From: Desulfatiglans anilini DSM 4660
GTDB lineage: Bacteria > Desulfobacterota > DSM-4660 > Desulfatiglandales > Desulfatiglandaceae
DNA length: 64,000 nucleotides
Assembly (NCBI RefSeq): GCF_000422285.1
Contig: NZ_AULM01000001.1
Location: 310,001-374,000 of the forward strand
Direction of reading: 5' to 3'
A program made the position numbers and the translations under genes. Numbering within the stretch: position 1 is the first letter of the stretch; every line of letters begins with the position of its first letter. Of this stretch, positions 1 through 64,000 are shown in pieces. Under the pieces are notes generated by a model. It did no database searches. It saw only the letters and a list, made by a program, of their open reading frames with translations, and was not told the origin of the DNA.

Positions 1-315
1 TTCCCGGCGGCCGATGTGGCTGTGAAAATTTCCGCCGGAGGTTCTCCCGGGGGTGGACCGCTCGACGGTCCGGACGCGTTCGAACGCTTCGTGAACGCGT
101 AGCTTCCGGTATTCGAAAGGCGCCCCGTCAAGGGCTTTTATAGCCGCATCTGCTGCATCGGATTCCATTTCCACGAAACCGAACCCTCGGATCCTACCTG
201 TCACCGGATCGGTCAGAAGCTTTACGGAATGCACCTCCCCGAATTGGGAGAAGACTTTGTGTACCTTTTCTTCCGATGCGCTGAACGGCAGGTTTCCTAC
301 GTAGATCTTTTTCAC
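1..315 (-). CDS. RNA-binding protein with RRM domain (3' end outside window)
   Basis: The visible 105 codons encode a single RNA-recognition motif. The RNP2 strand KIYVGNL lies at residues 3-9 and the RNP1 strand RGFGFVEM at about residues 43-50, followed by a basic, Gly/Ser/His-containing tail that runs off the left edge. This is the pattern of small bacterial single-RRM proteins of 80-120 residues, thought to bind RNA, often in cold adaptation. The start is a GTG at 313-315, with AAAGGAG about 12 nt upstream. No ATG gives the full RRM in frame. The domain call is secure; the RNA target cannot be told from sequence. Confidence 0.85.
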   Translation of the reverse strand, partial: MKKIYVGNLPFSASEEKVHKVFSQFGEVHSVKLLTDPVTGRIRGFGFVEMESDAADAAIKALDGAPFEYRKLRVHEAFERVRTVERSTPGRTSGGNFHSHIGRRE

Positions 316-1005
316 GTTGAGATTATACTCCTTTGAATGCTGAATCGTTCGAATCAATCGTATGCGATAACCCCTGCCGGAGGCGATCCACAGGATCTTC
401 CCGGCGATGCGCATAGAGCCCTTCAATAAACCTGTGTCAAAGGCAGGTTGACCGGTCAGGTCGGGCGAAGAATGCTTCCTGGGCGTAACGATCGGTGAAG
501 CGGTCTTCTTCTTCTTGCTGACACAACCCCCCCTCGAATCTGCCTGGTTTGCAGATCATCCGGGGTGCTTCGGAATCCGTTTTAGGGAAGGATAGAAACG
601 CGGCCACGGAATGGCGGGCGCTGAGACTCCGATCTTCCTGAAGACAATTCCTGCATGTTTGAGCCCGCCTTAAGGCTTCGGCTCAATTACCGTAACGGAA
701 TTAATATTGTTGCAATTTATTTCATAATAAATACTCCGAAAGCAAAGTGCAAGCGGTTTCGGAAAAAATAGCCGATGAAACTTCAGGCTGGCGGTGCGTG
801 GTCTGCTTGGGGTGGCCGGCAGGTCTTTTTTTCTGAATCGCGGGTGATCTTTTGCGCCCACCCGATTGAGCGCGGCTCACCGGGAGTTTCTATTTTACGG
901 GGCTGGCCTGGGGAACCGCCTTTGTAAAACCTTGTACCGAACCTCAAGGTGCGGTTTCCCGGGGGATGAAACGGCCGGTAAAAAACGGGTCGCACAGCCG
1001 GGTGT
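316..1005. other. 690-bp intergenic region, no supported gene
   Basis: This stretch lies between the 5' end of the RRM gene and the 3' end of the ABC importer operon, both read leftward. Short open frames at 670-995 overlap each other, lack good ribosome-binding sites and have no recognisable domain. An AT-rich patch at about 690-745 contains the small hairpin TTTATT-TCAT-AATAAA and stands out from its GC-rich surroundings. It could hold promoter or leader elements for the RRM gene, but I see no convincing -35/-10 pair and no clear terminator. Confidence 0.5.
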
Positions 1006-2106
1006 CTAATCGCTCAGGGTCTGAATCCACCGCAGCTTCAAGATCATGTGGACCACCGAGCCCCGGGCTAGACGGAGCATTTCGCATACGTTGAGCGGCA
1101 GCTCGGCAAGGATGGTCTGGCCGCGGACATCCAGAGCCAGTCTCACGGTGGAACCATCGCGCCGCAGGTTTCGAACCTCGCCCTGGAACCGGTTGATGTG
1201 AGGACCGGCTGGTGCTTCGATAGACACATAGATATGCTCCGGCAGGATGACGATCTTGCGGATCGGGCCCCCTTCATAGGGGACGAAAACCGGCAGTTCG
1301 CCACAGTAGGCTATGGCGAGCCCGTTCTCGACGATGCGGCTCGACTGGCACTCGAGGATGTTTGGCTCTCCGATGAACCGGCGGACGCGGTCGTCGGCAG
1401 GTGCGAAAAAGATCTCTTCGGGAGTGCCCGTCTGCAGCAGGCGGCCGTTGTCGATCAAGGCGATGCGGTCGGCCATCTCCGCGGCTTCAGTCAGGTTGTG
1501 GGTCACGAAGAGCGTAGTGCAGCCGAGTTCACGCTGCAGGCGCTTGAAATCCGTCCGCATGTATTTGGCAGATCTCAGATCCATGCTGGCGAGGGGTTCA
1601 TCCATGAGGAGAATATCCGGACGGGTCGCGACCGCCCTGGCCAGAGCGACTCTTTGCCTTTCACCGCCGCTCAGGTCGCGGGGGTATCGATCGGCAAGAT
1701 GAGCGATATGGACCATCTGAAGGAGGAGGTGCACCTTTTCGAGGAGGTTGTTTCTCTTGCAGGTTCCGCGCATCCTCAGGCCGTAAGCGATGTTGGATTT
1801 TACATCCATATGGGGGAAGAGCGCCAGTTCCTGAAAAAGATACCCGATGTTCCGCTTTTCGGGGTGAAGGGTGTCGACCGCTTTCCCGTCGAACAAAACC
1901 GTGCCTTCGTAATCGATCAGACCGGCGATGACATTGAGAAGCGTACTCTTTCCGGCACCGTTTCTTCCCAGGAGGATCATGAATTCGCCGTCGTCGATGG
2001 TGAACGAAACGTCTTTCAGAACAAAATTATTCACGGATCGCAGTTCGATTCGCGGCAAAACGGCTCCTTTCTCCGGCTCCTGCAGCACCGGGACCGGCCC
2101 AGGCAT
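1006..2106 (-). CDS. ABC importer ATP-binding protein with C-terminal TOBE-like domain
   Basis: This is the ATPase of an ABC importer on the cytoplasmic face of the membrane. It has Walker A GRNGAGKST, signature LSGGERQR, Walker B ILLMDEPL and the H-loop VTHN. The last ~110 residues form a TOBE-like regulatory domain, typical of molybdate, tungstate, sulfate or polyamine importers and unusual for NitT/TauT ATPases. I start it at ATG 2106 (366 aa) because TTTGGAGGACTCG sits directly upstream. A longer GTG frame from 2172 has no ribosome-binding site. It is last in the three-gene operon, after the permease and binding protein. Function as an importer ATPase is sure; the substrate is not. Confidence 0.9.
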   Translation of the reverse strand: MPGPVPVLQEPEKGAVLPRIELRSVNNFVLKDVSFTIDDGEFMILLGRNGAGKSTLLNVIAGLIDYEGTVLFDGKAVDTLHPEKRNIGYLFQELALFPHMDVKSNIAYGLRMRGTCKRNNLLEKVHLLLQMVHIAHLADRYPRDLSGGERQRVALARAVATRPDILLMDEPLASMDLRSAKYMRTDFKRLQRELGCTTLFVTHNLTEAAEMADRIALIDNGRLLQTGTPEEIFFAPADDRVRRFIGEPNILECQSSRIVENGLAIAYCGELPVFVPYEGGPIRKIVILPEHIYVSIEAPAGPHINRFQGEVRNLRRDGSTVRLALDVRGQTILAELPLNVCEMLRLARGSVVHMILKLRWIQTLSD

Positions 2107-2220
2107 CGAGTCCTCCAAAGTCCTGGTGTTCAGCCCGGGAATCTCTGGATTGGAACTTCTGTCGGCGGACACGCAGGAGGCCGGCAGGGCGATAAAGATC
2201 CTTTCCGGATGAAATACGCC

Positions 2221-2970
2221 TCAGGACCATCTTCCGGTGGCCTTTCTTTCGAGAAACAGGAAGATCCGTTCGAAACAAAAACACATCAGGGAAAGGACCA
2301 TCAGGCAGACAATGACGATGTCCAGGCGGACAAGGCTTTCGGCCCTCATCAGCAGCGCTCCGATTCCAGTCGGAATAGCCACCATCTCGGCAGCGATGAT
2401 CACGCGCCAGGCCATGCCGGACTCCAGGCGAAGACCGGTGAAGATGTTCGGGAGCGCCAGGGGGATGAGGATGGTCGTAAGGACCTTGAGGTCCGACGCT
2501 CCGAGGGTCCTGGCGGCTCTGATGAGATCCCTGTCGACGGAGCGGATCCCTGTTTGGGTATTGTAAACCATGGGGAAGAAAGAACACATGAAGATGATGG
2601 CGATGGGAAGTATCTCCCCGATCCCGAACCAGAGCATGAAAACAGGCAGCCACCCGAGCGCCGGTATGGGATAGATCAGGCTCATGACGGGGTGCAGCGT
2701 GCGGTGCGCAGCCGCCTTCCAACCCATCAGGATTCCCATGAACAAACCTGCCGCAGAGCCAGTCACGAACCCGATAATCACCCGGAAGAGGCTGCGGAGG
2801 AAGTGCCGGGGCAGGACCCCGCTTTCAAGAAGTCTCCAGCCTTCGCTGATCACCGTTGAAAAAGGCGGTAGAAGCGCGGGATTCTCGATAAAGAGGCGGG
2901 CGGAGAGTTCCCAGAGGCCGAGGAAGACAAGGACCGGCAGGAAGGACCAATGAAAGGTGATGCGTTGCAT
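2221..2970 (-). CDS. ABC importer permease, NitT/TauT/SsuC type
   Basis: This inner-membrane permease of about 249 residues belongs to the BPD_transp_1 family, SsuC/TauC/NrtB branch. It has about six membrane segments and the coupling-helix region AARTLGASDLKVLTTILIP, matching the family EAA motif. The ATG at 2970 is preceded by AAGAGGCG and is the likelier start; a TTG at 2988 would overlap the upstream stop. It follows the substrate-binding gene directly and precedes the ATPase. Family members import sulfonates, taurine, nitrate, cyanate, aromatic acids or thiamin precursors, so the permease alone does not define the substrate. Confidence 0.9.
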   Translation of the reverse strand: MQRITFHWSFLPVLVFLGLWELSARLFIENPALLPPFSTVISEGWRLLESGVLPRHFLRSLFRVIIGFVTGSAAGLFMGILMGWKAAAHRTLHPVMSLIYPIPALGWLPVFMLWFGIGEILPIAIIFMCSFFPMVYNTQTGIRSVDRDLIRAARTLGASDLKVLTTILIPLALPNIFTGLRLESGMAWRVIIAAEMVAIPTGIGALLMRAESLVRLDIVIVCLMVLSLMCFCFERIFLFLERKATGRWS

Positions 2971-2984
2971 CCGGCGCCTCTTGT

Positions 2985-4016
2985 TCAACGGTCGATCGCC
3001 AGAATCTGATCCGCCTCGAAGCGCTGCCGGATATATCCGAGATTGGCCAGGTAATCGATGGTTTTCTGAACCTGCTCAGGATCGATGCGGGTGGTGCAGA
3101 CGAGGCGCTCGGTCAGAGACCGCTGCAGGGCCTGAGGGGTTGCATCCAGGACGGGGTTTTGTTCGATCTCCTTGACCGGGAAGATCCGGTTGCCTGTGAT
3201 GCGCAGGGCCTTGGCGAGGATTTGGGCGGCGGCCTCCGGGTTCCGGTTGATCCACTCTGTGGACCGCTCCGTTACTTCTACGAGGCGTAGCACCGATCGG
3301 GGATTGCGCTCGAGGAACCGCTCTGTCACGATCAGGACGCTCCCTTGCATGTCCGGCCAAAGGTCCTGGGCCGTCAAAAGAATCGGAAACCCCGCCGATT
3401 CAGCCATGCTGGGGTACTGTTCGGGCATCACCGCGGCATCGAGGTGCCCCATCCTGAGGGCCAGAAGCTGCTTGGGCGGGCTCATCCGCCGAATGTTCTC
3501 CGCCACCTTCTGCTGATTCAGCCGATAGACGTCGACCGCCTTTTGGAGGAGGGCATCGGTCGGGCTGCCCTCCCGGGCGCAGCCGATCCGGATCCCGGGC
3601 TTCTGAAGGTCGGCGGGTGATGTTATCCGTTCGGGGTTGCAGGACACGGCGTAGCCGTATCGGTGGGTGCCTGCGACGATCTTCAAGGGGACCTTCGCGT
3701 TGGCGAAGGCGCAAATCGCAGGGATCAGGCAGATGTAAGCGGCATCGATTTCTCCGCGTGTCAGGGCCGCTGAAAGCGCCATCCCGGTTACGTAACTGTC
3801 AAAGGATTCAATAGGGACCTCAGCCTCTCCGTACCATCCTTTCTCCTCGGCAACATAGGCGCAGGCTGCATGGGAGCAGAATTCCACCGCAAGAACGATG
3901 GCTTTTTCCGCCGGCATGGGGTCGTGTGCAGGGGCCTCGGCGCCCGCCTCGCCGACACATGCCGAGAAGACCGACGTCAAAGCGACGAATAGGCTGAAGA
4001 GTGTTGTTCGAGCCAT
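2985..4016 (-). CDS. ABC importer substrate-binding protein, NMT1/SsuA-like
   Basis: A 343-residue periplasmic binding protein of the NMT1/THI5-like (SsuA/NrtA) fold. An N-terminal signal peptide is followed by Cys20 in a weak lipobox-like FSAC, so it is secreted or lipid-anchored. The mature part opens with the domain's usual pattern (an AVEFCSHAACAYVAEEKGWY stretch, then a GEIDAAY motif near residue 90). It is first in the operon and carries the regulated promoter upstream. The Cys-rich start of the mature domain is unusual for sulfonate binders. Ligands of the family include sulfonates, nitrate, bicarbonate and pyrimidine precursors; I cannot choose among them. Confidence 0.88.
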   Translation of the reverse strand: MARTTLFSLFVALTSVFSACVGEAGAEAPAHDPMPAEKAIVLAVEFCSHAACAYVAEEKGWYGEAEVPIESFDSYVTGMALSAALTRGEIDAAYICLIPAICAFANAKVPLKIVAGTHRYGYAVSCNPERITSPADLQKPGIRIGCAREGSPTDALLQKAVDVYRLNQQKVAENIRRMSPPKQLLALRMGHLDAAVMPEQYPSMAESAGFPILLTAQDLWPDMQGSVLIVTERFLERNPRSVLRLVEVTERSTEWINRNPEAAAQILAKALRITGNRIFPVKEIEQNPVLDATPQALQRSLTERLVCTTRIDPEQVQKTIDYLANLGYIRQRFEADQILAIDR

Positions 4017-4101
4017 ACTCGAAACCTCTCTTGTTGATTTCCGGCCTGGAAACTAACTCGTTCTAAACGCTTTATTTCCGGATGGACATTGCTTATTGAA
4101 T

Positions 4102-4131
4102 GTAATATTTCAATATGAAATAGCTTGTCAA
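4102..4131 (-). promoter_or_regulatory. Promoter of the ABC importer operon with operator-like palindrome
   Basis: Reading leftward, TTGACA (4131-4126) is a perfect -35 box. A -10-like ATATTA or TATTAC follows at 17 or 18 nt. The spacer contains the palindrome TATTTCA-ATA-TGAAATA (4106-4122), placed where a bound repressor would block RNA polymerase. The leader to the ATG at 4016 is about 85 nt. The -10 is only moderate, so the start site is approximate. The regulator is unknown; the MarR gene just upstream is a candidate only by position. Confidence 0.55.
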
Positions 4132-4182
4132 GAAAATTGCGCCTGCTTCACGCAACTCAAAATCCTGTCAGATTGCCTTGCT

Positions 4183-4400
4183 TCCATCCGGAAATGCAGC
4201 TTTGGACACGAAACGGTTTCCAGGCGGGAAATGAGGTTTTTTCCTTGCTCGCTTCGTGTGCCGGGACCCACCGCTTCGCGGCGGGTCCCGGTTTGTCAAA
4301 GTCGTTAAAAGCAACCGGTTGCGCGAAAACGTACGGATGGCACGCTGCACAGGCAAGCGCGCAGACTGACGCAGAGATGACCAAAAAGACCATTTCCGGA
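4183..4400 (+). repeat. Dispersed palindromic intergenic repeat, copy R1
   Basis: This copy contains the 5' module (TCCATCCGGAAATG), a CCCACCGCTTCGCGGCGGG hairpin, and the 3' half ending in AAAAAGACCATTTCCGGA. Six further full-length or nearly full copies and one partial copy occur in this window. The outer arms TTTGTCA and TGACCAAA can pair. In other copies the matching positions read TTTGGCC and GGCCAAA, so both sides differ in step, as expected of a conserved hairpin. It fills the gap between the ABC operon and the MarR gene. An antisense frame through it is repeat sequence, not a gene. Confidence 0.8.
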
Positions 4401-4431
4401 CGCTGAAAGCGGCGCCGAAACAACGCGGGGG

Positions 4432-4860
4432 TTACGTCGCCATTTCGGTACGCCGGGGCGCCTCCAGCTCGATCTCATTCTTCAGATCGGTGATCTGCTG
4501 CTTGAGCCTCTCGAGTTCACTGCATTTCTGTTCATAGAGATGCTGGGCCATCCGATATTTCTCTTCCAGCCCCTCGGGAGTGAGGACGTAAAGGTAGTTG
4601 GTCTTGGTCTGAGACGCCTCGGCGCGGTCAATCTTGAGGAAGCCTTTGGTGGCTAGGTCTTCCTGACGGTAAAGGTTCCGCGGAATACGCAACGGATTGA
4701 CCTTGACCAGTTTTTTTTGGATCAGTTCGGATAGGCAGGCGTTGGTTTTACCAAGACTGATCCCCATTTGTTTGGCGATGTCGCGCTGGGTCAGGTCCAA
4801 GTCGCCGCTCAGAATGGTGAGCATTTGATGATACGTCTCAATCCGTCTTTTCGTGCGCAT
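4432..4860 (-). CDS. MarR-family, EPS-associated type transcriptional regulator
   Basis: A 142-residue winged-helix protein. The helix-turn-helix lies at about residues 20-60 (LTQRDIAKQMGISLGKTNAC), followed by a wing, LYVLTPEGLEEKYR, and a long C-terminal coiled coil (about residues 95-135). This layout matches the small MarR-like regulators found next to exopolysaccharide loci. The true start is the ATG at 4860. The open frame continues upstream to 5160, but that part is GC-rich noncoding sequence holding a hairpin. No polysaccharide genes are nearby, so its target is unknown. Its C-terminal tail is somewhat longer and more charged than usual. Confidence 0.8.
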   Translation of the reverse strand: MRTKRRIETYHQMLTILSGDLDLTQRDIAKQMGISLGKTNACLSELIQKKLVKVNPLRIPRNLYRQEDLATKGFLKIDRAEASQTKTNYLYVLTPEGLEEKYRMAQHLYEQKCSELERLKQQITDLKNEIELEAPRRTEMAT

Positions 4861-4979
4861 GGTGGATCCGCTTTGAGTGAGGGTGTAGGCATTCAAACCA
4901 ATACGGTCCGAGAGGTCGAAAGACCATGTTAATGATACGGGGAGGGAGCCTTTGCCTCCTCTTTCGGTCCGTCGCTTTT

Positions 4980-5005
4980 GGAGGCGGCCGGGACCGGCCG
5001 CCTCC
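4980..5005. repeat. Strong GC-only hairpin upstream of the MarR gene
   Basis: GGAGGCGGCC at 4980-4989 is mirrored by GGCCGCCTCC at 4996-5005. The inner bases GGGACC also pair, giving about 11 bp with a tetraloop. No T-run follows on either strand, so it does not look like an intrinsic terminator. It lies about 120 nt before the MarR start and could be a leader structure or an extragenic palindrome. Confidence 0.6.
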
Positions 5006-5231
5006 GCTGCCGCCGGCGCGCAAAGCCGGCCGGGGGCCTCTTCTTGGCGGCACAGGAAGAACCGCGCATCCATATGGACTAATTTTTCACAAGCATTACA
5101 TAACACAATTCTTCGGGCGGATGAAATATTTTCTGCTCCGATCCGGAGCGACTCAGGCAAAAGGCCTTTTTCATAAGACTACACGGTTTTCGGTCAGCGG
5201 GTCAAAAGTAAATTTCCGTTCCGGGTGCAGC

Positions 5232-6563
5232 CTAGAGGTGTTTCAGCAGGACATCCGCATCGGATTTTTCGACGAGATCCCGAAAGCTTTTCAGGATGGA
5301 CCGGATTCGCAGCGTATCCGGGGATTCGGACACTGGAAGATCCCTGGCTCCGTTGTCTTCCAGTCGGTTGAGGACATAGCTTACCGTCAGAATTTCCGGA
5401 TCCCGGGCGGGCAGATAAGTGGGCGCGCTTTTCTGATCTCCGAAGCGCTCCGCAATCAGGTCGGCCTCGAGCAGGTCACCGAGCACCTCTTGGACACAGC
5501 GCATCGGGGTTTCGAGTTTCAGGGCGATCCGCTGCATGTTCCAACGCTTGTCATGTGTCGGGAAGTGTTTGACCAGGGTGTGCATAATCGCCAGGGCCAG
5601 GAGTTTGCGGAAGGCAATGGGCATTCGGCGGCAGTCCGGACCGAATTCGGAGTTCTTGACATGCTGATGGGCATAGGCGATTTCGGCGCCCAGGAGAACC
5701 AGTATCCAGCTGATCTGCAGCCAGAACAAGAAGAGGGGAAGGGCGGCGAAACTGCCGTAAATGGCATTGTATTTGGCTACGTTGATCTGAAAGGTGATGT
5801 AGATCCATTGAAAGATCTGATAGAAGGCCGCCCCGAGGAATCCGCCGAAAGCCGCGGAGCCCGTTTTGACGCGGGTGTTCGGGAGGAAAGCGTACAGGAA
5901 AGCGAAAAGGAACCAGATGACGACGAACGGCAACAGGCGAAGCGTTTTGAAGATGAAGGGGCTTACAGGACCGAGGAGGGTGATATGTTCGGCGAGTATT
6001 CGGATCTGGCTTTCGATGAAGACCGTCAGTGCGCTGGCGATGACGAAGAGTAGAGGGCAGATGAGCATCAAAGAAAGGTAATCGCTCACCTTGCGTCCGA
6101 AAGACCGCCCCGAGGGCAGGCTCCAGATGGTGTTGAAGGCGGCCTCGATGTTCGAAATCATCTTGATGATGGCCCAGAAGAGGAAGAGCAGGCCTATGCC
6201 GGCGATGAGCCCCCCTTGGGTCGTCTCGATCAGTGCGTGGGAGAAGTTGATCGCGCGCTCGAGGACATCCTCCTGGCCTTCGAGGTGCTGCATGAGCTGG
6301 TTGCGCAAGGCAGCCTCGAAGCCGAAGCCCTTGGCGATGCCGAAGACCACCGCCAGGATCGGTACGATGCTGAGCAGGGAATAAAAGGTCAGGGCGGATG
6401 CTCGCAGCTGGCAGCCGTCCTTGAGAAAACCGTCCGCCGACAGTACGACCATGCGTACCAGCCTCAGCAGCAGGGCGCGTGTTCTCGTCAGGTCTGTCTC
6501 CCTGATACGCCAGAGGTTGTCACGATAGTACTGGATCGTTTTCAGGAACGGAAATGCGCGCAT
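5232..6563 (-). CDS. YihY/BrkB-family inner-membrane protein with C-terminal winged-helix-like region
   Basis: 443 residues. The N-terminal two thirds carry about six hydrophobic segments and the YihY/BrkB hallmarks (ALTFYSLLSIVPILAVVFG near residue 60, then AFLGAAFYQIF-like helices). The last ~130 residues are soluble and resemble a helix-turn-helix (MQRIALKLETPMRCVQEVL). The family was once named as ribonuclease BN, an assignment no longer accepted; its role is unknown, possibly transport or cell-envelope related. It is last in the AF1514-trxC-YihY operon, 48 nt after trxC. An AAAGGAG lies 11 nt before the ATG. Confidence 0.88.
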   Translation of the reverse strand: MRAFPFLKTIQYYRDNLWRIRETDLTRTRALLLRLVRMVVLSADGFLKDGCQLRASALTFYSLLSIVPILAVVFGIAKGFGFEAALRNQLMQHLEGQEDVLERAINFSHALIETTQGGLIAGIGLLFLFWAIIKMISNIEAAFNTIWSLPSGRSFGRKVSDYLSLMLICPLLFVIASALTVFIESQIRILAEHITLLGPVSPFIFKTLRLLPFVVIWFLFAFLYAFLPNTRVKTGSAAFGGFLGAAFYQIFQWIYITFQINVAKYNAIYGSFAALPLFLFWLQISWILVLLGAEIAYAHQHVKNSEFGPDCRRMPIAFRKLLALAIMHTLVKHFPTHDKRWNMQRIALKLETPMRCVQEVLGDLLEADLIAERFGDQKSAPTYLPARDPEILTVSYVLNRLEDNGARDLPVSESPDTLRIRSILKSFRDLVEKSDADVLLKHL

Positions 6564-6611
6564 GGGATACCCGGCTCCTTTGACCGGCTGTGTGAACCTG
6601 CTGTGGGACGG

Positions 6612-7067
6612 CTATGGCAGAAAGGGCCGGATGCGCGCCTCCAGTTCAGCCTTGGGCAGAGCCCCGACCATCTGATCGACGACCTGGCCGCTGCGGAAAA
6701 GAAGCAGTGTCGGGATGCTCCTGATGCCGAACCGGGACGACGTCATGGGGTTCTCGTCTACGTTGAGTTTGGCGATTCTGATCTTCCCGGCGTATTCCCG
6801 GGCAAGGGCCTCCAGGATCGGCGCAATCGTCCGGCAGGGCCCGCACCAGGGTGCCCAGCAATCGAGAAGGACTGGCAGAGAATATCCGAGGACGTCAGCC
6901 TCGAACGATCGATCCGTTACGGCAAGGGGTCGATGACTGGACTGCAGCGCCTCGGACAGCCGGCTGCGGCACTTTCCGCACACGGGATTCAGGTCCAGCT
7001 TGGCGGCGGGAACACGGTTCTTCGTTCCGCATTTCGGACATCGAATCACAATAGAGTCGGAATCCAT
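6612..7067 (-). CDS. trxC: Thioredoxin 2 (TrxC-type, zinc-ribbon thioredoxin)
   Basis: 151 residues. An N-terminal zinc ribbon (CPKCG at about residue 10, CGKC at about 30) is followed by a complete thioredoxin domain with the WCGPC active site near residue 74 and the cis-proline in SIPTLLLF. This is the TrxC layout: a cytosolic protein-disulfide reductase with a regulatory zinc module. A ribosome-binding site (GAGG) lies 8-10 nt before the ATG. It is second in a three-gene operon behind a consensus sigma-70 promoter, suggesting strong constitutive expression. Confidence 0.95.
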   Translation of the reverse strand: MDSDSIVIRCPKCGTKNRVPAAKLDLNPVCGKCRSRLSEALQSSHRPLAVTDRSFEADVLGYSLPVLLDCWAPWCGPCRTIAPILEALAREYAGKIRIAKLNVDENPMTSSRFGIRSIPTLLLFRSGQVVDQMVGALPKAELEARIRPFLP

Positions 7068-7099
7068 CGCGTTGCCTCTACGAAATTGAGAACGGATGT

Positions 7100-7411
7100 T
7101 CAGAGGGCCTTCCCCGCGTCGTGATAAATGAAGACAAAGGCCCGGCGATTGATGTCGACGCTCAGATCGGCGCCGCGGGATTCAGCGTAGATCACCCAGG
7201 ACGGCTTATCTTCGCCGCAGCATTCCACCTGAGGAGAAAAGCGGCCGGTATCCCGCTCATACCAGGCAAGGAGCATCGGCTCGGAAAGCACCTCCTGTGC
7301 CTTTTGGTCGGCGAGGAGCCTCGCTGTCTTCAAGTCGCGGGGGCTGTCCTCGAGATCGAGGCTCATGCGGTTGGGGAGCATTTCATGCGTCAACGCTCGA
7401 CAGGATTCCAT
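7100..7411 (-). CDS. AF1514-family protein (DUF5619)
   Basis: 103 residues. The start is the ATG at 7411, which has AAAGGAG 8 nt upstream; the longer frame from 7453 has no such signal. The central part (LADQKAQEVLSEPMLLAWYE, then a Cys-Cys pair and a strand ending in SVDINRRAFVFIYHD) matches my memory of the small AF1514 family found in Desulfobacterota and Archaeoglobus. Its function is unknown. It is first in an operon with trxC, which hints at a redox link, but this is only context. Confidence 0.7.
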   Translation of the reverse strand: MESCRALTHEMLPNRMSLDLEDSPRDLKTARLLADQKAQEVLSEPMLLAWYERDTGRFSPQVECCGEDKPSWVIYAESRGADLSVDINRRAFVFIYHDAGKAL

Positions 7412-7515
7412 GGCTCGTTCTCCTTTCTGCGGGCAACGGAGCCCGCGCCGCACAAGAAAAAGTGCAGCTTGATGCCGAGAGGGGCAAAAACACTATTGCC
7501 GGATCGTCTTAGACT

Positions 7516-7545
7516 ATTATAAGTGGGTGTGTCGACCGATGTCAA
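7516..7545 (-). promoter_or_regulatory. Consensus sigma-70 promoter for the AF1514-trxC-YihY operon
   Basis: Read leftward, TTGACA (7545-7540) and TATAAT (7521-7516) are both perfect consensus boxes, spaced by 18 bp. Predicted transcription starts near 7509, giving a leader of about 98 nt to the AF1514 start at 7411. It is divergent from the rplU promoter some 40 bp away. Confidence 0.8.
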
Positions 7546-7585
7546 ATCGAGGAACTTGGGAGCCTCCTCAGTTCAGTTTTTGCCC

Positions 7586-7614
7586 TTGACTTGTCGCCAA
7601 GAGGAAGCTATCAT
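7586..7614 (+). promoter_or_regulatory. Sigma-70 promoter for the rplU-rpmA-obgE operon
   Basis: TTGACT (7586-7591), a 17-bp spacer and TATCAT (7609-7614) make a near-consensus promoter. The predicted start, near 7621, leaves a 5' leader of about 205 nt before rplU. Confidence 0.75.
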
Positions 7615-7621
7615 TCCAAAT

Positions 7622-7827
7622 TCACCAGTTTCCATGCAAAGATCTCTTTCAGGGCCGGCGGATGGCGGTCAGTAAAAGGGGGAATTTGCCTGGGATCCGG
7701 ACGGCCGAGGTTCAGCCGGACGGCAGCACGCCTTCGGGAGCACAGGGAATGGTGCGGATCGATCCTGGGGGCCGGCCGTCGAGACCGTTTGCGGATGGAA
7801 ACGCAATATACTTGAGGAGCAGGGGTC
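7622..7827 (+). other. Long 5' leader of rplU, possibly structured
   Basis: About 205 nt lie between the predicted transcription start and the rplU ATG. The stretch is GC-rich with several short inverted repeats and ends in a good ribosome-binding site (GAGGAG). Ribosomal-protein operons often carry autoregulatory leaders. I cannot match this one to a known leader family. Open frames through it are not supported. Confidence 0.4.
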
Positions 7828-8136
7828 ATGTACGCAGTCATTAAGACGGGTGGAAAACAATACAAGGTAGCCGCGGGTGACGAGCTGAGATGCGAGAAGC
7901 TCCCTGGGGCGGTGGGCGACACGGTGGTTTTCGAGGACGTTCTTTTGCGCGCTGATGGCGATGCGGTCGTCCTCGGGCAGCCTGTCGTCGAGAACGCCAA
8001 GGTGATCGGCCGTATCAAGGGCCAGGGTCAAGCCAAGAAGATCTTGGTTTTCAAATACAAAAGGCGCAAGAATATCCGCAAACTTCGGGGGCATCGCCAG
8101 GCCTTCAGCCTGGTCCGTATAGAGAGTATCGAGTGA
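7828..8136 (+). CDS. rplU: 50S ribosomal protein L21
   Basis: 102 residues, the normal size. It begins MYAVIKTGGKQYKVAAGD and contains the basic KKILVFKYKRRKN segment and GHRQ near the C-terminus, both L21 hallmarks. L21 binds 23S rRNA in the large subunit. GAGGAG lies 8 nt before the ATG. It heads the rplU-rpmA-obgE operon, but a 168-bp dispersed repeat separates it from rpmA, which is unusual because these two genes are normally close together. Confidence 0.99.
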   Translation: MYAVIKTGGKQYKVAAGDELRCEKLPGAVGDTVVFEDVLLRADGDAVVLGQPVVENAKVIGRIKGQGQAKKILVFKYKRRKNIRKLRGHRQAFSLVRIESIE

Positions 8137-8162
8137 TTGGGGTGGTGATTTTTTCGAGATGG

Positions 8163-8330
8163 GTTGCATCCCGAAATGATTCACCGGTACAAACGAGTTT
8201 CCAATCCGGAACAGAGGGTTTTTGGCCGATCTTAAGCGAATCGAGCTTTTGCGCTGAGGCGACCCGGTGGTTGCCGCACAGGCAGGCGTGCAGGTTGACG
8301 CGGAGATTGGCTGAAAGGTCCATTTCCGGA
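8163..8330 (+). repeat. Dispersed palindromic intergenic repeat, copy R2 (inside rplU-rpmA operon)
   Basis: The copy runs from the 5' module (CATCCCGAAATGATT, TTTCCAATCCGGAA), through TTTTTGGCC, to the core GAGGCGACC-CGGT-GGTTGCCGCAC and the 3' half ending GGTCCATTTCCGGA. It lacks the CCCACC/GGGTGG module seen in R1, R6 and R7. It lies within what should be one transcript, so its hairpin would appear in the rplU-rpmA mRNA. Confidence 0.8.
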
Positions 8331-8353
8331 CAGGATCGAGACAGAGGGATAAA

Positions 8354-8608
8354 ATGGCGCATAAGAAAGCAGGCGGCAGTTCGCGCAATGGTCGCGACAG
8401 TGCCGGGCAGCGGTTCGGCATCAAGCGGTACGGTGGTCAGCAGGTGAAAGCGGGCAATATCCTGGTCCGGCAGAAGGGGACAAAGATCCACCCGGGCAGA
8501 AACGTGGGCCTCGGGAGGGATTACACGCTTTTTGCCCTGGTCGATGGTGTGGTCGCTTACGAGCGTTTTGGCAAGACCCGCAAGAAGGTCAGCATCGCGA
8601 CGGTCTGA
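8354..8608 (+). CDS. rpmA: 50S ribosomal protein L27
   Basis: 84 residues starting [19 protein letters not shown], the conserved L27 N-terminus that reaches towards the peptidyl-transferase centre. There is no Firmicutes-type N-terminal extension needing cleavage. AGAGGG precedes the ATG. It lies between rplU and obgE, the common bacterial order. Confidence 0.99.
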
Positions 8609-9711
<1,103 letters not shown>

Positions 9712-9712
<1 letters not shown>

Positions 9713-10908
9713 TGCCTGAATTGCAGACGGGGGCTGTGAAGACTGTTGGCCGGGAGGCCTTGCTGAGAGGGATTCGGAGGATCGTCGTCAAGGTCGGCAG
9801 CGGTGTGCTGACAGCCGCCGACGGGTTGAACCGGGCTGTTATCGAGAGCATCACAGACGATATTGCGGATCTCCGGCGGAGCAAGATCGAGATCATCCTG
9901 GTTTCGTCCGGGGCCATTGCCTCCGGGCTCAGGAAGGTCGGCCTCAAGAGGCGCCCGGAGTCGGTTTCCCAGCAGCAGGCCCTGGCCGCGGTGGGCCAGA
10001 GCAGTCTGATGCGTGCCTACGAAGAGGCCTTCGGCAGGCATCGCCAGAAAGTGGCGCAGATCCTGGTCACGCGGGATGACCTGACGCATCGACGCCGCTA
10101 TCTCAACGCACGAAACACGCTGTTGACCCTGCTTTCCTGGAAGATCGTGCCGATCATCAATGAAAATGACACCGTGGTCGTGGATGAGATCAAGTTCGGT
10201 GACAACGACAACCTGAGCGCCATGATCACCTGCCTTTCGGAGGCTGGCCTGCTGGTCAATCTGACCAATCTGGACGGCTTGTTCGACAAGGACCCACGGA
10301 TTCACCCGGACGCGCGCCTGATTCATACGATCGACAAGGTGGATCGACGCGTTTCGGGATACGCGAGCACGATTCCGGGTTTCCTGGGAAAGGGTGGCAT
10401 GGCCAGCAAGGTCAAGGCGGCGCAGAAAGTGGCGCTGCTGGGCGTGCCGACCGTCATCGCCAATGGGTTCAAGCCGGGTGTCCTGAAGCGGGTCCTGAAA
10501 GGGGAGCAGGAAGGGACGCTTTTCATGCCGCGCCCGGTGTCCCTCTGCCACCGGAAGCACTGGATCGCTTTCACCAAATCGCCCCGGGGACAAATCGTGG
10601 TCGACAATGGGGCGGAGAGGGCGCTCCTGGAAAATGGCAAAAGTCTTCTGCCTTCGGGTATCAAAGAGGTGGTGGGGCGTTTCAGCCTGGGTGATGCCGT
10701 CCTGATCGTGAGCGAAGAAGGAGAGGATCTTGCTGTGGGAATGGTCAATTACCACAGCGGCGACCTCAAAAAGATCATGGGTGTCAAGACATCCGGGATA
10801 GAAGCCATCCTCGGTTTCAAACACGAAGACGAAGTCGTGCATCGCGACAATCTAGTCTTGGCGCGCCAGTTGGACGAAGGAGATGATCTATGTCAGTGGA
10901 GGGGATGA
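9712..10908 (+). CDS. proB: Glutamate 5-kinase
   Basis: 398 residues from the ATG at 9712, which overlaps the obgE stop by one base and has GGAGG upstream. The amino-acid kinase domain ([12 protein letters not shown], then VSSGAIASG, then [10 protein letters not shown]) is followed by a C-terminal PUA domain from about residue 295. It phosphorylates glutamate, the first step of proline synthesis. It is co-transcribed with proA, which it overlaps by 19 nt. Confidence 0.98.
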
Positions 10909-12146
10909 TCCGCACGATGGCCGATGAGGCCGGGAGGGCTGCCCGGGCGCTGCGCAGCATAGGCCGGGCCGATAAGGACGCCGCCTTGAACCGAATGGCG
11001 GGGCTGCTGCGCCGGTATTCGGACCGGATAAGCGAGGAAAACGCGCAAGATGTCGCCCGGGCGCGTGAAGCGGGTCTTTCAGCGGCCATGATCGACCGGC
11101 TGACCTTGACCGGCCCCACGATAGAAGGCATGGCGCAGGGACTCGAGGAGGTCGCGGGACTTCCGGATCCGGTCGGTATGGTCACCGGCATGTGGCGCCG
11201 GCCGAATGGGCTTCTGGTCGGACGCGTGCGTATTCCCATCGGGGTCATCGGGTTCATCTATGAATCGAGGCCCAATGTGACGGTGGATGCCGCAGCGCTT
11301 TGTCTGAAATCCGGAAACGCGGTCATCCTCAAAGGCGGGTCCGAGGCGATTCAGTCCAATATGGTCCTCGCTGAGATCCTGGCCGAGGCCTTGCGGGAAA
11401 CAGGGCTCCCGGAAAAGGCCGTTCAGGTGGTGCCTACGACGGACCGCGAGGCGGTGTCGATCCTGATCGGGCTCGATGAAGACGTGGACCTGATCATTCC
11501 GCGCGGGGGGGAGGGTTTGATCCGGTTCGTGGCCGATCACTCGAAGATCCCCGTTCTCAAGCACTACAAAGGGGTTTGCCATGTCTACGTGGACCAAGAC
11601 GCCGAGATCCCCATGGCGGAGGAGATCTGTTACAACGCGAAAGTGCAGCGTCCGGGCGTCTGCAATGCGATGGAGACCCTTCTCGTACACGAAGGGATCG
11701 CGGGGAGATTCCTCCCCGCAATGATCGAGCGGTTTGAAAAGGCCGGCGTTGAGATCAGGGGTTGCGAGCGCACCCGGTCGATCGCGCCGCAGGTCAGGGC
11801 GGCGGTCGCCGAGGACTGGCCGGCGGAGTTTTTGGACCTGATCCTGGCGGTGAAGGTAGTGGGGGACCTCGAAGAGGCCCTGGATCATATCGAGCGCTAC
11901 GGCTCGAAACACACCGAAACGATCGTGACGAACGATTACGCGCGCGCCCAGCGTTTCCTCGGCGAGGTCGACTCCTCCGTCGTGCTGGTGAACGCGTCGA
12001 CCCGTTTCAACGACGGGAATCAGTTGGGGCTGGGGGCGGAGATCGGGATCAACACGTCCAAACTGCACGCCTTCGGCCCGATGGGCCTCGAAGAACTGAC
12101 GACCACGAAGTTCATCGTTTACGGCAGCGGTCAGGTCAGAAGCTGA
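10890..12146 (+). CDS. proA: Glutamate-5-semialdehyde dehydrogenase
   Basis: 418 residues, the usual length. The catalytic cysteine lies in the [18 protein letters not shown] segment, and the family stretch [20 protein letters not shown] is present. It reduces glutamyl phosphate to glutamate semialdehyde with NADPH, following ProB. The ATG lies inside the end of proB and has GAAGGAG upstream, so the two are translationally coupled. Confidence 0.98.
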
Positions 12147-12221
12147 CCCGTCCGGCCGCGGGCGGTAAGCCGGAAAGAAAGGGTTTGCAGGATAGGACTC
12201 GACGGCGAAAAAGAGGATGCC

Positions 12222-12878
12222 TTGAGAGTCGGCTTGCTGGGTGGAACCTTCGATCCGATTCATCTCGGCCATTTGCGCGGTGCCGAGGAGGTCAGAGAAC
12301 ATCTGGATCTGGCCAAGGTATACCTCATTCCCGCCGCCGTGCCTCCTCACAAGACCCGGGAACCGATTACGCCCTTTGCGCATCGATATGAGATGGCGCG
12401 TCTGGGCGTCTCCTCGTCTCCGTATCTCGAGGCATCCGATCTCGAGGGAAGGCGGCCCGGCCCTTCCTATTCCATAGAAACGCTGAAAAATTGCCAGGCG
12501 ATGTTCGGCCCGCGGGCAGACATCTTTTTTATCCTGGGTATGGATGCCTTTCTGGAGATTTACACCTGGAAGGCCTATCTCGAATTGTTCGAACGGGCGC
12601 ATTTCGTTGTCATCGGCCGGGAAGGCACCGAATTGGAAGAGCCCGCGGCGTTCCTGCGATCGCTCGGCGTCGCAGGCATCACTGAGAATGAACGGGGATT
12701 TTTCACGTCGCACTCCGGCAAATCGATCCGCTTTCTGGAAACGACACGGATGGACATATCCGCCTCGCGGATCAGGCGGTTGTGCCGGGAGAGGAGATCT
12801 GTGCGTTTTCTGATCCCCGAGCCCGTAAGAGAATACATCGAGAGGACGGGGCTTTATAGAGACCATGGATACGCTTGA
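12222..12878 (+). CDS. nadD: Nicotinate-nucleotide adenylyltransferase
   Basis: 218 residues. The nucleotidyl-transferase motif GGTFDPIHLGHLR lies at residues 5-17, and the C-terminal motif SASRIRRLCRE near residue 185. It adenylates nicotinate mononucleotide in NAD synthesis. The start is a TTG at 12222 preceded by AGAGGA; no ATG fits before the GGTFDP motif. It overlaps rsfS by 14 nt. Confidence 0.97.
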   Translation: MRVGLLGGTFDPIHLGHLRGAEEVREHLDLAKVYLIPAAVPPHKTREPITPFAHRYEMARLGVSSSPYLEASDLEGRRPGPSYSIETLKNCQAMFGPRADIFFILGMDAFLEIYTWKAYLELFERAHFVVIGREGTELEEPAAFLRSLGVAGITENERGFFTSHSGKSIRFLETTRMDISASRIRRLCRERRSVRFLIPEPVREYIERTGLYRDHGYA

Positions 12879-13224
12879 AAAAGCACGGAAATGCGCCGGC
12901 TATCTTCTGGAAAGGAAGGCATTGAATCCGGTTCTTTTTGAGGTCGGGAAACTGACGTCGTTGACGGATTATTTTCTGATCGCGAGCGGCGGCAGTTCCA
13001 GGCAGGTCCAGGCGCTCAGCCGGCATTTGCAGCGCAGGATGCGGGAGGCCGGGTTCCGGCCTTACGGCATTGAGGGAGAGCAGGAGGGGCAGTGGATCCT
13101 GCTTGACTTCGGGGATATCGTGGTCCATCTTTTCTATGAACCGGTGCGCACGTTTTACGATCTTGAAGGGCTATGGGTCGAGGCCCCGCGCATTCCCATC
13201 GAGAATGACCCGCCGCCGGATTGA
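12865..13224 (+). CDS. rsfS: Ribosomal silencing factor RsfS
   Basis: 119 residues of the RsfS/Iojap family, with the signature LTDYFLIASG-SSRQVQA near residue 33 and VVHLFYEPVRTFYDLEGLW near the C-terminus. It binds L14 and blocks subunit joining when nutrients are short. It follows nadD by overlap, as in many bacteria. Confidence 0.96.
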   Translation: MDTLEKARKCAGYLLERKALNPVLFEVGKLTSLTDYFLIASGGSSRQVQALSRHLQRRMREAGFRPYGIEGEQEGQWILLDFGDIVVHLFYEPVRTFYDLEGLWVEAPRIPIENDPPPD

Positions 13225-13235
13225 TCGGAGGTTTC

Positions 13236-14651
13236 ATGCGCAGGATCATGGCCGTTTTCACCCTGCTGGTGGTTTTTGTGACGACAGGTCTCGGCCCGAA
13301 ATGGCCGTGCTGCGCTGGTCCCGCCTGGGCCCTTTCGGTGGATGAAGAGCAGGAGATCGGCCGTGAGTTCATGGCCCAGATCAAGGAATACTTCACCTTC
13401 CTCGAAGATGATTTTGCCAATCGATACCTCAACGGCCTTGGACGATACCTGGTCGAGCAGGTCGAGACCCAGCCTTTCCCCTTCCATTTTTACGTCATCA
13501 AAGACCCCACGCTGAACGCTTTTGCAGCCCCGGGCGGACAGATATTCATCTTTTCGGGGCTCATCGGCGCCCTCGATCAGGTCGATGAACTGGCTGCCGT
13601 GATCTGCCATGAAATCGGGCATGTTACAGCCCGTCATCTGGCCAAGCGCATCGAGCAGAACAAGAAGATCGGTCTGATTACGATGGCCGGTATCCTCGCG
13701 GGCGCGCTGCTGGGTGGTACAGCCGCCGAGGCGCTGATCGCCGGGTCCATGGCGGCCGGTATCCAGGCGCAGCTGCACTACAGCCGGGAAGACGAGCGGC
13801 AGGCCGACCAGCTCGGGTTCAAATACATGTCGGACAGCGGCTTCGACCCGCACGGTATGGAGGAAACCCTCAAAGAGATTGCCAAAGGCAATTGGCTGGG
13901 GTCGGATAAGATCCCCGCCTACCTGTTGACCCACCCGACCGGGCCGGAACGGATGGCGAACCTCGAGACCCTGCTGAGCGGTTACGCGGGGCAGACCCTA
14001 TCGCCCGAGGCCGAACAGTTTCGAAAGGTCTATCCGCTCTTCAGGACCGTCGTGATGGCCCGCAGCATAGATAACACGCAGGCGGAACGGCTGTTTCGAG
14101 CCGATCTGGACAAAGATCCATCCGACCCTCTTCCGTACGTAGGGTTGGGGATCCTCGCATTGGGAAAAAGAGACTACCCCACGGCGATCGATTTCATAGA
14201 AAAGGCCTTGGTGCGCGGAAGGGATTATCGTTTGCCTCTGCTGACCTATCTCGGGCAGGCCTACCAGCTGAGTGGACGCGACCAGGACGCGGTGCGCACG
14301 CTGAAAGAATCCCTGTCGGAGCTGGGTGAAAACAGCACGGCGCTCTACTACTTGGGGCTTTCCTACCTGAATCTGGGGCAATACACCCAGTCAGTCGAAA
14401 TTTTCGAACGTCTTGCCGTGTCGCCTGCGGCGAAGGACGATGTGTATTATCACCTGGGGATTGCCTATGGGCGTTTGAATCGGCTGGCTGAGGCGCACTA
14501 CAATTTTGGATTGTATTTTAGCAGGTTGAATCAGACGGACAAGGCGCGGTTCCATTTCGAGAAAGCGAAGGAGCTTTCGGCGGGTCATGGTGTCCTTGCT
14601 CAAAAAATAAGTCTTCAGCTTCAGGAACTTGAGAAGGCCGAGCATCGTTGA
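13236..14651 (+). CDS. bepA: Periplasmic M48 zinc metalloprotease with TPR repeats (BepA-like)
   Basis: About 471 residues from the ATG at 13236, with CGGAGG 5 nt upstream (an earlier TTG at 13221 is less likely). An N-terminal signal peptide is followed by the M48 peptidase domain, whose zinc motif HEIGH lies near residue 128 and whose third ligand is in DERQADQLG near residue 185. The C-terminal half carries TPR repeats. This is the BepA/YfgC layout, a protease and chaperone for outer-membrane protein assembly. It ends the plus-strand housekeeping run. Confidence 0.92.
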   Translation: MRRIMAVFTLLVVFVTTGLGPKWPCCAGPAWALSVDEEQEIGREFMAQIKEYFTFLEDDFANRYLNGLGRYLVEQVETQPFPFHFYVIKDPTLNAFAAPGGQIFIFSGLIGALDQVDELAAVICHEIGHVTARHLAKRIEQNKKIGLITMAGILAGALLGGTAAEALIAGSMAAGIQAQLHYSREDERQADQLGFKYMSDSGFDPHGMEETLKEIAKGNWLGSDKIPAYLLTHPTGPERMANLETLLSGYAGQTLSPEAEQFRKVYPLFRTVVMARSIDNTQAERLFRADLDKDPSDPLPYVGLGILALGKRDYPTAIDFIEKALVRGRDYRLPLLTYLGQAYQLSGRDQDAVRTLKESLSELGENSTALYYLGLSYLNLGQYTQSVEIFERLAVSPAAKDDVYYHLGIAYGRLNRLAEAHYNFGLYFSRLNQTDKARFHFEKAKELSAGHGVLAQKISLQLQELEKAEHR

Positions 14652-14782
14652 CCCCGGCGATCACAGCAGATGATCCCCACCGGCCTTGGGCCTAGACTGA
14701 GGATGAATGAAATGGCGCTCCTGGCGGCCGTCCATAGGGACGTGATTTGAAAGAGGCTTGCAGGCGAAGACCGCCCGAACGG

Positions 14783-15541
14783 CTATTCGAAATCTTTCAG
14801 AAAAGCGGTTGGATCCTGAAGAAAATCCTTGTAGAAGCGGTAGGATTTTGTCTGTTGATACGCGATTTCCTTGATGGGGGCATGATCGCAGCTCAGAATC
14901 TGGGCCTTCGGATAACTTAGGAGAATGGGCGAATGCGTGGCGATGATGAACTGCGTCGCCGGCCGGGCGAGGGCCCGATGGAGGATGAAGATGAATTGGA
15001 GCTGGTTGCGGGGCGAAAGCGCCGCCTCCGGCTCATCGAGCAGATAGAGGCCCGGGAGGCGGCAGCGGTGTTCGAAGAACGAAAGAAACGCCTCCCCATG
15101 CGATTGCTGGTGCAGCGAACGTCCGCCGTAATAGTCCAGAAGATTTCTGTCCGTGAGGCTCATATCGTCGATAAAGGCTGCAAAGTTGAAGAAGCTTTCG
15201 GCCCTGAAGAAAAACCCCTTCACGATCCCCCCCCATTCCCACGTCCCCTCCATGCTGAGAAAGTGATGCAGCGATTTGCTGAAGGGGTTCCGGTGTGCGG
15301 TGTGTGATTTTTCGCCTCCCCAGACCGTCAGGCCGTAGCTGCGCGCAACGGCTTCGAGCAGAGTCGATTTGCCGCTTCCGTTGTCCCCGACGAAGAACAC
15401 CGCGCGATCCCGCAGATCGAGGCGATCGGTGCCGCTCAAGGCCGGAACATTGAATGGATAGGATTCCCTTCTGGGGAACCGGCGGTGCAGAATGGTGATG
15501 GTGTCCACGTACACGCGGTGCCTGCTTTCTCCGTATCCCAT
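14783..15541 (-). CDS. AAA/ABC-type ATPase, single-domain (AAA_15/21-like)
   Basis: 252 residues. Walker A GDNGSGKST lies near residue 50, Walker B LYLLDEPEAALSP near residue 166 and the switch motif IIATHSPILL near 198. There are no membrane segments and no long coiled coil, so it is neither a transporter ATPase nor an SMC protein. Relatives are often annotated as predicted ATPases; some pair with nucleases in defence, but no partner gene lies next to it. It is last in the queA-to-cupin series of minus-strand genes. The function is not known. Confidence 0.8.
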   Translation of the reverse strand: MGYGESRHRVYVDTITILHRRFPRRESYPFNVPALSGTDRLDLRDRAVFFVGDNGSGKSTLLEAVARSYGLTVWGGEKSHTAHRNPFSKSLHHFLSMEGTWEWGGIVKGFFFRAESFFNFAAFIDDMSLTDRNLLDYYGGRSLHQQSHGEAFLSFFEHRCRLPGLYLLDEPEAALSPRNQLQFIFILHRALARPATQFIIATHSPILLSYPKAQILSCDHAPIKEIAYQQTKSYRFYKDFLQDPTAFLKDFE

Positions 15542-15565
15542 TCGGGTTGGGCGAAAAGATCGCCT

Positions 15566-15886
15566 TCAGGGAAGATAGTCTTCCCTCACCGGTGAAAAGA
15601 CCTCCACAACGACGGCATCCGTAAGGACCTCGGCCTCATGGGGGACATCCTTGTGGATGCACCAGCTGTCACCCGGCCCGGCCTCGAAGGAATCATTCCC
15701 CGCCCTCAGGACGATCCGGCCGCTGACCACGTATCCGGTCTGCTCGTAAGGATGGTGGTGCAGGGGGAGTTTCTTTCCGCCTTCGACCTTGAATTCGCAA
15801 AGGATCGTCAATTCACCGTACACCAATGTTTTCATCCGGATGCCGTCGGTCAGCGTCCGATACCCGTCCTCGCTTCTGTGAACCAT
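15566..15886 (-). CDS. Small single-domain cupin protein
   Basis: 106 residues. It contains one cupin barrel with the metal-binding motif HHHPYEQTGYVVSGRI (His cluster near residues 43-45 with a Gln in place of the usual Glu-containing spacing) and a second-motif His in HKDVPHEAEV. It may bind a metal and a small carboxylate or sugar; the substrate is unknown. The start is ATG 15886, and AAGGAGG lies about 12 nt upstream. It follows mutT by 17 nt. Confidence 0.85.
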   Translation of the reverse strand: MVHRSEDGYRTLTDGIRMKTLVYGELTILCEFKVEGGKKLPLHHHPYEQTGYVVSGRIVLRAGNDSFEAGPGDSWCIHKDVPHEAEVLTDAVVVEVFSPVREDYLP

Positions 15887-15903
15887 CAAGGCGGTTTCCC
15901 TCC

Positions 15904-16308
15904 TTATTTGAAGATGTTCATAAGGATGTCGATGACCTTCAAGTCCGGTGGCGGGAATGGAAGCGCCCCCAGTTCCTGAACGGTCACCCACCTGATCGCC
16001 TGTCCCTGGCGTGCTATGGGCCTTCCTTCCTCTCGGGTGCACAGGAAGAAATGGAGCGTGACGCTTTTGGAGGCATAGGCGTGATCGATGGTTGCAAGAG
16101 GACGCCCCAACCTTACACGAATGCCGAGCTCCTCCATCATCTCGCGCCTCAGGCAGGCCTCCGGAGTTTCCCCGTCCTCCTGCTTCCCTCCCGGGAATTC
16201 CCACAGCCCCTCCAGGTGGGTGCCTTCGGGCCGGCGGGTGATGAGGATCTTCCCCCGCTCCGAGAGGATCCCGGCAGACACATCGTAATGGGGCTTGCGT
16301 CCATTCAT
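15904..16308 (-). CDS. mutT: NUDIX hydrolase, MutT-type (8-oxo-dGTP diphosphatase)
   Basis: 134 residues. The full Nudix box (G-x5-E-x7-REUXEE-x2-E-E-x-G-U) is visible around GGKQEDGETPEACLRREMM, then EELGI. The early strand ITRRPEGTHLEGLWEFPGG is typical of MutT. The likely job is removing oxidised dGTP, but other nucleotides are possible. The start is ATG 16308, just after the TPR gene ends. A longer frame to 16467 overlaps that gene and is rejected. Confidence 0.9.
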   Translation of the reverse strand: MNGRKPHYDVSAGILSERGKILITRRPEGTHLEGLWEFPGGKQEDGETPEACLRREMMEELGIRVRLGRPLATIDHAYASKSVTLHFFLCTREEGRPIARQGQAIRWVTVQELGALPFPPPDLKVIDILMNIFK

Positions 16309-16318
16309 CGGGAACGTG

Positions 16319-18130
16319 TCAAGAGTCCGGTGAAGCATCCAGGTTTCCAAGCCGCAGGCGGAGGAAGGCCTCGGAGGCTTCCTGGTGCTGAGGGATTCGT
16401 TGGAGGACTTGCCGGTAGGCCTCCATGGCCCCCTTCGCATCCTGATGCTTCTCGCGCAATCGTGCAAGGTTCAGCCAGAGTTCGGGGTTTTCTGGATCGA
16501 GTTCGAGAATACCCTCCAGGGTGCTCATGGCTCGATCCTCTCTTCCGAGCTCGAGGTAGGCCACCAGCAGATATTGGCGCAGGGCCTTTTCCTTTGGGTT
16601 GGCCTCAACAGCCGGTTCGAAAGTCTTGACGATGCCCTGATAATCCTTCCGGTCGTGCAGGTTTTCGAAGAGGTACGTATAAGCGGCCATATGGTCGGGC
16701 TGGAGGCGTATCAGGCTTCGAGCGGCATTCACGGCCTGCGTGACGTTCTCCATACGGCGGTGAAGGTCGAAGAGGATGGTCAGGGCCGAAACATCTTCGG
16801 GACGGCGTTCAGCATAGGCGGTCAGATGGTTGGCAGCTTCTTCGAGCCGTCCGTTCTGGTACTCGAGCGCCCCCAGGTTGAAGAGCACCGTATCATTTTG
16901 GGGATCGTTCGCTGCAATACGGCGGTAAATTTCCGCCAGTGCCTGTTCGTCCTCCAACTTTTCAAGGACCTGGGCCATCAGCAGCAGCCCTTCCTGATCC
17001 ATCGGGCCGGCAGCCAGCACCTCTTCCAGCCAGCGCCGCGCCTCCTTCCATTGCCCCTGTTCGATCAGATGAAGGCTGAGTTTGAGGCGGCCATCCCGAT
17101 CCGCCGCATTCAGCTGCAGCGCCTTCTTCAGATAATCAAAGGATGCTTCCTCCAGCCCGAGCTGCTCATGGAGATAGGCGAGGTTGTAATAGAGATTCGG
17201 GTCATCGGGTTGGTGGCGGGCGATTTGCAGATAATGGTGGACGGCCGCCTGGTGCCGCCCGGCCTCGGCATGGATGAGGGCCAACCTCGAATGGATCGGC
17301 AGTGCTTCCTCCTCCGGTATCAGTCCAAGGAGGGTTTCATAACAGCGGACGGCCTCTTCCGTCCGTCCGCCGTCGTCCAGTTCCTCAGCGAGTTCCCGAA
17401 GCGTTGAGATATCTTCCGGATCCCGTTTGGTGACCTCTTTGAGGATCCGGATCACCGCCTCCGAATCACCGGCGGCGGCATAGAGGTCGCGGATTTCTTT
17501 GAGAACGGCCGGATCGCGAGTCTCCTTATGCAAGAGTTCCATCGTTTCACCGGCCTTCCGCCATTGGGCCATGCCCTTGTAGGTTTCGGCGAGAAGCTGC
17601 AAAAGCTTCCTTTCGTTCGGGTGGAAACCCAGGGCCTTTTGGAGGATGGATGCCCGCTCTTCGAGCGAAATGGTCCGCACGGCCTTGTCGGCCCAGTCCT
17701 CGAGGAAGGGTCTGATGTTCAGGTTGATAGAACCGATCGTGTCATTGCGGTACTTGACGGAGACCCCGATACGATAATGGTCGAAAATATCTCGATCGGG
17801 CAGCAGGGAGGCCAGAGGCATCTCTTCGAAGCGCAAAGCATTGATGTCGAAATCAGGGCTGACCAGGCGGAGATCATGGTTGAAAGGGATGTTGGTTGCG
17901 ATTTCCAAGATCTTCACCCGGTCTCCGGGATGCAGGAAGAGGGTCTCGCCAGCGGCGACCCGCCTCTGCTCCTGATCGACCTGCACCACGAGGGCATGGA
18001 ATTCGGCGCCGCGTTCGAAAAAACTGTGCCAGAAATACAAGCCTGCACCGCCGCCCCCCAAGACGAGCAAGAACATTATCCAGAAAAGGGGCCGGGCAAG
18101 GAGAGGTTTCTTTTTCCGTGTCTTGACCAA
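16319..18130 (-). CDS. Membrane-anchored TPR-repeat protein
   Basis: About 603 residues. A short basic N-terminus (KTRKKKP) is followed by one membrane segment at about residues 12-32, a periplasmic linker with a beta-rich region to about residue 150, and then tandem TPR repeats to the end. It probably scaffolds protein complexes in the envelope. The open frame continues upstream to 18286, but that would overlap secF by 146 nt. I prefer the TTG at 18130, just after the secF stop, with GAGAG upstream. The start remains uncertain. Confidence 0.8.
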   Translation of the reverse strand: MVKTRKKKPLLARPLFWIMFLLVLGGGGAGLYFWHSFFERGAEFHALVVQVDQEQRRVAAGETLFLHPGDRVKILEIATNIPFNHDLRLVSPDFDINALRFEEMPLASLLPDRDIFDHYRIGVSVKYRNDTIGSINLNIRPFLEDWADKAVRTISLEERASILQKALGFHPNERKLLQLLAETYKGMAQWRKAGETMELLHKETRDPAVLKEIRDLYAAAGDSEAVIRILKEVTKRDPEDISTLRELAEELDDGGRTEEAVRCYETLLGLIPEEEALPIHSRLALIHAEAGRHQAAVHHYLQIARHQPDDPNLYYNLAYLHEQLGLEEASFDYLKKALQLNAADRDGRLKLSLHLIEQGQWKEARRWLEEVLAAGPMDQEGLLLMAQVLEKLEDEQALAEIYRRIAANDPQNDTVLFNLGALEYQNGRLEEAANHLTAYAERRPEDVSALTILFDLHRRMENVTQAVNAARSLIRLQPDHMAAYTYLFENLHDRKDYQGIVKTFEPAVEANPKEKALRQYLLVAYLELGREDRAMSTLEGILELDPENPELWLNLARLREKHQDAKGAMEAYRQVLQRIPQHQEASEAFLRLRLGNLDASPDS

Positions 18131-18140
18131 AGGGCCGCTC

Positions 18141-19208
18141 TCATTTCGACTGGACCTGCGCTCCTTTGGTTTTTCCTCTTGCCCGGCCTTCCCAGAGGAG
18201 CAGAACCGGGCTGGCGACGAAGATGGAAGAATAGGTTCCCACCCCGATCCCCACCAGGAGCGCAAAGGCGAAGTCATGGATGACACCGCCGCCCAGGATG
18301 AACAGCGCGACGACCACGACCAGGGTGGTGGAAGAGGTCAGAATGGTGCGGCTAAGGGTTTCATTGATGCTGGTGTTGATGGTTTCGCCTAAAGGCCGGC
18401 GCTTGAAACGGCGCAGATTCTCTCGGATACGGTCGAAGACGATGATCGTATCGTTCAGCGAGTAGCCGGCGATGGTCAGGATGGCGGCGATGATGGCCAG
18501 GGAGATCTCCCGATCCGTCAAGGCGAATGCCCCTATCGTGATGGCGACGTCGTGGATCAGGGCGATGATCGCTCCAAGCGCATATTTCAAGTTCATGAAC
18601 CAGCACATGCCAAGACTGACGAGCAGGGCCAGGATGATCAGCCAGGTGACGCTCACCCCGAAGATCGATGCGACATAGACGATGAAGATCAAGGTGACGG
18701 CCATGACCCCGCTCATCAACCACTTCAGCTCGAATCGGCCGGAAATGTAAATGGCGATGATGAGGATCGTGTAGAAGAGGGCAAACAGGGCCTTCTGCCG
18801 GAGGTCTTCCCCGACCTTCGGCCCGACCATCTCCACACGGCGGATGTCGGCAGGCGTTCCGAATTGGGCCTCCAGGGCGGATTGGACCTTTTCGCTCAAG
18901 CCGCTCAAGTCCAGATCCATTTTGCGCACACGGATGAGATATTCCAGTTCGGCCTCCTCGCCGAACTCCTGTACTACGCTGTCCTGCAACCCCAAGGATT
19001 CCAAGGCGGTCTTGATCTCCGCCGGCGTCCGTTTCTGATCGAGTTTGACCTGGATGAGGAGGCCGCCCGAGAAGTCGACGCCGTAGTTGGGGCCGCCCCG
19101 CCAGACCAGGAGGGCGATTGTGGCAGCGATCATGAACAAAGAAAACACGTACGCGATTTTACGCCTTCCAATGAAATCGATGTGGGTTCCCGGCTTGATG
19201 AATTCCAT
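18141..19208 (-). CDS. secF: Protein translocase subunit SecF
   Basis: 355 residues with six membrane segments. It starts with the SecF segment MEFIKPGTHIDFIGRRKIAY and has the first periplasmic domain, GVDFSGGLL near residue 44, and the family motifs DTIIVFDRIREN and SINETLSRTI in the C-terminal half. With SecD it uses the proton-motive force to help preproteins through SecYEG. It follows secD by 20 nt in the queA-tgt-yajC-secDF operon. Confidence 0.98.
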   Translation of the reverse strand: MEFIKPGTHIDFIGRRKIAYVFSLFMIAATIALLVWRGGPNYGVDFSGGLLIQVKLDQKRTPAEIKTALESLGLQDSVVQEFGEEAELEYLIRVRKMDLDLSGLSEKVQSALEAQFGTPADIRRVEMVGPKVGEDLRQKALFALFYTILIIAIYISGRFELKWLMSGVMAVTLIFIVYVASIFGVSVTWLIILALLVSLGMCWFMNLKYALGAIIALIHDVAITIGAFALTDREISLAIIAAILTIAGYSLNDTIIVFDRIRENLRRFKRRPLGETINTSINETLSRTILTSSTTLVVVVALFILGGGVIHDFAFALLVGIGVGTYSSIFVASPVLLLWEGRARGKTKGAQVQSK

Positions 19209-19228
19209 TCAATGACTCCCGCAATGAT

Positions 19229-20830
19229 TTAGATGCTGAGCTTTTTCATGCGCTTCTGGACGTAGAGCAGATCGAAGATGATCCGGGTCACGAAGATCGC
19301 GGTAAAGAGACTGGCAACGATGCCGATGCTCAGGGTGACGGCGAACCCGCGCACGGGTCCGGTCCCGAACTGAAACAGGATCAGTGCGCCGATGAGGGTG
19401 GTAACCTGGGCGTCGAGGATCGTCACCAGAGCCTTTCCGTAGCCGGCCTCGATGGCGGCGCGGGGCGTCTTCCCCAGGCGCGATTCTTCCCGGATACGTT
19501 CGAAGATCAGCACGTTGGCATCCACCGACATGCCGATGGTCAGGATGATCCCGGCGATGCCCGGCAGCGTGAGGGTAGCGCCGAAAAAGGAGAGCCCCGC
19601 CATGATGAAGATCATGTTCAAGACAAGGGCAAGATCGGCGATCAGGCCGGAGAGATTGTAGTAAACGGCCATGAACAGGATGACGATCAGTCCGCCGATC
19701 AGCATGGATTTGATCCCTTTCTGGATGGAATCCATTCCCAGAGAAGGTCCTACGGTCCTTTCCTCGAGGATCTTCACGGGTGCGGGCAGGGCGCCGGCCC
19801 GCAAAACGATGGCGAGGTCCTTCGCCTCATCCATGGTGAATCGGCCGGTAATCTGGGCTTTGCCGCCGGCGATCTTGTCCTGGATGACCGGGGCGGAATA
19901 GACGTTGTTGTCCAGGACGATGGCCAGCCGCTTCTTGATGTTTTCTCCGGTGATCTGCTCGAAGAGCCTGGCGCCGCGGGTATCGAAAGACAGGGAAACG
20001 TAAGGTTCGTTGTACTGGCTGTCAATGGCGACACGGGCATCCGTGATGTACTCTCCGGTCAGGGCCGCCCTTTTCTTGAGCAGGTATGGAATTCGGCGCC
20101 GGTCCGGCGAAACCGTGGCAGGAGGGCTCTCATAGAGGATCTCGCTCCCGGGCGGGATGTTCCCCTCGAGGGCTTCATCCAGACTGTGGTCTTCGTCCAC
20201 CAGTTTGAATTCGAGAAGCGCGGTCTTGCCGATCAATTCGATCGCCCGTTTGGGATCGCTGACACCGGGCAGCTGCACCAAGATCCGGTGGTCTTCCTGG
20301 GGGCGGATTTCGGGTTCTGTGACGCCGAACTGATCGATCCGGTTCCGGATGGTCTCCAGGGCCTGATCGACCGCCATCTCCTTGATGCGCTTGCGGGCGT
20401 TTGTGTGGAGGATCAACAGCATGACGGGATGGCCGTCTTCTTCTCCGCCTGCCTTGATATCGAAATCGGAATAGATCATCCCGACGGTGTCCCTGAAGGT
20501 TTGGACGTCTTCTGCGCGCATCATCACGACCTTTATCCCCTCGAGACCGGTTCGTTCGATCGCCTGATAACGGAGCTTCTCCTTCCGCAGATCGCCCTTC
20601 AACTCTTCGACAGTCCGCTCCAGGTGGCTTTCCACGGCTTTATCCACTTCCACTTCCAGGACCAGATGGATGCCCCCCTGTAAATCGAGACCCAGGCGGA
20701 TGCGATCATCGGGGAGGACCCGCGACCACCAGTCCGGGAGGGTGCTCGTGAGAGAAGGGGTCAGATAGATCAAGGCCGCCAACAGGACGAGCCCAGCCAA
20801 TGCGCTACGCCAACTCAAGCTTTTTGACAC
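19229..20830 (-). CDS. secD: Protein translocase subunit SecD
   Basis: 533 residues. The first membrane helix is at about residues 8-28, followed by the LGLDLQGGIHLVLEV motif, the large P1 periplasmic head and five C-terminal membrane segments with GMSVDANVLIFERIREE and TTLIGALILFQFGTGPVRGFAVTL-like helices. It works with SecF and YajC in the Sec holotranslocon. The order yajC-secD-secF is the standard one. Confidence 0.98.
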   Translation of the reverse strand: MSKSLSWRSALAGLVLLAALIYLTPSLTSTLPDWWSRVLPDDRIRLGLDLQGGIHLVLEVEVDKAVESHLERTVEELKGDLRKEKLRYQAIERTGLEGIKVVMMRAEDVQTFRDTVGMIYSDFDIKAGGEEDGHPVMLLILHTNARKRIKEMAVDQALETIRNRIDQFGVTEPEIRPQEDHRILVQLPGVSDPKRAIELIGKTALLEFKLVDEDHSLDEALEGNIPPGSEILYESPPATVSPDRRRIPYLLKKRAALTGEYITDARVAIDSQYNEPYVSLSFDTRGARLFEQITGENIKKRLAIVLDNNVYSAPVIQDKIAGGKAQITGRFTMDEAKDLAIVLRAGALPAPVKILEERTVGPSLGMDSIQKGIKSMLIGGLIVILFMAVYYNLSGLIADLALVLNMIFIMAGLSFFGATLTLPGIAGIILTIGMSVDANVLIFERIREESRLGKTPRAAIEAGYGKALVTILDAQVTTLIGALILFQFGTGPVRGFAVTLSIGIVASLFTAIFVTRIIFDLLYVQKRMKKLSI

Positions 20831-20897
20831 GGTTTACTCCTGGTCGTTCGAGAAATGCGATGTCGCCCGGCAGCCGGAAAGGCTGCGTCGGCGGATC

Positions 20898-21217
20898 CTA
20901 GGCCGACTCTCTGCCGATGATTCCGGCAACGGATCCTCTAGATATCTTGACCCGCACCTTGGGGGCGATTTCGATCGTGACGGCGTCGTCTGCCAGGCCG
21001 GTGACGACACCATGCAATCCGCCCGCACTCACCACGCGGTCGCCTCTCTTGATGGATGCGAGAAGCTGCTTGTGCTGCTTCGCCTTTTTCTGCTGAGGAC
21101 GAATCAACAGAAAATAGAAGATTACGAACATCAGGATCAAGGGGATAAAGGCGCCGAAGCCTCCTCCCTGTCCGCCGCCTGTGCCGTCCGTCCCCATTGC
21201 ATAGGCCAAAAAATCCA

Positions 21218-21218
<1 letters not shown>
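20898..21218 (-). CDS. yajC: Preprotein translocase subunit YajC
   Basis: 106 residues with one N-terminal membrane helix (about residues 21-40), then LLIRPQQKKAKQHK and the KRGDRVVSAGGLHGVV segment that define YajC. It is an accessory to SecDF. The start is ATG 21218, whose A is also the last base of the tgt stop (TAATG), so translation is coupled. Confidence 0.96.
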
Positions 21219-22405
<1,187 letters not shown>

Positions 22406-22418
22406 TCATGCCGGCTTG

Positions 22419-23471
22419 TCACAGGATCAGCATGGCGTCCCCGTAACTGTAAAACCGGTACCCGTCCTCAACGGCCTTCTTGTAAGCCCTCCGAATGATG
22501 TCGTTCCCGGCGAATGCACAGACCAGGAACAAAAGTGAACTTTTCGGCAGATGAAAATTGGTGATCAAGGCGTCGACGCACCTGAACGGATATCCGGGTG
22601 TAATCAGGAGGCGCGTCCGGCCTTCGCCAGGGCGAATGGATCCGTCTGCCAGCGCAGCTGTTTCGAGCGCCCTCACAACGGTGGTGCCGACTGCCACGAC
22701 CCGGCCTCCGCGTTGTCTTGTTCTCGCTATAGCCTCCGCGGTGTCGGCCTCGATCCGAAAATACTCCTCGCCCAGGACGTGGCGGCGGATATCCTGGGTT
22801 CTAACCGACTGAAAGGTCCCGAATCCCACGTGCAGAGTCAGGGGGGCGACTGCCACGCCTTTTTCCTCGATCCTTCCAATCAGCTCCCGGGTGAAGTGAA
22901 GTCCTGCCGTGGGAGCGGCGACGGCACCTTTCCGCGCAGCATAGACCGTTTGATATCTTTCGACATCCAGGGCGGCAAGCGTATCGGGCGAGGTGCGCTT
23001 GATGTACGGAGGCAACGGCACCCTTCCGCGCTCTTCGATCAGCTTCTCGAGGGCTTCAGGGGAGTCGAACCGGATCACCACAACCCCGTTTCCCTGGACC
23101 TCTTCCACTACCCCGCTGACCTGATCGTCCAGCAGGATCAGGCCGCCGATTTGGGGTGGTTTGGATGATTTCAACAAACAAAGCCGGGCAGCCGCTGGTT
23201 TTCCGTCCTCGTCGTGTTCCAGAACCAGCAATTCAACCCGGCCGCCGGTATCCTTTTTCCCTTCCAGACGGGCGGGTACGACACGGGTATCGTTTAGGAC
23301 CAGCAGATCCCCCGGGCTGAGCTGCTCGGGGATATCATGGAAATGCCGGTCGCGGATCGCCCCGCTCCTGCGGTCGAGCACCAGAAGCCGAGAGGCGTCT
23401 CTTCTCTTGCTGGGGACCTGAGCGATCAATCCTGCCGGCAAATCGAAATTGTAGTCATCCAGATCAAACAT
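22419..23471 (-). CDS. queA: S-adenosylmethionine:tRNA ribosyltransferase-isomerase
   Basis: 350 residues with the QueA motifs YNFDLPAGLIAQVP near the N-terminus, NDTRVVPARL, and AAPTAGLHFT near residue 190. It adds the epoxycyclopentane moiety from SAM to preQ1-tRNA. It heads the long minus-strand operon that continues into tgt, yajC and secDF. The promoter ends about 13 nt before the start, and no clear ribosome-binding site is visible. Confidence 0.98.
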   Translation of the reverse strand: MFDLDDYNFDLPAGLIAQVPSKRRDASRLLVLDRRSGAIRDRHFHDIPEQLSPGDLLVLNDTRVVPARLEGKKDTGGRVELLVLEHDEDGKPAAARLCLLKSSKPPQIGGLILLDDQVSGVVEEVQGNGVVVIRFDSPEALEKLIEERGRVPLPPYIKRTSPDTLAALDVERYQTVYAARKGAVAAPTAGLHFTRELIGRIEEKGVAVAPLTLHVGFGTFQSVRTQDIRRHVLGEEYFRIEADTAEAIARTRQRGGRVVAVGTTVVRALETAALADGSIRPGEGRTRLLITPGYPFRCVDALITNFHLPKSSLLFLVCAFAGNDIIRRAYKKAVEDGYRFYSYGDAMLIL

Positions 23472-23490
23472 TGATTATATTAAACGCGAA

Positions 23491-23519
23491 ATTCTAAAAG
23501 AGCTTTGGTTCAAAGTCAA
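23491..23519 (-). promoter_or_regulatory. Sigma-70 promoter for the queA-tgt-yajC-secDF operon
   Basis: Read leftward, TTGACT (23519-23514), 17 bp, TAGAAT (23496-23491). Transcription would begin near 23484, leaving a very short leader of about 13 nt to the queA ATG. It lies in the only gap in this run and immediately downstream of the DUF2065 gene. Confidence 0.75.
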
Positions 23520-23525
23520 ATGCTT

Positions 23526-23711
23526 TTATTCATTGAAGAGATACGCCAACAGCAGACCCACGCACATCGAAAGCAGGCCCAGGATTCGAAGCTGGCCGTC
23601 CGGAATCTTCTGGATGGCTGCCATCCACGATTTCATCTTATCCGGGCAAGCGAAATAGGGGAGGCCCTCCACGATCATCAGCAGTCCTATAAGGCAGAAA
23701 AACCATCTCAT
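23526..23711 (-). CDS. Small DUF2065 (YjeT-like) membrane protein
   Basis: 61 residues with two hydrophobic helices (residues about 3-18 and 42-58) joined by a short loop. The pattern, including LIGLLMIVEGLPYFACPDK and QLRILGLLSMCVGLLLAY, matches DUF2065 proteins, found beside hflK/hflC or purA in other proteobacteria. The start is ATG 23711; the frame to 23807 extends into repeat DNA. The function is unknown. Confidence 0.85.
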   Translation of the reverse strand: MRWFFCLIGLLMIVEGLPYFACPDKMKSWMAAIQKIPDGQLRILGLLSMCVGLLLAYLFNE

Positions 23712-23719
23712 CCTGGATA

Positions 23720-23896
23720 CCTTGTGCCCACTCGGGACGGGTGCTTTCTGCCGATCTCGGCATCGATTTTCACGCCTGTCCGTGCGGCGACCTGCAGGCC
23801 GCCGCACGGACAGGCTCTCGGTTTCATGGGTATCGGCAGGAAATCCTCATCCCGGGTTGGAATTCCCGCCGTGCTGGATAAACATCATCCGGATAG
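23720..23896 (-). repeat. Dispersed palindromic intergenic repeat, copy R4
   Basis: This reverse-oriented copy shows the core GGCGACCTGCAGG(C)CGCCGC, the arm with ATCGATGCCGAGATCGGCAG (read leftward), and the 5' module at its right end (ATCATCCGGAT). Together with R3 it fills most of the DUF2065-alr gap. The rest of the gap, 23897-24142, shows no supported gene. Confidence 0.7.
23775..23814. repeat. 40-nt perfect-stem palindrome at the core of R4
   Basis: CCTGTCCGTGCGGCG (23775-23789) is perfectly mirrored by CGCCGCACGGACAGG (23800-23814), giving a 15-bp stem around the loop ACCTGCAGGC, which is itself self-complementary. It has no following T-run. It is the most regular version of the core hairpin seen in the repeat family. 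Confidence 0.85.
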
Positions 23897-24142
23897 AAAC
23901 GAGTTGTCCAAGGGGGCTGGCGCAGTGGTTCCGGGATGTCATCCGCACTCCTGCAAGGGGCGGGGGTGTGCCCTTACTCCATGGGCCCCGGGCATCGGAG
24001 CTGCAGCATCGCGCAACGGGCTCCTGATGAGGCCGATCCAAATGCCGGATCATGATAGAGATGGAATCGGGGGCTGTCAAGGTTGTACCGGATGCGTGCT
24101 GCAATTGCGCTTGAACTCTGTTTGAAGATCAGTTAGCTTGTT

Positions 24143-24366
24143 CCCAGCCTGGAGGTGGCCTCTCTTGCCAATCTTGGCCTCGATCGGCCCGTTTGCTTGT
24201 GCGGCGACCTACAGGTCTCCTCCGGGCAAACGCTTGTGTCCCCTGACATGGGCAGAACCGGGAGCCGCTCCGGATAGGCGGGACTGAGCACCCGAAGGGT
24301 GTTAAGAAAATTCCTCGTTTCCAGATTGTAGGGGTGTTGCATAGGATGCTCTTTTCCGGATGGAGG
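24143..24366 (-). repeat. Dispersed palindromic intergenic repeat, copy R3 (with an extra fragment at 24409-24435)
   Basis: This copy is inverted relative to R1. The 3' half (GCCAATCTTGGCCTCGATCG) comes first on the plus strand, then the core, then the GGGACTGAGCACCCGAAGGG module, then the 5' module ending at CTTTTCCGGATGG. A separate plus-oriented fragment, TTCCAATCCGGAAGAAGGGG, follows at 24409. The DUF2065-alr gap thus holds two full copies and part of a third. Confidence 0.75.
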
Positions 24367-24572
24367 AAGGTTTGTGGCCATCCGGTCAGTGTTTGCCCGG
24401 AGCAGGGTTCCAATCCGGAAGAAGGGGTTTGATCGAGGCTTTGGAAGCCAGGCATTCGCTCAAAGGCGAACCGGGAGGATCGCCTTTTTGGGGTGATCCG
24501 AGTCGGGACTGACGGGAATAAGCCCACTTGAGTTATGAAAACGGCACAATGCCGCATCGGAGATTGGGCGGA

Positions 24573-25688
24573 ATGGAGACTCGAGGCCGACCGAACCGGG
24601 TGTTGATCGATCTGAAAGCGCTTGAGGAGAATTTCCAGCGGGTAAGGGATGCCGCTGGGCCTCATGCGCGGATCCTGGCAGTCGTCAAGTCGGATGCGTA
24701 CGGCCATGGAATGGTCCCTGTGGCGCGCACCCTCCTGGGCTGCCGGGTCGACAGCCTGGGTGTCGCTTTTCTGCAGGAAGGCATCGAACTGAGAGAAGCG
24801 ATCCCGGGTACTTTCCCCGTGGTGCTCCTCTGCGGGCTTTGCTCGAGGGATGAGGCGTCTGCCGCGGTGGACCTGGATCTGACGCCCGTGATCTTCGATA
24901 TGGATATGCTGGAAGTCCTCGATCAGGAAAGCGGACGAAAGGGTAGGATCACCGGCTTCCAGTTGAAGGTTGACACCGGCATGGGGCGTTTGGGCATTCG
25001 GCCGGCCGATACGGCTGCCTTTCTGGACGGGGTGCGGCGGATGCGGTTCCTGTCGCTGCAGGGGCTCATATCCCACTTTTCATCCGCAGGAGAGGAAGAC
25101 CGGACCTTTACCGAGAAACAGATCGCCTGTTTCGAGGACGTGCTGAATACCGCCCGTTCGATGGGCTATACCCTCCCTCTGAACAATATCGCCAACAGCG
25201 CCGGGATGACGCTTTACCCCGAATCGATTTCCGGCATGGTCCGGCCCGGTATACTGCTGTACGGGGGAAGTGCGGGTCAACCTGCCTTCAAACCGGTCAT
25301 GCGCTTCAGGGGACAGGTCATTCAGGTCAAGAGAGTGCCCGCCGGCACCCCGATCAGCTATGGGAGGACGTATTACACCCCGGCGCCTGCAACGCTTGCG
25401 GTGCTCTCCGCCGGATATGCCGACGGTTTGCCCCGCAGACTTTCGAACCGGGGTTTTGTGCTCCTCCAAGGCCGAAGGGTGCCTGTGGTGGGTACGGTAT
25501 GCATGAATCTCACGATATGCGATGCAAGTCTTTGCGGCGATGTCCGTCCTGGCGATGAGGCTGTTTTTCTGGGGTCCCAGGGTGAAGCCGTCATTACATG
25601 CGATGAAATGGCCGAATGGGCAGGGACCATCTCGTACGAAATCCTCTGTTCAATAGGATCGCGCCATCAAAGGGAATTTCTGGAATGA
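24573..25688 (+). CDS. alr: Alanine racemase
   Basis: 371 residues. The PLP-binding lysine lies in AVVKSDAYGHG near residue 38, and the second catalytic base Tyr in SAGYADGLPR near residue 275. It makes D-alanine for peptidoglycan. I use the ATG at 24573, which has GGAG 10 nt upstream and aligns with family N-termini (RPNRVLIDLKALEENF). A TTG at 24528 and an ATG at 24549 are possible but have weaker signals. It overlaps argS as ATGA. Confidence 0.96.
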   Translation: METRGRPNRVLIDLKALEENFQRVRDAAGPHARILAVVKSDAYGHGMVPVARTLLGCRVDSLGVAFLQEGIELREAIPGTFPVVLLCGLCSRDEASAAVDLDLTPVIFDMDMLEVLDQESGRKGRITGFQLKVDTGMGRLGIRPADTAAFLDGVRRMRFLSLQGLISHFSSAGEEDRTFTEKQIACFEDVLNTARSMGYTLPLNNIANSAGMTLYPESISGMVRPGILLYGGSAGQPAFKPVMRFRGQVIQVKRVPAGTPISYGRTYYTPAPATLAVLSAGYADGLPRRLSNRGFVLLQGRRVPVVGTVCMNLTICDASLCGDVRPGDEAVFLGSQGEAVITCDEMAEWAGTISYEILCSIGSRHQREFLE

Positions 25689-27361
25689 AAAGCAGGATTG
25701 AACAGGTACTGAAAGACACGATTGCGGATTGCTTCGAGAAAGGCCTTTTGAAGGAAACCCCGCTGCCCGGCTATGTCATCGAAGTCCCCAATAACCCGGA
25801 TCATGGCCATTTCGCCACCAATCTGCCCATGACCCTCGCCTCTTCCCAGCGGCGCCCCCCGCGGGATATTGCGGCCGTCATCCTGCAGAACGTGAAGGAT
25901 GAATCCGGCCTTATCGATCGCCTGGAGGTGGCTGGACCCGGATTCCTCAACTTCTGGGTCCGCTCCACCGAATGGCACGGCTTCCTCGCCCGTATCCTGG
26001 AGGAAAGAGAGGACTTCGGGCGCTGCTCTCTCGGTCAGGGCCTGCGGGTGCTGGTGGAGTTCGTCAGCGCCAACCCGACCGGCCCCCTTCACCTGGGACA
26101 TGGGCGTGGGGCGGCGCTCGGCGACACCTTGTGCAGGATTTTGGAATGCTGCGGGTATGACGTGGAGCGCGAGTTCTATATCAACGATGCCGGCCAGCAG
26201 ATTCAGATGCTCGGGAGGTCCATTTACAGTCGCGTTAAACAAAGATCCGACCCGGCCTATCCCTTCCCGGAGAAGGGATATCACGGGGATTATATCCGTG
26301 ATCTGGCCGAAACGGTCGGCAGCAGGGTGCCGATCGATGAGATGCCCGAAGAGGAGGCTTGCACCTACTGTGCCCAGGCGGGCAAGGAGATCATGCTGGA
26401 GGAGATCCGCAGGGATCTGAATGCCTTCCGGGTCCGGTTCGATGTCTGGTACCCTGAGAGCGAGTTGTTTCAATCCGGGATGCTCGATGCCACGCTCCAG
26501 GCATTGAAGAACAGCGGCAAACTCTACGAACAGGATGGGGCCCTCTGGATCAGGACGACCGAGTTCGGCGACGACAAGGACCGGGTGCTTCGCAAGGGAG
26601 ACGGCCAATTCACCTATTTCGCATCGGACATCGCCTACCACCTCCAGAAGCGGGCGCGGGGTTTCGACAAGGCCATCAATCTCTGGGGGGCGGATCACCA
26701 CGGCTATGTCCCCCGGATCCAGGCGGCGTTGCAGGCCCACGGGCTGCCGTCCGACTGGCTCTCCGTCATGCTGATCCAGTTGGTGAAACTCTGGAAGGGC
26801 GGCCAGGAGATGAAGATGTCCAAGCGCGCCGGCTCCTACGTCACCCTAGAAGAGCTCCTCGCCGAGGTGGGTGTGGATGCCGCCCGCTTCGTATTCTTGA
26901 CTAAAAGCCACGACTCCTCCCTGGATTTCGATGTGGATTTGGTCAAGAAGCAGGACAGCGACAACCCCGTCTACTATGTCCAGTATGCCCATGCCAGGAT
27001 CTGCAGCATCTTCAGAAAAGCCGAGGAATCCCGTCTCGAGCGGCTGCCGGTCGTCCGTACGGGTCTCGATCGACTGATGCTGGAGGAGGAAACGGGCCTC
27101 ATCCGGGCGATGGCCGAGTTCCCCGTTCTGTTGGAGGATATCTGCCGGTCGCTGGAGCCCCATCGTCTGACCTATTATCTGACCGACCTGGCCGCCAGGT
27201 TTCACAAATATTTCAATCTGGGGACGAAGCACCTGGATTGCCGGGTCGTAGGGGACGACACCCTCGTGAGCCAGCAGCGGCTTCACCTCGTGGATGCCAT
27301 CAGAATCACGCTGGCAAATGGTTTGAGGCTTCTCGGTGTCGAATCGCCGGAGAGGATGTGA
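25685..27361 (+). CDS. argS: Arginyl-tRNA synthetase
   Basis: 558 residues of class I. The HIGH-type motif is LHLGHGRG near residue 131 and the KMSKS-type motif is MKMSKRAG near residue 378. The N-terminal additional domain and the DALR anticodon-binding domain at the C-terminus are present. The start overlaps the alr stop (ATGA). Confidence 0.98.
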   Translation: MKSRIEQVLKDTIADCFEKGLLKETPLPGYVIEVPNNPDHGHFATNLPMTLASSQRRPPRDIAAVILQNVKDESGLIDRLEVAGPGFLNFWVRSTEWHGFLARILEEREDFGRCSLGQGLRVLVEFVSANPTGPLHLGHGRGAALGDTLCRILECCGYDVEREFYINDAGQQIQMLGRSIYSRVKQRSDPAYPFPEKGYHGDYIRDLAETVGSRVPIDEMPEEEACTYCAQAGKEIMLEEIRRDLNAFRVRFDVWYPESELFQSGMLDATLQALKNSGKLYEQDGALWIRTTEFGDDKDRVLRKGDGQFTYFASDIAYHLQKRARGFDKAINLWGADHHGYVPRIQAALQAHGLPSDWLSVMLIQLVKLWKGGQEMKMSKRAGSYVTLEELLAEVGVDAARFVFLTKSHDSSLDFDVDLVKKQDSDNPVYYVQYAHARICSIFRKAEESRLERLPVVRTGLDRLMLEEETGLIRAMAEFPVLLEDICRSLEPHRLTYYLTDLAARFHKYFNLGTKHLDCRVVGDDTLVSQQRLHLVDAIRITLANGLRLLGVESPERM

Positions 27362-27373
27362 TCGGCAAAGGAT

Positions 27374-28030
27374 ATGTCTTCCAGCAGGGGATCCAAAAAG
27401 GCCAAGAAAAGATACCGTCTCGAGCTGGGGTTCGGTGCTTTTCTTTTTTGGACAGCCGGGCTGCTGGTTCTGCTCGGCTGGATCTTCGTTTTGGGGATCA
27501 TGGTGGGGCGGGGGGACGGCCCCGGGTTTTTGAAAGATTTTCTGCCCAGGGAGCAGCCCGGTGTGCCGCTCGCGCGCGAAGCCGGGCCTGTCTCCCAGGC
27601 GGCGATTCCGCCGTTGAACGAAGAGGCCGAGGATCCGGAGCTGCGTTTCTATGGGGAACTGGCTTCAAAGAAGGCGAAGACCGCCAAGGAGAAAGGTAAG
27701 CTTCAAAAGGATTCGTCTCCGGCTGCATCCAAGGCGGCGCTAAAACCGTCTTCTCCTGCTGCTGCTCCTCCTCCGATGGCTCCTAAGGAGGGCGTAGGCT
27801 ATGTGGTCCAGGTGGCCTCGCTCGACACGGAAGAAGGGGCTGCTGAAATGGTCGAGCGATTGCTTGGAAAAGGATTTCGGGCCTATTTCACCAGAGCGTC
27901 GGTCAATGGGAGGGTGTATTACCGGGTCAGGGTCGGCCCTTTTACGGGCGCGGCTGATGCCAAGCGCTCCATGCAGGAATTGGCGGGGAAAGAAGGATTG
28001 GACGGATTCTTGATGGAAACGGGGCTCTGA
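27374..28030 (+). CDS. SPOR-domain envelope protein
   Basis: 218 residues. A basic N-terminus is followed by a membrane helix at about residues 24-45, a Pro/Ala/Lys-rich linker, and a C-terminal SPOR domain (about residues 138-216) starting with GYVVQVASL. SPOR domains bind denuded glycan strands at the division septum, so a role in cell division or wall remodelling is likely. It overlaps the next start by TGATG and is coupled to argS 12 nt upstream. Confidence 0.88.
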   Translation: MSSSRGSKKAKKRYRLELGFGAFLFWTAGLLVLLGWIFVLGIMVGRGDGPGFLKDFLPREQPGVPLAREAGPVSQAAIPPLNEEAEDPELRFYGELASKKAKTAKEKGKLQKDSSPAASKAALKPSSPAAAPPPMAPKEGVGYVVQVASLDTEEGAAEMVERLLGKGFRAYFTRASVNGRVYYRVRVGPFTGAADAKRSMQELAGKEGLDGFLMETGL

Positions 28031-28527
28031 TGGAAACCGACATGCACCTCAGGAAGGCCAGAACGGGAGACGTTCACGCCATCTACGACATCCTTACGCA
28101 CTATGCCAAGCAGGGGCTTCTTCTTCAGAGGCCTTTGAGCGAACTATATGATCACCTGAGGGATTATGTCGTGCTCGAGCGCTCCGAGGCGGGAGAGAGC
28201 TCTGGTTCTTCCTCCGGTTTCGAGGTCGTGGGGGTTTGCGGCCTGGGGGTCTGCTGGGAGGATCTGGCCGAGGTCCGGTCCCTCGCTGTCTTGGAGGCCT
28301 ATCGGGAGCACGGGCTGGGGCTGAAGCTGGTGGAGGCCTGCCTCGAGGAGGCACGAGTGTTGGGGTTGAAAAGGGTCTTTACCCTGACCTATGTCCCGGA
28401 TTTTTTCGGGAAGATAGGGTTCCAGGTCGTCGACAAGGCGGTTCTGCCACACAAGGTCTGGGCGGATTGCCTCAAGTGCCCCAAGTTTCCGGATTGCGAC
28501 GAAATTGCGATGATGCGTGCTCTTTGA
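28030..28527 (+). CDS. argA: Short-form N-acetylglutamate synthase (GNAT acetyltransferase)
   Basis: 165 residues with a GNAT fold. The acetyl-CoA loop is YREHGLGLKLVEA near residue 97. The C-terminal Cys-containing segment KVWADCLKCPKFPDCDEIAM is, as I recall it, diagnostic of the short bacterial N-acetylglutamate synthases that lack the kinase-like domain of E. coli ArgA. It would make N-acetylglutamate, the first step of arginine synthesis. The four closely spaced cysteines near the C-terminus could bind metal. It sits by argS only in a loose functional sense. Confidence 0.75.
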   Translation: METDMHLRKARTGDVHAIYDILTHYAKQGLLLQRPLSELYDHLRDYVVLERSEAGESSGSSSGFEVVGVCGLGVCWEDLAEVRSLAVLEAYREHGLGLKLVEACLEEARVLGLKRVFTLTYVPDFFGKIGFQVVDKAVLPHKVWADCLKCPKFPDCDEIAMMRAL

Positions 28528-28563
28528 CGCTCTTGCGGAGGGCGGTCCTTTAGGGGGTGTATT

Positions 28564-28929
28564 ATGTTCGGCATCGGAATGCCGGAATTGATCATTATTC
28601 TGGTTATCGCGTTGATTGTCATCGGGCCCAAGAAGCTCCCTGATCTGGCCAGGGCGCTGGGGCGTGGAATGGCCGAGTTCAGAAAGGCGACCCAGGAGAT
28701 CAAGGAAAGCCTGGCGGTGGATGAAGAGCTTGAATCCGTGAAAAAGGACCTCGTCGATGGGGTGAGCGGGCTGAACGGGAAGCCTGGACCGGAGGAGAGC
28801 AAAAAACCTGCTTACGAAGGGTACGATCAAATGGTCGAGGACTACCGGCAGTCGAAAGAAGAGGCCGGACGCAGCGACGAAACGCAGCCTGCGAGGGAGA
28901 AGAATTCGGGGTCGACAACCGATGGATGA
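28564..28929 (+). CDS. tatB: Twin-arginine translocase subunit TatB
   Basis: 121 residues. The N-terminus [21 protein letters not shown] forms the membrane helix, with the conserved [10 protein letters not shown] hinge and an amphipathic helix, then a long charged tail. The Glu in MPEL and the long tail point to TatB rather than TatA. It overlaps tatC by 8 nt. No separate tatA lies in the window. Confidence 0.93.
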
Positions 28930-29710
28930 GGATGTGAAGCAGCCTTTTATGGGCCATCTGGAGGAGTTGCGGCAACGACTGATCATTTGTGCCATTGCCG
29001 TGGGCGTCGGGTTTGTGGGCGCCTATTTTTTTGCGGAGCAGCTCTTTCAGTTGTTGATCCGCCCCCTCAAGGCGGTGATGCCCGAGGGTGAACAGCTCAT
29101 TTTTACGAATCTGCCCGAGATGTTTTTCACCTATCTCAAGGTTTCTTTCGTGACGGGCCTTCTGGCTGCCGCGCCCGTCATCTTTTACGAACTCTGGCTT
29201 TTCATCGCACCGGGGCTCTATCACAACGAGCGGCGCTATGTCATCCCTTTCGCCCTTTCATCGACGGTGCTCTTTGTCGGAGGCGCGCTTTTCGGTTATT
29301 TTGTCGTGTTCCCCTTCGGATTTCAGTTCTTTGTCGGATTTTCGAATGAGTATGTCAAGGCTTTGCCCTCCGTACGGGAATATTTCTCTTTTTCGATCAA
29401 ATTGCTGTTGGCCTTCGGATTGGTCTTCGAGCTTCCCGTAGTGATCTTTTTTCTTTCCCGTCTGGGTGCCGTCACACCGGAAATTCTCAGGAAAAAACGT
29501 AAGTATGCGATTCTCCTGACGTTTGTTGCCGGAGCAATCCTGACGCCCCCCGATGTCATCACACAATGCATGATGGCGGTTCCTTTGATTATGCTCTACG
29601 AAGTGAGTATCGTCATATCGAAATTTGCCCAGAAAAAAAAGGAGGCAGCCGCCGGCGATTCCGAGGCGGGTGTTGATAGGAAGGAAGAAAAGCCGAACGA
29701 ACCCGTTTAG
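28922..29710 (+). CDS. tatC: Twin-arginine translocase subunit TatC
   Basis: 262 residues with six membrane segments. The N-terminal [10 protein letters not shown] motif, the [16 protein letters not shown] region and the [18 protein letters not shown] helix are all TatC signatures. It forms the receptor complex with TatB for folded proteins with RR signal peptides. A charged ~25-residue tail ends the protein. Confidence 0.97.
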
Positions 29711-29835
29711 AACGCTGTTGAAAAACACCCGTCTTCTGCGCAACACTCGTTCCGTGTCACTGCGGCGCGCACATAGAGTCCGCCTCATCCCGCGGCTTCG
29801 CAAACCCTTGCATCCGGCTGTTTTTCAACAGCGTT
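29711..29835. repeat. Inverted repeat with 17-bp perfect arms after tatC
   Basis: AACGCTGTTGAAAAACA (29711-29727) is perfectly mirrored by TGTTTTTCAACAGCGTT (29819-29835), with about 91 bp between the arms. A third partial arm (TTTTTCAACAGGCTGTTT) lies at 29848-29865. It lies between the convergent tatC and lipoprotein genes and could act as a two-way terminator or be a small transposable remnant. No transposase gene is present inside. Confidence 0.75.
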
Positions 29836-29862
29836 CGCCCGACGGATTTTTCAACAGGCTGT

Positions 29863-31767
29863 TTAGGGGAGGGGTACCGTTCGATCCCCCTGGATGGTCA
29901 GCAGGAAGGGCGCCTTGTCCACCTCGCCGTTTTGCCTGAAGCGGGTCTCACCCGTAACGCCATCGAAAGGGTGCATCTCGATCAGCGCCCTCCTCAGATC
30001 GTCACGGTTTTGGACGTTCCCTTGCTGAAGCACCTCCGAGAGGAGCTTCACCGTATCATACCCTGTCGCAGCGAGGAGATCCGGGGTTTTCATAAAGGTG
30101 CTCTGATAACTCGAGACGAAGGCCTGTGTCCGGGGGCGGGCGTTAGCGGCATAAAAGCCCGCCGGGAAAACGCATCCCTGGATGTAATCCCCAGCCAGAG
30201 AAATGAGTTGAGGTGATTGCCACAGGCTGGTGCCTAGGAGCCGGACCCCGGAGATGTTGTGATAGACGAGTTGCGGTGCGATCATGGCGACGCTCTGAGC
30301 ATTGTCCGGGATGAACACGGCTTCGAAGCGGAGTGCGGGAAGGGTGTTCTTGCCGTCTTTGGAGCGTGTTTTTGCAGCTGCGATGCCCCCGAGTTTCAGG
30401 ATTTGTTCCGAAAAATCGGTTTGCCCCGGTCTGTAGGACTCCATGCCCGTCACCTCGCCCCCGTTCAAGTTGACCTGCTCCCAGAAAAGCTCCGAGAGGG
30501 TTCTTCCGTAGGGGTTGTCGGGAAAAAGCACGGCGAACCTGTGCAGGCCCAAATCCTTGAAGGCCTTTGAGACGAGGCTTTCCACCTCCTGGCGGGGGGT
30601 TGACATATTACGGAAGACCCATTCCCCGAGATCGGCGATTCCTTCTTTCTGGGTCAGGGTGATGACCGGGGTATGGAATTCTTGGGCACGCGCCGCCACA
30701 ACAGAGGCGGTTTTGCTCGCCAATGGTCCGATGACGGCGATGACGTGCTCATTGTTCACCAATTGCTCCAGCCCGGCAAGGGCCTCTTCGGGGTTGGCTC
30801 CCGAGTCCCGGATCACTAGTTCGAACGGGGCGTTCTGTTCGGAGGACCCGAAAATACCCAGCGCGAGTTGCATCCCGTTCAGGACCTCCTGACCGTAAAG
30901 GCTGTATGGGCCGCTCAAGGGGAGCAGGCAGCCGACCAGATGGGACTTCACCCGGCGGGCCGATTCGATCCGTGCCAGCAGATCCTTCGCGTCTTCGATC
31001 ATCTTTTGGTCGGGGCTTTGCGCTGCCAGGGCCTGGGCGAGGTCTGCAGCCTTTTCCAGATCGTGGTCTTCGAAATAGAGGATGGCCATCCGGTACTGGA
31101 TCTTTTCTATGTGCTTCCTGTCGGTGGCAGACCGCATCATCTCTGCCAATTGGACGCGGTCGGCCCCGTTGATGGTCTCCAAGACCTTCGCCTGCACATG
31201 CGCTGTCGACTCCGTATCTCCCAGGAAAGCCGTTTCGGCCTGCAGATATCTGGAGAAAGCCTCCGGCAGGTTCCCCATCGCCCTCGAGTCCTCCGCAAGC
31301 AGCAGGAGCACCTGAGGACGCAAGGTGTGAACGGGGTAGAGTGTCAGCCATCGAAGCATTTCCTCCCGGGAGGAGGGGTAATCGCCCATGAGATACAGGA
31401 CGCGGCCTAATTCATAGCGTGCCTCGGCGGCGGCAGGATATTCCCGCGTCGAGGTAAGAAGTCTGCGGTAGGATCCCACCGCCTTTTCATATTTCTCTTG
31501 CTGCGCATACAGTCGCCCCAACCGATGCAGGGACAAAGGCGCATAGGCGCCGCGAGGGTGTTCGGCCAGGTAGTGCTCATAGGTGCTGACAGCCGCGCTG
31601 GTTTGGCCGAGCTTTTCGTAGGATTCAGCCTGGGTGATCAGGGGCGGTTTTGCGGCGGGTTTCTCGGGGCCGGTCAAAGGCAACTGCGGCCGGCACGAGA
31701 AGAGCAAAAAGGCCATGCCCGCCAACAAGGCGAGCATGGCCTTTCGAATGGATGACAGAGGGATCAT
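29863..31767 (-). CDS. LpoA-like lipoprotein: TPR repeats plus periplasmic-binding-protein domain
   Basis: About 634 residues. The signal peptide ends at Cys25 (LLFSC), a lipobox-like site. TPR-like repeats cover about residues 45-280, followed by a type I periplasmic-binding fold (about residues 300-630) beginning LPLSGPYSLYGQEVLNGMQL. This is the layout of LpoA (YraM), the outer-membrane activator of penicillin-binding protein PBP1A, although branched-chain amino-acid binders share the second fold. The start is ATG 31767, 4 nt after the dnaK stop. Co-transcription with grpE-dnaK is likely and odd. Confidence 0.8.
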   Translation of the reverse strand: MIPLSSIRKAMLALLAGMAFLLFSCRPQLPLTGPEKPAAKPPLITQAESYEKLGQTSAAVSTYEHYLAEHPRGAYAPLSLHRLGRLYAQQEKYEKAVGSYRRLLTSTREYPAAAEARYELGRVLYLMGDYPSSREEMLRWLTLYPVHTLRPQVLLLLAEDSRAMGNLPEAFSRYLQAETAFLGDTESTAHVQAKVLETINGADRVQLAEMMRSATDRKHIEKIQYRMAILYFEDHDLEKAADLAQALAAQSPDQKMIEDAKDLLARIESARRVKSHLVGCLLPLSGPYSLYGQEVLNGMQLALGIFGSSEQNAPFELVIRDSGANPEEALAGLEQLVNNEHVIAVIGPLASKTASVVAARAQEFHTPVITLTQKEGIADLGEWVFRNMSTPRQEVESLVSKAFKDLGLHRFAVLFPDNPYGRTLSELFWEQVNLNGGEVTGMESYRPGQTDFSEQILKLGGIAAAKTRSKDGKNTLPALRFEAVFIPDNAQSVAMIAPQLVYHNISGVRLLGTSLWQSPQLISLAGDYIQGCVFPAGFYAANARPRTQAFVSSYQSTFMKTPDLLAATGYDTVKLLSEVLQQGNVQNRDDLRRALIEMHPFDGVTGETRFRQNGEVDKAPFLLTIQGDRTVPLP

Positions 31768-31771
31768 CGTT

Positions 31772-33679
31772 TTATTTTTTGACTTCCTCGAAATCGGCAT
31801 CCACAACATCCTCGTCTTTTTGCCCGCCGGCTTGAGCCTCGCCTCCCTGGCCTCCTTCTTGGGCCTGCTGCTGACTGGCCTTCGCATACATGGCTTCGGC
31901 GAGTTTGTGGGAGCTTTGAGTCAGGGCTTCGCTCAATCGTTTGATCTCTTCGACATTATCCCCTTCCAGCGCTTTTTTCAAGTTTTCAATCGCCTGGTTG
32001 ATGTCGGCTTTCGTGGACTCATCCACCTTGTCGCCGACCTCTTTGATGGATTTCTCGGTGCTGTAGATGAGGGAATCGGCCATGTTGCGGGCATCGACGA
32101 GTTCCCTTTTCCGTTTGTCTTCATCCGCGTGCAACTCAGCGTCCTTGATCAGTTGGTTGATTTCCTCATCCGAGAGTCCGCTGGAGGCTGTGATTTTGAT
32201 CGACTGCTCTTTGCCGGTACCCATGTCCTTTGCGGAGACATTGACGATGCCGTTCGCGTCGATATCGAAGGTGACCTCGATCTGAGGCAGTCCTCGAGGC
32301 GCAGGGGGTATTCCGACCAATTGGAATCTCCCGAGCGTCTTGTTGCCGGAGGCCATCTCGCGTTCCCCCTGAAGCACGTGGATCTCGACCGCAGGCTGAT
32401 TGTCCGCCGCTGTGGAGAAGATCTGGCTTTTCTTGGTCGGAATGGTCGTGTTTTTCTCGATCAGTTTGGTGAACACGCCCCCGAGCGTTTCGATCCCAAG
32501 GGAAAGCGGTGTGACGTCGAGCAGGAGAACGTCCTTCACGTCTCCTTTGAGCACGCCGCCCTGAATCGCCGCACCGATGGCGACCACCTCGTCGGGGTTC
32601 ACCCCTTTGCTGGGTTCCTTGCCGAAAACCTCCCGAACCTTTTCCTGGACCTTCGGCATCCGGGTCATTCCGCCGACGAGAATGACTTCATCGACATCAC
32701 TGGCCTTCAATCCCGCGTCTTTGAGCGCAGTCTGGCACGGGCCGACGATCTTCTGGATCAGGTCGTCCACCAATGCCTCGAGTTTGGAGCGGCCGAGCTT
32801 GATGTTCATATGCTTGGGGCCGCTTGCGTCCGCGGTGATGAACGGGAGGTTGATGTCGGTTTCCGTCGATCCGGACAGCTCCATCTTGGCCTTTTCGGCC
32901 GCTTCTTTCAGCCTCTGGAGCGCCATCTTGTCGTTACGCAGATCGATCCCCTGGTCTTTCTTGAATTCATTGGCCAGATAATCCACGATGCGCAGGTCGA
33001 AATCCTCACCGCCGAGATGAGTGTCGCCGTTGGTGGACTTCACCTCGAATACCCCCTCGCCGATCTCCAGGATGGATATATCGAAGGTTCCGCCTCCGAG
33101 ATCGAAGACGGCGATCTTGCGGTCGCCCTTCTTGTCGAGCCCGTAGGCAAGAGAAGCCGCCGTCGGTTCATTGATGATCCGCTTGACTTCCAGACCGGCG
33201 ATTTTGCCTGCGTCCTTTGTAGCCTGGCGCTGGCTGTCGTTGAAGTAGGCCGGCACCGTGATGACAGCCTCCGTCACCTTTTCACCCAAATAATCCTCGG
33301 CGGTCTGCTTCATCTTCTGGAGGATCATCGCCGAAATTTCCGCCGGGCTGTAATCCTTGCCCCTGATCGACACATGGGCGTCCGCGTTCGAAGCCTTGCT
33401 GATCTTGTACGGGAGAACGCCCAAGTCTTTCTGGACCTCGGCGGAGTCATATTTCCGGCCGATGAGCCGTTTGACAGCGAACACGGTGTTTTCCGGATTG
33501 GTGACGGCCTGGCGTTTGGCTGCCTGGCCGACCAGCCGCTCTCCGCTATCTGTAAAGGCGACGATGGACGGCGTCGTTCGCGAGCCCTCGGCGTTGGTGA
33601 TGACCACTGGATCTCCGCCTTCCATGACGGCCACGCAAGAGTTGGTGGTACCGAGATCAATTCCTATGATTTTTGCCAT
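31772..33679 (-). CDS. dnaK: Molecular chaperone DnaK (Hsp70)
   Basis: 635 residues. It opens [18 protein letters not shown], has the phosphate-2 loop [13 protein letters not shown] and the Hsp70 substrate-binding domain, and ends in a Gly/Gln-rich tail with the motif DADFEEVKK. It folds proteins with GrpE as exchange factor. It is preceded by AGGAGGCAGGGAA. No dnaJ or hrcA lies beside it, unlike the usual order hrcA-grpE-dnaK-dnaJ. Confidence 0.99.
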
Positions 33680-33743
33680 TTCCCTGCCTCCTGATTTTCA
33701 AGCTCAATATTTTGAGACGAATACGGATCAGCCTTTATCGAGG

Positions 33744-34349
33744 TCAACCCTCGCTGTTTTTTTTGCTGACGACTACAGTAGCCGGTCTCACGAGTCTGTC
33801 GTTCAGCAGATAACCCTTTTGCAGTTCGTGAATGATGGTACGGGGTTCGACAGAGGCGTCTTCCTGTTCCGATATGGCATCGTGAAAGTGCGGGTCGAAA
33901 GGTTCCCCGAGCGCTTTGACCTCCGAAACCCCTTCCTTGTGCAGGGCGTCTTTCAGCCCTTTGAGGGTGAGATTTACGCCCTCGCGGAGCGCTTCCAGGG
34001 CCTTTTCGTCCTCTACATGAATCAGAGCGGTTTCGAGATTGTCAACAACCGGCAGGAGCCGCTTGATCAGGGATTCATTCCCAAAGCGCATCAGCCCCTC
34101 TTTTTCTTTCTGCGATCGTTTCTTGAGATTTTCGATCTCGGCTTGTGAACGGAGATAGAGGTCGAAATTCTTATCGGCCGCTTCCTGAACCTCCTTCAGT
34201 TTCTGAAGGAGTTCTTCACGGCTCATCTCTTCCGCCGGTTTCGAATCGGTTTTCGCTCCACCGCCCGCGAGTTCATCGGGCTCCGGGTGATGACCAGGCT
34301 CCTCGAGGGAAGCTTCCCGGTTGCGATCAGCCTCAGAGATATCGTTCAT
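33744..34349 (-). CDS. grpE: Nucleotide exchange factor GrpE
   Basis: 201 residues. An acidic disordered N-terminus leads to a long coiled-coil helix (LRSQAEIENLKKRSQKEKEG, about residues 65-85) and the beta domain with FDPHFHDAIS near residue 150. It is the DnaK exchange factor and thermosensor. The gene is first in the grpE-dnaK-lipoprotein run. A possible -35 box, TTGACA, lies at 34485-34480, but the -10 is poor and I see neither a CIRCE element nor a clear sigma-32 promoter. Confidence 0.97.
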   Translation of the reverse strand: MNDISEADRNREASLEEPGHHPEPDELAGGGAKTDSKPAEEMSREELLQKLKEVQEAADKNFDLYLRSQAEIENLKKRSQKEKEGLMRFGNESLIKRLLPVVDNLETALIHVEDEKALEALREGVNLTLKGLKDALHKEGVSEVKALGEPFDPHFHDAISEQEDASVEPRTIIHELQKGYLLNDRLVRPATVVVSKKNSEG

Positions 34350-34651
34350 GCTTCCTTTCCGCTCTTATCTGTTGGATAGTTGAAACGCTGCCGCCGACGT
34401 CGCGGCCGACTCAAGGTAAACTGGGTTCTGCCGGGAAATCATTTCCGGATGGAAAGAAACCTAAGCATCTTGAAGGGTATGTCAAGGTGAAAAGCCGCAA
34501 GATTTTTCCCGCTTGCACAGGAATGAGCGGTGTTTCAGCGGCGGAATGAAAGGGGAGGCATGCCGGGCTGCAGACGGATGGGGGAATCGGAGGTGTTCAC
34601 CCCCAACGAAAACCCCGGAGGAAGCCCTTGAGACGGCTGCTGCGGAGGCAG

Positions 34652-34754
34652 CGGAAACCGGGCTGCTCCGGGTGACATGTACAATCGGGGACAGGCCGCC
34701 GCACAAGCAAACGCACAGATGAACGCCAAGATGAGCAAAAAGCCCTTTTCCGGA
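34652..34754 (+). repeat. Partial dispersed repeat, copy R5 (grpE-receiver gap)
   Basis: This fragment keeps the 3' half: GCCGCCGCACAAGCAAACGC followed by GAACGCCAAGATGAGCAAAA and CCCTTTTCCGGA. A reversed piece of the 5' module (CATTTCCGGATGG) lies nearby at about 34434-34456. The whole gap 34350-34760 otherwise shows no gene. The mix suggests a rearranged or decayed copy. Confidence 0.6.
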
Positions 34755-34760
34755 GGGGAA

Positions 34761-35387
34761 TTACGGAAGATTCGGGGATATACGGGCTTCGAGTTCCTGA
34801 AGAAGGGCAGGCGCAAAGGTCCGCGTCAGCGAGCGGGTTTCTTCGTCCGTCGAGCCGGTCGGCTTGATGAAAAGTCCGTCGGCGCCGGCCTTGAAAAGGG
34901 CCACGGCATCGTTGATCAGGGATTTACGCGTATAGAAGACAGCCGGAACCCCAGGATAGCGCTTTCTTGCCTGTTCGAGGTTGTAAAGGCCGTATTTGCG
35001 GTTTTGACCGACGCGGGCGCACACTTCTTCGAAAAGGCGCCTCCAGCAGTCGACAATTGTGAAAAAGCGCTTCAAGTACTCGTTGGGGACATCCCCCGAA
35101 AAATCTTCAAGACCTCCGTATACGTGATCCAGGCCGGGAAAGCCGGCTGCTTTTCGCTCCACCTCATGCTTCGGCGTGATGGAAGGGGAGGCGACGGCTG
35201 GGTCTTGACCCCATAAATCCAGCAAAAACAGGGCGGGCGTCCGTTCGCCCAGGCACTCGCAAGCCTCTTTGAAGGTCTTGGCCTGCACGAACTCGAAGCG
35301 TGGGGCCCTCGGGGCGATCTCCTCCCTTACGAGGGCGTGTTCGAAGTCGGAATCGTCGATAAAACAGATGATCGGCCTTTTCTCCAT
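34761..35387 (-). CDS. Receiver-domain protein with a large insertion
   Basis: 208 residues from the ATG at 35387, 5 nt after the purC stop. The response-regulator residues are all present: acidic pair IDD near residues 10-12, phosphoacceptor Asp57 in FLLDLW, Thr153 in FYTRK and Lys175 in FIKPTG. The Asp-to-Thr distance is 96 residues instead of about 28, so roughly 68 extra residues are inserted between beta3 and beta4. No output domain exists. It is probably a stand-alone signalling receiver; its partner is unknown. Its operon with purC is unexplained. Confidence 0.75.
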   Translation of the reverse strand: MEKRPIICFIDDSDFEHALVREEIAPRAPRFEFVQAKTFKEACECLGERTPALFLLDLWGQDPAVASPSITPKHEVERKAAGFPGLDHVYGGLEDFSGDVPNEYLKRFFTIVDCWRRLFEEVCARVGQNRKYGLYNLEQARKRYPGVPAVFYTRKSLINDAVALFKAGADGLFIKPTGSTDEETRSLTRTFAPALLQELEARISPNLP

Positions 35388-35392
35388 GCCGT

Positions 35393-36304
35393 TTACCCTT
35401 TCGTGATCTCCGGAAGACCTTGGCCGGTGATTCTGTGCAGCGCCTCGAGGTATTTTTCCCTTGTCTTGAAGACGATCTCCTCCGGCAGGGGGGGCGGGGG
35501 CGGTTTTTTGGGCCACTTGATCGCGGTCAGGTAGTCGCGGAGAAACTGCTTGTCGAAGCTCTTCTGCGAGACCCCGGGCTTGTAGGCATCCATGGGCCAG
35601 AAACGGGACGAGTCGGGCGTCAGCACTTCGTCTATCAGGATGAGACGTCCGTCGACATGCCCGAATTCGAACTTGGTGTCGGCGACGATGATGCCGCGCT
35701 CAGCCGCAAGATCCCTCCCGTGCCGATAGATTTGAAGGCTTAGACGCCGGACGGACTCTGCGGTTTCCCTGCCGATGAGCCGGCTCGCTTCTTCGAAGGA
35801 GATATTTTCATCGTGCTGGCCGTCTTCGGCCTTGGTGGACGGCGTAAAAATGGCCTCCGGCAAGGGGGAGGATTCCACGAGCCCCGGCGGAAGCACGATG
35901 CCGCAGACACTCCCTTTATCTTGATATTCGGCCCAGCCGGAGCCGGACAGATACCCTCGGACGATGCACTCGACGGGGAGCGGCCGGGCCTTTTTGACCA
36001 GCATGCTGCGACCCTGCAGGTCTGCTGCGTAGGGCCGGCAGACCTCCGGGTAGAGGGAGGCGTCGGCGGTGATGAGGTGATGCTCGACCAGCGGTTCCAA
36101 CTGCTTGAACCAAAAAAGGGAGAGGGCTGTGAGGATCTTCCCCTTGTCCGGGATAGGATCGGCCATAACGACGTCATAGGCCGAAATGCGGTCGCTGGCT
36201 ACGATCAGCAGTTGGTCTTCGATTTCATAGACGTCCCGGACCTTGCCTCTCCGGAGAAGTTTGAGGTTGGGGAAGTCGCTTTCACGCACGATTTGGTCAG
36301 CCAT
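35393..36304 (-). CDS. purC: SAICAR synthetase (phosphoribosylaminoimidazole-succinocarboxamide synthase)
   Basis: 303 residues from the ATG at 36304. GKVRDVYEI near residue 20, [24 protein letters not shown] and [11 protein letters not shown] are the PurC signatures. It joins aspartate to CAIR in purine synthesis. The open frame extends to 36616, but those codons are repeat-bearing leader sequence. Its length is that of the longer (eukaryote-like) PurC form. Confidence 0.97.
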
Positions 36305-36513
36305 CGGACAGGTCCCTCGTGTGGTTGGTTCGTTCGACAGGGCCGAAAAACCTTTCGGCCGTTTGTACCTTGGAAGCCGGCGTCCGGCATTTTTCGAAGC
36401 GCTACCTTTATGTTCAAATCGCTGCGGTGTCAAGCAACTTTTGAACAACAACCGGCCCCCCCCTGGCAGGAGAGACGCTTCTCCGGTTCGGAAGCCGTCC
36501 GGAAACCAGCTGT

Positions 36514-36829
36514 CGTCCATCCGCAAATAAAGCTTTGAAAACGAAACGGTGTCCATCCGGAAATGATTTCCCTGTAGAACCCGGTTTCCAATCCGGAAAT
36601 GAGGATTTTTCTTCACACGTTACGCGTGCTCAGATCCACCGCTTCGCGGCGGGTCCCGGTTTCTTCACACCCTTCGGGTGCTCAGTCCCACCCCTGCGGG
36701 GCGGGTCCCGGTTTGGCCAATATCAAGGAAATCAAGCGTTTGTGCGGAGGCGACCTAGTGGTCGCCGCACAAGCAAACGTGCAGGTTGACGCCGAGATAG
36801 GCCAAAAGACCATTTCCGGGTTGGAAACT
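36514..36829 (+). repeat. Dispersed palindromic intergenic repeat, copy R6 (longest copy)
   Basis: This is the most complete copy. It has two 5' modules (TCCATCCGCAAATAA and TCCATCCGGAAATGATT), then TTTCCAATCCGGAA, a double GGGTCCCGG module with CACCCTTCGGGTG hairpins, then TTTGGCCAATATCAAGG, the core GGCGACCTAGTGGTCGCC and the 3' half ending in GGCCAAAAGACCATTTCCGG. It fills the purC-transglycosylase gap, which otherwise shows nothing. The internal duplication shows that the modules can multiply. Confidence 0.85.
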
Positions 36830-38201
36830 ATCTGACGTTCCGAAACCTCTGGATATATTCGCGATAGAAAGACAGGACACGGTTCCGGAAGGTTACGGTT
36901 TCGGAGTACGGGGGTATCCCTGCATACTGCCGCACACGGTGCGGCCCTGCGTTGTACGCCGACAGCGCAAGGCTCATGTCGCCGTCGAAGTCCTTCAGGA
37001 TCCCGCAGAAGTATTTCACGCCTTTGGCGATCGCCTTTTCGGGGTCCAGACGGTCATCCCTGCCGTGTTCGAGCAGTTCGTCCCGGTAACGCTCCAGCAG
37101 GACCGTGCGCTTTTTCTTCGCAGCCAGGGATTCCTGCATGAGAGCGCGGGCGCGGCGGGCGGCCGATAAATCGCCTTCGTCTTTGATTCGCTCCAGGATG
37201 TCCATGGCTTGACGACGCAAGCGTCTTTCTTCCGAAAGAAGGCGGGTAGCCTCATCGAAATAATCGGGCCTGAAAATGGTCTGCATCCCAAGACCCTCGC
37301 CGGTGGCGGGCATGATCTGTGTGAGGCCGGCTGCGCCGACATAGGAGACAGCGGATGGATTGAAGCTGGATTCACGCCGCATCAAGGCCATGAACAAGAG
37401 CGGATCGACGCATGGATCCTCCTTGGCAGTCAACTCGAAAAGCGGGCGCAGGCAGTTCGGGGCGGCATCCTGCACCCGCGCAAGAGTTGCCTGATGTGTG
37501 AGTGGATCCATGTCGCGGGAGGGGCGGTAAAGATCCAGATCCAGCTCTTTCTGCAAGGCATCCGGCGCCTTGGCGCGAAAGGCGTTGAAGACGGCGTTGA
37601 CAAAGCGGACGTTCTCCGGTTTGAGGGGATCGCCGGCGTTCTTGAGGCCCCGGCAGCGGTTATAGACGTGGGCGAGGGAGTCCCGGAGGTTGCGGCCGTT
37701 CGTGTCCAGGGCTTGGCGGAGCAGATTCTCGAGCAGGTTCAGGACGAGGGGCTCTTTCAGACGGTCATCGTTTTCAAGAGTCAAGCGCGCCCGATAGGTC
37801 ATCAAATGATTCCAGGCCGTGGATTTTTTCTGGTTGTAGGCTGCAGCTGCCCGGGCGGCCGCCCGGGCATGGCCATCCGGCTGGCCCTCCGTCTGATTCG
37901 TGAGGAGGCTCCGGCGTGCCTCCTGAAGGTCCTCCGCAGCCTCTTTCTGCAAGGCCACGGCGTTTTCGTAGAGGGGATGGACCAGGACCGTAAGCCCCAG
38001 GGAGCGGGCTGCCTCAGGAGTCAGGCAGAGCGGTCCTTCCTCGCCTTTGTAGGTGCCGTCGAGGAGGCTGGCCTGATGCTCTTTCAGGTTGAATGCGACG
38101 ATATCCGTCTTCAGGATTTCGATGATTTCTGCAGCATTCGGCGCGCGGCCTGGTGAAAACAGAAAGAGGATGCATAGAAACAGCAAGATCCGGCAAATCA
38201 T
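36828..38201 (-). CDS. Lytic murein transglycosylase (SLT domain)
   Basis: 457 residues with a signal peptide (about residues 1-24). The first ~270 residues are helical and may be a superhelical U-domain. The catalytic SLT domain follows, with the Glu in MRRESSFNPSAVS, the GAAGLTQIMPATG motif, and AYNAGPHRV near the C-terminus. It cleaves peptidoglycan glycan strands in the periplasm. GGGGGAGTGCC precedes the ATG. Confidence 0.92.
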   Translation of the reverse strand: MICRILLFLCILFLFSPGRAPNAAEIIEILKTDIVAFNLKEHQASLLDGTYKGEEGPLCLTPEAARSLGLTVLVHPLYENAVALQKEAAEDLQEARRSLLTNQTEGQPDGHARAAARAAAAYNQKKSTAWNHLMTYRARLTLENDDRLKEPLVLNLLENLLRQALDTNGRNLRDSLAHVYNRCRGLKNAGDPLKPENVRFVNAVFNAFRAKAPDALQKELDLDLYRPSRDMDPLTHQATLARVQDAAPNCLRPLFELTAKEDPCVDPLLFMALMRRESSFNPSAVSYVGAAGLTQIMPATGEGLGMQTIFRPDYFDEATRLLSEERRLRRQAMDILERIKDEGDLSAARRARALMQESLAAKKKRTVLLERYRDELLEHGRDDRLDPEKAIAKGVKYFCGILKDFDGDMSLALSAYNAGPHRVRQYAGIPPYSETVTFRNRVLSFYREYIQRFRNVR

Positions 38202-38311
38202 GGCACTCCCCCATCATCGGGGCAAGGGCCCCTCGATGAAAGCGTGATCGAGGCATCCAAAGGCGCCCGTTCTGATGGAAGCCTTCGGGCGCCCGATCAC
38301 ATGGTTCCAGT

Positions 38312-38540
38312 ATCCATCCGGGTATGATTTCCAGGTAGAAACCGGTTTCCAATCCGGAAAAGAGGATTTTTCTTCACACCCTTCGGGTGCGCAGTCCCAC
38401 CCCTGCGGGGCGGGTTCCGGTTTGGGCAATATCAAGGAAACTTAAGCCGTTGCGCAGAGGCTGCTTGCGCATCGCTGCACAAGCAGCCGTGCAGATTGAC
38501 GCCGAAATTGGCCCAAAAGACCATTTCCGAATGGAAACCA
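38312..38540 (+). repeat. Dispersed palindromic intergenic repeat, copy R7
   Basis: The copy runs from TATCCATCCGGG through TTTCCAATCCGGAA, one CACCCTTCGGGTG/CCCCTGCGGGGCGGG module, TTTGGGCAATATCAAGG and the core to CCCAAAAGACCATTTCCGA. Outer arms TTTGGGC and GCCCAAAAG pair, again with changes on both sides compared with the other copies. It lies 110 bp beyond the transglycosylase start. Confidence 0.85.
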
Positions 38541-38846
38541 TTCTAGCAGAGCGTGCGGTTGGATCAAGGTTTTTCAGGCGTCCTATCGGACAGCCGGCGG
38601 CTTTTCCTCCCCGCCGGCGCCGGGGCGCTCTTGACGGTTGTTTCACGCTTCTCGATGTCAGATGATGCTTGCAGTAGATGGGCAGATAGGCAAAAATGAA
38701 AAATTACGGGAACGATTGTGTCCGTTCGCCTGTGACGGCCCGATCGTCCTGAGGTTGCGGTCCTCCGCAGGAGTGGCTTGCTGGTGCGTGGAGTTCCAGC
38801 CGCAAGATGGCCTGCGGTCTCATGAAATGGCATAAGGTTGTGAATC
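38541..38846. other. Leader region before the acyl-CoA synthetase gene, no clear gene
   Basis: About 306 bp between copy R7 and the synthetase start. It holds a GC-rich hairpin-like stretch (CCGCCGGCGCCGGGGCG) and an A-rich patch at 38690-38710. TTGACG near 38632 might be a -35 box, but no good -10 follows. I cannot identify a riboswitch. Confidence 0.4.
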
Positions 38847-40316
38847 ATGGTTGATATCGGTTCGGATCTGGCGCGTGTCTTTCACCCCCGTTCGGTCGCG
38901 GTGGTAGGCGCTTCTGCATCCTTCGGCAAGTGGGGTCAGATGATTTTCAGCAATATCGTAGCCGGGAAATTTCCTGGACGGATCTTTCCCGTGAATCCGA
39001 AGGAGACCTCCTTGTATGGTTTGAAGGTCTACCCGCGGATGCAGGATATTGCCGAGGAGATCGATCTGGCGATCGTCACCACGCCGGCTGCGACGGTACC
39101 GGGTGTGCTGGCCGCGTGCGGGGAAAAGGGCGTCAAGGGCGTTGTGTTGATCACTTCCGGGTTCGGGGAGACGGACCAGGCAGGTAAGCAGCTGGAAAGA
39201 GAGATCGTGGCGCTTTGCCGCGCGAAGCGGATCCGTTTGATCGGCCCCAACACCATGGGCATCCTGAGCCCTCATTCCAGCCTTTTTGCCACAGGGACGC
39301 ATTCCCGCCCCCGTACAGGAGAGGTGGCCTTTGTCTCACAGTCCGGGAATCTCGGCAATCAGCTGATCCATTGGGCGGAGAACCAGAATATCGGGATATC
39401 GCTGTTCGCGGGTTCGGGGAACGAGGCGATGATCTCTTGTGTGGATTACCTGCGCTATCTGGAGGAGGATCCCCGTTCCCGTCTGATCACTCTCTATCTC
39501 GAGAACATTGCAGACGGGAGGGCCTTTCTCGAAACGGCGGTCCGGGTCAATCGGAGCAAACCCATCGTTGTGTTGAAAGGCGGGCGAACCGAGGCCGGTA
39601 TGCGGGCCGCGGCCTCCCACACCGGGTCGATGGGCGGCCGGGACGCCATTTTCCGTGCCGCTTGCCGGCAGGCCGGGGTGGCGCTTGTCAATGAGCCTCT
39701 GGAACTGCTCGAGCTGTCCGCGGGGTTTTCTTCTCTCCCCTTGCCGAAAGGGAATCGCGTAGGGATCGTGACCCTCGGGGGCGGATGGGGTGTAGTCACC
39801 GCAGATGCCTGCAATGAAAGGGGCTTGCAGGTTCCCTCGTTGCCGGACGGGATGGTAGCCGAAATCGGACGTCTCCTGCCTGATTTCTGGAGCCGCGGCA
39901 ATCCGGTCGATCTGGTTGGGACGCGCGACCTGGAGGTGCCGCTTGTTGCGGTCGAGTCCCTGCTGAAATGGGATGGCGTCGATTCCGTGATCAGCCTCGG
40001 CATCGTTGGGCGCGTCGAGATGGTCAGGCTACTGCTTCAGTCGACGCGCGAGGTGGATCCACAGGCGCAGCCCGCTGTGCTCGATGAACTCGAGGCGATG
40101 GCCGAGGCCTATGAGGTCAAATATGTCCAGCGGATCGTCGAACTGATGGAGCGCTACGAAAAGCCAGTTCTGGGGGTGTCCCTCGCGAGGAGCGACAAAG
40201 GGGTCGTTCGCAGCGTCCCCGGCGGGAAGTACAGCGGCGTCTTCTACCAAAGCCCGGAAAGCGCTGTGCAGACGTTGGCCTCTATGGCGGCTTACGCGCG
40301 GTTCCTCGAGAGGTAG
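38847..40316 (+). CDS. Acyl-CoA synthetase (NDP-forming) alpha-type subunit / CoA-binding protein
   Basis: 489 residues. The N-terminal CoA-binding Rossmann domain begins FHPRSVAVVGASASFGKWGQ, followed by two succinyl-CoA ligase-like domains. The phosphohistidine loop is ASHTGSMGG near residue 258. This matches the alpha half of ADP-forming acyl-CoA synthetases. The ATP-grasp beta half is not fused and not next to it, so it must act with a distant subunit or have another role. It sits opposite an enoyl-CoA hydratase 3 kb away, both fitting fatty or aromatic acid metabolism. Confidence 0.88.
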   Translation: MVDIGSDLARVFHPRSVAVVGASASFGKWGQMIFSNIVAGKFPGRIFPVNPKETSLYGLKVYPRMQDIAEEIDLAIVTTPAATVPGVLAACGEKGVKGVVLITSGFGETDQAGKQLEREIVALCRAKRIRLIGPNTMGILSPHSSLFATGTHSRPRTGEVAFVSQSGNLGNQLIHWAENQNIGISLFAGSGNEAMISCVDYLRYLEEDPRSRLITLYLENIADGRAFLETAVRVNRSKPIVVLKGGRTEAGMRAAASHTGSMGGRDAIFRAACRQAGVALVNEPLELLELSAGFSSLPLPKGNRVGIVTLGGGWGVVTADACNERGLQVPSLPDGMVAEIGRLLPDFWSRGNPVDLVGTRDLEVPLVAVESLLKWDGVDSVISLGIVGRVEMVRLLLQSTREVDPQAQPAVLDELEAMAEAYEVKYVQRIVELMERYEKPVLGVSLARSDKGVVRSVPGGKYSGVFYQSPESAVQTLASMAAYARFLER

Positions 40317-40331
40317 TTTCCGCTCTGGAAT

Positions 40332-43328
40332 TCAAAGAGATCGCTTGAGCGCTGCGAGGTACTCGGTGGAACGATCCAGGTAGAACGCGAGCGCCCGTGA
40401 GAAATTCTTCCCGACCAGGCCGTCGACGAAGAGCAGACTGATCTGCCGCTGATTCTGGAGAACGAACTGGGTATTGAGCAGGATCGCGCGTTCCTCCGGA
40501 GGCATATTTTCGAGGATCGCCTTGAACGCGGTTCGAGCTCTCGGTTGGTACATCCAGAAGTAGAGCAAATCCAGGGAATTGATGACGATGATCCTGTGAA
40601 GGTCGGCAACCTCGCCTTTGAGCTGTTCACCCGATTCTTCAGAGGCGCGCAGCAGGTCGAGCGCGTCCTTTTCCGGCAGCAGCAGTTCGAGTTGCGCATA
40701 AACATCGAACATCTGCGTGATCTTGGTCCGATAGTCGCGCCAGCGCATCTGAATGTTCTGGTAGCGGTCGACGGTGCCCTCGATCACGCCGGCTACCAGG
40801 TCCGAGGCCAGTTTGGAAATGATCGCGGCCCATTTCTGGAGGATGAGGTCGACCGCTGTGTAACCGAAGAGGGTAAGCAGCCTGCCTGCTGTGGCATTCA
40901 CTGCGACGGCGATGGGGATGGAGAGCAGGGTCCGGAAAAAGTTGCCGAAGACGGCGCTCTTGGGCAGGCCGCGAAAGAGGTTGTGGCTGGTGAGATAAAG
41001 CCCGTTGGCCAATGCGATGCAGGCATAGAGGGCGATAGGGTTCGTGGTGGTGTTGATGCCGAATGCCCGGTCCAGAACAAGAGTCTTCACGATATAATCG
41101 AGGAGCGGAACCGAGAAACCCGTGTAGAGCAAAGAGTCGGTGATCCGCTCCCAGCTGAGATAATCGTTCCACCGGAGGAGGGGCGAGCGGCGGATGCCGC
41201 CGCCTCCGAGAACCGACTGGAGCACATTGCGCAGGCCCGTGATGCCGAACCAGATCACGGCGCCGAAATAAGCGAGCAGCCACCATTCCTTGGTCAGGTA
41301 GAACGTGAGAAACGCGGGGATGAAACCGATCAGCACCTTCAGGGCGTTCTTGACGCCCGTATTGAGGTAGCGCCAGGAGAGCCTCGGCCGGCCCTGCATC
41401 TTCTCCGGCGGGTTCAACGTGAGGCCGTTGTCCCCGGCCTTCTGGATGCCGCCGAGCGTTACGATATTGCCGGGGGATTCCATGTGGATGGACTGCTCCT
41501 GAATGACCCAGTCGTTCAGGCGTTTTTCGAATAGGAGGCTCAAGCCCGGCAAGGTGCGCATCAGCCTGAACATGATCCGTTCTCTTGTCGAGAGGTTCCC
41601 GCGCGGGATGAAGGTGCTGCGCCTGAAAACCTCGACCCGGATCGGAATCATCATCCGGGTTGCGGCCGATGGACGGGTGATTTCTCTTCGCGCCCGCAGG
41701 GGCAGCGTTTGTTCTATGGCCAGCCCCATGCCATGGACGCGGGGGGCGCGCCCCGTGGAGTCGCTTCCGATCCGGGCTTTGAGCGGCGTTCCTCGATAGG
41801 CGTCTTTGAGCGCCGAGATGTCGTGAAGGATCATGGTCAGTTTTTCGATTCGTTCCCGATTGCCGCTTCCGGCCTTCAAACGACCGATCATCGCGCGGAT
41901 CATGCCCTTCAGGTGCATCACGTTGCCATCGTTGACGGCCTGCTGAAGCTCATGAATCTGAGGGATGTGGGCGGTTTTGCCCTCGGAGTAATCCTTCAGG
42001 TTGAAGATCTCCAGACGGGTGATTGCCCCTTCGCAGTCGTACAGCAGCTCCAAAACATCCTCCACCCTGAGGTTGCTGAGATTGAGGGTCACGCGGTAGG
42101 CGGAATGGAGCCTGGCGAGGCGGTTGATCAATTCATGGGCAGGCAGTTTGAGGAGGGGGGGGAGATCAGAGCTGTCCATGGGGATGGCTGGATCGGGGAT
42201 TTCCGGGTTCTTGGACGGCTGCAGGTATTTTTCGATCAGGGCCTCTGAATCCAGGCGGTTCATTTCGTCGACCAGACCCTCCATTTCGAGGCGCCGCGTA
42301 GGGTCGGATGATGGGTAGCGCTCCCGCATCGAGGCGACGCAGTCCTTCAAGGTGTCGAGCATCTTTTTGTGGATGAATTCCCCCAGGTGAACGATGGAGG
42401 GCTGCCCGGCGCCCACAAAGGCGGCGAATTCATCCGGGTCGATCGGCTGAAGATCACAGCCGTAGGCCTTCCGCAGGGCGTGGCGGTGACGCTCGTTGAA
42501 TACCTTGAGCACCTCCCAGACGTATCGCTGCTGGTAGCGCGAGACGGCTTTGCCCTCCGACATGAAGGCCGCCACCTGGTCGTCCGCCAGGAAGCAAAGA
42601 AAGGACTGGGTATCGGGAAACCCCCGAGGCACCCAGATCAGCTGCGCATAACGGTTATGGATCCGCGTGTAGAACTCGATCCCGATCCGGACGGTGATCC
42701 CCATGATCGAGGCCGCTTCGAGCAACTCCACCGCGAATTTGGCTTCGACATAATTGTAGTAGATGACTCTGAGACGCCGAATTCCTTTGATCCAGGCGTC
42801 CATGATGAGGTGACTGGAGGTCTTGCGGCCTTTCGTGTTAACGTCATGAACGTGGTCGTCGAAGGTCGCCTGGTTCCATCCTTCGGGCATCTCCAAGAGA
42901 TGGTAACGGCGGAGCTGGCTGCGGATGATGCGGGGGTTTCCTGTGGCAGCGGTTCTGAAATCGTGGGCGAGTTCAAGTTGACGCCGCTCGTTCCCGTGGG
43001 CGCGGACCAGTTCCTTCATGATCGTCAGCAGGACCCTCGCCGTGTTGATCGGCAGGGAGCCCCCCGCGGCGCCCAGGATCTCTTCCCTCAGGGAGCGCAG
43101 TGCGCTCAGACGGTCATCCACGCCGCCGGCCTCGAGGGATTCGAGCAGGTGGATGACGGCGAAGGCGATCCGCAGGCCCTTCGATTCCGCCATCTCCTTG
43201 ATGCCGTGGGGGTGGAGGTAGGGCAGGACCAGATTCCGCACCCCTTTGCGCGATTTGTCGCGGGTGAGGACATCGTTGACGATGTTCAGCAGGTAGTCGT
43301 CCCGTTTGTCGAAAAGCAGTCTGGCCAT
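40332..43328 (-). CDS. Large protein with PHP-like N-terminal region and C-terminal membrane domain, function unknown
   Basis: 998 residues. Residues 155-218 resemble a PHP phosphoesterase core: FDDHVHD (His159, His161), the KGIRRLRVIYYN strand where PHP proteins have a TDH motif, and GITVRIGIEF (Gly-Ile-Glu at 216-218). The second metal motif is therefore altered. A helical region follows (about 220-650), then membrane segments at about 663-679, 682-700, 732-752, 763-781 and 797-825, and a soluble helical tail. I do not recognise the full protein. It may be a membrane-bound hydrolase or a binding protein. It is convergent with the CoA-synthetase gene, only 15 nt apart. Confidence 0.75.
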   Translation of the reverse strand: MARLLFDKRDDYLLNIVNDVLTRDKSRKGVRNLVLPYLHPHGIKEMAESKGLRIAFAVIHLLESLEAGGVDDRLSALRSLREEILGAAGGSLPINTARVLLTIMKELVRAHGNERRQLELAHDFRTAATGNPRIIRSQLRRYHLLEMPEGWNQATFDDHVHDVNTKGRKTSSHLIMDAWIKGIRRLRVIYYNYVEAKFAVELLEAASIMGITVRIGIEFYTRIHNRYAQLIWVPRGFPDTQSFLCFLADDQVAAFMSEGKAVSRYQQRYVWEVLKVFNERHRHALRKAYGCDLQPIDPDEFAAFVGAGQPSIVHLGEFIHKKMLDTLKDCVASMRERYPSSDPTRRLEMEGLVDEMNRLDSEALIEKYLQPSKNPEIPDPAIPMDSSDLPPLLKLPAHELINRLARLHSAYRVTLNLSNLRVEDVLELLYDCEGAITRLEIFNLKDYSEGKTAHIPQIHELQQAVNDGNVMHLKGMIRAMIGRLKAGSGNRERIEKLTMILHDISALKDAYRGTPLKARIGSDSTGRAPRVHGMGLAIEQTLPLRARREITRPSAATRMMIPIRVEVFRRSTFIPRGNLSTRERIMFRLMRTLPGLSLLFEKRLNDWVIQEQSIHMESPGNIVTLGGIQKAGDNGLTLNPPEKMQGRPRLSWRYLNTGVKNALKVLIGFIPAFLTFYLTKEWWLLAYFGAVIWFGITGLRNVLQSVLGGGGIRRSPLLRWNDYLSWERITDSLLYTGFSVPLLDYIVKTLVLDRAFGINTTTNPIALYACIALANGLYLTSHNLFRGLPKSAVFGNFFRTLLSIPIAVAVNATAGRLLTLFGYTAVDLILQKWAAIISKLASDLVAGVIEGTVDRYQNIQMRWRDYRTKITQMFDVYAQLELLLPEKDALDLLRASEESGEQLKGEVADLHRIIVINSLDLLYFWMYQPRARTAFKAILENMPPEERAILLNTQFVLQNQRQISLLFVDGLVGKNFSRALAFYLDRSTEYLAALKRSL

Positions 43329-43381
43329 GAGGTCAACGGCGCGTCAGGGCGCGGAAAGGGATGATCGTCGCTCTTTTTGCC

Positions 43382-43444
43382 GAAGCGGCCTCATTCGGGG
43401 ATCCGCCTTTTCCGGATGGCATGGGTAACGCCAGAGGCCGCTTC
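43382..43444. repeat. Inverted repeat with 11-bp perfect arms upstream of the large PHP-like gene
   Basis: GAAGCGGCCTC (43382-43392) is mirrored by GAGGCCGCTTC (43434-43444) with a 41-bp loop. It lies between the stop of the enoyl-CoA hydratase gene and the start of the large membrane-protein gene, both read leftward. There is no U-run, so it may be a weak terminator or a protein site. Confidence 0.55.
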
Positions 43445-43479
43445 AGGCTGTCCTGCAATCTTCTGCCTGCTGTGGTCGT

Positions 43480-44307
43480 TCAATCCATTGTTTTTTTCGA
43501 GGAATCCACAGTGTCGAATACCTCGTCCACAAACCGGGGGGGCCGGTTTTCACGCAGGGCCTCGATCCCTTCGACGACGTTGGGCCCCTGAAAAAAGCGG
43601 CTCTGCCGATCGGATTCCATCCGAAGGACATCACGGAGTTCGATGTGCGGCGCTGCGTGGACGATCTCCTTGATCGTCCGAATCGGCGCCGCGGGTTGGG
43701 CGGCGATTGTGGCAGCCAGATCCATGACGGCATCGTTCAGGGATGTTCCGGCGGTCACCTGATTCAATAGGCCCAGGGTAAGCGCCTTTTCCGCCGAAAG
43801 AATCTCTCCTGTCATGAGAAGCTGCAGGGCTCTGCCGGGTCCGGCGGTGCGGGAAAGCCAGTACTCGGCCCCCATGCCGGGATTGAGCCCCAGTTTGATG
43901 AAGGTGAAACCGATGATCGCCTCCGCCGCTGCGACGCGAAGATCGCAGGCCATCGCCAGGCAGGCGCCGGCGCCGATCGCCGGGCCGTTGACGGCCGCGA
44001 TGGTTGGAATGGCCAGTTCGGTCAGGGACAGAAATCGGCTGTAAAAGGCGCTCAACGTATCCTGCACTACAGCAGCGTCTTTCCGTGTCCACTCGGAGAG
44101 CATGGCGAGATCGGCTCCCGCACAGAAGGCGCTGCCGGCCCCTGTCAGAACCAGCACCTTGATCGCCGGGTTCGAGGCGACGGCTGTTACGGCTGCCTGG
44201 AAATCGTGGGACATCTGCACGGTCATGGCATTTCGTTCTTCAGGGCGATTGAGTGTCAGGATCCCGACCCGGTCTTCGATCTTCATGTGGATGGTCTGAA
44301 AGTTCAA
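43480..44307 (-). CDS. Enoyl-CoA hydratase/isomerase family protein
   Basis: 275 residues of the crotonase fold. The oxyanion-hole loops are GAGSAFCAGADLAML near residue 65 and AIGAGACLAMACDLRVA near residue 115; the catalytic Glu positions are less clear in LGLNPGMGAEYWLSRTAG. I take the TTG at 44307, with GGAGG 5 nt upstream, so the protein begins (M)NFQTIHMKIEDRV. It may hydrate enoyl-CoAs or isomerise them; the substrate is unknown. Confidence 0.88.
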   Translation of the reverse strand: MNFQTIHMKIEDRVGILTLNRPEERNAMTVQMSHDFQAAVTAVASNPAIKVLVLTGAGSAFCAGADLAMLSEWTRKDAAVVQDTLSAFYSRFLSLTELAIPTIAAVNGPAIGAGACLAMACDLRVAAAEAIIGFTFIKLGLNPGMGAEYWLSRTAGPGRALQLLMTGEILSAEKALTLGLLNQVTAGTSLNDAVMDLAATIAAQPAAPIRTIKEIVHAAPHIELRDVLRMESDRQSRFFQGPNVVEGIEALRENRPPRFVDEVFDTVDSSKKTMD

Positions 44308-44404
44308 AAGGACCTCCGTCAAAGCGCTGCATCAAGGGAGAAAAGGGGGTTTGGCAGGTTAAGATACCATGATCTCAATGTTTTTCGAAACATTAAATTC
44401 GTTT

Positions 44405-44548
44405 CCGTCCCAAAATGGACCTTTTGCCCAATCTCTGAGTGAATCTGTGCGCTTGCTTGCGCGGAGGCGACCTGCAGGTCGCCGCACAAGTAAACGTGCA
44501 GATTGACGCCGAGATTGGCTAAAAAGACCATTCCCGGATGAAAACCAT
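44405..44548 (+). repeat. Dispersed palindromic intergenic repeat, copy R8 (long hairpin form)
   Basis: This copy lacks the 5' module but keeps both arms. AATGGACCTTTTGCCCAATC at 44414 is answered by GAGATTGGCTAAAAAGACC ending at 44530. The centre is the perfect 16-bp palindrome GCGACCTGCAGGTCGC (44467-44482). Over 50 aligned arm bases about 38 match, and most mismatches would be G-U pairs in RNA on one strand. It lies in the gap before hrpA. Confidence 0.85.
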
Positions 44549-44579
44549 CGATGATAAGGAAGCATGGCTGGCATAGGAA

Positions 44580-47500
44580 ATGAACCGGACAAACATACAA
44601 AAATCCAGGGATGAACGGATGCGCCGCATCCGGCAGGACATGGCCGGCGCCATGCTGCTAGACCAGGCGGCACTGGCGAAAGGGCTCAAGTCGCTGCTGG
44701 CCTCGCTGAAGAAAGGCCATGTTCCGGAGGAAGAGGTCGATAGGCAGTTCGGGCGGCTGGAAAAAAGGCTTTCCGCCTCGGTGTTCGAATGCGAGCGGCG
44801 GCGGAGAGAGCTTCCCCGGCTCGATTTTCCGGAGAATCTTCCCATCACCTCAAGGAAGGACGACCTGATTCGGGCCATTCAGGGGCATCGGGTGGTGATC
44901 GTCGCGGGGGAGACCGGCTCCGGCAAGAGCACCCAACTCCCGAAGATGTGCCTCGCGGCGGGCCGCGGCATTGCGGGGCGGGTCGGCTGCACCCAGCCGC
45001 GGCGCATCGCCGCCGCCACGATCGCCAGGCGGGTCGCCGAGGAACTCGGGGAGGAACTGGGCCGATCGGTGGGTTACAAGGTGCGCTTCAAGGACCGCAC
45101 GGACCCGCGGGCCTACATCAAGGTCGTGACCGACGGAATGCTCCTGGCCGAGACGCAGGGGGATCGCCATCTGTTTGAATACGACACCCTGATCATCGAC
45201 GAGGCCCACGAGCGCAGCCTCAACATCGATTTTCTCCTCGGGATCCTGCGAAACCTGCTCGAGGTGCGGCCGGAGCTGAAGGTGATCGTCACCTCGGCCA
45301 CGCTCGACACCGCCAAGTTCTCCGCCTTCTTCGGCGATGCGCCGGTGATCGAGGTGAGCGGCCGGATGTACCCGGTCGAGGTCGTCTATAGGCCGCTCGA
45401 CCCCGAGAGGGAAAGCGAGGGGGATCTCACCTACGTGGACCTGGCCGTGGAGGCCGTCGACAGCCTGCGAAAGGCCCGCCTGCCGGGGGACGTCCTGATC
45501 TTCATGCCGACCGAGCAGGATATCCTCGAGACGTGCGAACGGCTGGAAGGGAGGCATTTCCCCGGCGTGACGGTTCTTCGCCTCTTCGCCCGTCTGCCGG
45601 CCTCCGAGCAGGGCCGGGTCTATGCGGTCAGCGGGCCCAAGATCGTGGTGGCGACGAATGTCGCCGAGACCTCCCTGACGATCCCGGGCATCCGGTATGT
45701 CATCGACACGGGCCTGGCGCGGATCTCCCGCTATGTCCCGCGGACGCGGACGACCAGCCTGCCGATCAGCCCCATCTCGATAAGCAGCGCCGACCAGCGC
45801 AAGGGGCGATGCGGCCGCGTGCAGAACGGTGTGTGCATCCGTCTGTATTCGGAGGAGGACTACGCATCGCGGGCTCCTTTCACGCCCCCGGAGGTGCTGC
45901 GCTCGAACCTGGCGGAGGTGATCCTCCGGATGATCGCGCTGGGGCTCGGGGACATCGCGGCCTTTCCCTTCGTGGACCGGCCCAACCCGCGGAGCGTCAA
46001 GGACGGCTTCGATCTCCTGGAGGAGCTGGGGGCGATCCGGCGCAGGGGCCGGAAGGTCCTCCTGACGGAAAAGGGCCGCCTCATGGCGCGCATGCCCCTG
46101 GACCCGAAGATCGCGCGGATGATGCTGGAGGCGGTCCATGAGGGCTGCGTCGATGAAACGGCGGTGATCGCCGCGGCGCTGAGCGTCCAGGACCCCCGCG
46201 AGCGGCCCCTGGACAAGGCCGCCCAGGCCGATCAGATGCACGCCCCGTTCAAGGATCCGGACTCGGATTTCGTGACCCTCCTGAACATCTGGAACCGCTA
46301 CCACGGCCACTGGGCCGGGCTCAAGACCCAGAACCAGATGCGCCGCTTCTGCAGGACGCAGTTCCTGTCCTTTCCCCGCATGCGGGAGTGGATGTACATC
46401 CATGAGCAGATCGTCTCGATCCTGAACGAGCGGCGGCTGAAAGGACCGGCTGAACCGGCCGCAGCCGGTCTTGACCCGCTCTACGACCGGCTTCATCGGG
46501 CGGTCCTGAGCGGCTTCCTTTCCAACATCGCGCTCAGAAAAGAAAAGAACCTCTACCAGGCGGCGCGGGGTCGCGAGGTCATGGTCCATCCGGGATCGAG
46601 CCTTTTCAACAAAGGCCGACCCTGGATCGTCGCGGCTGAGATCGTCAAGACCTCGCGGCTGTTCGCCCGCACTGTGGCCCGCATCGATCCGGGCTGGCTC
46701 GAGGCCCTTGGCGGGGACCTGTGCCGGCGGAGCTATGCGGAGCCTCATTGGGAGAAATCGCGCGGTGAGGTGAGGGCCTATGAGCAGGTCACCCTTTACG
46801 GCCTCCCGATCGTGGCGAGGCGGCCGGTATCCTACGGGCCCATCCGCCCGGAGGAGGCCCACCGGATCTTTGTCCAGTCGGGCCTGGTCGAAGGGAGCAT
46901 CAGGGAGCCCCTGGGGTTTTTGAAGCACAATCGGGCCTTGATGGAGGCCATCGGCGCCATGGAGGAGAAGATCCGCCGCCGCGGCCTGATGGTGAACGAG
47001 GAGGCCGTGGCTGAATTCTACTCGTCCAGGCTCGCCGGCATGTGCGATGTCAGAACCCTCAAAAGGGTGATCCGCGAAAGGGCCGGGGACGCCTTTCTGC
47101 GCATGCGGGAGGAAGACCTGGTGCAGGAGCTTCCGGATCGGGCGGAGCTGGAGCGGTACCCGGACCGGATGGTGCTCGGGAACAAGATTTTTAGCTGTTC
47201 CTACCGGTTTTCCCCCGGTGCGGAGGAGGACGGCGTGACGATCCGCATACCGGCGGGGGCCCTTTCGGAGGTGCCGGCCGAACGGCTCGAATGGGGGGTG
47301 CCGGGCCTTTACCGTGAGAAGATCGCGGCCTTGATCAAAGGCCTTCCCAAGCGTTACCGAAAGCAGTTGGTCCCGGCTTCCGCCACAGTGGATATCATTG
47401 TGGCGGAGATGGAACAGGGGAGTCGCCCGCTTATCAGCTCCCTGGCCCGGTTCGTCTACGAGCGGTTCGGAGTGGAGATCCCCGCGGCCGAATGGGCGGC

Positions 47501-48542
47501 GGTGGAGCTGCCCGAATACCTCAAGATGCGGGTGGCGGTCGTGGACGAGCAGGGGAAGGAACTGGAGGCGGGCCGCGATATCCACCTCCTCGAATACCCC
47601 GGGGGGACGGCGGCGCACGCGGTGAACACCCTGCCTCAGTGGAAGGACGCGCAGGCGCAGTGGGAAGAGGAAGACGTCAGAGACTGGACCGTGGGCGAAC
47701 TCCCGGAGCGCATCCCTCTCGACGACTGCCTCGACGCGTACCCGGCCCTGGCGGCCGACGACGGCGGCCGCGTGAACCTGCGCCTGTTTCCGGACCGCGA
47801 TCAGGCCGCCGCGGTGCACCGGGAGGGGATCAAGCGCCTGCTCGAGCTCCGTCTCGCAAAGGATCTGAAGTATCTCAAGCGCTCCGTGTCGCTTGCGAAA
47901 GAGGCCTCGCCCGGCGCCGTCTATTTCGGCGGAGCACGCAGGGTGGAAGAGCAGATCTACGAGGCCGTCCTCGAAGGCTCCCTCGCGTTGGACCTTCGGA
48001 GCCGGGAGGCATTCGACCGGCATGCGGCGGTCCTCCGGGAAGGCATATTCGAGGAGGCGGCCGTGCTGCGCGAGCAGGCCGAAAAGGTCTTGAAGTCTTT
48101 CGAAGAGACCCGCGGAGCGCTCTATGACCTCGAGCGGGCCAATGCGACGAACGAAGAGGTCCTGGCCCTTTGCGCCGGCCTTCGCCGCGAACTCGATGCC
48201 CTCCTGCCGCCGGATTTCATTCGGCGGTACGCCCCCGATCAGCTTTCCAACATGCCCCGCTACCTGAAGGCGATCCAGTTGAGGGTTGAACGCGGAGCCT
48301 ACGACCCCGCCAAGGACCGGCGGAAGCAGGCCGATGTCGATCCCTTCGTCGAGGCCCTCCAGACGATGACCGGTGCCCTTTCCCCGCGCACCTCCCGGGA
48401 GAAGAGGGAGGCGCTCGAAGCCTTTCGCTGGATGGTGGAGGAGTTCAAGGTGTCGCTCTTCGCCCAGGAGCTGAAGACCCCCTACCCCGTTTCCCCCAAA
48501 CGCCTGGAAGAAAAGCGGAAAGAGCTCGAGCGGATGATCTGA
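44580..48542 (+). CDS. hrpA: ATP-dependent RNA helicase HrpA (DEAH box)
   Basis: 1320 residues, close to the E. coli protein. Walker A GETGSGKST lies near residue 112, DEAH near residue 207, SAT near 239 and QRKGRCGR near 407, followed by the winged-helix, ratchet and OB-fold parts and the long DUF3418 C-terminus. HrpA rescues stalled ribosomes and remodels RNA. AGGAA precedes the ATG. Its very GC-rich second half creates a 1243-codon antisense open frame that is not a gene. Confidence 0.97.
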   Translation: MNRTNIQKSRDERMRRIRQDMAGAMLLDQAALAKGLKSLLASLKKGHVPEEEVDRQFGRLEKRLSASVFECERRRRELPRLDFPENLPITSRKDDLIRAIQGHRVVIVAGETGSGKSTQLPKMCLAAGRGIAGRVGCTQPRRIAAATIARRVAEELGEELGRSVGYKVRFKDRTDPRAYIKVVTDGMLLAETQGDRHLFEYDTLIIDEAHERSLNIDFLLGILRNLLEVRPELKVIVTSATLDTAKFSAFFGDAPVIEVSGRMYPVEVVYRPLDPERESEGDLTYVDLAVEAVDSLRKARLPGDVLIFMPTEQDILETCERLEGRHFPGVTVLRLFARLPASEQGRVYAVSGPKIVVATNVAETSLTIPGIRYVIDTGLARISRYVPRTRTTSLPISPISISSADQRKGRCGRVQNGVCIRLYSEEDYASRAPFTPPEVLRSNLAEVILRMIALGLGDIAAFPFVDRPNPRSVKDGFDLLEELGAIRRRGRKVLLTEKGRLMARMPLDPKIARMMLEAVHEGCVDETAVIAAALSVQDPRERPLDKAAQADQMHAPFKDPDSDFVTLLNIWNRYHGHWAGLKTQNQMRRFCRTQFLSFPRMREWMYIHEQIVSILNERRLKGPAEPAAAGLDPLYDRLHRAVLSGFLSNIALRKEKNLYQAARGREVMVHPGSSLFNKGRPWIVAAEIVKTSRLFARTVARIDPGWLEALGGDLCRRSYAEPHWEKSRGEVRAYEQVTLYGLPIVARRPVSYGPIRPEEAHRIFVQSGLVEGSIREPLGFLKHNRALMEAIGAMEEKIRRRGLMVNEEAVAEFYSSRLAGMCDVRTLKRVIRERAGDAFLRMREEDLVQELPDRAELERYPDRMVLGNKIFSCSYRFSPGAEEDGVTIRIPAGALSEVPAERLEWGVPGLYREKIAALIKGLPKRYRKQLVPASATVDIIVAEMEQGSRPLISSLARFVYERFGVEIPAAEWAAVELPEYLKMRVAVVDEQGKELEAGRDIHLLEYPGGTAAHAVNTLPQWKDAQAQWEEEDVRDWTVGELPERIPLDDCLDAYPALAADDGGRVNLRLFPDRDQAAAVHREGIKRLLELRLAKDLKYLKRSVSLAKEASPGAVYFGGARRVEEQIYEAVLEGSLALDLRSREAFDRHAAVLREGIFEEAAVLREQAEKVLKSFEETRGALYDLERANATNEEVLALCAGLRRELDALLPPDFIRRYAPDQLSNMPRYLKAIQLRVERGAYDPAKDRRKQADVDPFVEALQTMTGALSPRTSREKREALEAFRWMVEEFKVSLFAQELKTPYPVSPKRLEEKRKELERMI

Positions 48543-48595
48543 GCACGATGCCTGTATGACCGAAGGGCGCAAGATATCCACCCGCCCGAGCCGTA

Positions 48596-50713
48596 TCAGG
48601 CACCGGAACGGAGGCGGCTCAGCTTGTAATAGATCCCCTTGCGGGCCATGAGGGCATCGTGGTCGCCCTGTTCGCAGATCCTGCCATGGTGCATCACGAG
48701 GATGCGGTTCGCATGCCGGATGGTCGAAAGCCGGTGGGCCACGATCAGGGTGGTCCGGCGCGAGGCCATGCGCGTGATGGCCTCCTGGATCAGTCTTTCG
48801 GTCTCCGGGTCGACGCTCGAGGTGGCCTCGTCGAGGATCAGGACGGGCGGGTCGGCGGCCAAGGCCCTCGCAAACGAAAGAAGCTGGCGCTCACCGGCCG
48901 AGAGCGTTGCGCCGCCTTCGCCGATCGTCTGGTTCAGCCCGCCCGGCAGCCGCTCGATGAACGAAAGGGCGTTGGCCTTCGAAGCGGCCTCGCGGACGGC
49001 CTCCCGCCCCAGATCCTCACGCCCCAAGGTGATATTCTCGGCCAGGGTGCCGGCAAAGATGAAGACGTCCTGCATGCAGAGGCTCATGCGCCGGTGCAGG
49101 GCGGATGGGGACCATTCCCGCAGATCTCTTCCGTCCAGAAATACAGCCCCTTGATCAGGATCGTAGAAGCGTTCGAGGAGATTGATGATCGTCGTTTTGC
49201 CGGACCCCGTGGCCCCGACGATCGCCAGGGTCTCACCCGGGTCGACCTCGAAGGAGATGTGTCTGAGGACCGGCTGACCCTCTTCGTAGGCGAAGGAGAC
49301 GTCCCGGAAGGCCACCTCGCCGCGCAGGGTCTCCGGGGCATAAGGCGCGGGGTGTTCGGGGATGGTTTCATCCTGGTCCATGAACTCGAAGATCCGCTCC
49401 GTCGAGGCCATCGCCGACTGCATGATGTTGTATTTTTCGGAGATGTCCCGGATCGGCTTGAAGAACATCTGCATGTAGCCGATGAAGGCCACCAGGGCCC
49501 CCAGGGTCAACTCGTCCTGGACGACCTTTCCGCCTCCATACCAGATGAGGATGGCCACCGCCAGCGAGGAAAAGAGCTCCATGAGGGGCATGAACAGGGC
49601 GAAGACCTTGATCTGCCGCATGCCGGCCAGGTAATTGGCCTGGTTGATCTCCCGGAAGGTCTCCATCTGCCGCCCTTCCTGTACGAAGAGCTGGATGACG
49701 CGCATGCCGCTGATGCGCTCCTGCAGAAAGGCGTTGATCTTTGCCACGGTCGCGCGCAGGTCGCGGAAGGCCTCGCGGGCCAGGCGGCTGAAGAGCAGGG
49801 TGATCCCGAAGATGAACGGGAGAAAGATGAAGGCCACCAGGGCCAGGCGCCAGTTGAGGCTCAGCAGGATGATGAGGATCCCCGTCAGCAGAAAGAGGTC
49901 CTTGAAGACCGTGATGACCACGGATTTGAACATTTCGTTCAGATTGTCGACATCGTTGGTCATGCGGGTGACGAGGCGTCCGAGCGGGTGCCGGTCGAAA
50001 AAGCGCACGGCCTGGGCCGTCATGGTCTCGAAGAGCTCGACGCGGATGTCCTGCATGACATGCTGGCCCACGTATTCCAGGAGGACGTATTCGAGGTAGC
50101 TCAATCCGAACGAGAGGAGCAGCAGGATGAAGAAAAAGGCGGCGATCCGAAGGACTCCCGTGAGGTCTCTCGAACGGATCCGCTCGACCGTTTCAGGCGG
50201 GAGTCGCTCCAGGGATGAATAAGGGAGGATAGCGGCGCCGTCGGTGAGCGGCACGCCGTCCCTGGCCGGTGCCTGGGATGCGATCTCTTTCCAGACGGCC
50301 GCGTCGACCCGGTAAAAACGGCTGGTCTTCATCGCACCGCGCGACTCGAGCGCGTGGCGCAGAGCCGGATCCATTCCCTTTGCGGCTTCGTGGCTCAGCA
50401 CCCACAGGGCCCCGTCGCGGCTTTCTTCCAGCACCCCGGCGAACCGGTCTTCCAGGGCCTTACGTTCAGCCGGCGCAAGGCTTTCGACGTCCAGGGTGTA
50501 CCACGCGGCCAGGATGTAGCGGTCGATGGCGATCTTGGTCAGATAGGGGACTGTGAGGTCGATCAAGGTGATGAACAGCGTCAGGCAGAGGGCCAGGGCG
50601 GCGGTCTTCCTGTACGGCAGGGTGTAGCGGGCCAGGCGCCTCAGAAGCTTGAGATCGTAGGGCTTGCCGAGGTGCCCCTCCTCCATGTAGCCGTATTCCC
50701 CGAAAGCGGTCAT
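48596..50713 (-). CDS. Heterodimeric ABC exporter, consensus-site half, with extracytoplasmic insertion
   Basis: 705 residues: a six-helix exporter domain then an ABC ATPase. The ATPase has Walker A GATGSGKT, Walker B LILDEATSSVD with the catalytic Glu, H-loop VAHRLST, but signature LSAGERQ. About 115 extra residues lie between membrane helices 1 and 2 (roughly 57-175), like the extracellular domain I recall in BmrCD-type exporters. With the 595-residue partner it should form one working and one degenerate ATP site. Substrates of the family are drugs, lipids or peptides. The start overlaps the partner stop (ATGA). Confidence 0.92.
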   Translation of the reverse strand: MTAFGEYGYMEEGHLGKPYDLKLLRRLARYTLPYRKTAALALCLTLFITLIDLTVPYLTKIAIDRYILAAWYTLDVESLAPAERKALEDRFAGVLEESRDGALWVLSHEAAKGMDPALRHALESRGAMKTSRFYRVDAAVWKEIASQAPARDGVPLTDGAAILPYSSLERLPPETVERIRSRDLTGVLRIAAFFFILLLLSFGLSYLEYVLLEYVGQHVMQDIRVELFETMTAQAVRFFDRHPLGRLVTRMTNDVDNLNEMFKSVVITVFKDLFLLTGILIILLSLNWRLALVAFIFLPFIFGITLLFSRLAREAFRDLRATVAKINAFLQERISGMRVIQLFVQEGRQMETFREINQANYLAGMRQIKVFALFMPLMELFSSLAVAILIWYGGGKVVQDELTLGALVAFIGYMQMFFKPIRDISEKYNIMQSAMASTERIFEFMDQDETIPEHPAPYAPETLRGEVAFRDVSFAYEEGQPVLRHISFEVDPGETLAIVGATGSGKTTIINLLERFYDPDQGAVFLDGRDLREWSPSALHRRMSLCMQDVFIFAGTLAENITLGREDLGREAVREAASKANALSFIERLPGGLNQTIGEGGATLSAGERQLLSFARALAADPPVLILDEATSSVDPETERLIQEAITRMASRRTTLIVAHRLSTIRHANRILVMHHGRICEQGDHDALMARKGIYYKLSRLRSGA

Positions 50714-52497
50714 GCGTCGGCCTCCGTTTCGAGGGATCGGGAGAGAAGCTCCTTCTCGTAAAGGGCGGCATAGAGCCCGCGGCGGCGCAAAAGGGACGTG
50801 TGATCGCCCTCCTCCACCAGCCGCCCCTCGTCGAGTACGAGGATGCGGTCGGCCCGCCGGATGGTGGAGACACGGTGCGACACGATCAGGTTGGTTCTGC
50901 CACGCCGCATGCTGAAGAGGCTGTTCAGGATGGCCTCCTCGGTGCGGGTGTCCACCATGGCGAGGGCGTCGTCGAGGATGAGGATCGGGGCGTCGAGGAT
51001 GAGGGCCCGGGCGATGGTGAGCCGCTGGCGCTGTCCGCCGGAAAGCGTGATGCCGCGTTCGCCGAGGATGGTGTCGATGCCTCTGTCGAACTGGTCGACC
51101 TCCTCGAGGATGCCGGCGGCGGCGAGGGCGTCCAGGACCTGCTCCTCCGTGAGCCCCCGGCGGCCGAAGAGGACGTTGTTGCGGATGGTGTCGGAGAACA
51201 CGAAGGGCTCCTGGGTCACGAAGGCGATCTGCCGCCTGAGCGTCGCGATCGGCAGGGCCTCGACGGCGTATCCATCCAGGAAGACCGTCCCCGGCGGCGG
51301 GGGCATCAGGCGGGGGATGATCTGAAGCAGGGTGCTTTTCCCCGATCCCACGCGGCCGACGAGGGCCACGGTTTCCCCGGGTTCGATCCGGAGGCGGATC
51401 TCCCGGAGGGCCGGCCGGTCCTGGGATGGGTAAGTGAAGGTCAGATTCTCCATGCGGATTTCGCCGCGGAAGGCTTCGACGGCGGCCGGTGCCTTCGGCT
51501 CTTCGATCTCCGGCTGTTCGTCCAGGACGCCGTTAATGCGCCGCATCGAGGCCGAACCGCGCTGGATGAGGTTCGTCACCCAGCCCATGGCCATCATCGG
51601 CCAGGTGAGGAGGTTCAGGTAGCTCGTGAAGGCGACGAAGTCGCCCGTGGTGATGTCGCCGAGGATGGCCAGCCGGCCGCCAAGCCCGATCACGACGGCG
51701 AGGCCGGCGTTGGTGAAAATGGCCATCAGCGGAAAGAAGAGGCCCAGGGTTTTCGCGAGGCGCAGGTTTACGCCGATATACTCCTCGCCCTCCCGCTGCA
51801 CCCGCTCGTGCGCCCATCGTTCACGGTGATAGGCCTTGAGGACCCGGATGCCCGCAAAGCTTTCCCGCACTCTCTCCGTCACCTCCGAAAAAGAGTGCTG
51901 GACGGCATCGAAGCCGGCCGACATGCGCCGGGTGAGGATGCGGGTCAGGACCACGATCAGCGGGGCCGGTATCAAGGAGATGACGGCCAGCTTGACATCG
52001 ATGGCCAGCATGAAGCCCACTGCGGCCAGGCCCAGCACGAAGCCGTCGGTGAAGGCCACCAGGCCCATCCCTGTAGCCATGCGCACGGCATTGAGATCGT
52101 TGATGGCCCGCGCCATGAGATCCCCTGTCCTTGTGCGGTGATAGAAGGCGGGGCTCAGCTGCTGCATCTTGGCGTAGAGGCGCATCCGGAGTTCCCGTTC
52201 GACCCTCCGCGAGTGCCCCATGATGAGGAGGCGCCAGACGTACCGGAACAGCCCGATGGCCAGGGCGAGGCCCAAGATCAGGGCCGCCTGCCGCAGGAGG
52301 ATGATCCCGGTGGCGGTCCGGTGGGTCAGATCGTCGACGGCGCTCCGGATCACGAGCGGGATGAGGAGTTGCAGCGCGTCGACGATCAGCAGGCTCGTCA
52401 GCCCCATGGCGATCGCCCACCGGTTTTCGTAAAAGATCGGTTTGAGCGGCGCGAACGGCCGCAGGGCCCTTGAAAGGGTTTGAGGCATAGCGTGCAT
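50710..52497 (-). CDS. Heterodimeric ABC exporter, degenerate-site half
   Basis: About 595 residues: six membrane helices then the ATPase, with Walker A GRVGSGKST, signature LSGGQRQR and Walker B LILDDALAMVD, in which Asp replaces the catalytic Glu. This is the classic degenerate half of a heterodimer whose partner follows directly. The ATG at 52497 is used; one at 52488 is also possible. No ribosome-binding site is strong. Confidence 0.92.
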   Translation of the reverse strand: MHAMPQTLSRALRPFAPLKPIFYENRWAIAMGLTSLLIVDALQLLIPLVIRSAVDDLTHRTATGIILLRQAALILGLALAIGLFRYVWRLLIMGHSRRVERELRMRLYAKMQQLSPAFYHRTRTGDLMARAINDLNAVRMATGMGLVAFTDGFVLGLAAVGFMLAIDVKLAVISLIPAPLIVVLTRILTRRMSAGFDAVQHSFSEVTERVRESFAGIRVLKAYHRERWAHERVQREGEEYIGVNLRLAKTLGLFFPLMAIFTNAGLAVVIGLGGRLAILGDITTGDFVAFTSYLNLLTWPMMAMGWVTNLIQRGSASMRRINGVLDEQPEIEEPKAPAAVEAFRGEIRMENLTFTYPSQDRPALREIRLRIEPGETVALVGRVGSGKSTLLQIIPRLMPPPPGTVFLDGYAVEALPIATLRRQIAFVTQEPFVFSDTIRNNVLFGRRGLTEEQVLDALAAAGILEEVDQFDRGIDTILGERGITLSGGQRQRLTIARALILDAPILILDDALAMVDTRTEEAILNSLFSMRRGRTNLIVSHRVSTIRRADRILVLDEGRLVEEGDHTSLLRRRGLYAALYEKELLSRSLETEADA

Positions 52498-52533
52498 ACC
52501 GACGAGATACCCGAGGCGAGCAGAGGCTGTCAA

Positions 52534-52808
52534 CGCTTTCTTTGTGCGGGGGCGTCAGGCGGGACAGCTCCGTTTCGAGCAGTCCATGATCGAGGGCCGA
52601 GCGTTCAGCGGGACGGAAAGGATAGGCGGCTGCCGGATGCAAACCGGCTTGTGATTTTGACAGGAGCAGGTATCATGGTGCAGGATCCTACTCTTCAGGA
52701 TTTTTTGCAGCTCGAGGCAAGTGGGGAAAACCCTTCGGATGTCAGGGAATAAAGAAACGGTGGCCGTTTTGCCGATGCGGCCCTGCGCACGGCCTTTTCA
52801 GAGCGACT
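52534..52808. other. 275-bp gap between the divergent exporter and ketone-carboxylase genes
   Basis: This divergent intergenic region should hold promoters for both operons. No -24/-12 sigma-54 element and no strong sigma-70 promoter is seen towards the carboxylase genes. It contains the small open frame described separately. Confidence 0.4.
52675..52752 (+). CDS. Possible 25-residue leader peptide or small protein
   Basis: A 26-codon frame (starting MVQDPTLQDFLQLEASG) with an unusually good ribosome-binding site, AGGAG 8 nt before the ATG. It ends 56 nt before the first carboxylase-subunit gene and is better served by a ribosome-binding site than that gene. It shows no known domain, no Trp or His run typical of attenuators, and no membrane helix. 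It may be a coupling or leader peptide, or chance. Confidence 0.35.
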   Translation: MVQDPTLQDFLQLEASGENPSDVRE

Positions 52809-54935
52809 ATGGCGATCAGGACAGGCAGATATCCATTCGACCAGCCCGGCCCAGGCGGCTTGGCCGAGAGATACTCCGTCGACATGGACATCGGGGGGAC
52901 TTTCACCGACGCGATCTTCTCGAGCAGACGCTCGATGACGTTGATCAAGGTGGATACGACGCGTCATGATTTGAGCGTCTGCTTCAGAAAGGCGCTCGAA
53001 AGGGCGCGGGAAACCTTGGGCTTCGAGTCTGTCCGCCAATGTCTTTCGTCTGTCCGGGTGATCCGTCTTTCGACGAGTCTGTCAACCAATCTGATCTTGG
53101 AGCGAAAGGGACTCTGTATAGGATTGATCCTGGCGGCGGGATGGAAAGAGGCCTTTCTTGGGAAAGGAATTTTTCCCGACGGTTCAGGGGTGCTTGTGGA
53201 GCCGGAGATGGTGATCGAGGTAGGGGCTGAATCCGAAGAATCGGAGGTCCGGGAAGCGGCTTACCGGCTGATTCTGAGGGGTGCCGACATACTGGTCATC
53301 AGTCTGGATGGAGGGAAGGAGGGCTTTCTGCAGGCCGAAGAGCGCGCCAGGGCCGTTATCCACCGGTACTACGCCAACCACTTCATCGGATCGATCCCCG
53401 TGGTCAGCGGCGGGCAACTGAGCCGGATCCGGGAGTATCTGCCGCGCACCAGCCGGATCGTTTTCAACACCTATGCCCACCATGCGGTCTCAGGACCCTT
53501 CCTGGCCATCGAAGACTATCTGCGGGAAAACGGGTATCCGCATCCGCTGCTGCTTGTGCACGCGGATGGAGGTACTTCGCGGGTATCGAAGTCCACGGCG
53601 GAGCGGACCATCAGCTCAGGGGCCGCTGCGGGGGTGTTCGGCGCGCTGAGATTCTCCCGGATCTATGGGGTAAAGAATGCCCTCACGGTGGACATCGGGG
53701 GGACAAGCACCGAGCTCGGCGTTATCCGGGGCGGCGAGATGGTGTGGTGCGGACGGGGGAGCGAAGCCGATTCTTCGCGAGGGTTGCCCATCGCTGTGAC
53801 CATCGGGATCGGAGGCGGCTCGGTCGTCCGGTTGGACGACACGGGGCGGGTCCATCTGGGGCCGGGGAGTGTCGGGGCGTTTCCCGGACCTGCCTGCTAT
53901 GGCCTGGGGGGTGCGGAGCCGACCCTGACGGATGCCTTTCTGATCCTGGGATACTTCGACGAAGGCTATTTCTTGGGTGGAGAAAGACGGTTGAAGCGGA
54001 CTCTCGCCGAGAAGGTCTTTCAGGAGCGGGTCGCCGGCATATGGGGGGTTTCCTGTGAGGAGGCCGCCTTGCGCGTCAAGGAGGAGGCCGTCGGGCGGAT
54101 TGCGGAAGAGATTCGGACGGTGATCGCGCGCTTCGGCCTCGATCCGGTGAACACGGCGCTTTTCGCTGTCGGCGGATGCGGCGGGTGCATGGGGTGCGCT
54201 TTGTGCGAGGCGGCGGGGCTCCGTGAACTCCGAATTTTCCGGCAGGGATCGGTCTTCGGCGCCTTCGGGACGAGCGGGATGGACGTGTTGCATCGCTATG
54301 AGGAAGAGGTGAACCTGGGCCTCGAGCCCTCTGCGGAGAGGGGTTTGGAGGTGTGCGACCGGATCAACGGTGTCGTTTTGGCCCTCCAGCGAAGAGCTTT
54401 TCAGGATATGGCGGCCGAGGGCTTCCAGCCGGAAGGAATCCAGTTCGAATCGGCCCTGGAGATCACGGTCGAAGCGATAGGGACCAGGTGGAGCTGTGAT
54501 TGCCCCACGGCGTTTCTATGGCCGGGGGATTGGAATGCCGTCCGAAAGCGGATCGGGCGGCTTTTTGGCGGGGACGGGGCCGAGGTCGACGGGCGCGGCC
54601 TTCGACTCGTGGGGATCGCCCTGACGGCTGTGGCGCGTGTCCCTCATGCGGAGCCCGATGCCCTGGTGCCTTTCGACGAGGCCGGCAGTACCGGCCTCGA
54701 AAGGCGGATTTACGGCCAGGGGGGGCATTGGGTCGACGCCCGCGTTCATCGGTGGGATGCGTTGAAGGTCCCCCTGAAGGTCTCGGGTCCCTGCATCCTC
54801 GAAAGTCGGGAAACGACCGTGGTCGTTTCCCCGGGATATGAGATGGCGCTCGACAAACGTCGAAATGCGAGGATTTCCCGATCCGATGCGGTGGCGTGTT
54901 TCGAGGGAGGGCTGGATGAAGATTTCCATCACTGA
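52809..54935 (+). CDS. HyuA-like carboxylase subunit 1 (ApcA-like) with Cys cluster
   Basis: 708 residues of the hydantoinase A/acetone carboxylase beta fold. It has the first phosphate motif MDIGGTFTDA near residue 26, the second DIGGTSTELG near residue 298, and PGPACYGLGGAEPTLTDAF. The usual FGGAGPxH loop is replaced by GGCGGCMGCALC: four cysteines at 457, 460, 463 and 466. By family knowledge this subunit would bind ATP and help activate the ketone. The ribosome-binding site is weak. The 3' end overlaps the gamma gene by 20 nt. The substrate (acetone, acetophenone or another ketone) is unknown. Confidence 0.85.
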   Translation: MAIRTGRYPFDQPGPGGLAERYSVDMDIGGTFTDAIFSSRRSMTLIKVDTTRHDLSVCFRKALERARETLGFESVRQCLSSVRVIRLSTSLSTNLILERKGLCIGLILAAGWKEAFLGKGIFPDGSGVLVEPEMVIEVGAESEESEVREAAYRLILRGADILVISLDGGKEGFLQAEERARAVIHRYYANHFIGSIPVVSGGQLSRIREYLPRTSRIVFNTYAHHAVSGPFLAIEDYLRENGYPHPLLLVHADGGTSRVSKSTAERTISSGAAAGVFGALRFSRIYGVKNALTVDIGGTSTELGVIRGGEMVWCGRGSEADSSRGLPIAVTIGIGGGSVVRLDDTGRVHLGPGSVGAFPGPACYGLGGAEPTLTDAFLILGYFDEGYFLGGERRLKRTLAEKVFQERVAGIWGVSCEEAALRVKEEAVGRIAEEIRTVIARFGLDPVNTALFAVGGCGGCMGCALCEAAGLRELRIFRQGSVFGAFGTSGMDVLHRYEEEVNLGLEPSAERGLEVCDRINGVVLALQRRAFQDMAAEGFQPEGIQFESALEITVEAIGTRWSCDCPTAFLWPGDWNAVRKRIGRLFGGDGAEVDGRGLRLVGIALTAVARVPHAEPDALVPFDEAGSTGLERRIYGQGGHWVDARVHRWDALKVPLKVSGPCILESRETTVVVSPGYEMALDKRRNARISRSDAVACFEGGLDEDFHH

Positions 54936-55242
54936 ATATCTGGACATCGATCTCGAGGCCGAGCAATGGTGCTGCAACCGCTGTGGGCGACTGCTGGGCC
55001 AGGCCCGGGACAACTACAAAAAGGGGTGCCTGATCTTCGATCGCGACCCCCGTTCGATTTACCCACCGGTGATCGAGGGGACTTACACGTTTGCGCCGGA
55101 CCCGGAATGGATCCGGATCGTCGAATTCTACTGCCCGCGCTGCGGCACCATGATCGAAAACGAATTCCTTCCGCCAGGGCATCCCCTGACCTGGGACATC
55201 GAAATCGATATCGATGCGTTGAAGCGCCGACACCGCTTTTAG
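54916..55242 (+). CDS. Acetone/acetophenone carboxylase gamma-type zinc-ribbon subunit 1
   Basis: 108 residues from the ATG at 54916 inside the end of the previous gene. It has two Cys pairs, CCNRCG near residue 20 and YCPRCG near residue 75, forming a zinc ribbon, and the family stretch TYTFAPDPEWIRIVEFYCP. It matches the small gamma subunit of acetone carboxylases (AcxC) and ApcB of acetophenone carboxylase. It is shorter than typical AcxC (about 165 residues), closer to the ApcB size. A second copy follows at 63669. Confidence 0.85.
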   Translation: MKISITEYLDIDLEAEQWCCNRCGRLLGQARDNYKKGCLIFDRDPRSIYPPVIEGTYTFAPDPEWIRIVEFYCPRCGTMIENEFLPPGHPLTWDIEIDIDALKRRHRF

Positions 55243-55253
55243 GTTTTTGAAGG

Positions 55254-57464
55254 ATGTCCATCGACCACGAACAGAAACGGGAAGAGATGCGGCCGAATGG
55301 CTCGAGGGCTCCCAATACGATCGACGTCGACGTCGGGGGGACCTTCACCGACTGTTTTCTCCAGATGGGGGACCGGCGCGCCTACGGCAAGTCCCCGACG
55401 ACCCAGTATGATCTTTCGGTGGGGTTTGTGCGGGCCCTTGCGGACGCTGCGAGGCTTCTCGGCCTGAGCCCTGCGGCTGTTTTGCCGAGGACGAACATGA
55501 TCCGGTACTCCACGACCCTGGCGATGAACAAGCTCATCGAGCGGACAGGGCCGAAGATCGGTCTGATTGCGACGGAGGGGTTCGAGGACGGGATCTTGAT
55601 CGGCAAAGGGGCCCAATGGGACGACGGCCTTTCGAAGTCCGAGACGCGAAACCTCGCGATGGTTCGAAAGCCGACGCCCATCGTACCGCGGGAACGTATT
55701 GCAGGGATCAAGGAGCGGATGGATCACAGGGGGGAAGTGATCCGTCCGCTCGACGAAAAGGATGTGAGACGGAAGGTCCATCATCTGGTGGACCAGGGAG
55801 TCCGGGGGATCGTGGTGTGCCTTCTCTGGGCCCATGTGAACGGCGCGCATGAGATCCGGGTCAGGGAGATCATCGAGGAGGAATATCCGGAGGTCACCCT
55901 GGGGCGCATACCCGTCATGCTTTCGCACGAGGTCCAACCCAAGAAGGGTGAGTATCAGCGGGCCATGACGGCCATCCTCGACGCCTACCTCCACCCGTCG
56001 GTCTCGAGCGATCTGGCCGCTTTCAGGCGGGAGCTGAGGCAGAACGGCTACCGCGGTCCGGTCCTGATGGTCCACAACTCGGGCGGCATGGGCGAGGTGC
56101 TGAAGACCACGGCAGTGGATACCTACAACGGCGGCCATATCGCCGGCATCGCCGGGAGCCTGGAGATCGCGAAGCTCTATGGCCTGACGGATGTCGTCAC
56201 GACCGACATGGGGGGTACGAGTTTCGATGTGGGCGTCATCCACGACGGGCACTGGCACTACACCGAGGTGCGCCCGCTGATCGACCGTTGGATGGTGAAC
56301 CTCAATATGGTGGACTGCAGGACCATCGGCGCCGGGGGCGGCTCCATCGCCTGGACCAACGAGGCCATGGGAGGGCGGCTGGAGGTGGGGCCGCAGAGCG
56401 CCGGCGCGATGCCCGGGCCGGCCTGCTACAACATGGGCGGCGCGGAACCGACGGTGACGGATGCGGACGTGCTCCTCGGCTATATCAACCCGGATTTTTT
56501 CCACGGGGGGCGGATCCGGCTGGACGGCGACCTCGCAAGGCAGGCGATTCAGGAGCGCGTCGCAAGGCCTCTCGGGATGGACGCGGTGGAGGGCGCTGCG
56601 GCGATGCGCCGGCTCGTGGACGGATTCATGGGAAACAGCCTGTTCAATGAGACCGTGCTGCGGGGGCATGATCCGCGGCGTTTCGTGCTGTTCAGCTTCG
56701 GGGGGGCGGGGCCGACCCACTGTTGCGGTTTTGCTGGCGCGAGTTATATCCGTCGGCTGATCGCGTTCCCCTTCTCGCCGGTTTTCTGCGCCTTTTCCGG
56801 GTCGCTCATGGACGTGCGGCACATCTACGAACTCTCGCGCCGGCTGCTGGTGGTGCCGCAGGGGGACGAGACCCCTGTCCTGGACACGGGCCGCTTCAAC
56901 CGCATCGTGAACCAACTCGTAGAAAAGGCCGGGCAAGACGTTCGGGCCGAGGGGCTGAACCCCGAAAATCTCCGGTTCCGCCTCGAGCTCGACATGAAGT
57001 TCGTCAAGCAACTCCACGTCAGGCGGATCCTGAGCCCGACGCTGCGGCTCGCAGGGCCGCCGGATCTCTTGGCGCTCCTGGATGTTTTTCTGGATGAATA
57101 CCGTCGGTTTTTCGGCCCGGCGGGCGTCTATTCCCAGGGCGGTGTGAGTATCGAAAGTTTTGTGCTCCATGCCGTTTACCCTTTGGAACGGGCCGCGTTC
57201 CCGCGCTTGAAGGACGATCGGTCGGTGCCCTCTCGCCAGGCACGCAAGGGGGCGCGTCTGGTGTACTGGGAAGCGGAAAAAGGGTTCGAGAAGACCCGTT
57301 TGTATGACGGTGAGGCGCTTCGCAGCGGCAATGTGATCGAGGGGCCGGCCGTCGTGGAGGCCCGGAATACGACAACGGTTCTCCCGAAAGGGGTGGAGCT
57401 TTTCGTGGACGGGTATATGAATCACCGGATCGAGTGGCTCGATGAACGAGCTTCTCCTGCTTAG
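55254..57464 (+). CDS. HyuA-like carboxylase subunit 2 (ApcC/AcxA-like)
   Basis: 736 residues. VDVGGTFTDCF near residue 26, TTDMGGTSFDVGV near residue 320, GAGGGSIAW near 361, and the intact FGGAGPTHCCGFA loop near residue 483 are all present, so the nucleotide-binding fold looks complete. It would share ATP-dependent activation of the substrate carbonyl with its neighbour subunits. It follows the gamma gene by 11 nt and precedes the HyuB-like gene by 9 nt, so one transcript is nearly certain. Confidence 0.88.
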   Translation: MSIDHEQKREEMRPNGSRAPNTIDVDVGGTFTDCFLQMGDRRAYGKSPTTQYDLSVGFVRALADAARLLGLSPAAVLPRTNMIRYSTTLAMNKLIERTGPKIGLIATEGFEDGILIGKGAQWDDGLSKSETRNLAMVRKPTPIVPRERIAGIKERMDHRGEVIRPLDEKDVRRKVHHLVDQGVRGIVVCLLWAHVNGAHEIRVREIIEEEYPEVTLGRIPVMLSHEVQPKKGEYQRAMTAILDAYLHPSVSSDLAAFRRELRQNGYRGPVLMVHNSGGMGEVLKTTAVDTYNGGHIAGIAGSLEIAKLYGLTDVVTTDMGGTSFDVGVIHDGHWHYTEVRPLIDRWMVNLNMVDCRTIGAGGGSIAWTNEAMGGRLEVGPQSAGAMPGPACYNMGGAEPTVTDADVLLGYINPDFFHGGRIRLDGDLARQAIQERVARPLGMDAVEGAAAMRRLVDGFMGNSLFNETVLRGHDPRRFVLFSFGGAGPTHCCGFAGASYIRRLIAFPFSPVFCAFSGSLMDVRHIYELSRRLLVVPQGDETPVLDTGRFNRIVNQLVEKAGQDVRAEGLNPENLRFRLELDMKFVKQLHVRRILSPTLRLAGPPDLLALLDVFLDEYRRFFGPAGVYSQGGVSIESFVLHAVYPLERAAFPRLKDDRSVPSRQARKGARLVYWEAEKGFEKTRLYDGEALRSGNVIEGPAVVEARNTTTVLPKGVELFVDGYMNHRIEWLDERASPA

Positions 57465-57473
57465 GGGGGCGCC

Positions 57474-59525
57474 GTGATCCTGGACATGACCTTCACCGAG
57501 CGGTTGAAGCCCGAACCGCTGACTGAGGAAGAGCGGGCGTGCATGGAGGGCCTCGACCCGATCGATTACGGGGTGGCCCGGGAAAAACTCAACATGATCG
57601 TCGAGGAGGCGAAGGAGATCTTCGTTCGGAGCGGCGTCTCCAGCATGCTGCGATCCGGGGACGTGAGCGTCGGGTTGTACACCGCCAGGGGGGACATGGT
57701 AACGGCGGCTTGCGGTTCCTACCTTTACGCCGTGTGCGGCCAGCCCCAGATCAAGTACATCTGCCACCGCTGGAAGGACCATCCCGACGTCGGCGTGCGG
57801 CCGGGCGATATCTTCTATGCCAACGACGCCGTTTACGGGGGCGTCCACAATCCGGATCAGTTCGCTTTCGTTCCCATCTTCTGGAACGGGCACCTGGCCG
57901 CATGGGCGGCCGCCGCGTGCCATCAGCCGGAGACCGGGGCCTGCGAGCCGGGGGGAATGCCGGTCAGCGCAAGGACGCGCTACGACGAAGGTCTCAAGAT
58001 GAGCCCCATGCGGATCGGCGAAAACTTCAGGCTGCGGGAAGATCTCCTGGAGATGATGGCCAATATGGTCTCGCGGACGCCCCACATGCAGATGATCGAC
58101 ACCCGTGCGCGGGTGATGGCTTGTGACCGGGTGCGGCTGAGAATCGAGGAGATGGCGGCCGAAAAGGGCGGCGGCTTTCTGATCGGGGTCTTTTCGCGGA
58201 TCCTCAAAAGCACGGCCGAGGCCGTGCGCCGCCGCATCGCCGGTTGGGTGGACGGCACCTTTCGCAGCGTTGTCTTCACAGACCACATCGGGGTGGACGA
58301 GGGGCTCGTGAAGGGTGCCTGCACGATCCGAAAACGGGGCGACCGATTGAGCCTGGATTTTACGGACACCTCCCCGCAGACGCCCGGCCCCTACAATGCC
58401 TTCAAGCACACCATGATCGCGCACAACGCCATGTATTTCTACGGGTTCCCGTTTCACGATCTGCCGCTTTCGGCCGGGATCTGGGAGCCGATCGAGACCA
58501 TTGTCCCCAAGGGCACCTGCTTCAACGCACACCCGGAGGCCGCGGTGGCGAATTCGGTCCTCATCTGCAGCCTTGCCATGTGTCTGGTGCATTTGACCAT
58601 GTCGAAGATCCTGTTTGCATCCGGGGTAAGGGAGTTGGCCACAGGGCCTTTCGGCAACAATGGGGATGCCTATGTCATGGCCGGTATGAACCAGTGGGGG
58701 GTGCCCTTCAGCGACATGCTGGCCTATCCGCTGAACGCGGAGGGAGGAGGCGCCCGATGCGATGCCGACGGCGTGGATGCCTGGGGTTTTCCGTGGGGGC
58801 CGTGGGGTCGGGGGCCGGACGTCGAAGAGGAGGAGGACGAAAAACCGCATATCCACCTCTTTCAGAAGCTCCTGAGGGATTCCTGCGGGCACGGAAAATA
58901 TCGGGGCGGAGCGGGCATCACGGTGGCCTGGGTGGTGCGGGGCGCGCCGCAGGCCGTTTATCAGTCCATCATCAAATCGTCGCGGGTTCAGGCGCTTCAG
59001 TCCTTTTTCGGGGGTTATCCCCCTCCGACGCATCCAGGGATTCAGGTCCGCGGCACCGATGTGCTTGAGAAGCTGGAGCGGGGAGATGCCGATCTGCCGA
59101 CGGATGTCTACCAGTTGATCGAGGAGCGGCGGATAGCGGGGACATATGAAACGACGACGAACCTGCGCGCGGCGCAGACCTTCGAGGAAGGGGACATTTT
59201 TGTCGGCTGCTCCCATGGCGGGGTCGGATACGGAGACGTGCTGGAGCGGGACCCCGAACGGGTGGTCCAGGACGTGGAACGGGAGGTGATCTCCGATTGG
59301 GTGGCGCGTAATGTCTACCACGTGGTGTATGACCCTGTCACGAAATCGGTCGATGAGGGTGAGACTGCCAGGCGGCGGGAGGGCGTGCGGAAACAGCGCC
59401 TCGCCCAGGGGCTTCCCTGGCAGGCCTTCATGCAAAAGTGGTCCGTGAGGCGGCCAAAGGACGAGATCCTCAAATATTACGGTCCCTGGCCGCAAAGCCG
59501 ATGGGGCGGAGGCGAGACACCGTGA
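57474..59525 (+). CDS. HyuB-like carboxylase subunit (ApcD/AcxB-like)
   Basis: 683 residues of the hydantoinase B/acetone carboxylase alpha family. Typical stretches are SGVSSMLRSGDVSVGLY near residue 55, GVRPGDIFYANDAVYGG near residue 105, and GKYRGGAGI near residue 478. This subunit is thought to carry the carboxylation or hydrolysis site. The start is a GTG at 57474 after a GGGGGG-containing site; an ATG at 57486 is possible. Its stop overlaps the sigma-54 activator start (TGATG), so regulator and enzyme are co-expressed. Confidence 0.87.
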   Translation: MILDMTFTERLKPEPLTEEERACMEGLDPIDYGVAREKLNMIVEEAKEIFVRSGVSSMLRSGDVSVGLYTARGDMVTAACGSYLYAVCGQPQIKYICHRWKDHPDVGVRPGDIFYANDAVYGGVHNPDQFAFVPIFWNGHLAAWAAAACHQPETGACEPGGMPVSARTRYDEGLKMSPMRIGENFRLREDLLEMMANMVSRTPHMQMIDTRARVMACDRVRLRIEEMAAEKGGGFLIGVFSRILKSTAEAVRRRIAGWVDGTFRSVVFTDHIGVDEGLVKGACTIRKRGDRLSLDFTDTSPQTPGPYNAFKHTMIAHNAMYFYGFPFHDLPLSAGIWEPIETIVPKGTCFNAHPEAAVANSVLICSLAMCLVHLTMSKILFASGVRELATGPFGNNGDAYVMAGMNQWGVPFSDMLAYPLNAEGGGARCDADGVDAWGFPWGPWGRGPDVEEEEDEKPHIHLFQKLLRDSCGHGKYRGGAGITVAWVVRGAPQAVYQSIIKSSRVQALQSFFGGYPPPTHPGIQVRGTDVLEKLERGDADLPTDVYQLIEERRIAGTYETTTNLRAAQTFEEGDIFVGCSHGGVGYGDVLERDPERVVQDVEREVISDWVARNVYHVVYDPVTKSVDEGETARRREGVRKQRLAQGLPWQAFMQKWSVRRPKDEILKYYGPWPQSRWGGGETP

Positions 59526-61066
59526 TGGAGAAGGCCGGGCTTCAAGGGGAGCGGAGCGTCCTTCTTGTCGAGGACGACGGGTACTGCGGTTATTTCCTGA
59601 CCGAGGTCCTCCGGCTGCCGGGTCTGCGTGTGACCTCCGCGGCAAAAGGCTCGGACATCCTGGATGCGGCGGCGGACACGGCCCTGGATGCCGTCATCGT
59701 TCATTTTCAAGACCGTGTGGAGCAGACGCTCGTTTCGATGCGGCGCCTGGCCGAGCACAATGCCGTCACGCCGATCATCGCTGTTTCCGAGGAGGCGGAT
59801 GTGGACGTGGCCCTGGCGGTGGTGCATGCCGGGGCCTTCGACTATCTCGTGCGCCCTTTCAACAACGCCGCGCGGGTGGAGCAGGCCCTTCGGGGGGCCT
59901 TTTCGAGGCGCGATGAACTCCGTAAACAGGCCGAGGCAGGCCTCGGCAGCGGCGCCGGATACGGCATGATAGGCAAGGGCCGTCTCCTCGTGGAGTTGCA
60001 GAGGACCATCCGGCAGATCGGGCCGATGCAGGTCAATGTCCTGATATGCGGAGAGAGCGGCACGGGCAAGGAGTTGATCGCGCGTGCCGTCCATCTCGAA
60101 AGCGAGCGAAGGGATGGGCCGTTCGTAGCCGTAAACTGTGGCGCGGTCCCCGAGGCGCTCTTCGAGAGCATCTTCTTCGGCCACGAGAAGGGCGCCTTTA
60201 CCGGTGCGACCCGCAGGCATGCCGGGTTCCTGGAAGAGGCGCAGGGCGGGACGTTTTTCCTGGACGAGGTCGGTGAACTTACGGCGAAAGGCCAGGTGGC
60301 GCTTCTGAGATTCCTGGAGAATCAGGAATTTACCCGTGTGGGCGGTTCTGCGGCGCAGAAAGCGGATGTGCGGATCATCGCCGCAACCAATCGGAACCTC
60401 GATCAGGCGGTCGATGAGCGGCGATTCAGGGCGGACCTTTACTATCGTCTGAATGTGGTGTACCTGCGGGCTCCGTCGCTGAGGCGGCGGACGGAGGACA
60501 TCCTGCCGCTGGCCGACTATTTCCTGACGCGCTTCTGTCTGAAAAACCGGCTGGATCCCATTCAGCTTTCGCCCGAAGCCGTGCGGCTTCTCGAAGCCTA
60601 TGACTGGCCGGGGAACGTGCGCGAGCTCGAAAACCTGATGGAGGGCCTGGCGGCCACGCTGCCCGAAGGGCAGCACCTCATTACGCGCAAACAGATCTTC
60701 CAGTACTCCGGGAAAATCCTGGCGGCCCTGGGCCGAGAGGACTCTATGTCTGTTGTGCGCTCGGGCGATCCTGCCGACAGCAGGCGATCGGCTGATCCGT
60801 ATCAGGCGGGCGGTGCCGACTACGCGTCCCGGCCTGGGGGGCCCGGCCCTTTTCCAATCGAAGACCCTTCATCGGGCGGCCCTGCAAAACCCGGCACCAT
60901 CGAGCCGGCACCCATGATTCAATCCTACCGCGAGGCCTGCGAGGCTTTCGAGGCCCGCTATTTCAAGGCCCTTCTCGAAGCGAACGGCGGGAGCGTGGCC
61001 AAGGCCGCCCGCCAGGCCGGCATTCACCCCGTCACCCTTCATCGCAAGCTTCGTAAACTACGTTAG
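59525..61066 (+). CDS. Sigma-54-dependent activator with degenerate receiver domain
   Basis: 513 residues from the ATG at 59525. Residues 10-125 form a receiver-like domain (VLLVEDDGY), but the phosphoacceptor position is His60 (VIVHFQD) and the Lys position is Arg110 (LVRPF), so normal phosphorylation is unlikely. The AAA+ domain (about 145-385) has Walker A GESGTGKE, the GAFTGA loop for sigma-54 contact, and the arginine-finger region. A Fis-type helix-turn-helix ends the protein (SVAKAARQAGIHPVTLHRKL). It probably senses the substrate or its metabolite without a kinase and drives the -24/-12 promoter at 61574. Confidence 0.9.
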   Translation: MEKAGLQGERSVLLVEDDGYCGYFLTEVLRLPGLRVTSAAKGSDILDAAADTALDAVIVHFQDRVEQTLVSMRRLAEHNAVTPIIAVSEEADVDVALAVVHAGAFDYLVRPFNNAARVEQALRGAFSRRDELRKQAEAGLGSGAGYGMIGKGRLLVELQRTIRQIGPMQVNVLICGESGTGKELIARAVHLESERRDGPFVAVNCGAVPEALFESIFFGHEKGAFTGATRRHAGFLEEAQGGTFFLDEVGELTAKGQVALLRFLENQEFTRVGGSAAQKADVRIIAATNRNLDQAVDERRFRADLYYRLNVVYLRAPSLRRRTEDILPLADYFLTRFCLKNRLDPIQLSPEAVRLLEAYDWPGNVRELENLMEGLAATLPEGQHLITRKQIFQYSGKILAALGREDSMSVVRSGDPADSRRSADPYQAGGADYASRPGGPGPFPIEDPSSGGPAKPGTIEPAPMIQSYREACEAFEARYFKALLEANGGSVAKAARQAGIHPVTLHRKLRKLR

Positions 61067-61146
61067 TCCCAGGCACGATCTTCATCCCTTCGGATGGAAG
61101 AACACCTCGATCCAGCCGGCCCGGTTCAGCGCGGGACAAGATCCCA

Positions 61147-61235
61147 GGTCCGCCCCCGCGCAGGCGGGTAATCGTACATCGAGGGGGCGATGGCCGGGGT
61201 GGCGGACGGTCCGCCCCCGCGCAGGCGGGTAATCG
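61147..61235. CRISPR. Candidate two-repeat CRISPR-like array, type I-E-like repeats
   Basis: Two identical 28-bp units (61147-61174 and 61208-61235) are separated by a 33-bp unique segment, giving a 61-bp period. Each contains the inverted CCCGC-GCAG-GCGGG and resembles type I-E repeats on the same strand (CCCGC-loop-GCGGG, then a TAATCG/ATAAACCG-like end). Type I-E arrays have 28-29-bp repeats and 32-33-bp spacers. No further repeat occurs at +/-61 bp and no cas gene is in the window, so this could be a remnant, an orphan array or a chance direct repeat. Confidence 0.45.
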
Positions 61236-61437
61236 GTTCGTCGCAGATCGAAAGCCCGGGGGTTCTCCGCATTCCTTTCCCATTTGCCCCGCATAAGCAT
61301 TATGAATCCGGCCCTACGGTTTCATTCCCTTTGATTCCTTGATGACCGGCCGAGATGCGCCCTTCTGAAGGGGTGGAACGGGAGCCCCGGCGTGACCCTA
61401 GCCGATTTGCAACAGTTTGAGCTTCGCATATAAACAG

Positions 61438-61459
61438 AAACGCAATTGCCGTTGCGTTT
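61438..61459. promoter_or_regulatory. Palindrome, candidate enhancer site for the sigma-54 activator
   Basis: AAACGCAA-TTGCCG-TTGCGTTT is a perfect inverted repeat with 8-bp arms. Its centre lies about 150 bp before the predicted start of the sigma-54 promoter, the usual distance for an upstream activator site. The adjacent regulator gene has a Fis-type DNA-binding domain. Binding is inferred. Confidence 0.55.
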
Positions 61460-61573
61460 TGGCTATGATTTCCCCGCGACGCAGCCGCCGAAAGACGTTC
61501 CTTCCTCTCCCAGTAGTGGAGATTTTCGTACAACATCCTGCGATTCTTATAAATATACTGAGTCGGCCCACCC

Positions 61574-61589
61574 TGGCATGAACGTTGCT
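61574..61589 (+). promoter_or_regulatory. Sigma-54 (-24/-12) promoter before the second HyuA-gamma unit
   Basis: TGGCATGAACGTTGCT matches the consensus TGGCACG-N4-TTGCW at 15 of the defined positions but one, with GG (61575-61576) and GC (61587-61588) 12 bp apart. Transcription would begin near 61600, about 72 nt before the next start codon. It is the only good sigma-54 element I noticed in the window. Confidence 0.8.
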
Positions 61590-61671
61590 CATTGCAGTTC
61601 TTGGGTTCCGGGATCGGCCCGGGTGATTCGACCGGTTGCTTTGTGGATGTTCGCGGAAGAGGAGGGGAAAG

Positions 61672-63663
61672 ATGGGCTTCACAGTCGACATTGACACGGG
61701 GGGCACCTTCACCGACGGCTTGTTTACCAACGGCAAAGAGATCAAGCGGGTCAAGGTGGACACCACCCCCCATGACATCACCATTGCGTGGCTCAACGCG
61801 ATGCGGGAAGGCGCCTCCGCCTTCGGGTTTGCCGATCTCGAGGGCTTTCTGGAGCAGGTCGATATCGTCCGCTGGTCCAACACGACGGCGACCAATATCC
61901 TGGCCGAAAAAAAGGGCCCCAAGCTGGGGATCTTCGTCACGGAAGGCTACCGGGAATCCCTCTACTCGGAAGGGAGGCGAAGTCCGGTGTTCGGCCGTCT
62001 GCTGGAGGAAGAAAACGTCGAGACGGTCGCCTTCCCCCTGGACGCCAACACCCTGGTGGTGCAGCTGAAGCGGCTATTGGAAAAAGGGGTGCGCCGGATC
62101 TGCATCAGCCTGAAGGACGGGTTCAAGAACCTCCAGAGCGAGATGGAGATCAAGGGCCTCTTCGAAGAGCAATATCCCGACCACTACCTAGGGAATGTCC
62201 CTTTTCTGATGGCAGGCGATATCTGCAAGCACCCCGATGAGATGAACCGCACGCACATGGCGTTGATGAATTCCTATGTGCACGGCCCCATGGCCCGGGC
62301 CATGTTCAAGGCCGAGGATGAATTGCGGGAGCGCGGGTACCTGCGGCCTCTGCTGCTCGGGCATACCGACGGCGGGGTTGCCCGGGTCGCCAAGACGAAA
62401 CCCGTCGACACGATCGAATCCGGTCCGATCTTCGGCATCCACGCCGGCGCCTTCTGGGCGGAGCAGTACCACCTGCCGCATGTCATCACCCTGGATGTGG
62501 GCGGGACGACCACCAAGATCGGCCTTGTGGAGAATTTCCGGCCGGCCATGGTCCGTGAGGGGGATATCCTCGGCATCCCGTTGAAACAGAACATGCTCGA
62601 CCTCCGAAGCATTGCGCTCGGCGGAGGGACCGTCGCGCGGGCAACGGACGGCAGGTTGACCCTGGGCCCGGAGAGTATGGGGGCCTATCCCGGACCGGCT
62701 TGCTATGATCTCGGCGGAACGAATGCGACGCTGACCGACGCTTACCTGGTCAAGGGTTTTCTGGATCCGGATTATTTCGCCGGCGGCGGTAAGAAGCTCC
62801 AGAAGGAGCGCGCACGGGCCGTGATCGCAGAGCAGGTTGCCGGCCCCCTCAAAGTGGAATCCGAAATGGCCGCGTATCAGATTGCCAACCGGGCCACGCG
62901 CATGATCGCCGATGAGGTCAACGCACTGATCCGGCGGCAGGGAAAGCCCGCGGAGGAGTATGTCCTCTTCGCCTTCGGAGGCAACGGCGCCATGGTCGGG
63001 AGCGAGGTGGCCCGCAAGGTGGACATCCCCTCGGTCTACGTCTTCGATCTCGGTTCCGTCCTGAGCGCATTCGGCTCATCGGTGGCGGATGTCTCCCACA
63101 CGTATGAATATTCCCCTTTTCTGCCCATCGGCGAGGCGGCTGCGCTGCCGCGCATCATCGGCCGCATGATGGCCGACGCCAGGCGGGATATGGCCGGGGA
63201 AGGATTCCCCATGGATACCGTGGAGACCGAACTGTATGTCGAGCTGCATGACAGGGAACGATCCTACCCGGTGAGTTGCGCGTGGACGATCCGATCCCTC
63301 GATGCGGCCGACCTTCTGAGTCTGTTCAGGGAGCGGTTGGTGGAGCGGCTGCCCAAGAGCAGCGACGGGGAGAGGGTGGTCGAGATTCTCAGGCTTCGCG
63401 CCAGGGCGAAGGCCGCCAAGATGCAGCCGCTCGCTCTCCCTCTGGGGAGGGAGGATGCCTCCGACGCCGCGAAGGGCGAGCGCGAGGTCTACCGGGGGAC
63501 GGAAAAGGTCCTGAGCAGGCTCTATGATTGGGAGAGGCTGGAGCCAGGCAACCGGATCGAGGGGCACGCGATCCTCGAGAGCCGGGACAGCACCTACATC
63601 GTTCCCCGAAACTGGACCCTTTCCTTGGATGCATATCGGAACGGCGTTTTGACCAGGAGGTAA
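61672..63663 (+). CDS. HyuA-like carboxylase subunit 3
   Basis: 663 residues from the ATG at 61672 with GAGGAGGGGAAAG upstream. It has DIDTGGTFTDGLF at the very start, LDVGGTTTKIGL near residue 281, and PGPACYDLGGTNATLTDAY. The GGAGP-H loop reads GGNGAMVGSE, so the His is missing. It is the third HyuA-like gene and the first of a separate sigma-54-driven unit with another gamma subunit. It may be an alternative subunit or a paralogue for another substrate. Confidence 0.86.
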   Translation: MGFTVDIDTGGTFTDGLFTNGKEIKRVKVDTTPHDITIAWLNAMREGASAFGFADLEGFLEQVDIVRWSNTTATNILAEKKGPKLGIFVTEGYRESLYSEGRRSPVFGRLLEEENVETVAFPLDANTLVVQLKRLLEKGVRRICISLKDGFKNLQSEMEIKGLFEEQYPDHYLGNVPFLMAGDICKHPDEMNRTHMALMNSYVHGPMARAMFKAEDELRERGYLRPLLLGHTDGGVARVAKTKPVDTIESGPIFGIHAGAFWAEQYHLPHVITLDVGGTTTKIGLVENFRPAMVREGDILGIPLKQNMLDLRSIALGGGTVARATDGRLTLGPESMGAYPGPACYDLGGTNATLTDAYLVKGFLDPDYFAGGGKKLQKERARAVIAEQVAGPLKVESEMAAYQIANRATRMIADEVNALIRRQGKPAEEYVLFAFGGNGAMVGSEVARKVDIPSVYVFDLGSVLSAFGSSVADVSHTYEYSPFLPIGEAAALPRIIGRMMADARRDMAGEGFPMDTVETELYVELHDRERSYPVSCAWTIRSLDAADLLSLFRERLVERLPKSSDGERVVEILRLRARAKAAKMQPLALPLGREDASDAAKGEREVYRGTEKVLSRLYDWERLEPGNRIEGHAILESRDSTYIVPRNWTLSLDAYRNGVLTRR

Positions 63664-63668
63664 AGGCC

Positions 63669-64000
63669 ATGGGAGATAGAATCAGAATGACGGAGTACCT
63701 GGACCTGGATCTGGGAGAAGAGCAATGGTACTGCAGCGCGTGCGGCAAGGCCCTGATCGGCGCCGCGGAGAATTACAAGCGGGGGTGTCTGGTGTATGCC
63801 CGGGATCCGAAAGAGGTGCACAATGCCGTATTCGAGGGTGAATATACCTTCGCCCCGGACCCGAACTGGGTGCGGATCCTCGAATTCTACTGCCCCGGCT
63901 GCGGCGTTCAGATCGAGACCGAATATCTGCCGCTCGGCCATCCCATCACCCATGACATCGCCATCGACCTTGCCGGTCTGAAGAGCCGGATCGAAAGCGG
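63669..64000 (+). CDS. Carboxylase gamma-type zinc-ribbon subunit 2 (3' end outside window)
   Basis: 110 codons are visible. CSACGK and YCPGCG supply the zinc ribbon, and EYTFAPDPNWVRILEFYCPG is nearly the same as in the first gamma subunit. It follows the third HyuA gene by 5 nt. The frame is still open at the window edge. A HyuB-like gene would be expected next. Confidence 0.85.
   Translation, partial: MGDRIRMTEYLDLDLGEEQWYCSACGKALIGAAENYKRGCLVYARDPKEVHNAVFEGEYTFAPDPNWVRILEFYCPGCGVQIETEYLPLGHPITHDIAIDLAGLKSRIES

Follow-up and report, generated by a model that had tools for sequence, protein, structure and literature searches.

Does a large membrane protein that displays only fragments of a PHP metal site belong among the PHP phosphoesterases, and what has then become of that site? 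The question is raised by a gene in a stretch of 64,000 nucleotides from Desulfatiglans anilini DSM 4660 (the window, whose numbering is used for all positions). The first-pass annotation of this DNA described a 998-residue protein with recognisable HxH and GIE motifs, a strand reading VIYYN where TDH was expected, and at least five membrane segments.

The gene and its family

The ORF at 40332-43328 on the minus strand begins with ATG and has exactly the 998 codons given in that annotation. This start is supported because relatives align from M1 across their whole length and keep F6, D7 and D10. A copy from a congener, 97% identical, differs by 94 synonymous and 31 non-synonymous changes (dN/dS 0.098), and this ratio, together with the full-length relatives, identifies the ORF by sequence comparison as a real gene. 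Its immediate neighbours are a convergent CoA-binding/succinyl-CoA-ligase-like gene (38847-40316, plus strand) and, oriented like the ORF itself, an enoyl-CoA hydratase gene (43480-44322, minus strand), and neither adjacency is kept in relatives. Further along, a 1243-codon open frame (44850-48581, minus strand) lies antisense to an HrpA-type helicase gene (44580-48542, plus strand; a DEAH helicase with DUF3418) and is probably a high-GC shadow frame. The parts of the protein are as follows, with the basis of each assignment in brackets (AF2, AlphaFold2).

40332..43328 (-): whole gene, 998-residue membrane protein (ORF, full-length alignments, dN/dS)
42879..43328 (-): residues 1-150, predicted N-terminal all-helical domain, no known relative found (AF2 secondary structure)
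42612..42872 (-): residues 153-239, predicted first half of PHP barrel, strands 155-160, 185-191, 212-223 and 226-234 (AF2, VIA-align, profile)
42822..42860 (-): residues 157-169, DDHVHDVNTKGRK, PHP motif I with H159 and H161 (profile, alignments)
42753..42767 (-): residues 188-192, VIYYN, position of PHP TDH(D) (profile, alignments)
42672..42683 (-): residues 216-219, GIEF, E218 corresponding to RNase AM Glu72 (profile, alignments)
42114..42611 (-): residues 240-405, predicted helical insertion in the barrel (AF2, profile)
41649..42113 (-): residues 406-560, predicted second half of PHP barrel, strands 411-416, 438-443, 517-521 and 536-538 (AF2, VIA-align)
42000..42014 (-): residues 439-443, LEIFN, E440 and N443 invariant (alignments)
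41754..41768 (-): residues 521-525, GSDST, position of PHP GSDxH (motif reading, not profile-aligned)
41724..41732 (-): residues 533-535, GMG, invariant (alignments)
40773..41360 (-): six predicted membrane helices, residues 657-679, 683-709, 726-755, 764-786, 790-820 and 826-852 (AF2, hydrophobicity, charge count)
40335..40772 (-): residues 853-998, predicted extension of helix 6 and C-terminal helical domain, conserved, LDLLYFWMYQPRAR (AF2, charge count)

Pfam, NCBIfam and PADLOC contain no match to the protein, and its best hits among PHROGs (E 0.13) and PDB sequences (E 0.84-1) are not significant, in agreement with the earlier remark that this is not a known family; searches of plasmids and of the literature returned no match and no paper on the family, respectively. 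A scan of genome contigs nevertheless yielded at least 393 relatives (592 pattern matches), the best 80 of which are all delta-proteobacterial (Desulfobacterota), being assigned to Desulfobacteraceae/Desulfobacterales, Desulfobulbaceae, Syntrophales, Desulfovibrionaceae, or unspecified delta/proteobacteria; the family is one of sulfate reducers and related bacteria. Of 395 genomes sampled evenly across the window's phylum, 44 have the gene, and members of one genus (g99) often have two copies. A divergent group, subfamily B (L123, L165-L171), is about 28% identical to the window protein and occurs in other families of the same phylum. A Desulfovibrio-like genus carries divergent pairs of copies (L115/L116, L117/L118, L119/L120), and four proteins (L026, L034, L046, L049) have some 15-20 additional residues in the C-terminal part (1013-1017 alignment columns relative to the window protein). 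Residue counts below refer to 127 sequences, some of them near-identical; a 100-sequence alignment was used for AlphaFold2.

The PHP barrel and its metal site

The AlphaFold2 model (pLDDT 85.7, pTM 0.85) places a PHP fold, a (beta/alpha)7-like barrel, at residues 153-612, the barrel extending to about 560-612 and being interrupted by a helical insertion at about 240-405. In VIA-align comparisons the closest structures are BAD_1165 (3e0f; Z 20.4, 257 residues aligned, rmsd 2.9), Cv1693 (2yb1; Z 19.1, 259 residues) and RNase AM (9etk; Z 18.8, 265 residues); each of the top 25 rows is a PHP-domain chain, the remaining PHP proteins go down to Z 10.7, and all non-PHP folds score at most 6.3. The only four significant Foldseek matches in the PDB are likewise PHP proteins, namely BAD_1165 (two entries), Vibrio cholerae RNase AM and Cv1693. 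A comparison independent of the model was provided by a profile of 27 RNase-AM-type PHP proteins from the window's phylum, seeded with a protein related in sequence to 3e0f, 9etk, 2yb1 and 7ug9: hhalign aligned it to the PHP region of the family with a probability of 93-95%, E-values of 2e-8 to 3e-7 and a score of 58.7, as against at most 25.5 for 40 column shuffles and 21.5 for the reversed profile. This alignment extends from strand 1 through strand 4 and on into the helical insertion, in which GRPHIA of the RNase-AM-type proteins is matched to GQxSxxHLA of the family, so that the start of the insertion (residues 240-405) is itself profile-aligned; the second half of the barrel gave no significant match to the same profile.

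It is scarcely credible that the protein is unrelated to PHP enzymes and matches their motifs by chance. Such a view could appeal to the lack of any Pfam PHP match, at any E-value, in the window protein and eight relatives, and to the absence of the gene from the PF02811 matches of its own genome, but a fold Z of 20 and a profile score more than twice that of the best shuffle speak against it, and the fold comparison refutes it unless the AlphaFold2 model is wrong. Predicted fold and profile thus indicate descent of the domain from phosphoesterases of the RNase AM/Cv1693 type, and, within the limits of prediction, its PHP origin is settled. The first-pass annotation was right to see a PHP-like domain, and the predicted fold is not the unrelated one that would have spoken against it, but the domain begins near residue 153 and not at the N-terminus. 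With RNase AM (YciV), the 3',5'-nucleotide bisphosphatase Cv1693 and BAD_1165 (7ug9, 9etk, 2yb1, 3e0f/3o0f) the family shares the barrel with a helical insertion and the order of the HxH, GxE and GSD motifs, its E440 matching their invariant Glu of the 'GxE' strand; unlike them, it adds the N-terminal helical domain, the six-helix membrane domain and the helical tail.

RNase AM binds manganese at its alpha site through His13, Glu72 and Asp255, while Glu72, His83 and His198 form the beta site and Asp20, His45 and His257 the gamma site, and its activity is disrupted by each of D20A, E72A and D255A/H257A (PMC9410882). By profile, His13 corresponds to H159, His15 (taken as the second His of HxH, which is our own reading) to H161, Asp20 to K166, His45 to Y191 and Glu72 to E218; by strand order and motif, His83 falls near Q229, His198 near N416/L417, Asp255 at D523 and His257 at T525. 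Motif and strand order had to be used for D523, T525 and N416/L417 because the second half of the barrel is not profile-aligned. The HxH and GIE seen earlier are H159-V-H161 and G216-I-E218, and VIYYN is V188-I-Y-Y-N192, with Y191 at the His45 position.

Loss of TDH, correctly noted in the first-pass annotation, is one part of a broader loss, since the SDG Asp, the strand-4 His, the AHP His and the SDxH His have also gone, and five of the nine ligand positions of the three-metal site (RNase AM/Cv1693) are changed in the window protein. Position 166 is Lys in 120/127 sequences, Glu in six and Leu in one, and never Asp; position 191 is Tyr in 115/127 and the motif-assigned position 525 is Thr in 113/127, and neither is His in any sequence. 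At position 229, Gln in the window protein, His is found in eight of the 127 (three of the main family and all five aligned members of subfamily B). None of the 127 has His at position 416, and in the 100-sequence alignment only L123 has it at 417; this protein reads NHP where its relatives read NRP, SRP or IRP. On this sequence evidence no member retains the gamma site and very few the beta site, unlike RNase AM, Cv1693 and BAD_1165; subfamily B may keep part of its beta site because of the His at 229.

The alpha site was overlooked in the first-pass annotation and is mostly intact. The tetrad H159/H161/E218/D523 is complete in 106/127 sequences, including the window protein, with H159 retained in 127/127, H161 in 119/127, E218 in 122/127 and D523 in 111/127. 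On a FastTree phylogeny the incomplete states fall into separate groups and need five changes by parsimony: H161Y with D523S/N in eight sequences that form a single clade of Desulfovibrio-like paralogues, E218S in five sequences of one clade, D523G in three sequences and D523A in subfamily B. In the two-copy genomes, L116, L118 and L120 have an intact tetrad, and both H161 and D523 are replaced in L115, L117 and L119. As read from the alignments, the alpha tetrad is kept in most members and is dispensable on several branches.

A new set of invariant residues, a further difference from RNase AM, Cv1693 and BAD_1165, accompanies these losses. D157, H159, D162, G167, R168, K169, E440 and N443 are identical in 127/127 sequences, and G533-M534-G535 in 100/100 of the 100-sequence alignment; the set holds across subfamilies only 28% identical, and its members other than H159 are not PHP metal ligands. 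By strand order, residues 157-169 (after strand 1) and 440-443 (end of strand 6) would lie on the usual ligand side of the barrel. Because the metal ligands are mostly lost and these other residues are invariant, the PHP domain probably serves a new purpose at the membrane.

Membrane domain and gene neighbourhood

The first-pass annotation placed at least five membrane segments in the C-terminal half, a count that becomes six here (residues 657-852). Loops predicted to be inside carry on average 3.2, 2.7, 2.0 and 5.6 Lys/Arg, compared with 0.66, 0.66 and 0.04 for those predicted outside, and because Lys/Arg concentrate in the inside loops the PHP domain and the tail are predicted to be cytoplasmic (N-in/C-in). 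Modelled alone, the membrane part reached a pLDDT of 82 and a pTM of 0.66. Foldseek found no convincing relative of it in the PDB (best E 0.76) or among viral proteins (BFVD, best E 0.27), and the best VIA-align score for the isolated part (Z 6.2, to a helical repeat) is no match, a result that does not prove a new fold. SpecificRecomb (PF10136) was considered as a relative of the membrane domain and rejected, as there was no Pfam match and the hhalign score of 19.2 against two true members was noise.

No neighbour is conserved across the family, neighbours varying by locus. A conserved operon was ruled out, the biggest cluster of neighbours being a mixed collection at scattered positions. The one repeated association is with glycerophosphodiester phosphodiesterase (GDPD, PF03009), a separate protein whose gene lies beside or near the family gene in several lineages. 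It is directly downstream on the same strand in three related loci (L011, L012, L019; 75-88% identical) and directly upstream, again on the same strand, in L123 and in L198, where it overlaps the family gene; these subfamily B arrangements, in which the two genes overlap or abut, lie at L198:5998-9568 and L123:7077-10712. In all five cases the adjoining GDPD is the sole one found in the genome, three of these five genomes being of 1.8-2.1 Mb with completeness not reported. GDPD occurs within about 20 kb in 7 of the 75 family-bearing genomes, where random placement predicts 0.86, for an association that was chosen after inspection of the neighbourhoods; its support is moderate because the seven genomes represent about three lineages. 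GDPD has no match in the window's own genome, nor was it seen fused to a family protein. The linkage hints at phospholipid metabolism.

Possible roles of the barrel at the membrane

The model that we tentatively prefer is one in which a three-metal PHP phosphoesterase has turned into a phospho-ligand-binding pocket that works with the membrane domain. The protein would be an inner-membrane protein whose soluble N-terminal two-thirds include the PHP-fold domain and are followed by the membrane domain of six helices and by a helical tail in the cytoplasm. The three-metal site, dismantled as the alignments show, keeps a single-metal alpha tetrad in most members, and the basic side chains of K166, R168 and K169 would bind a phosphorylated or anionic ligand in the former metal pocket, the state of which would be passed to the membrane domain, or which would position a substrate there. 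We infer that the likeliest setting would be phospholipid head-group or glycerophosphodiester metabolism, because GDPD adjoins or lies near the gene in several lineages.

The complete alpha tetrad of most members, the window protein included, fits a metal enzyme equally well. The protein could be a working membrane hydrolase that cleaves a phosphate ester offered to it at the membrane and binds a single divalent metal through H159/H161/E218/D523, with D162, K166, R168 and K169 replacing the roles of the other two metals. This second choice, a less probable but serious one, draws on the invariance of H159 and the high retention of the other three residues, on their correspondence to the RNase AM alpha-site ligands (PMC9410882), and on the GDPD linkage, which suits a chain of phosphoesterases. 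However, H161, E218 and D523 have each disappeared on one branch or another without loss of the rest of the protein, and the positions of Asp20 and His257, where D20A and D255A/H257A disrupt RNase AM (PMC9410882), are altered in all members. An unlikely third reading, ranked below both, makes the PHP domain a structural scaffold only and leaves the work to the membrane domain, perhaps as a transporter or channel. There is a precedent in E. coli DNA polymerase III alpha, for which such a role has been proposed and whose degenerate PHP domain has lost several metal ligands, keeps its fold and stabilises the enzyme (PMC3666897). In both cases a degenerate PHP domain lies inside a large protein (VIA-align Z 12.8-13.4), and conservation within the family is as strong in the membrane part (mean column identity 51%) as in the PHP part (48%). 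Yet the family differs from Pol III alpha in being a membrane protein without a polymerase and in having strictly conserved new residues at the barrel mouth, and a mere scaffold hardly accounts for the invariant D157, H159, D162, R168, K169 and N443 there; nor does the membrane domain have a transporter-like fold match.

The preferred ligand-pocket model has a stronger form, which we regard as rather doubtful, in which a PHP barrel without metals serves as a basic ligand pocket that controls or feeds a membrane domain whose fold is so far absent from solved structures, and which would define a new class of lipid-handling or signalling membrane proteins. Whichever role applies, there has been no family model for this conserved protein, which is some 1000 residues long and occurs in hundreds of genomes from a phylum of central environmental importance. 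The protein links a PHP barrel to a membrane domain for which no relatives are known, and in it the barrel retains its fold as the metal chemistry goes site by site, subfamily B holding a different subset of ligands. With this family one can test directly how a metallo-phosphoesterase becomes a different kind of protein.
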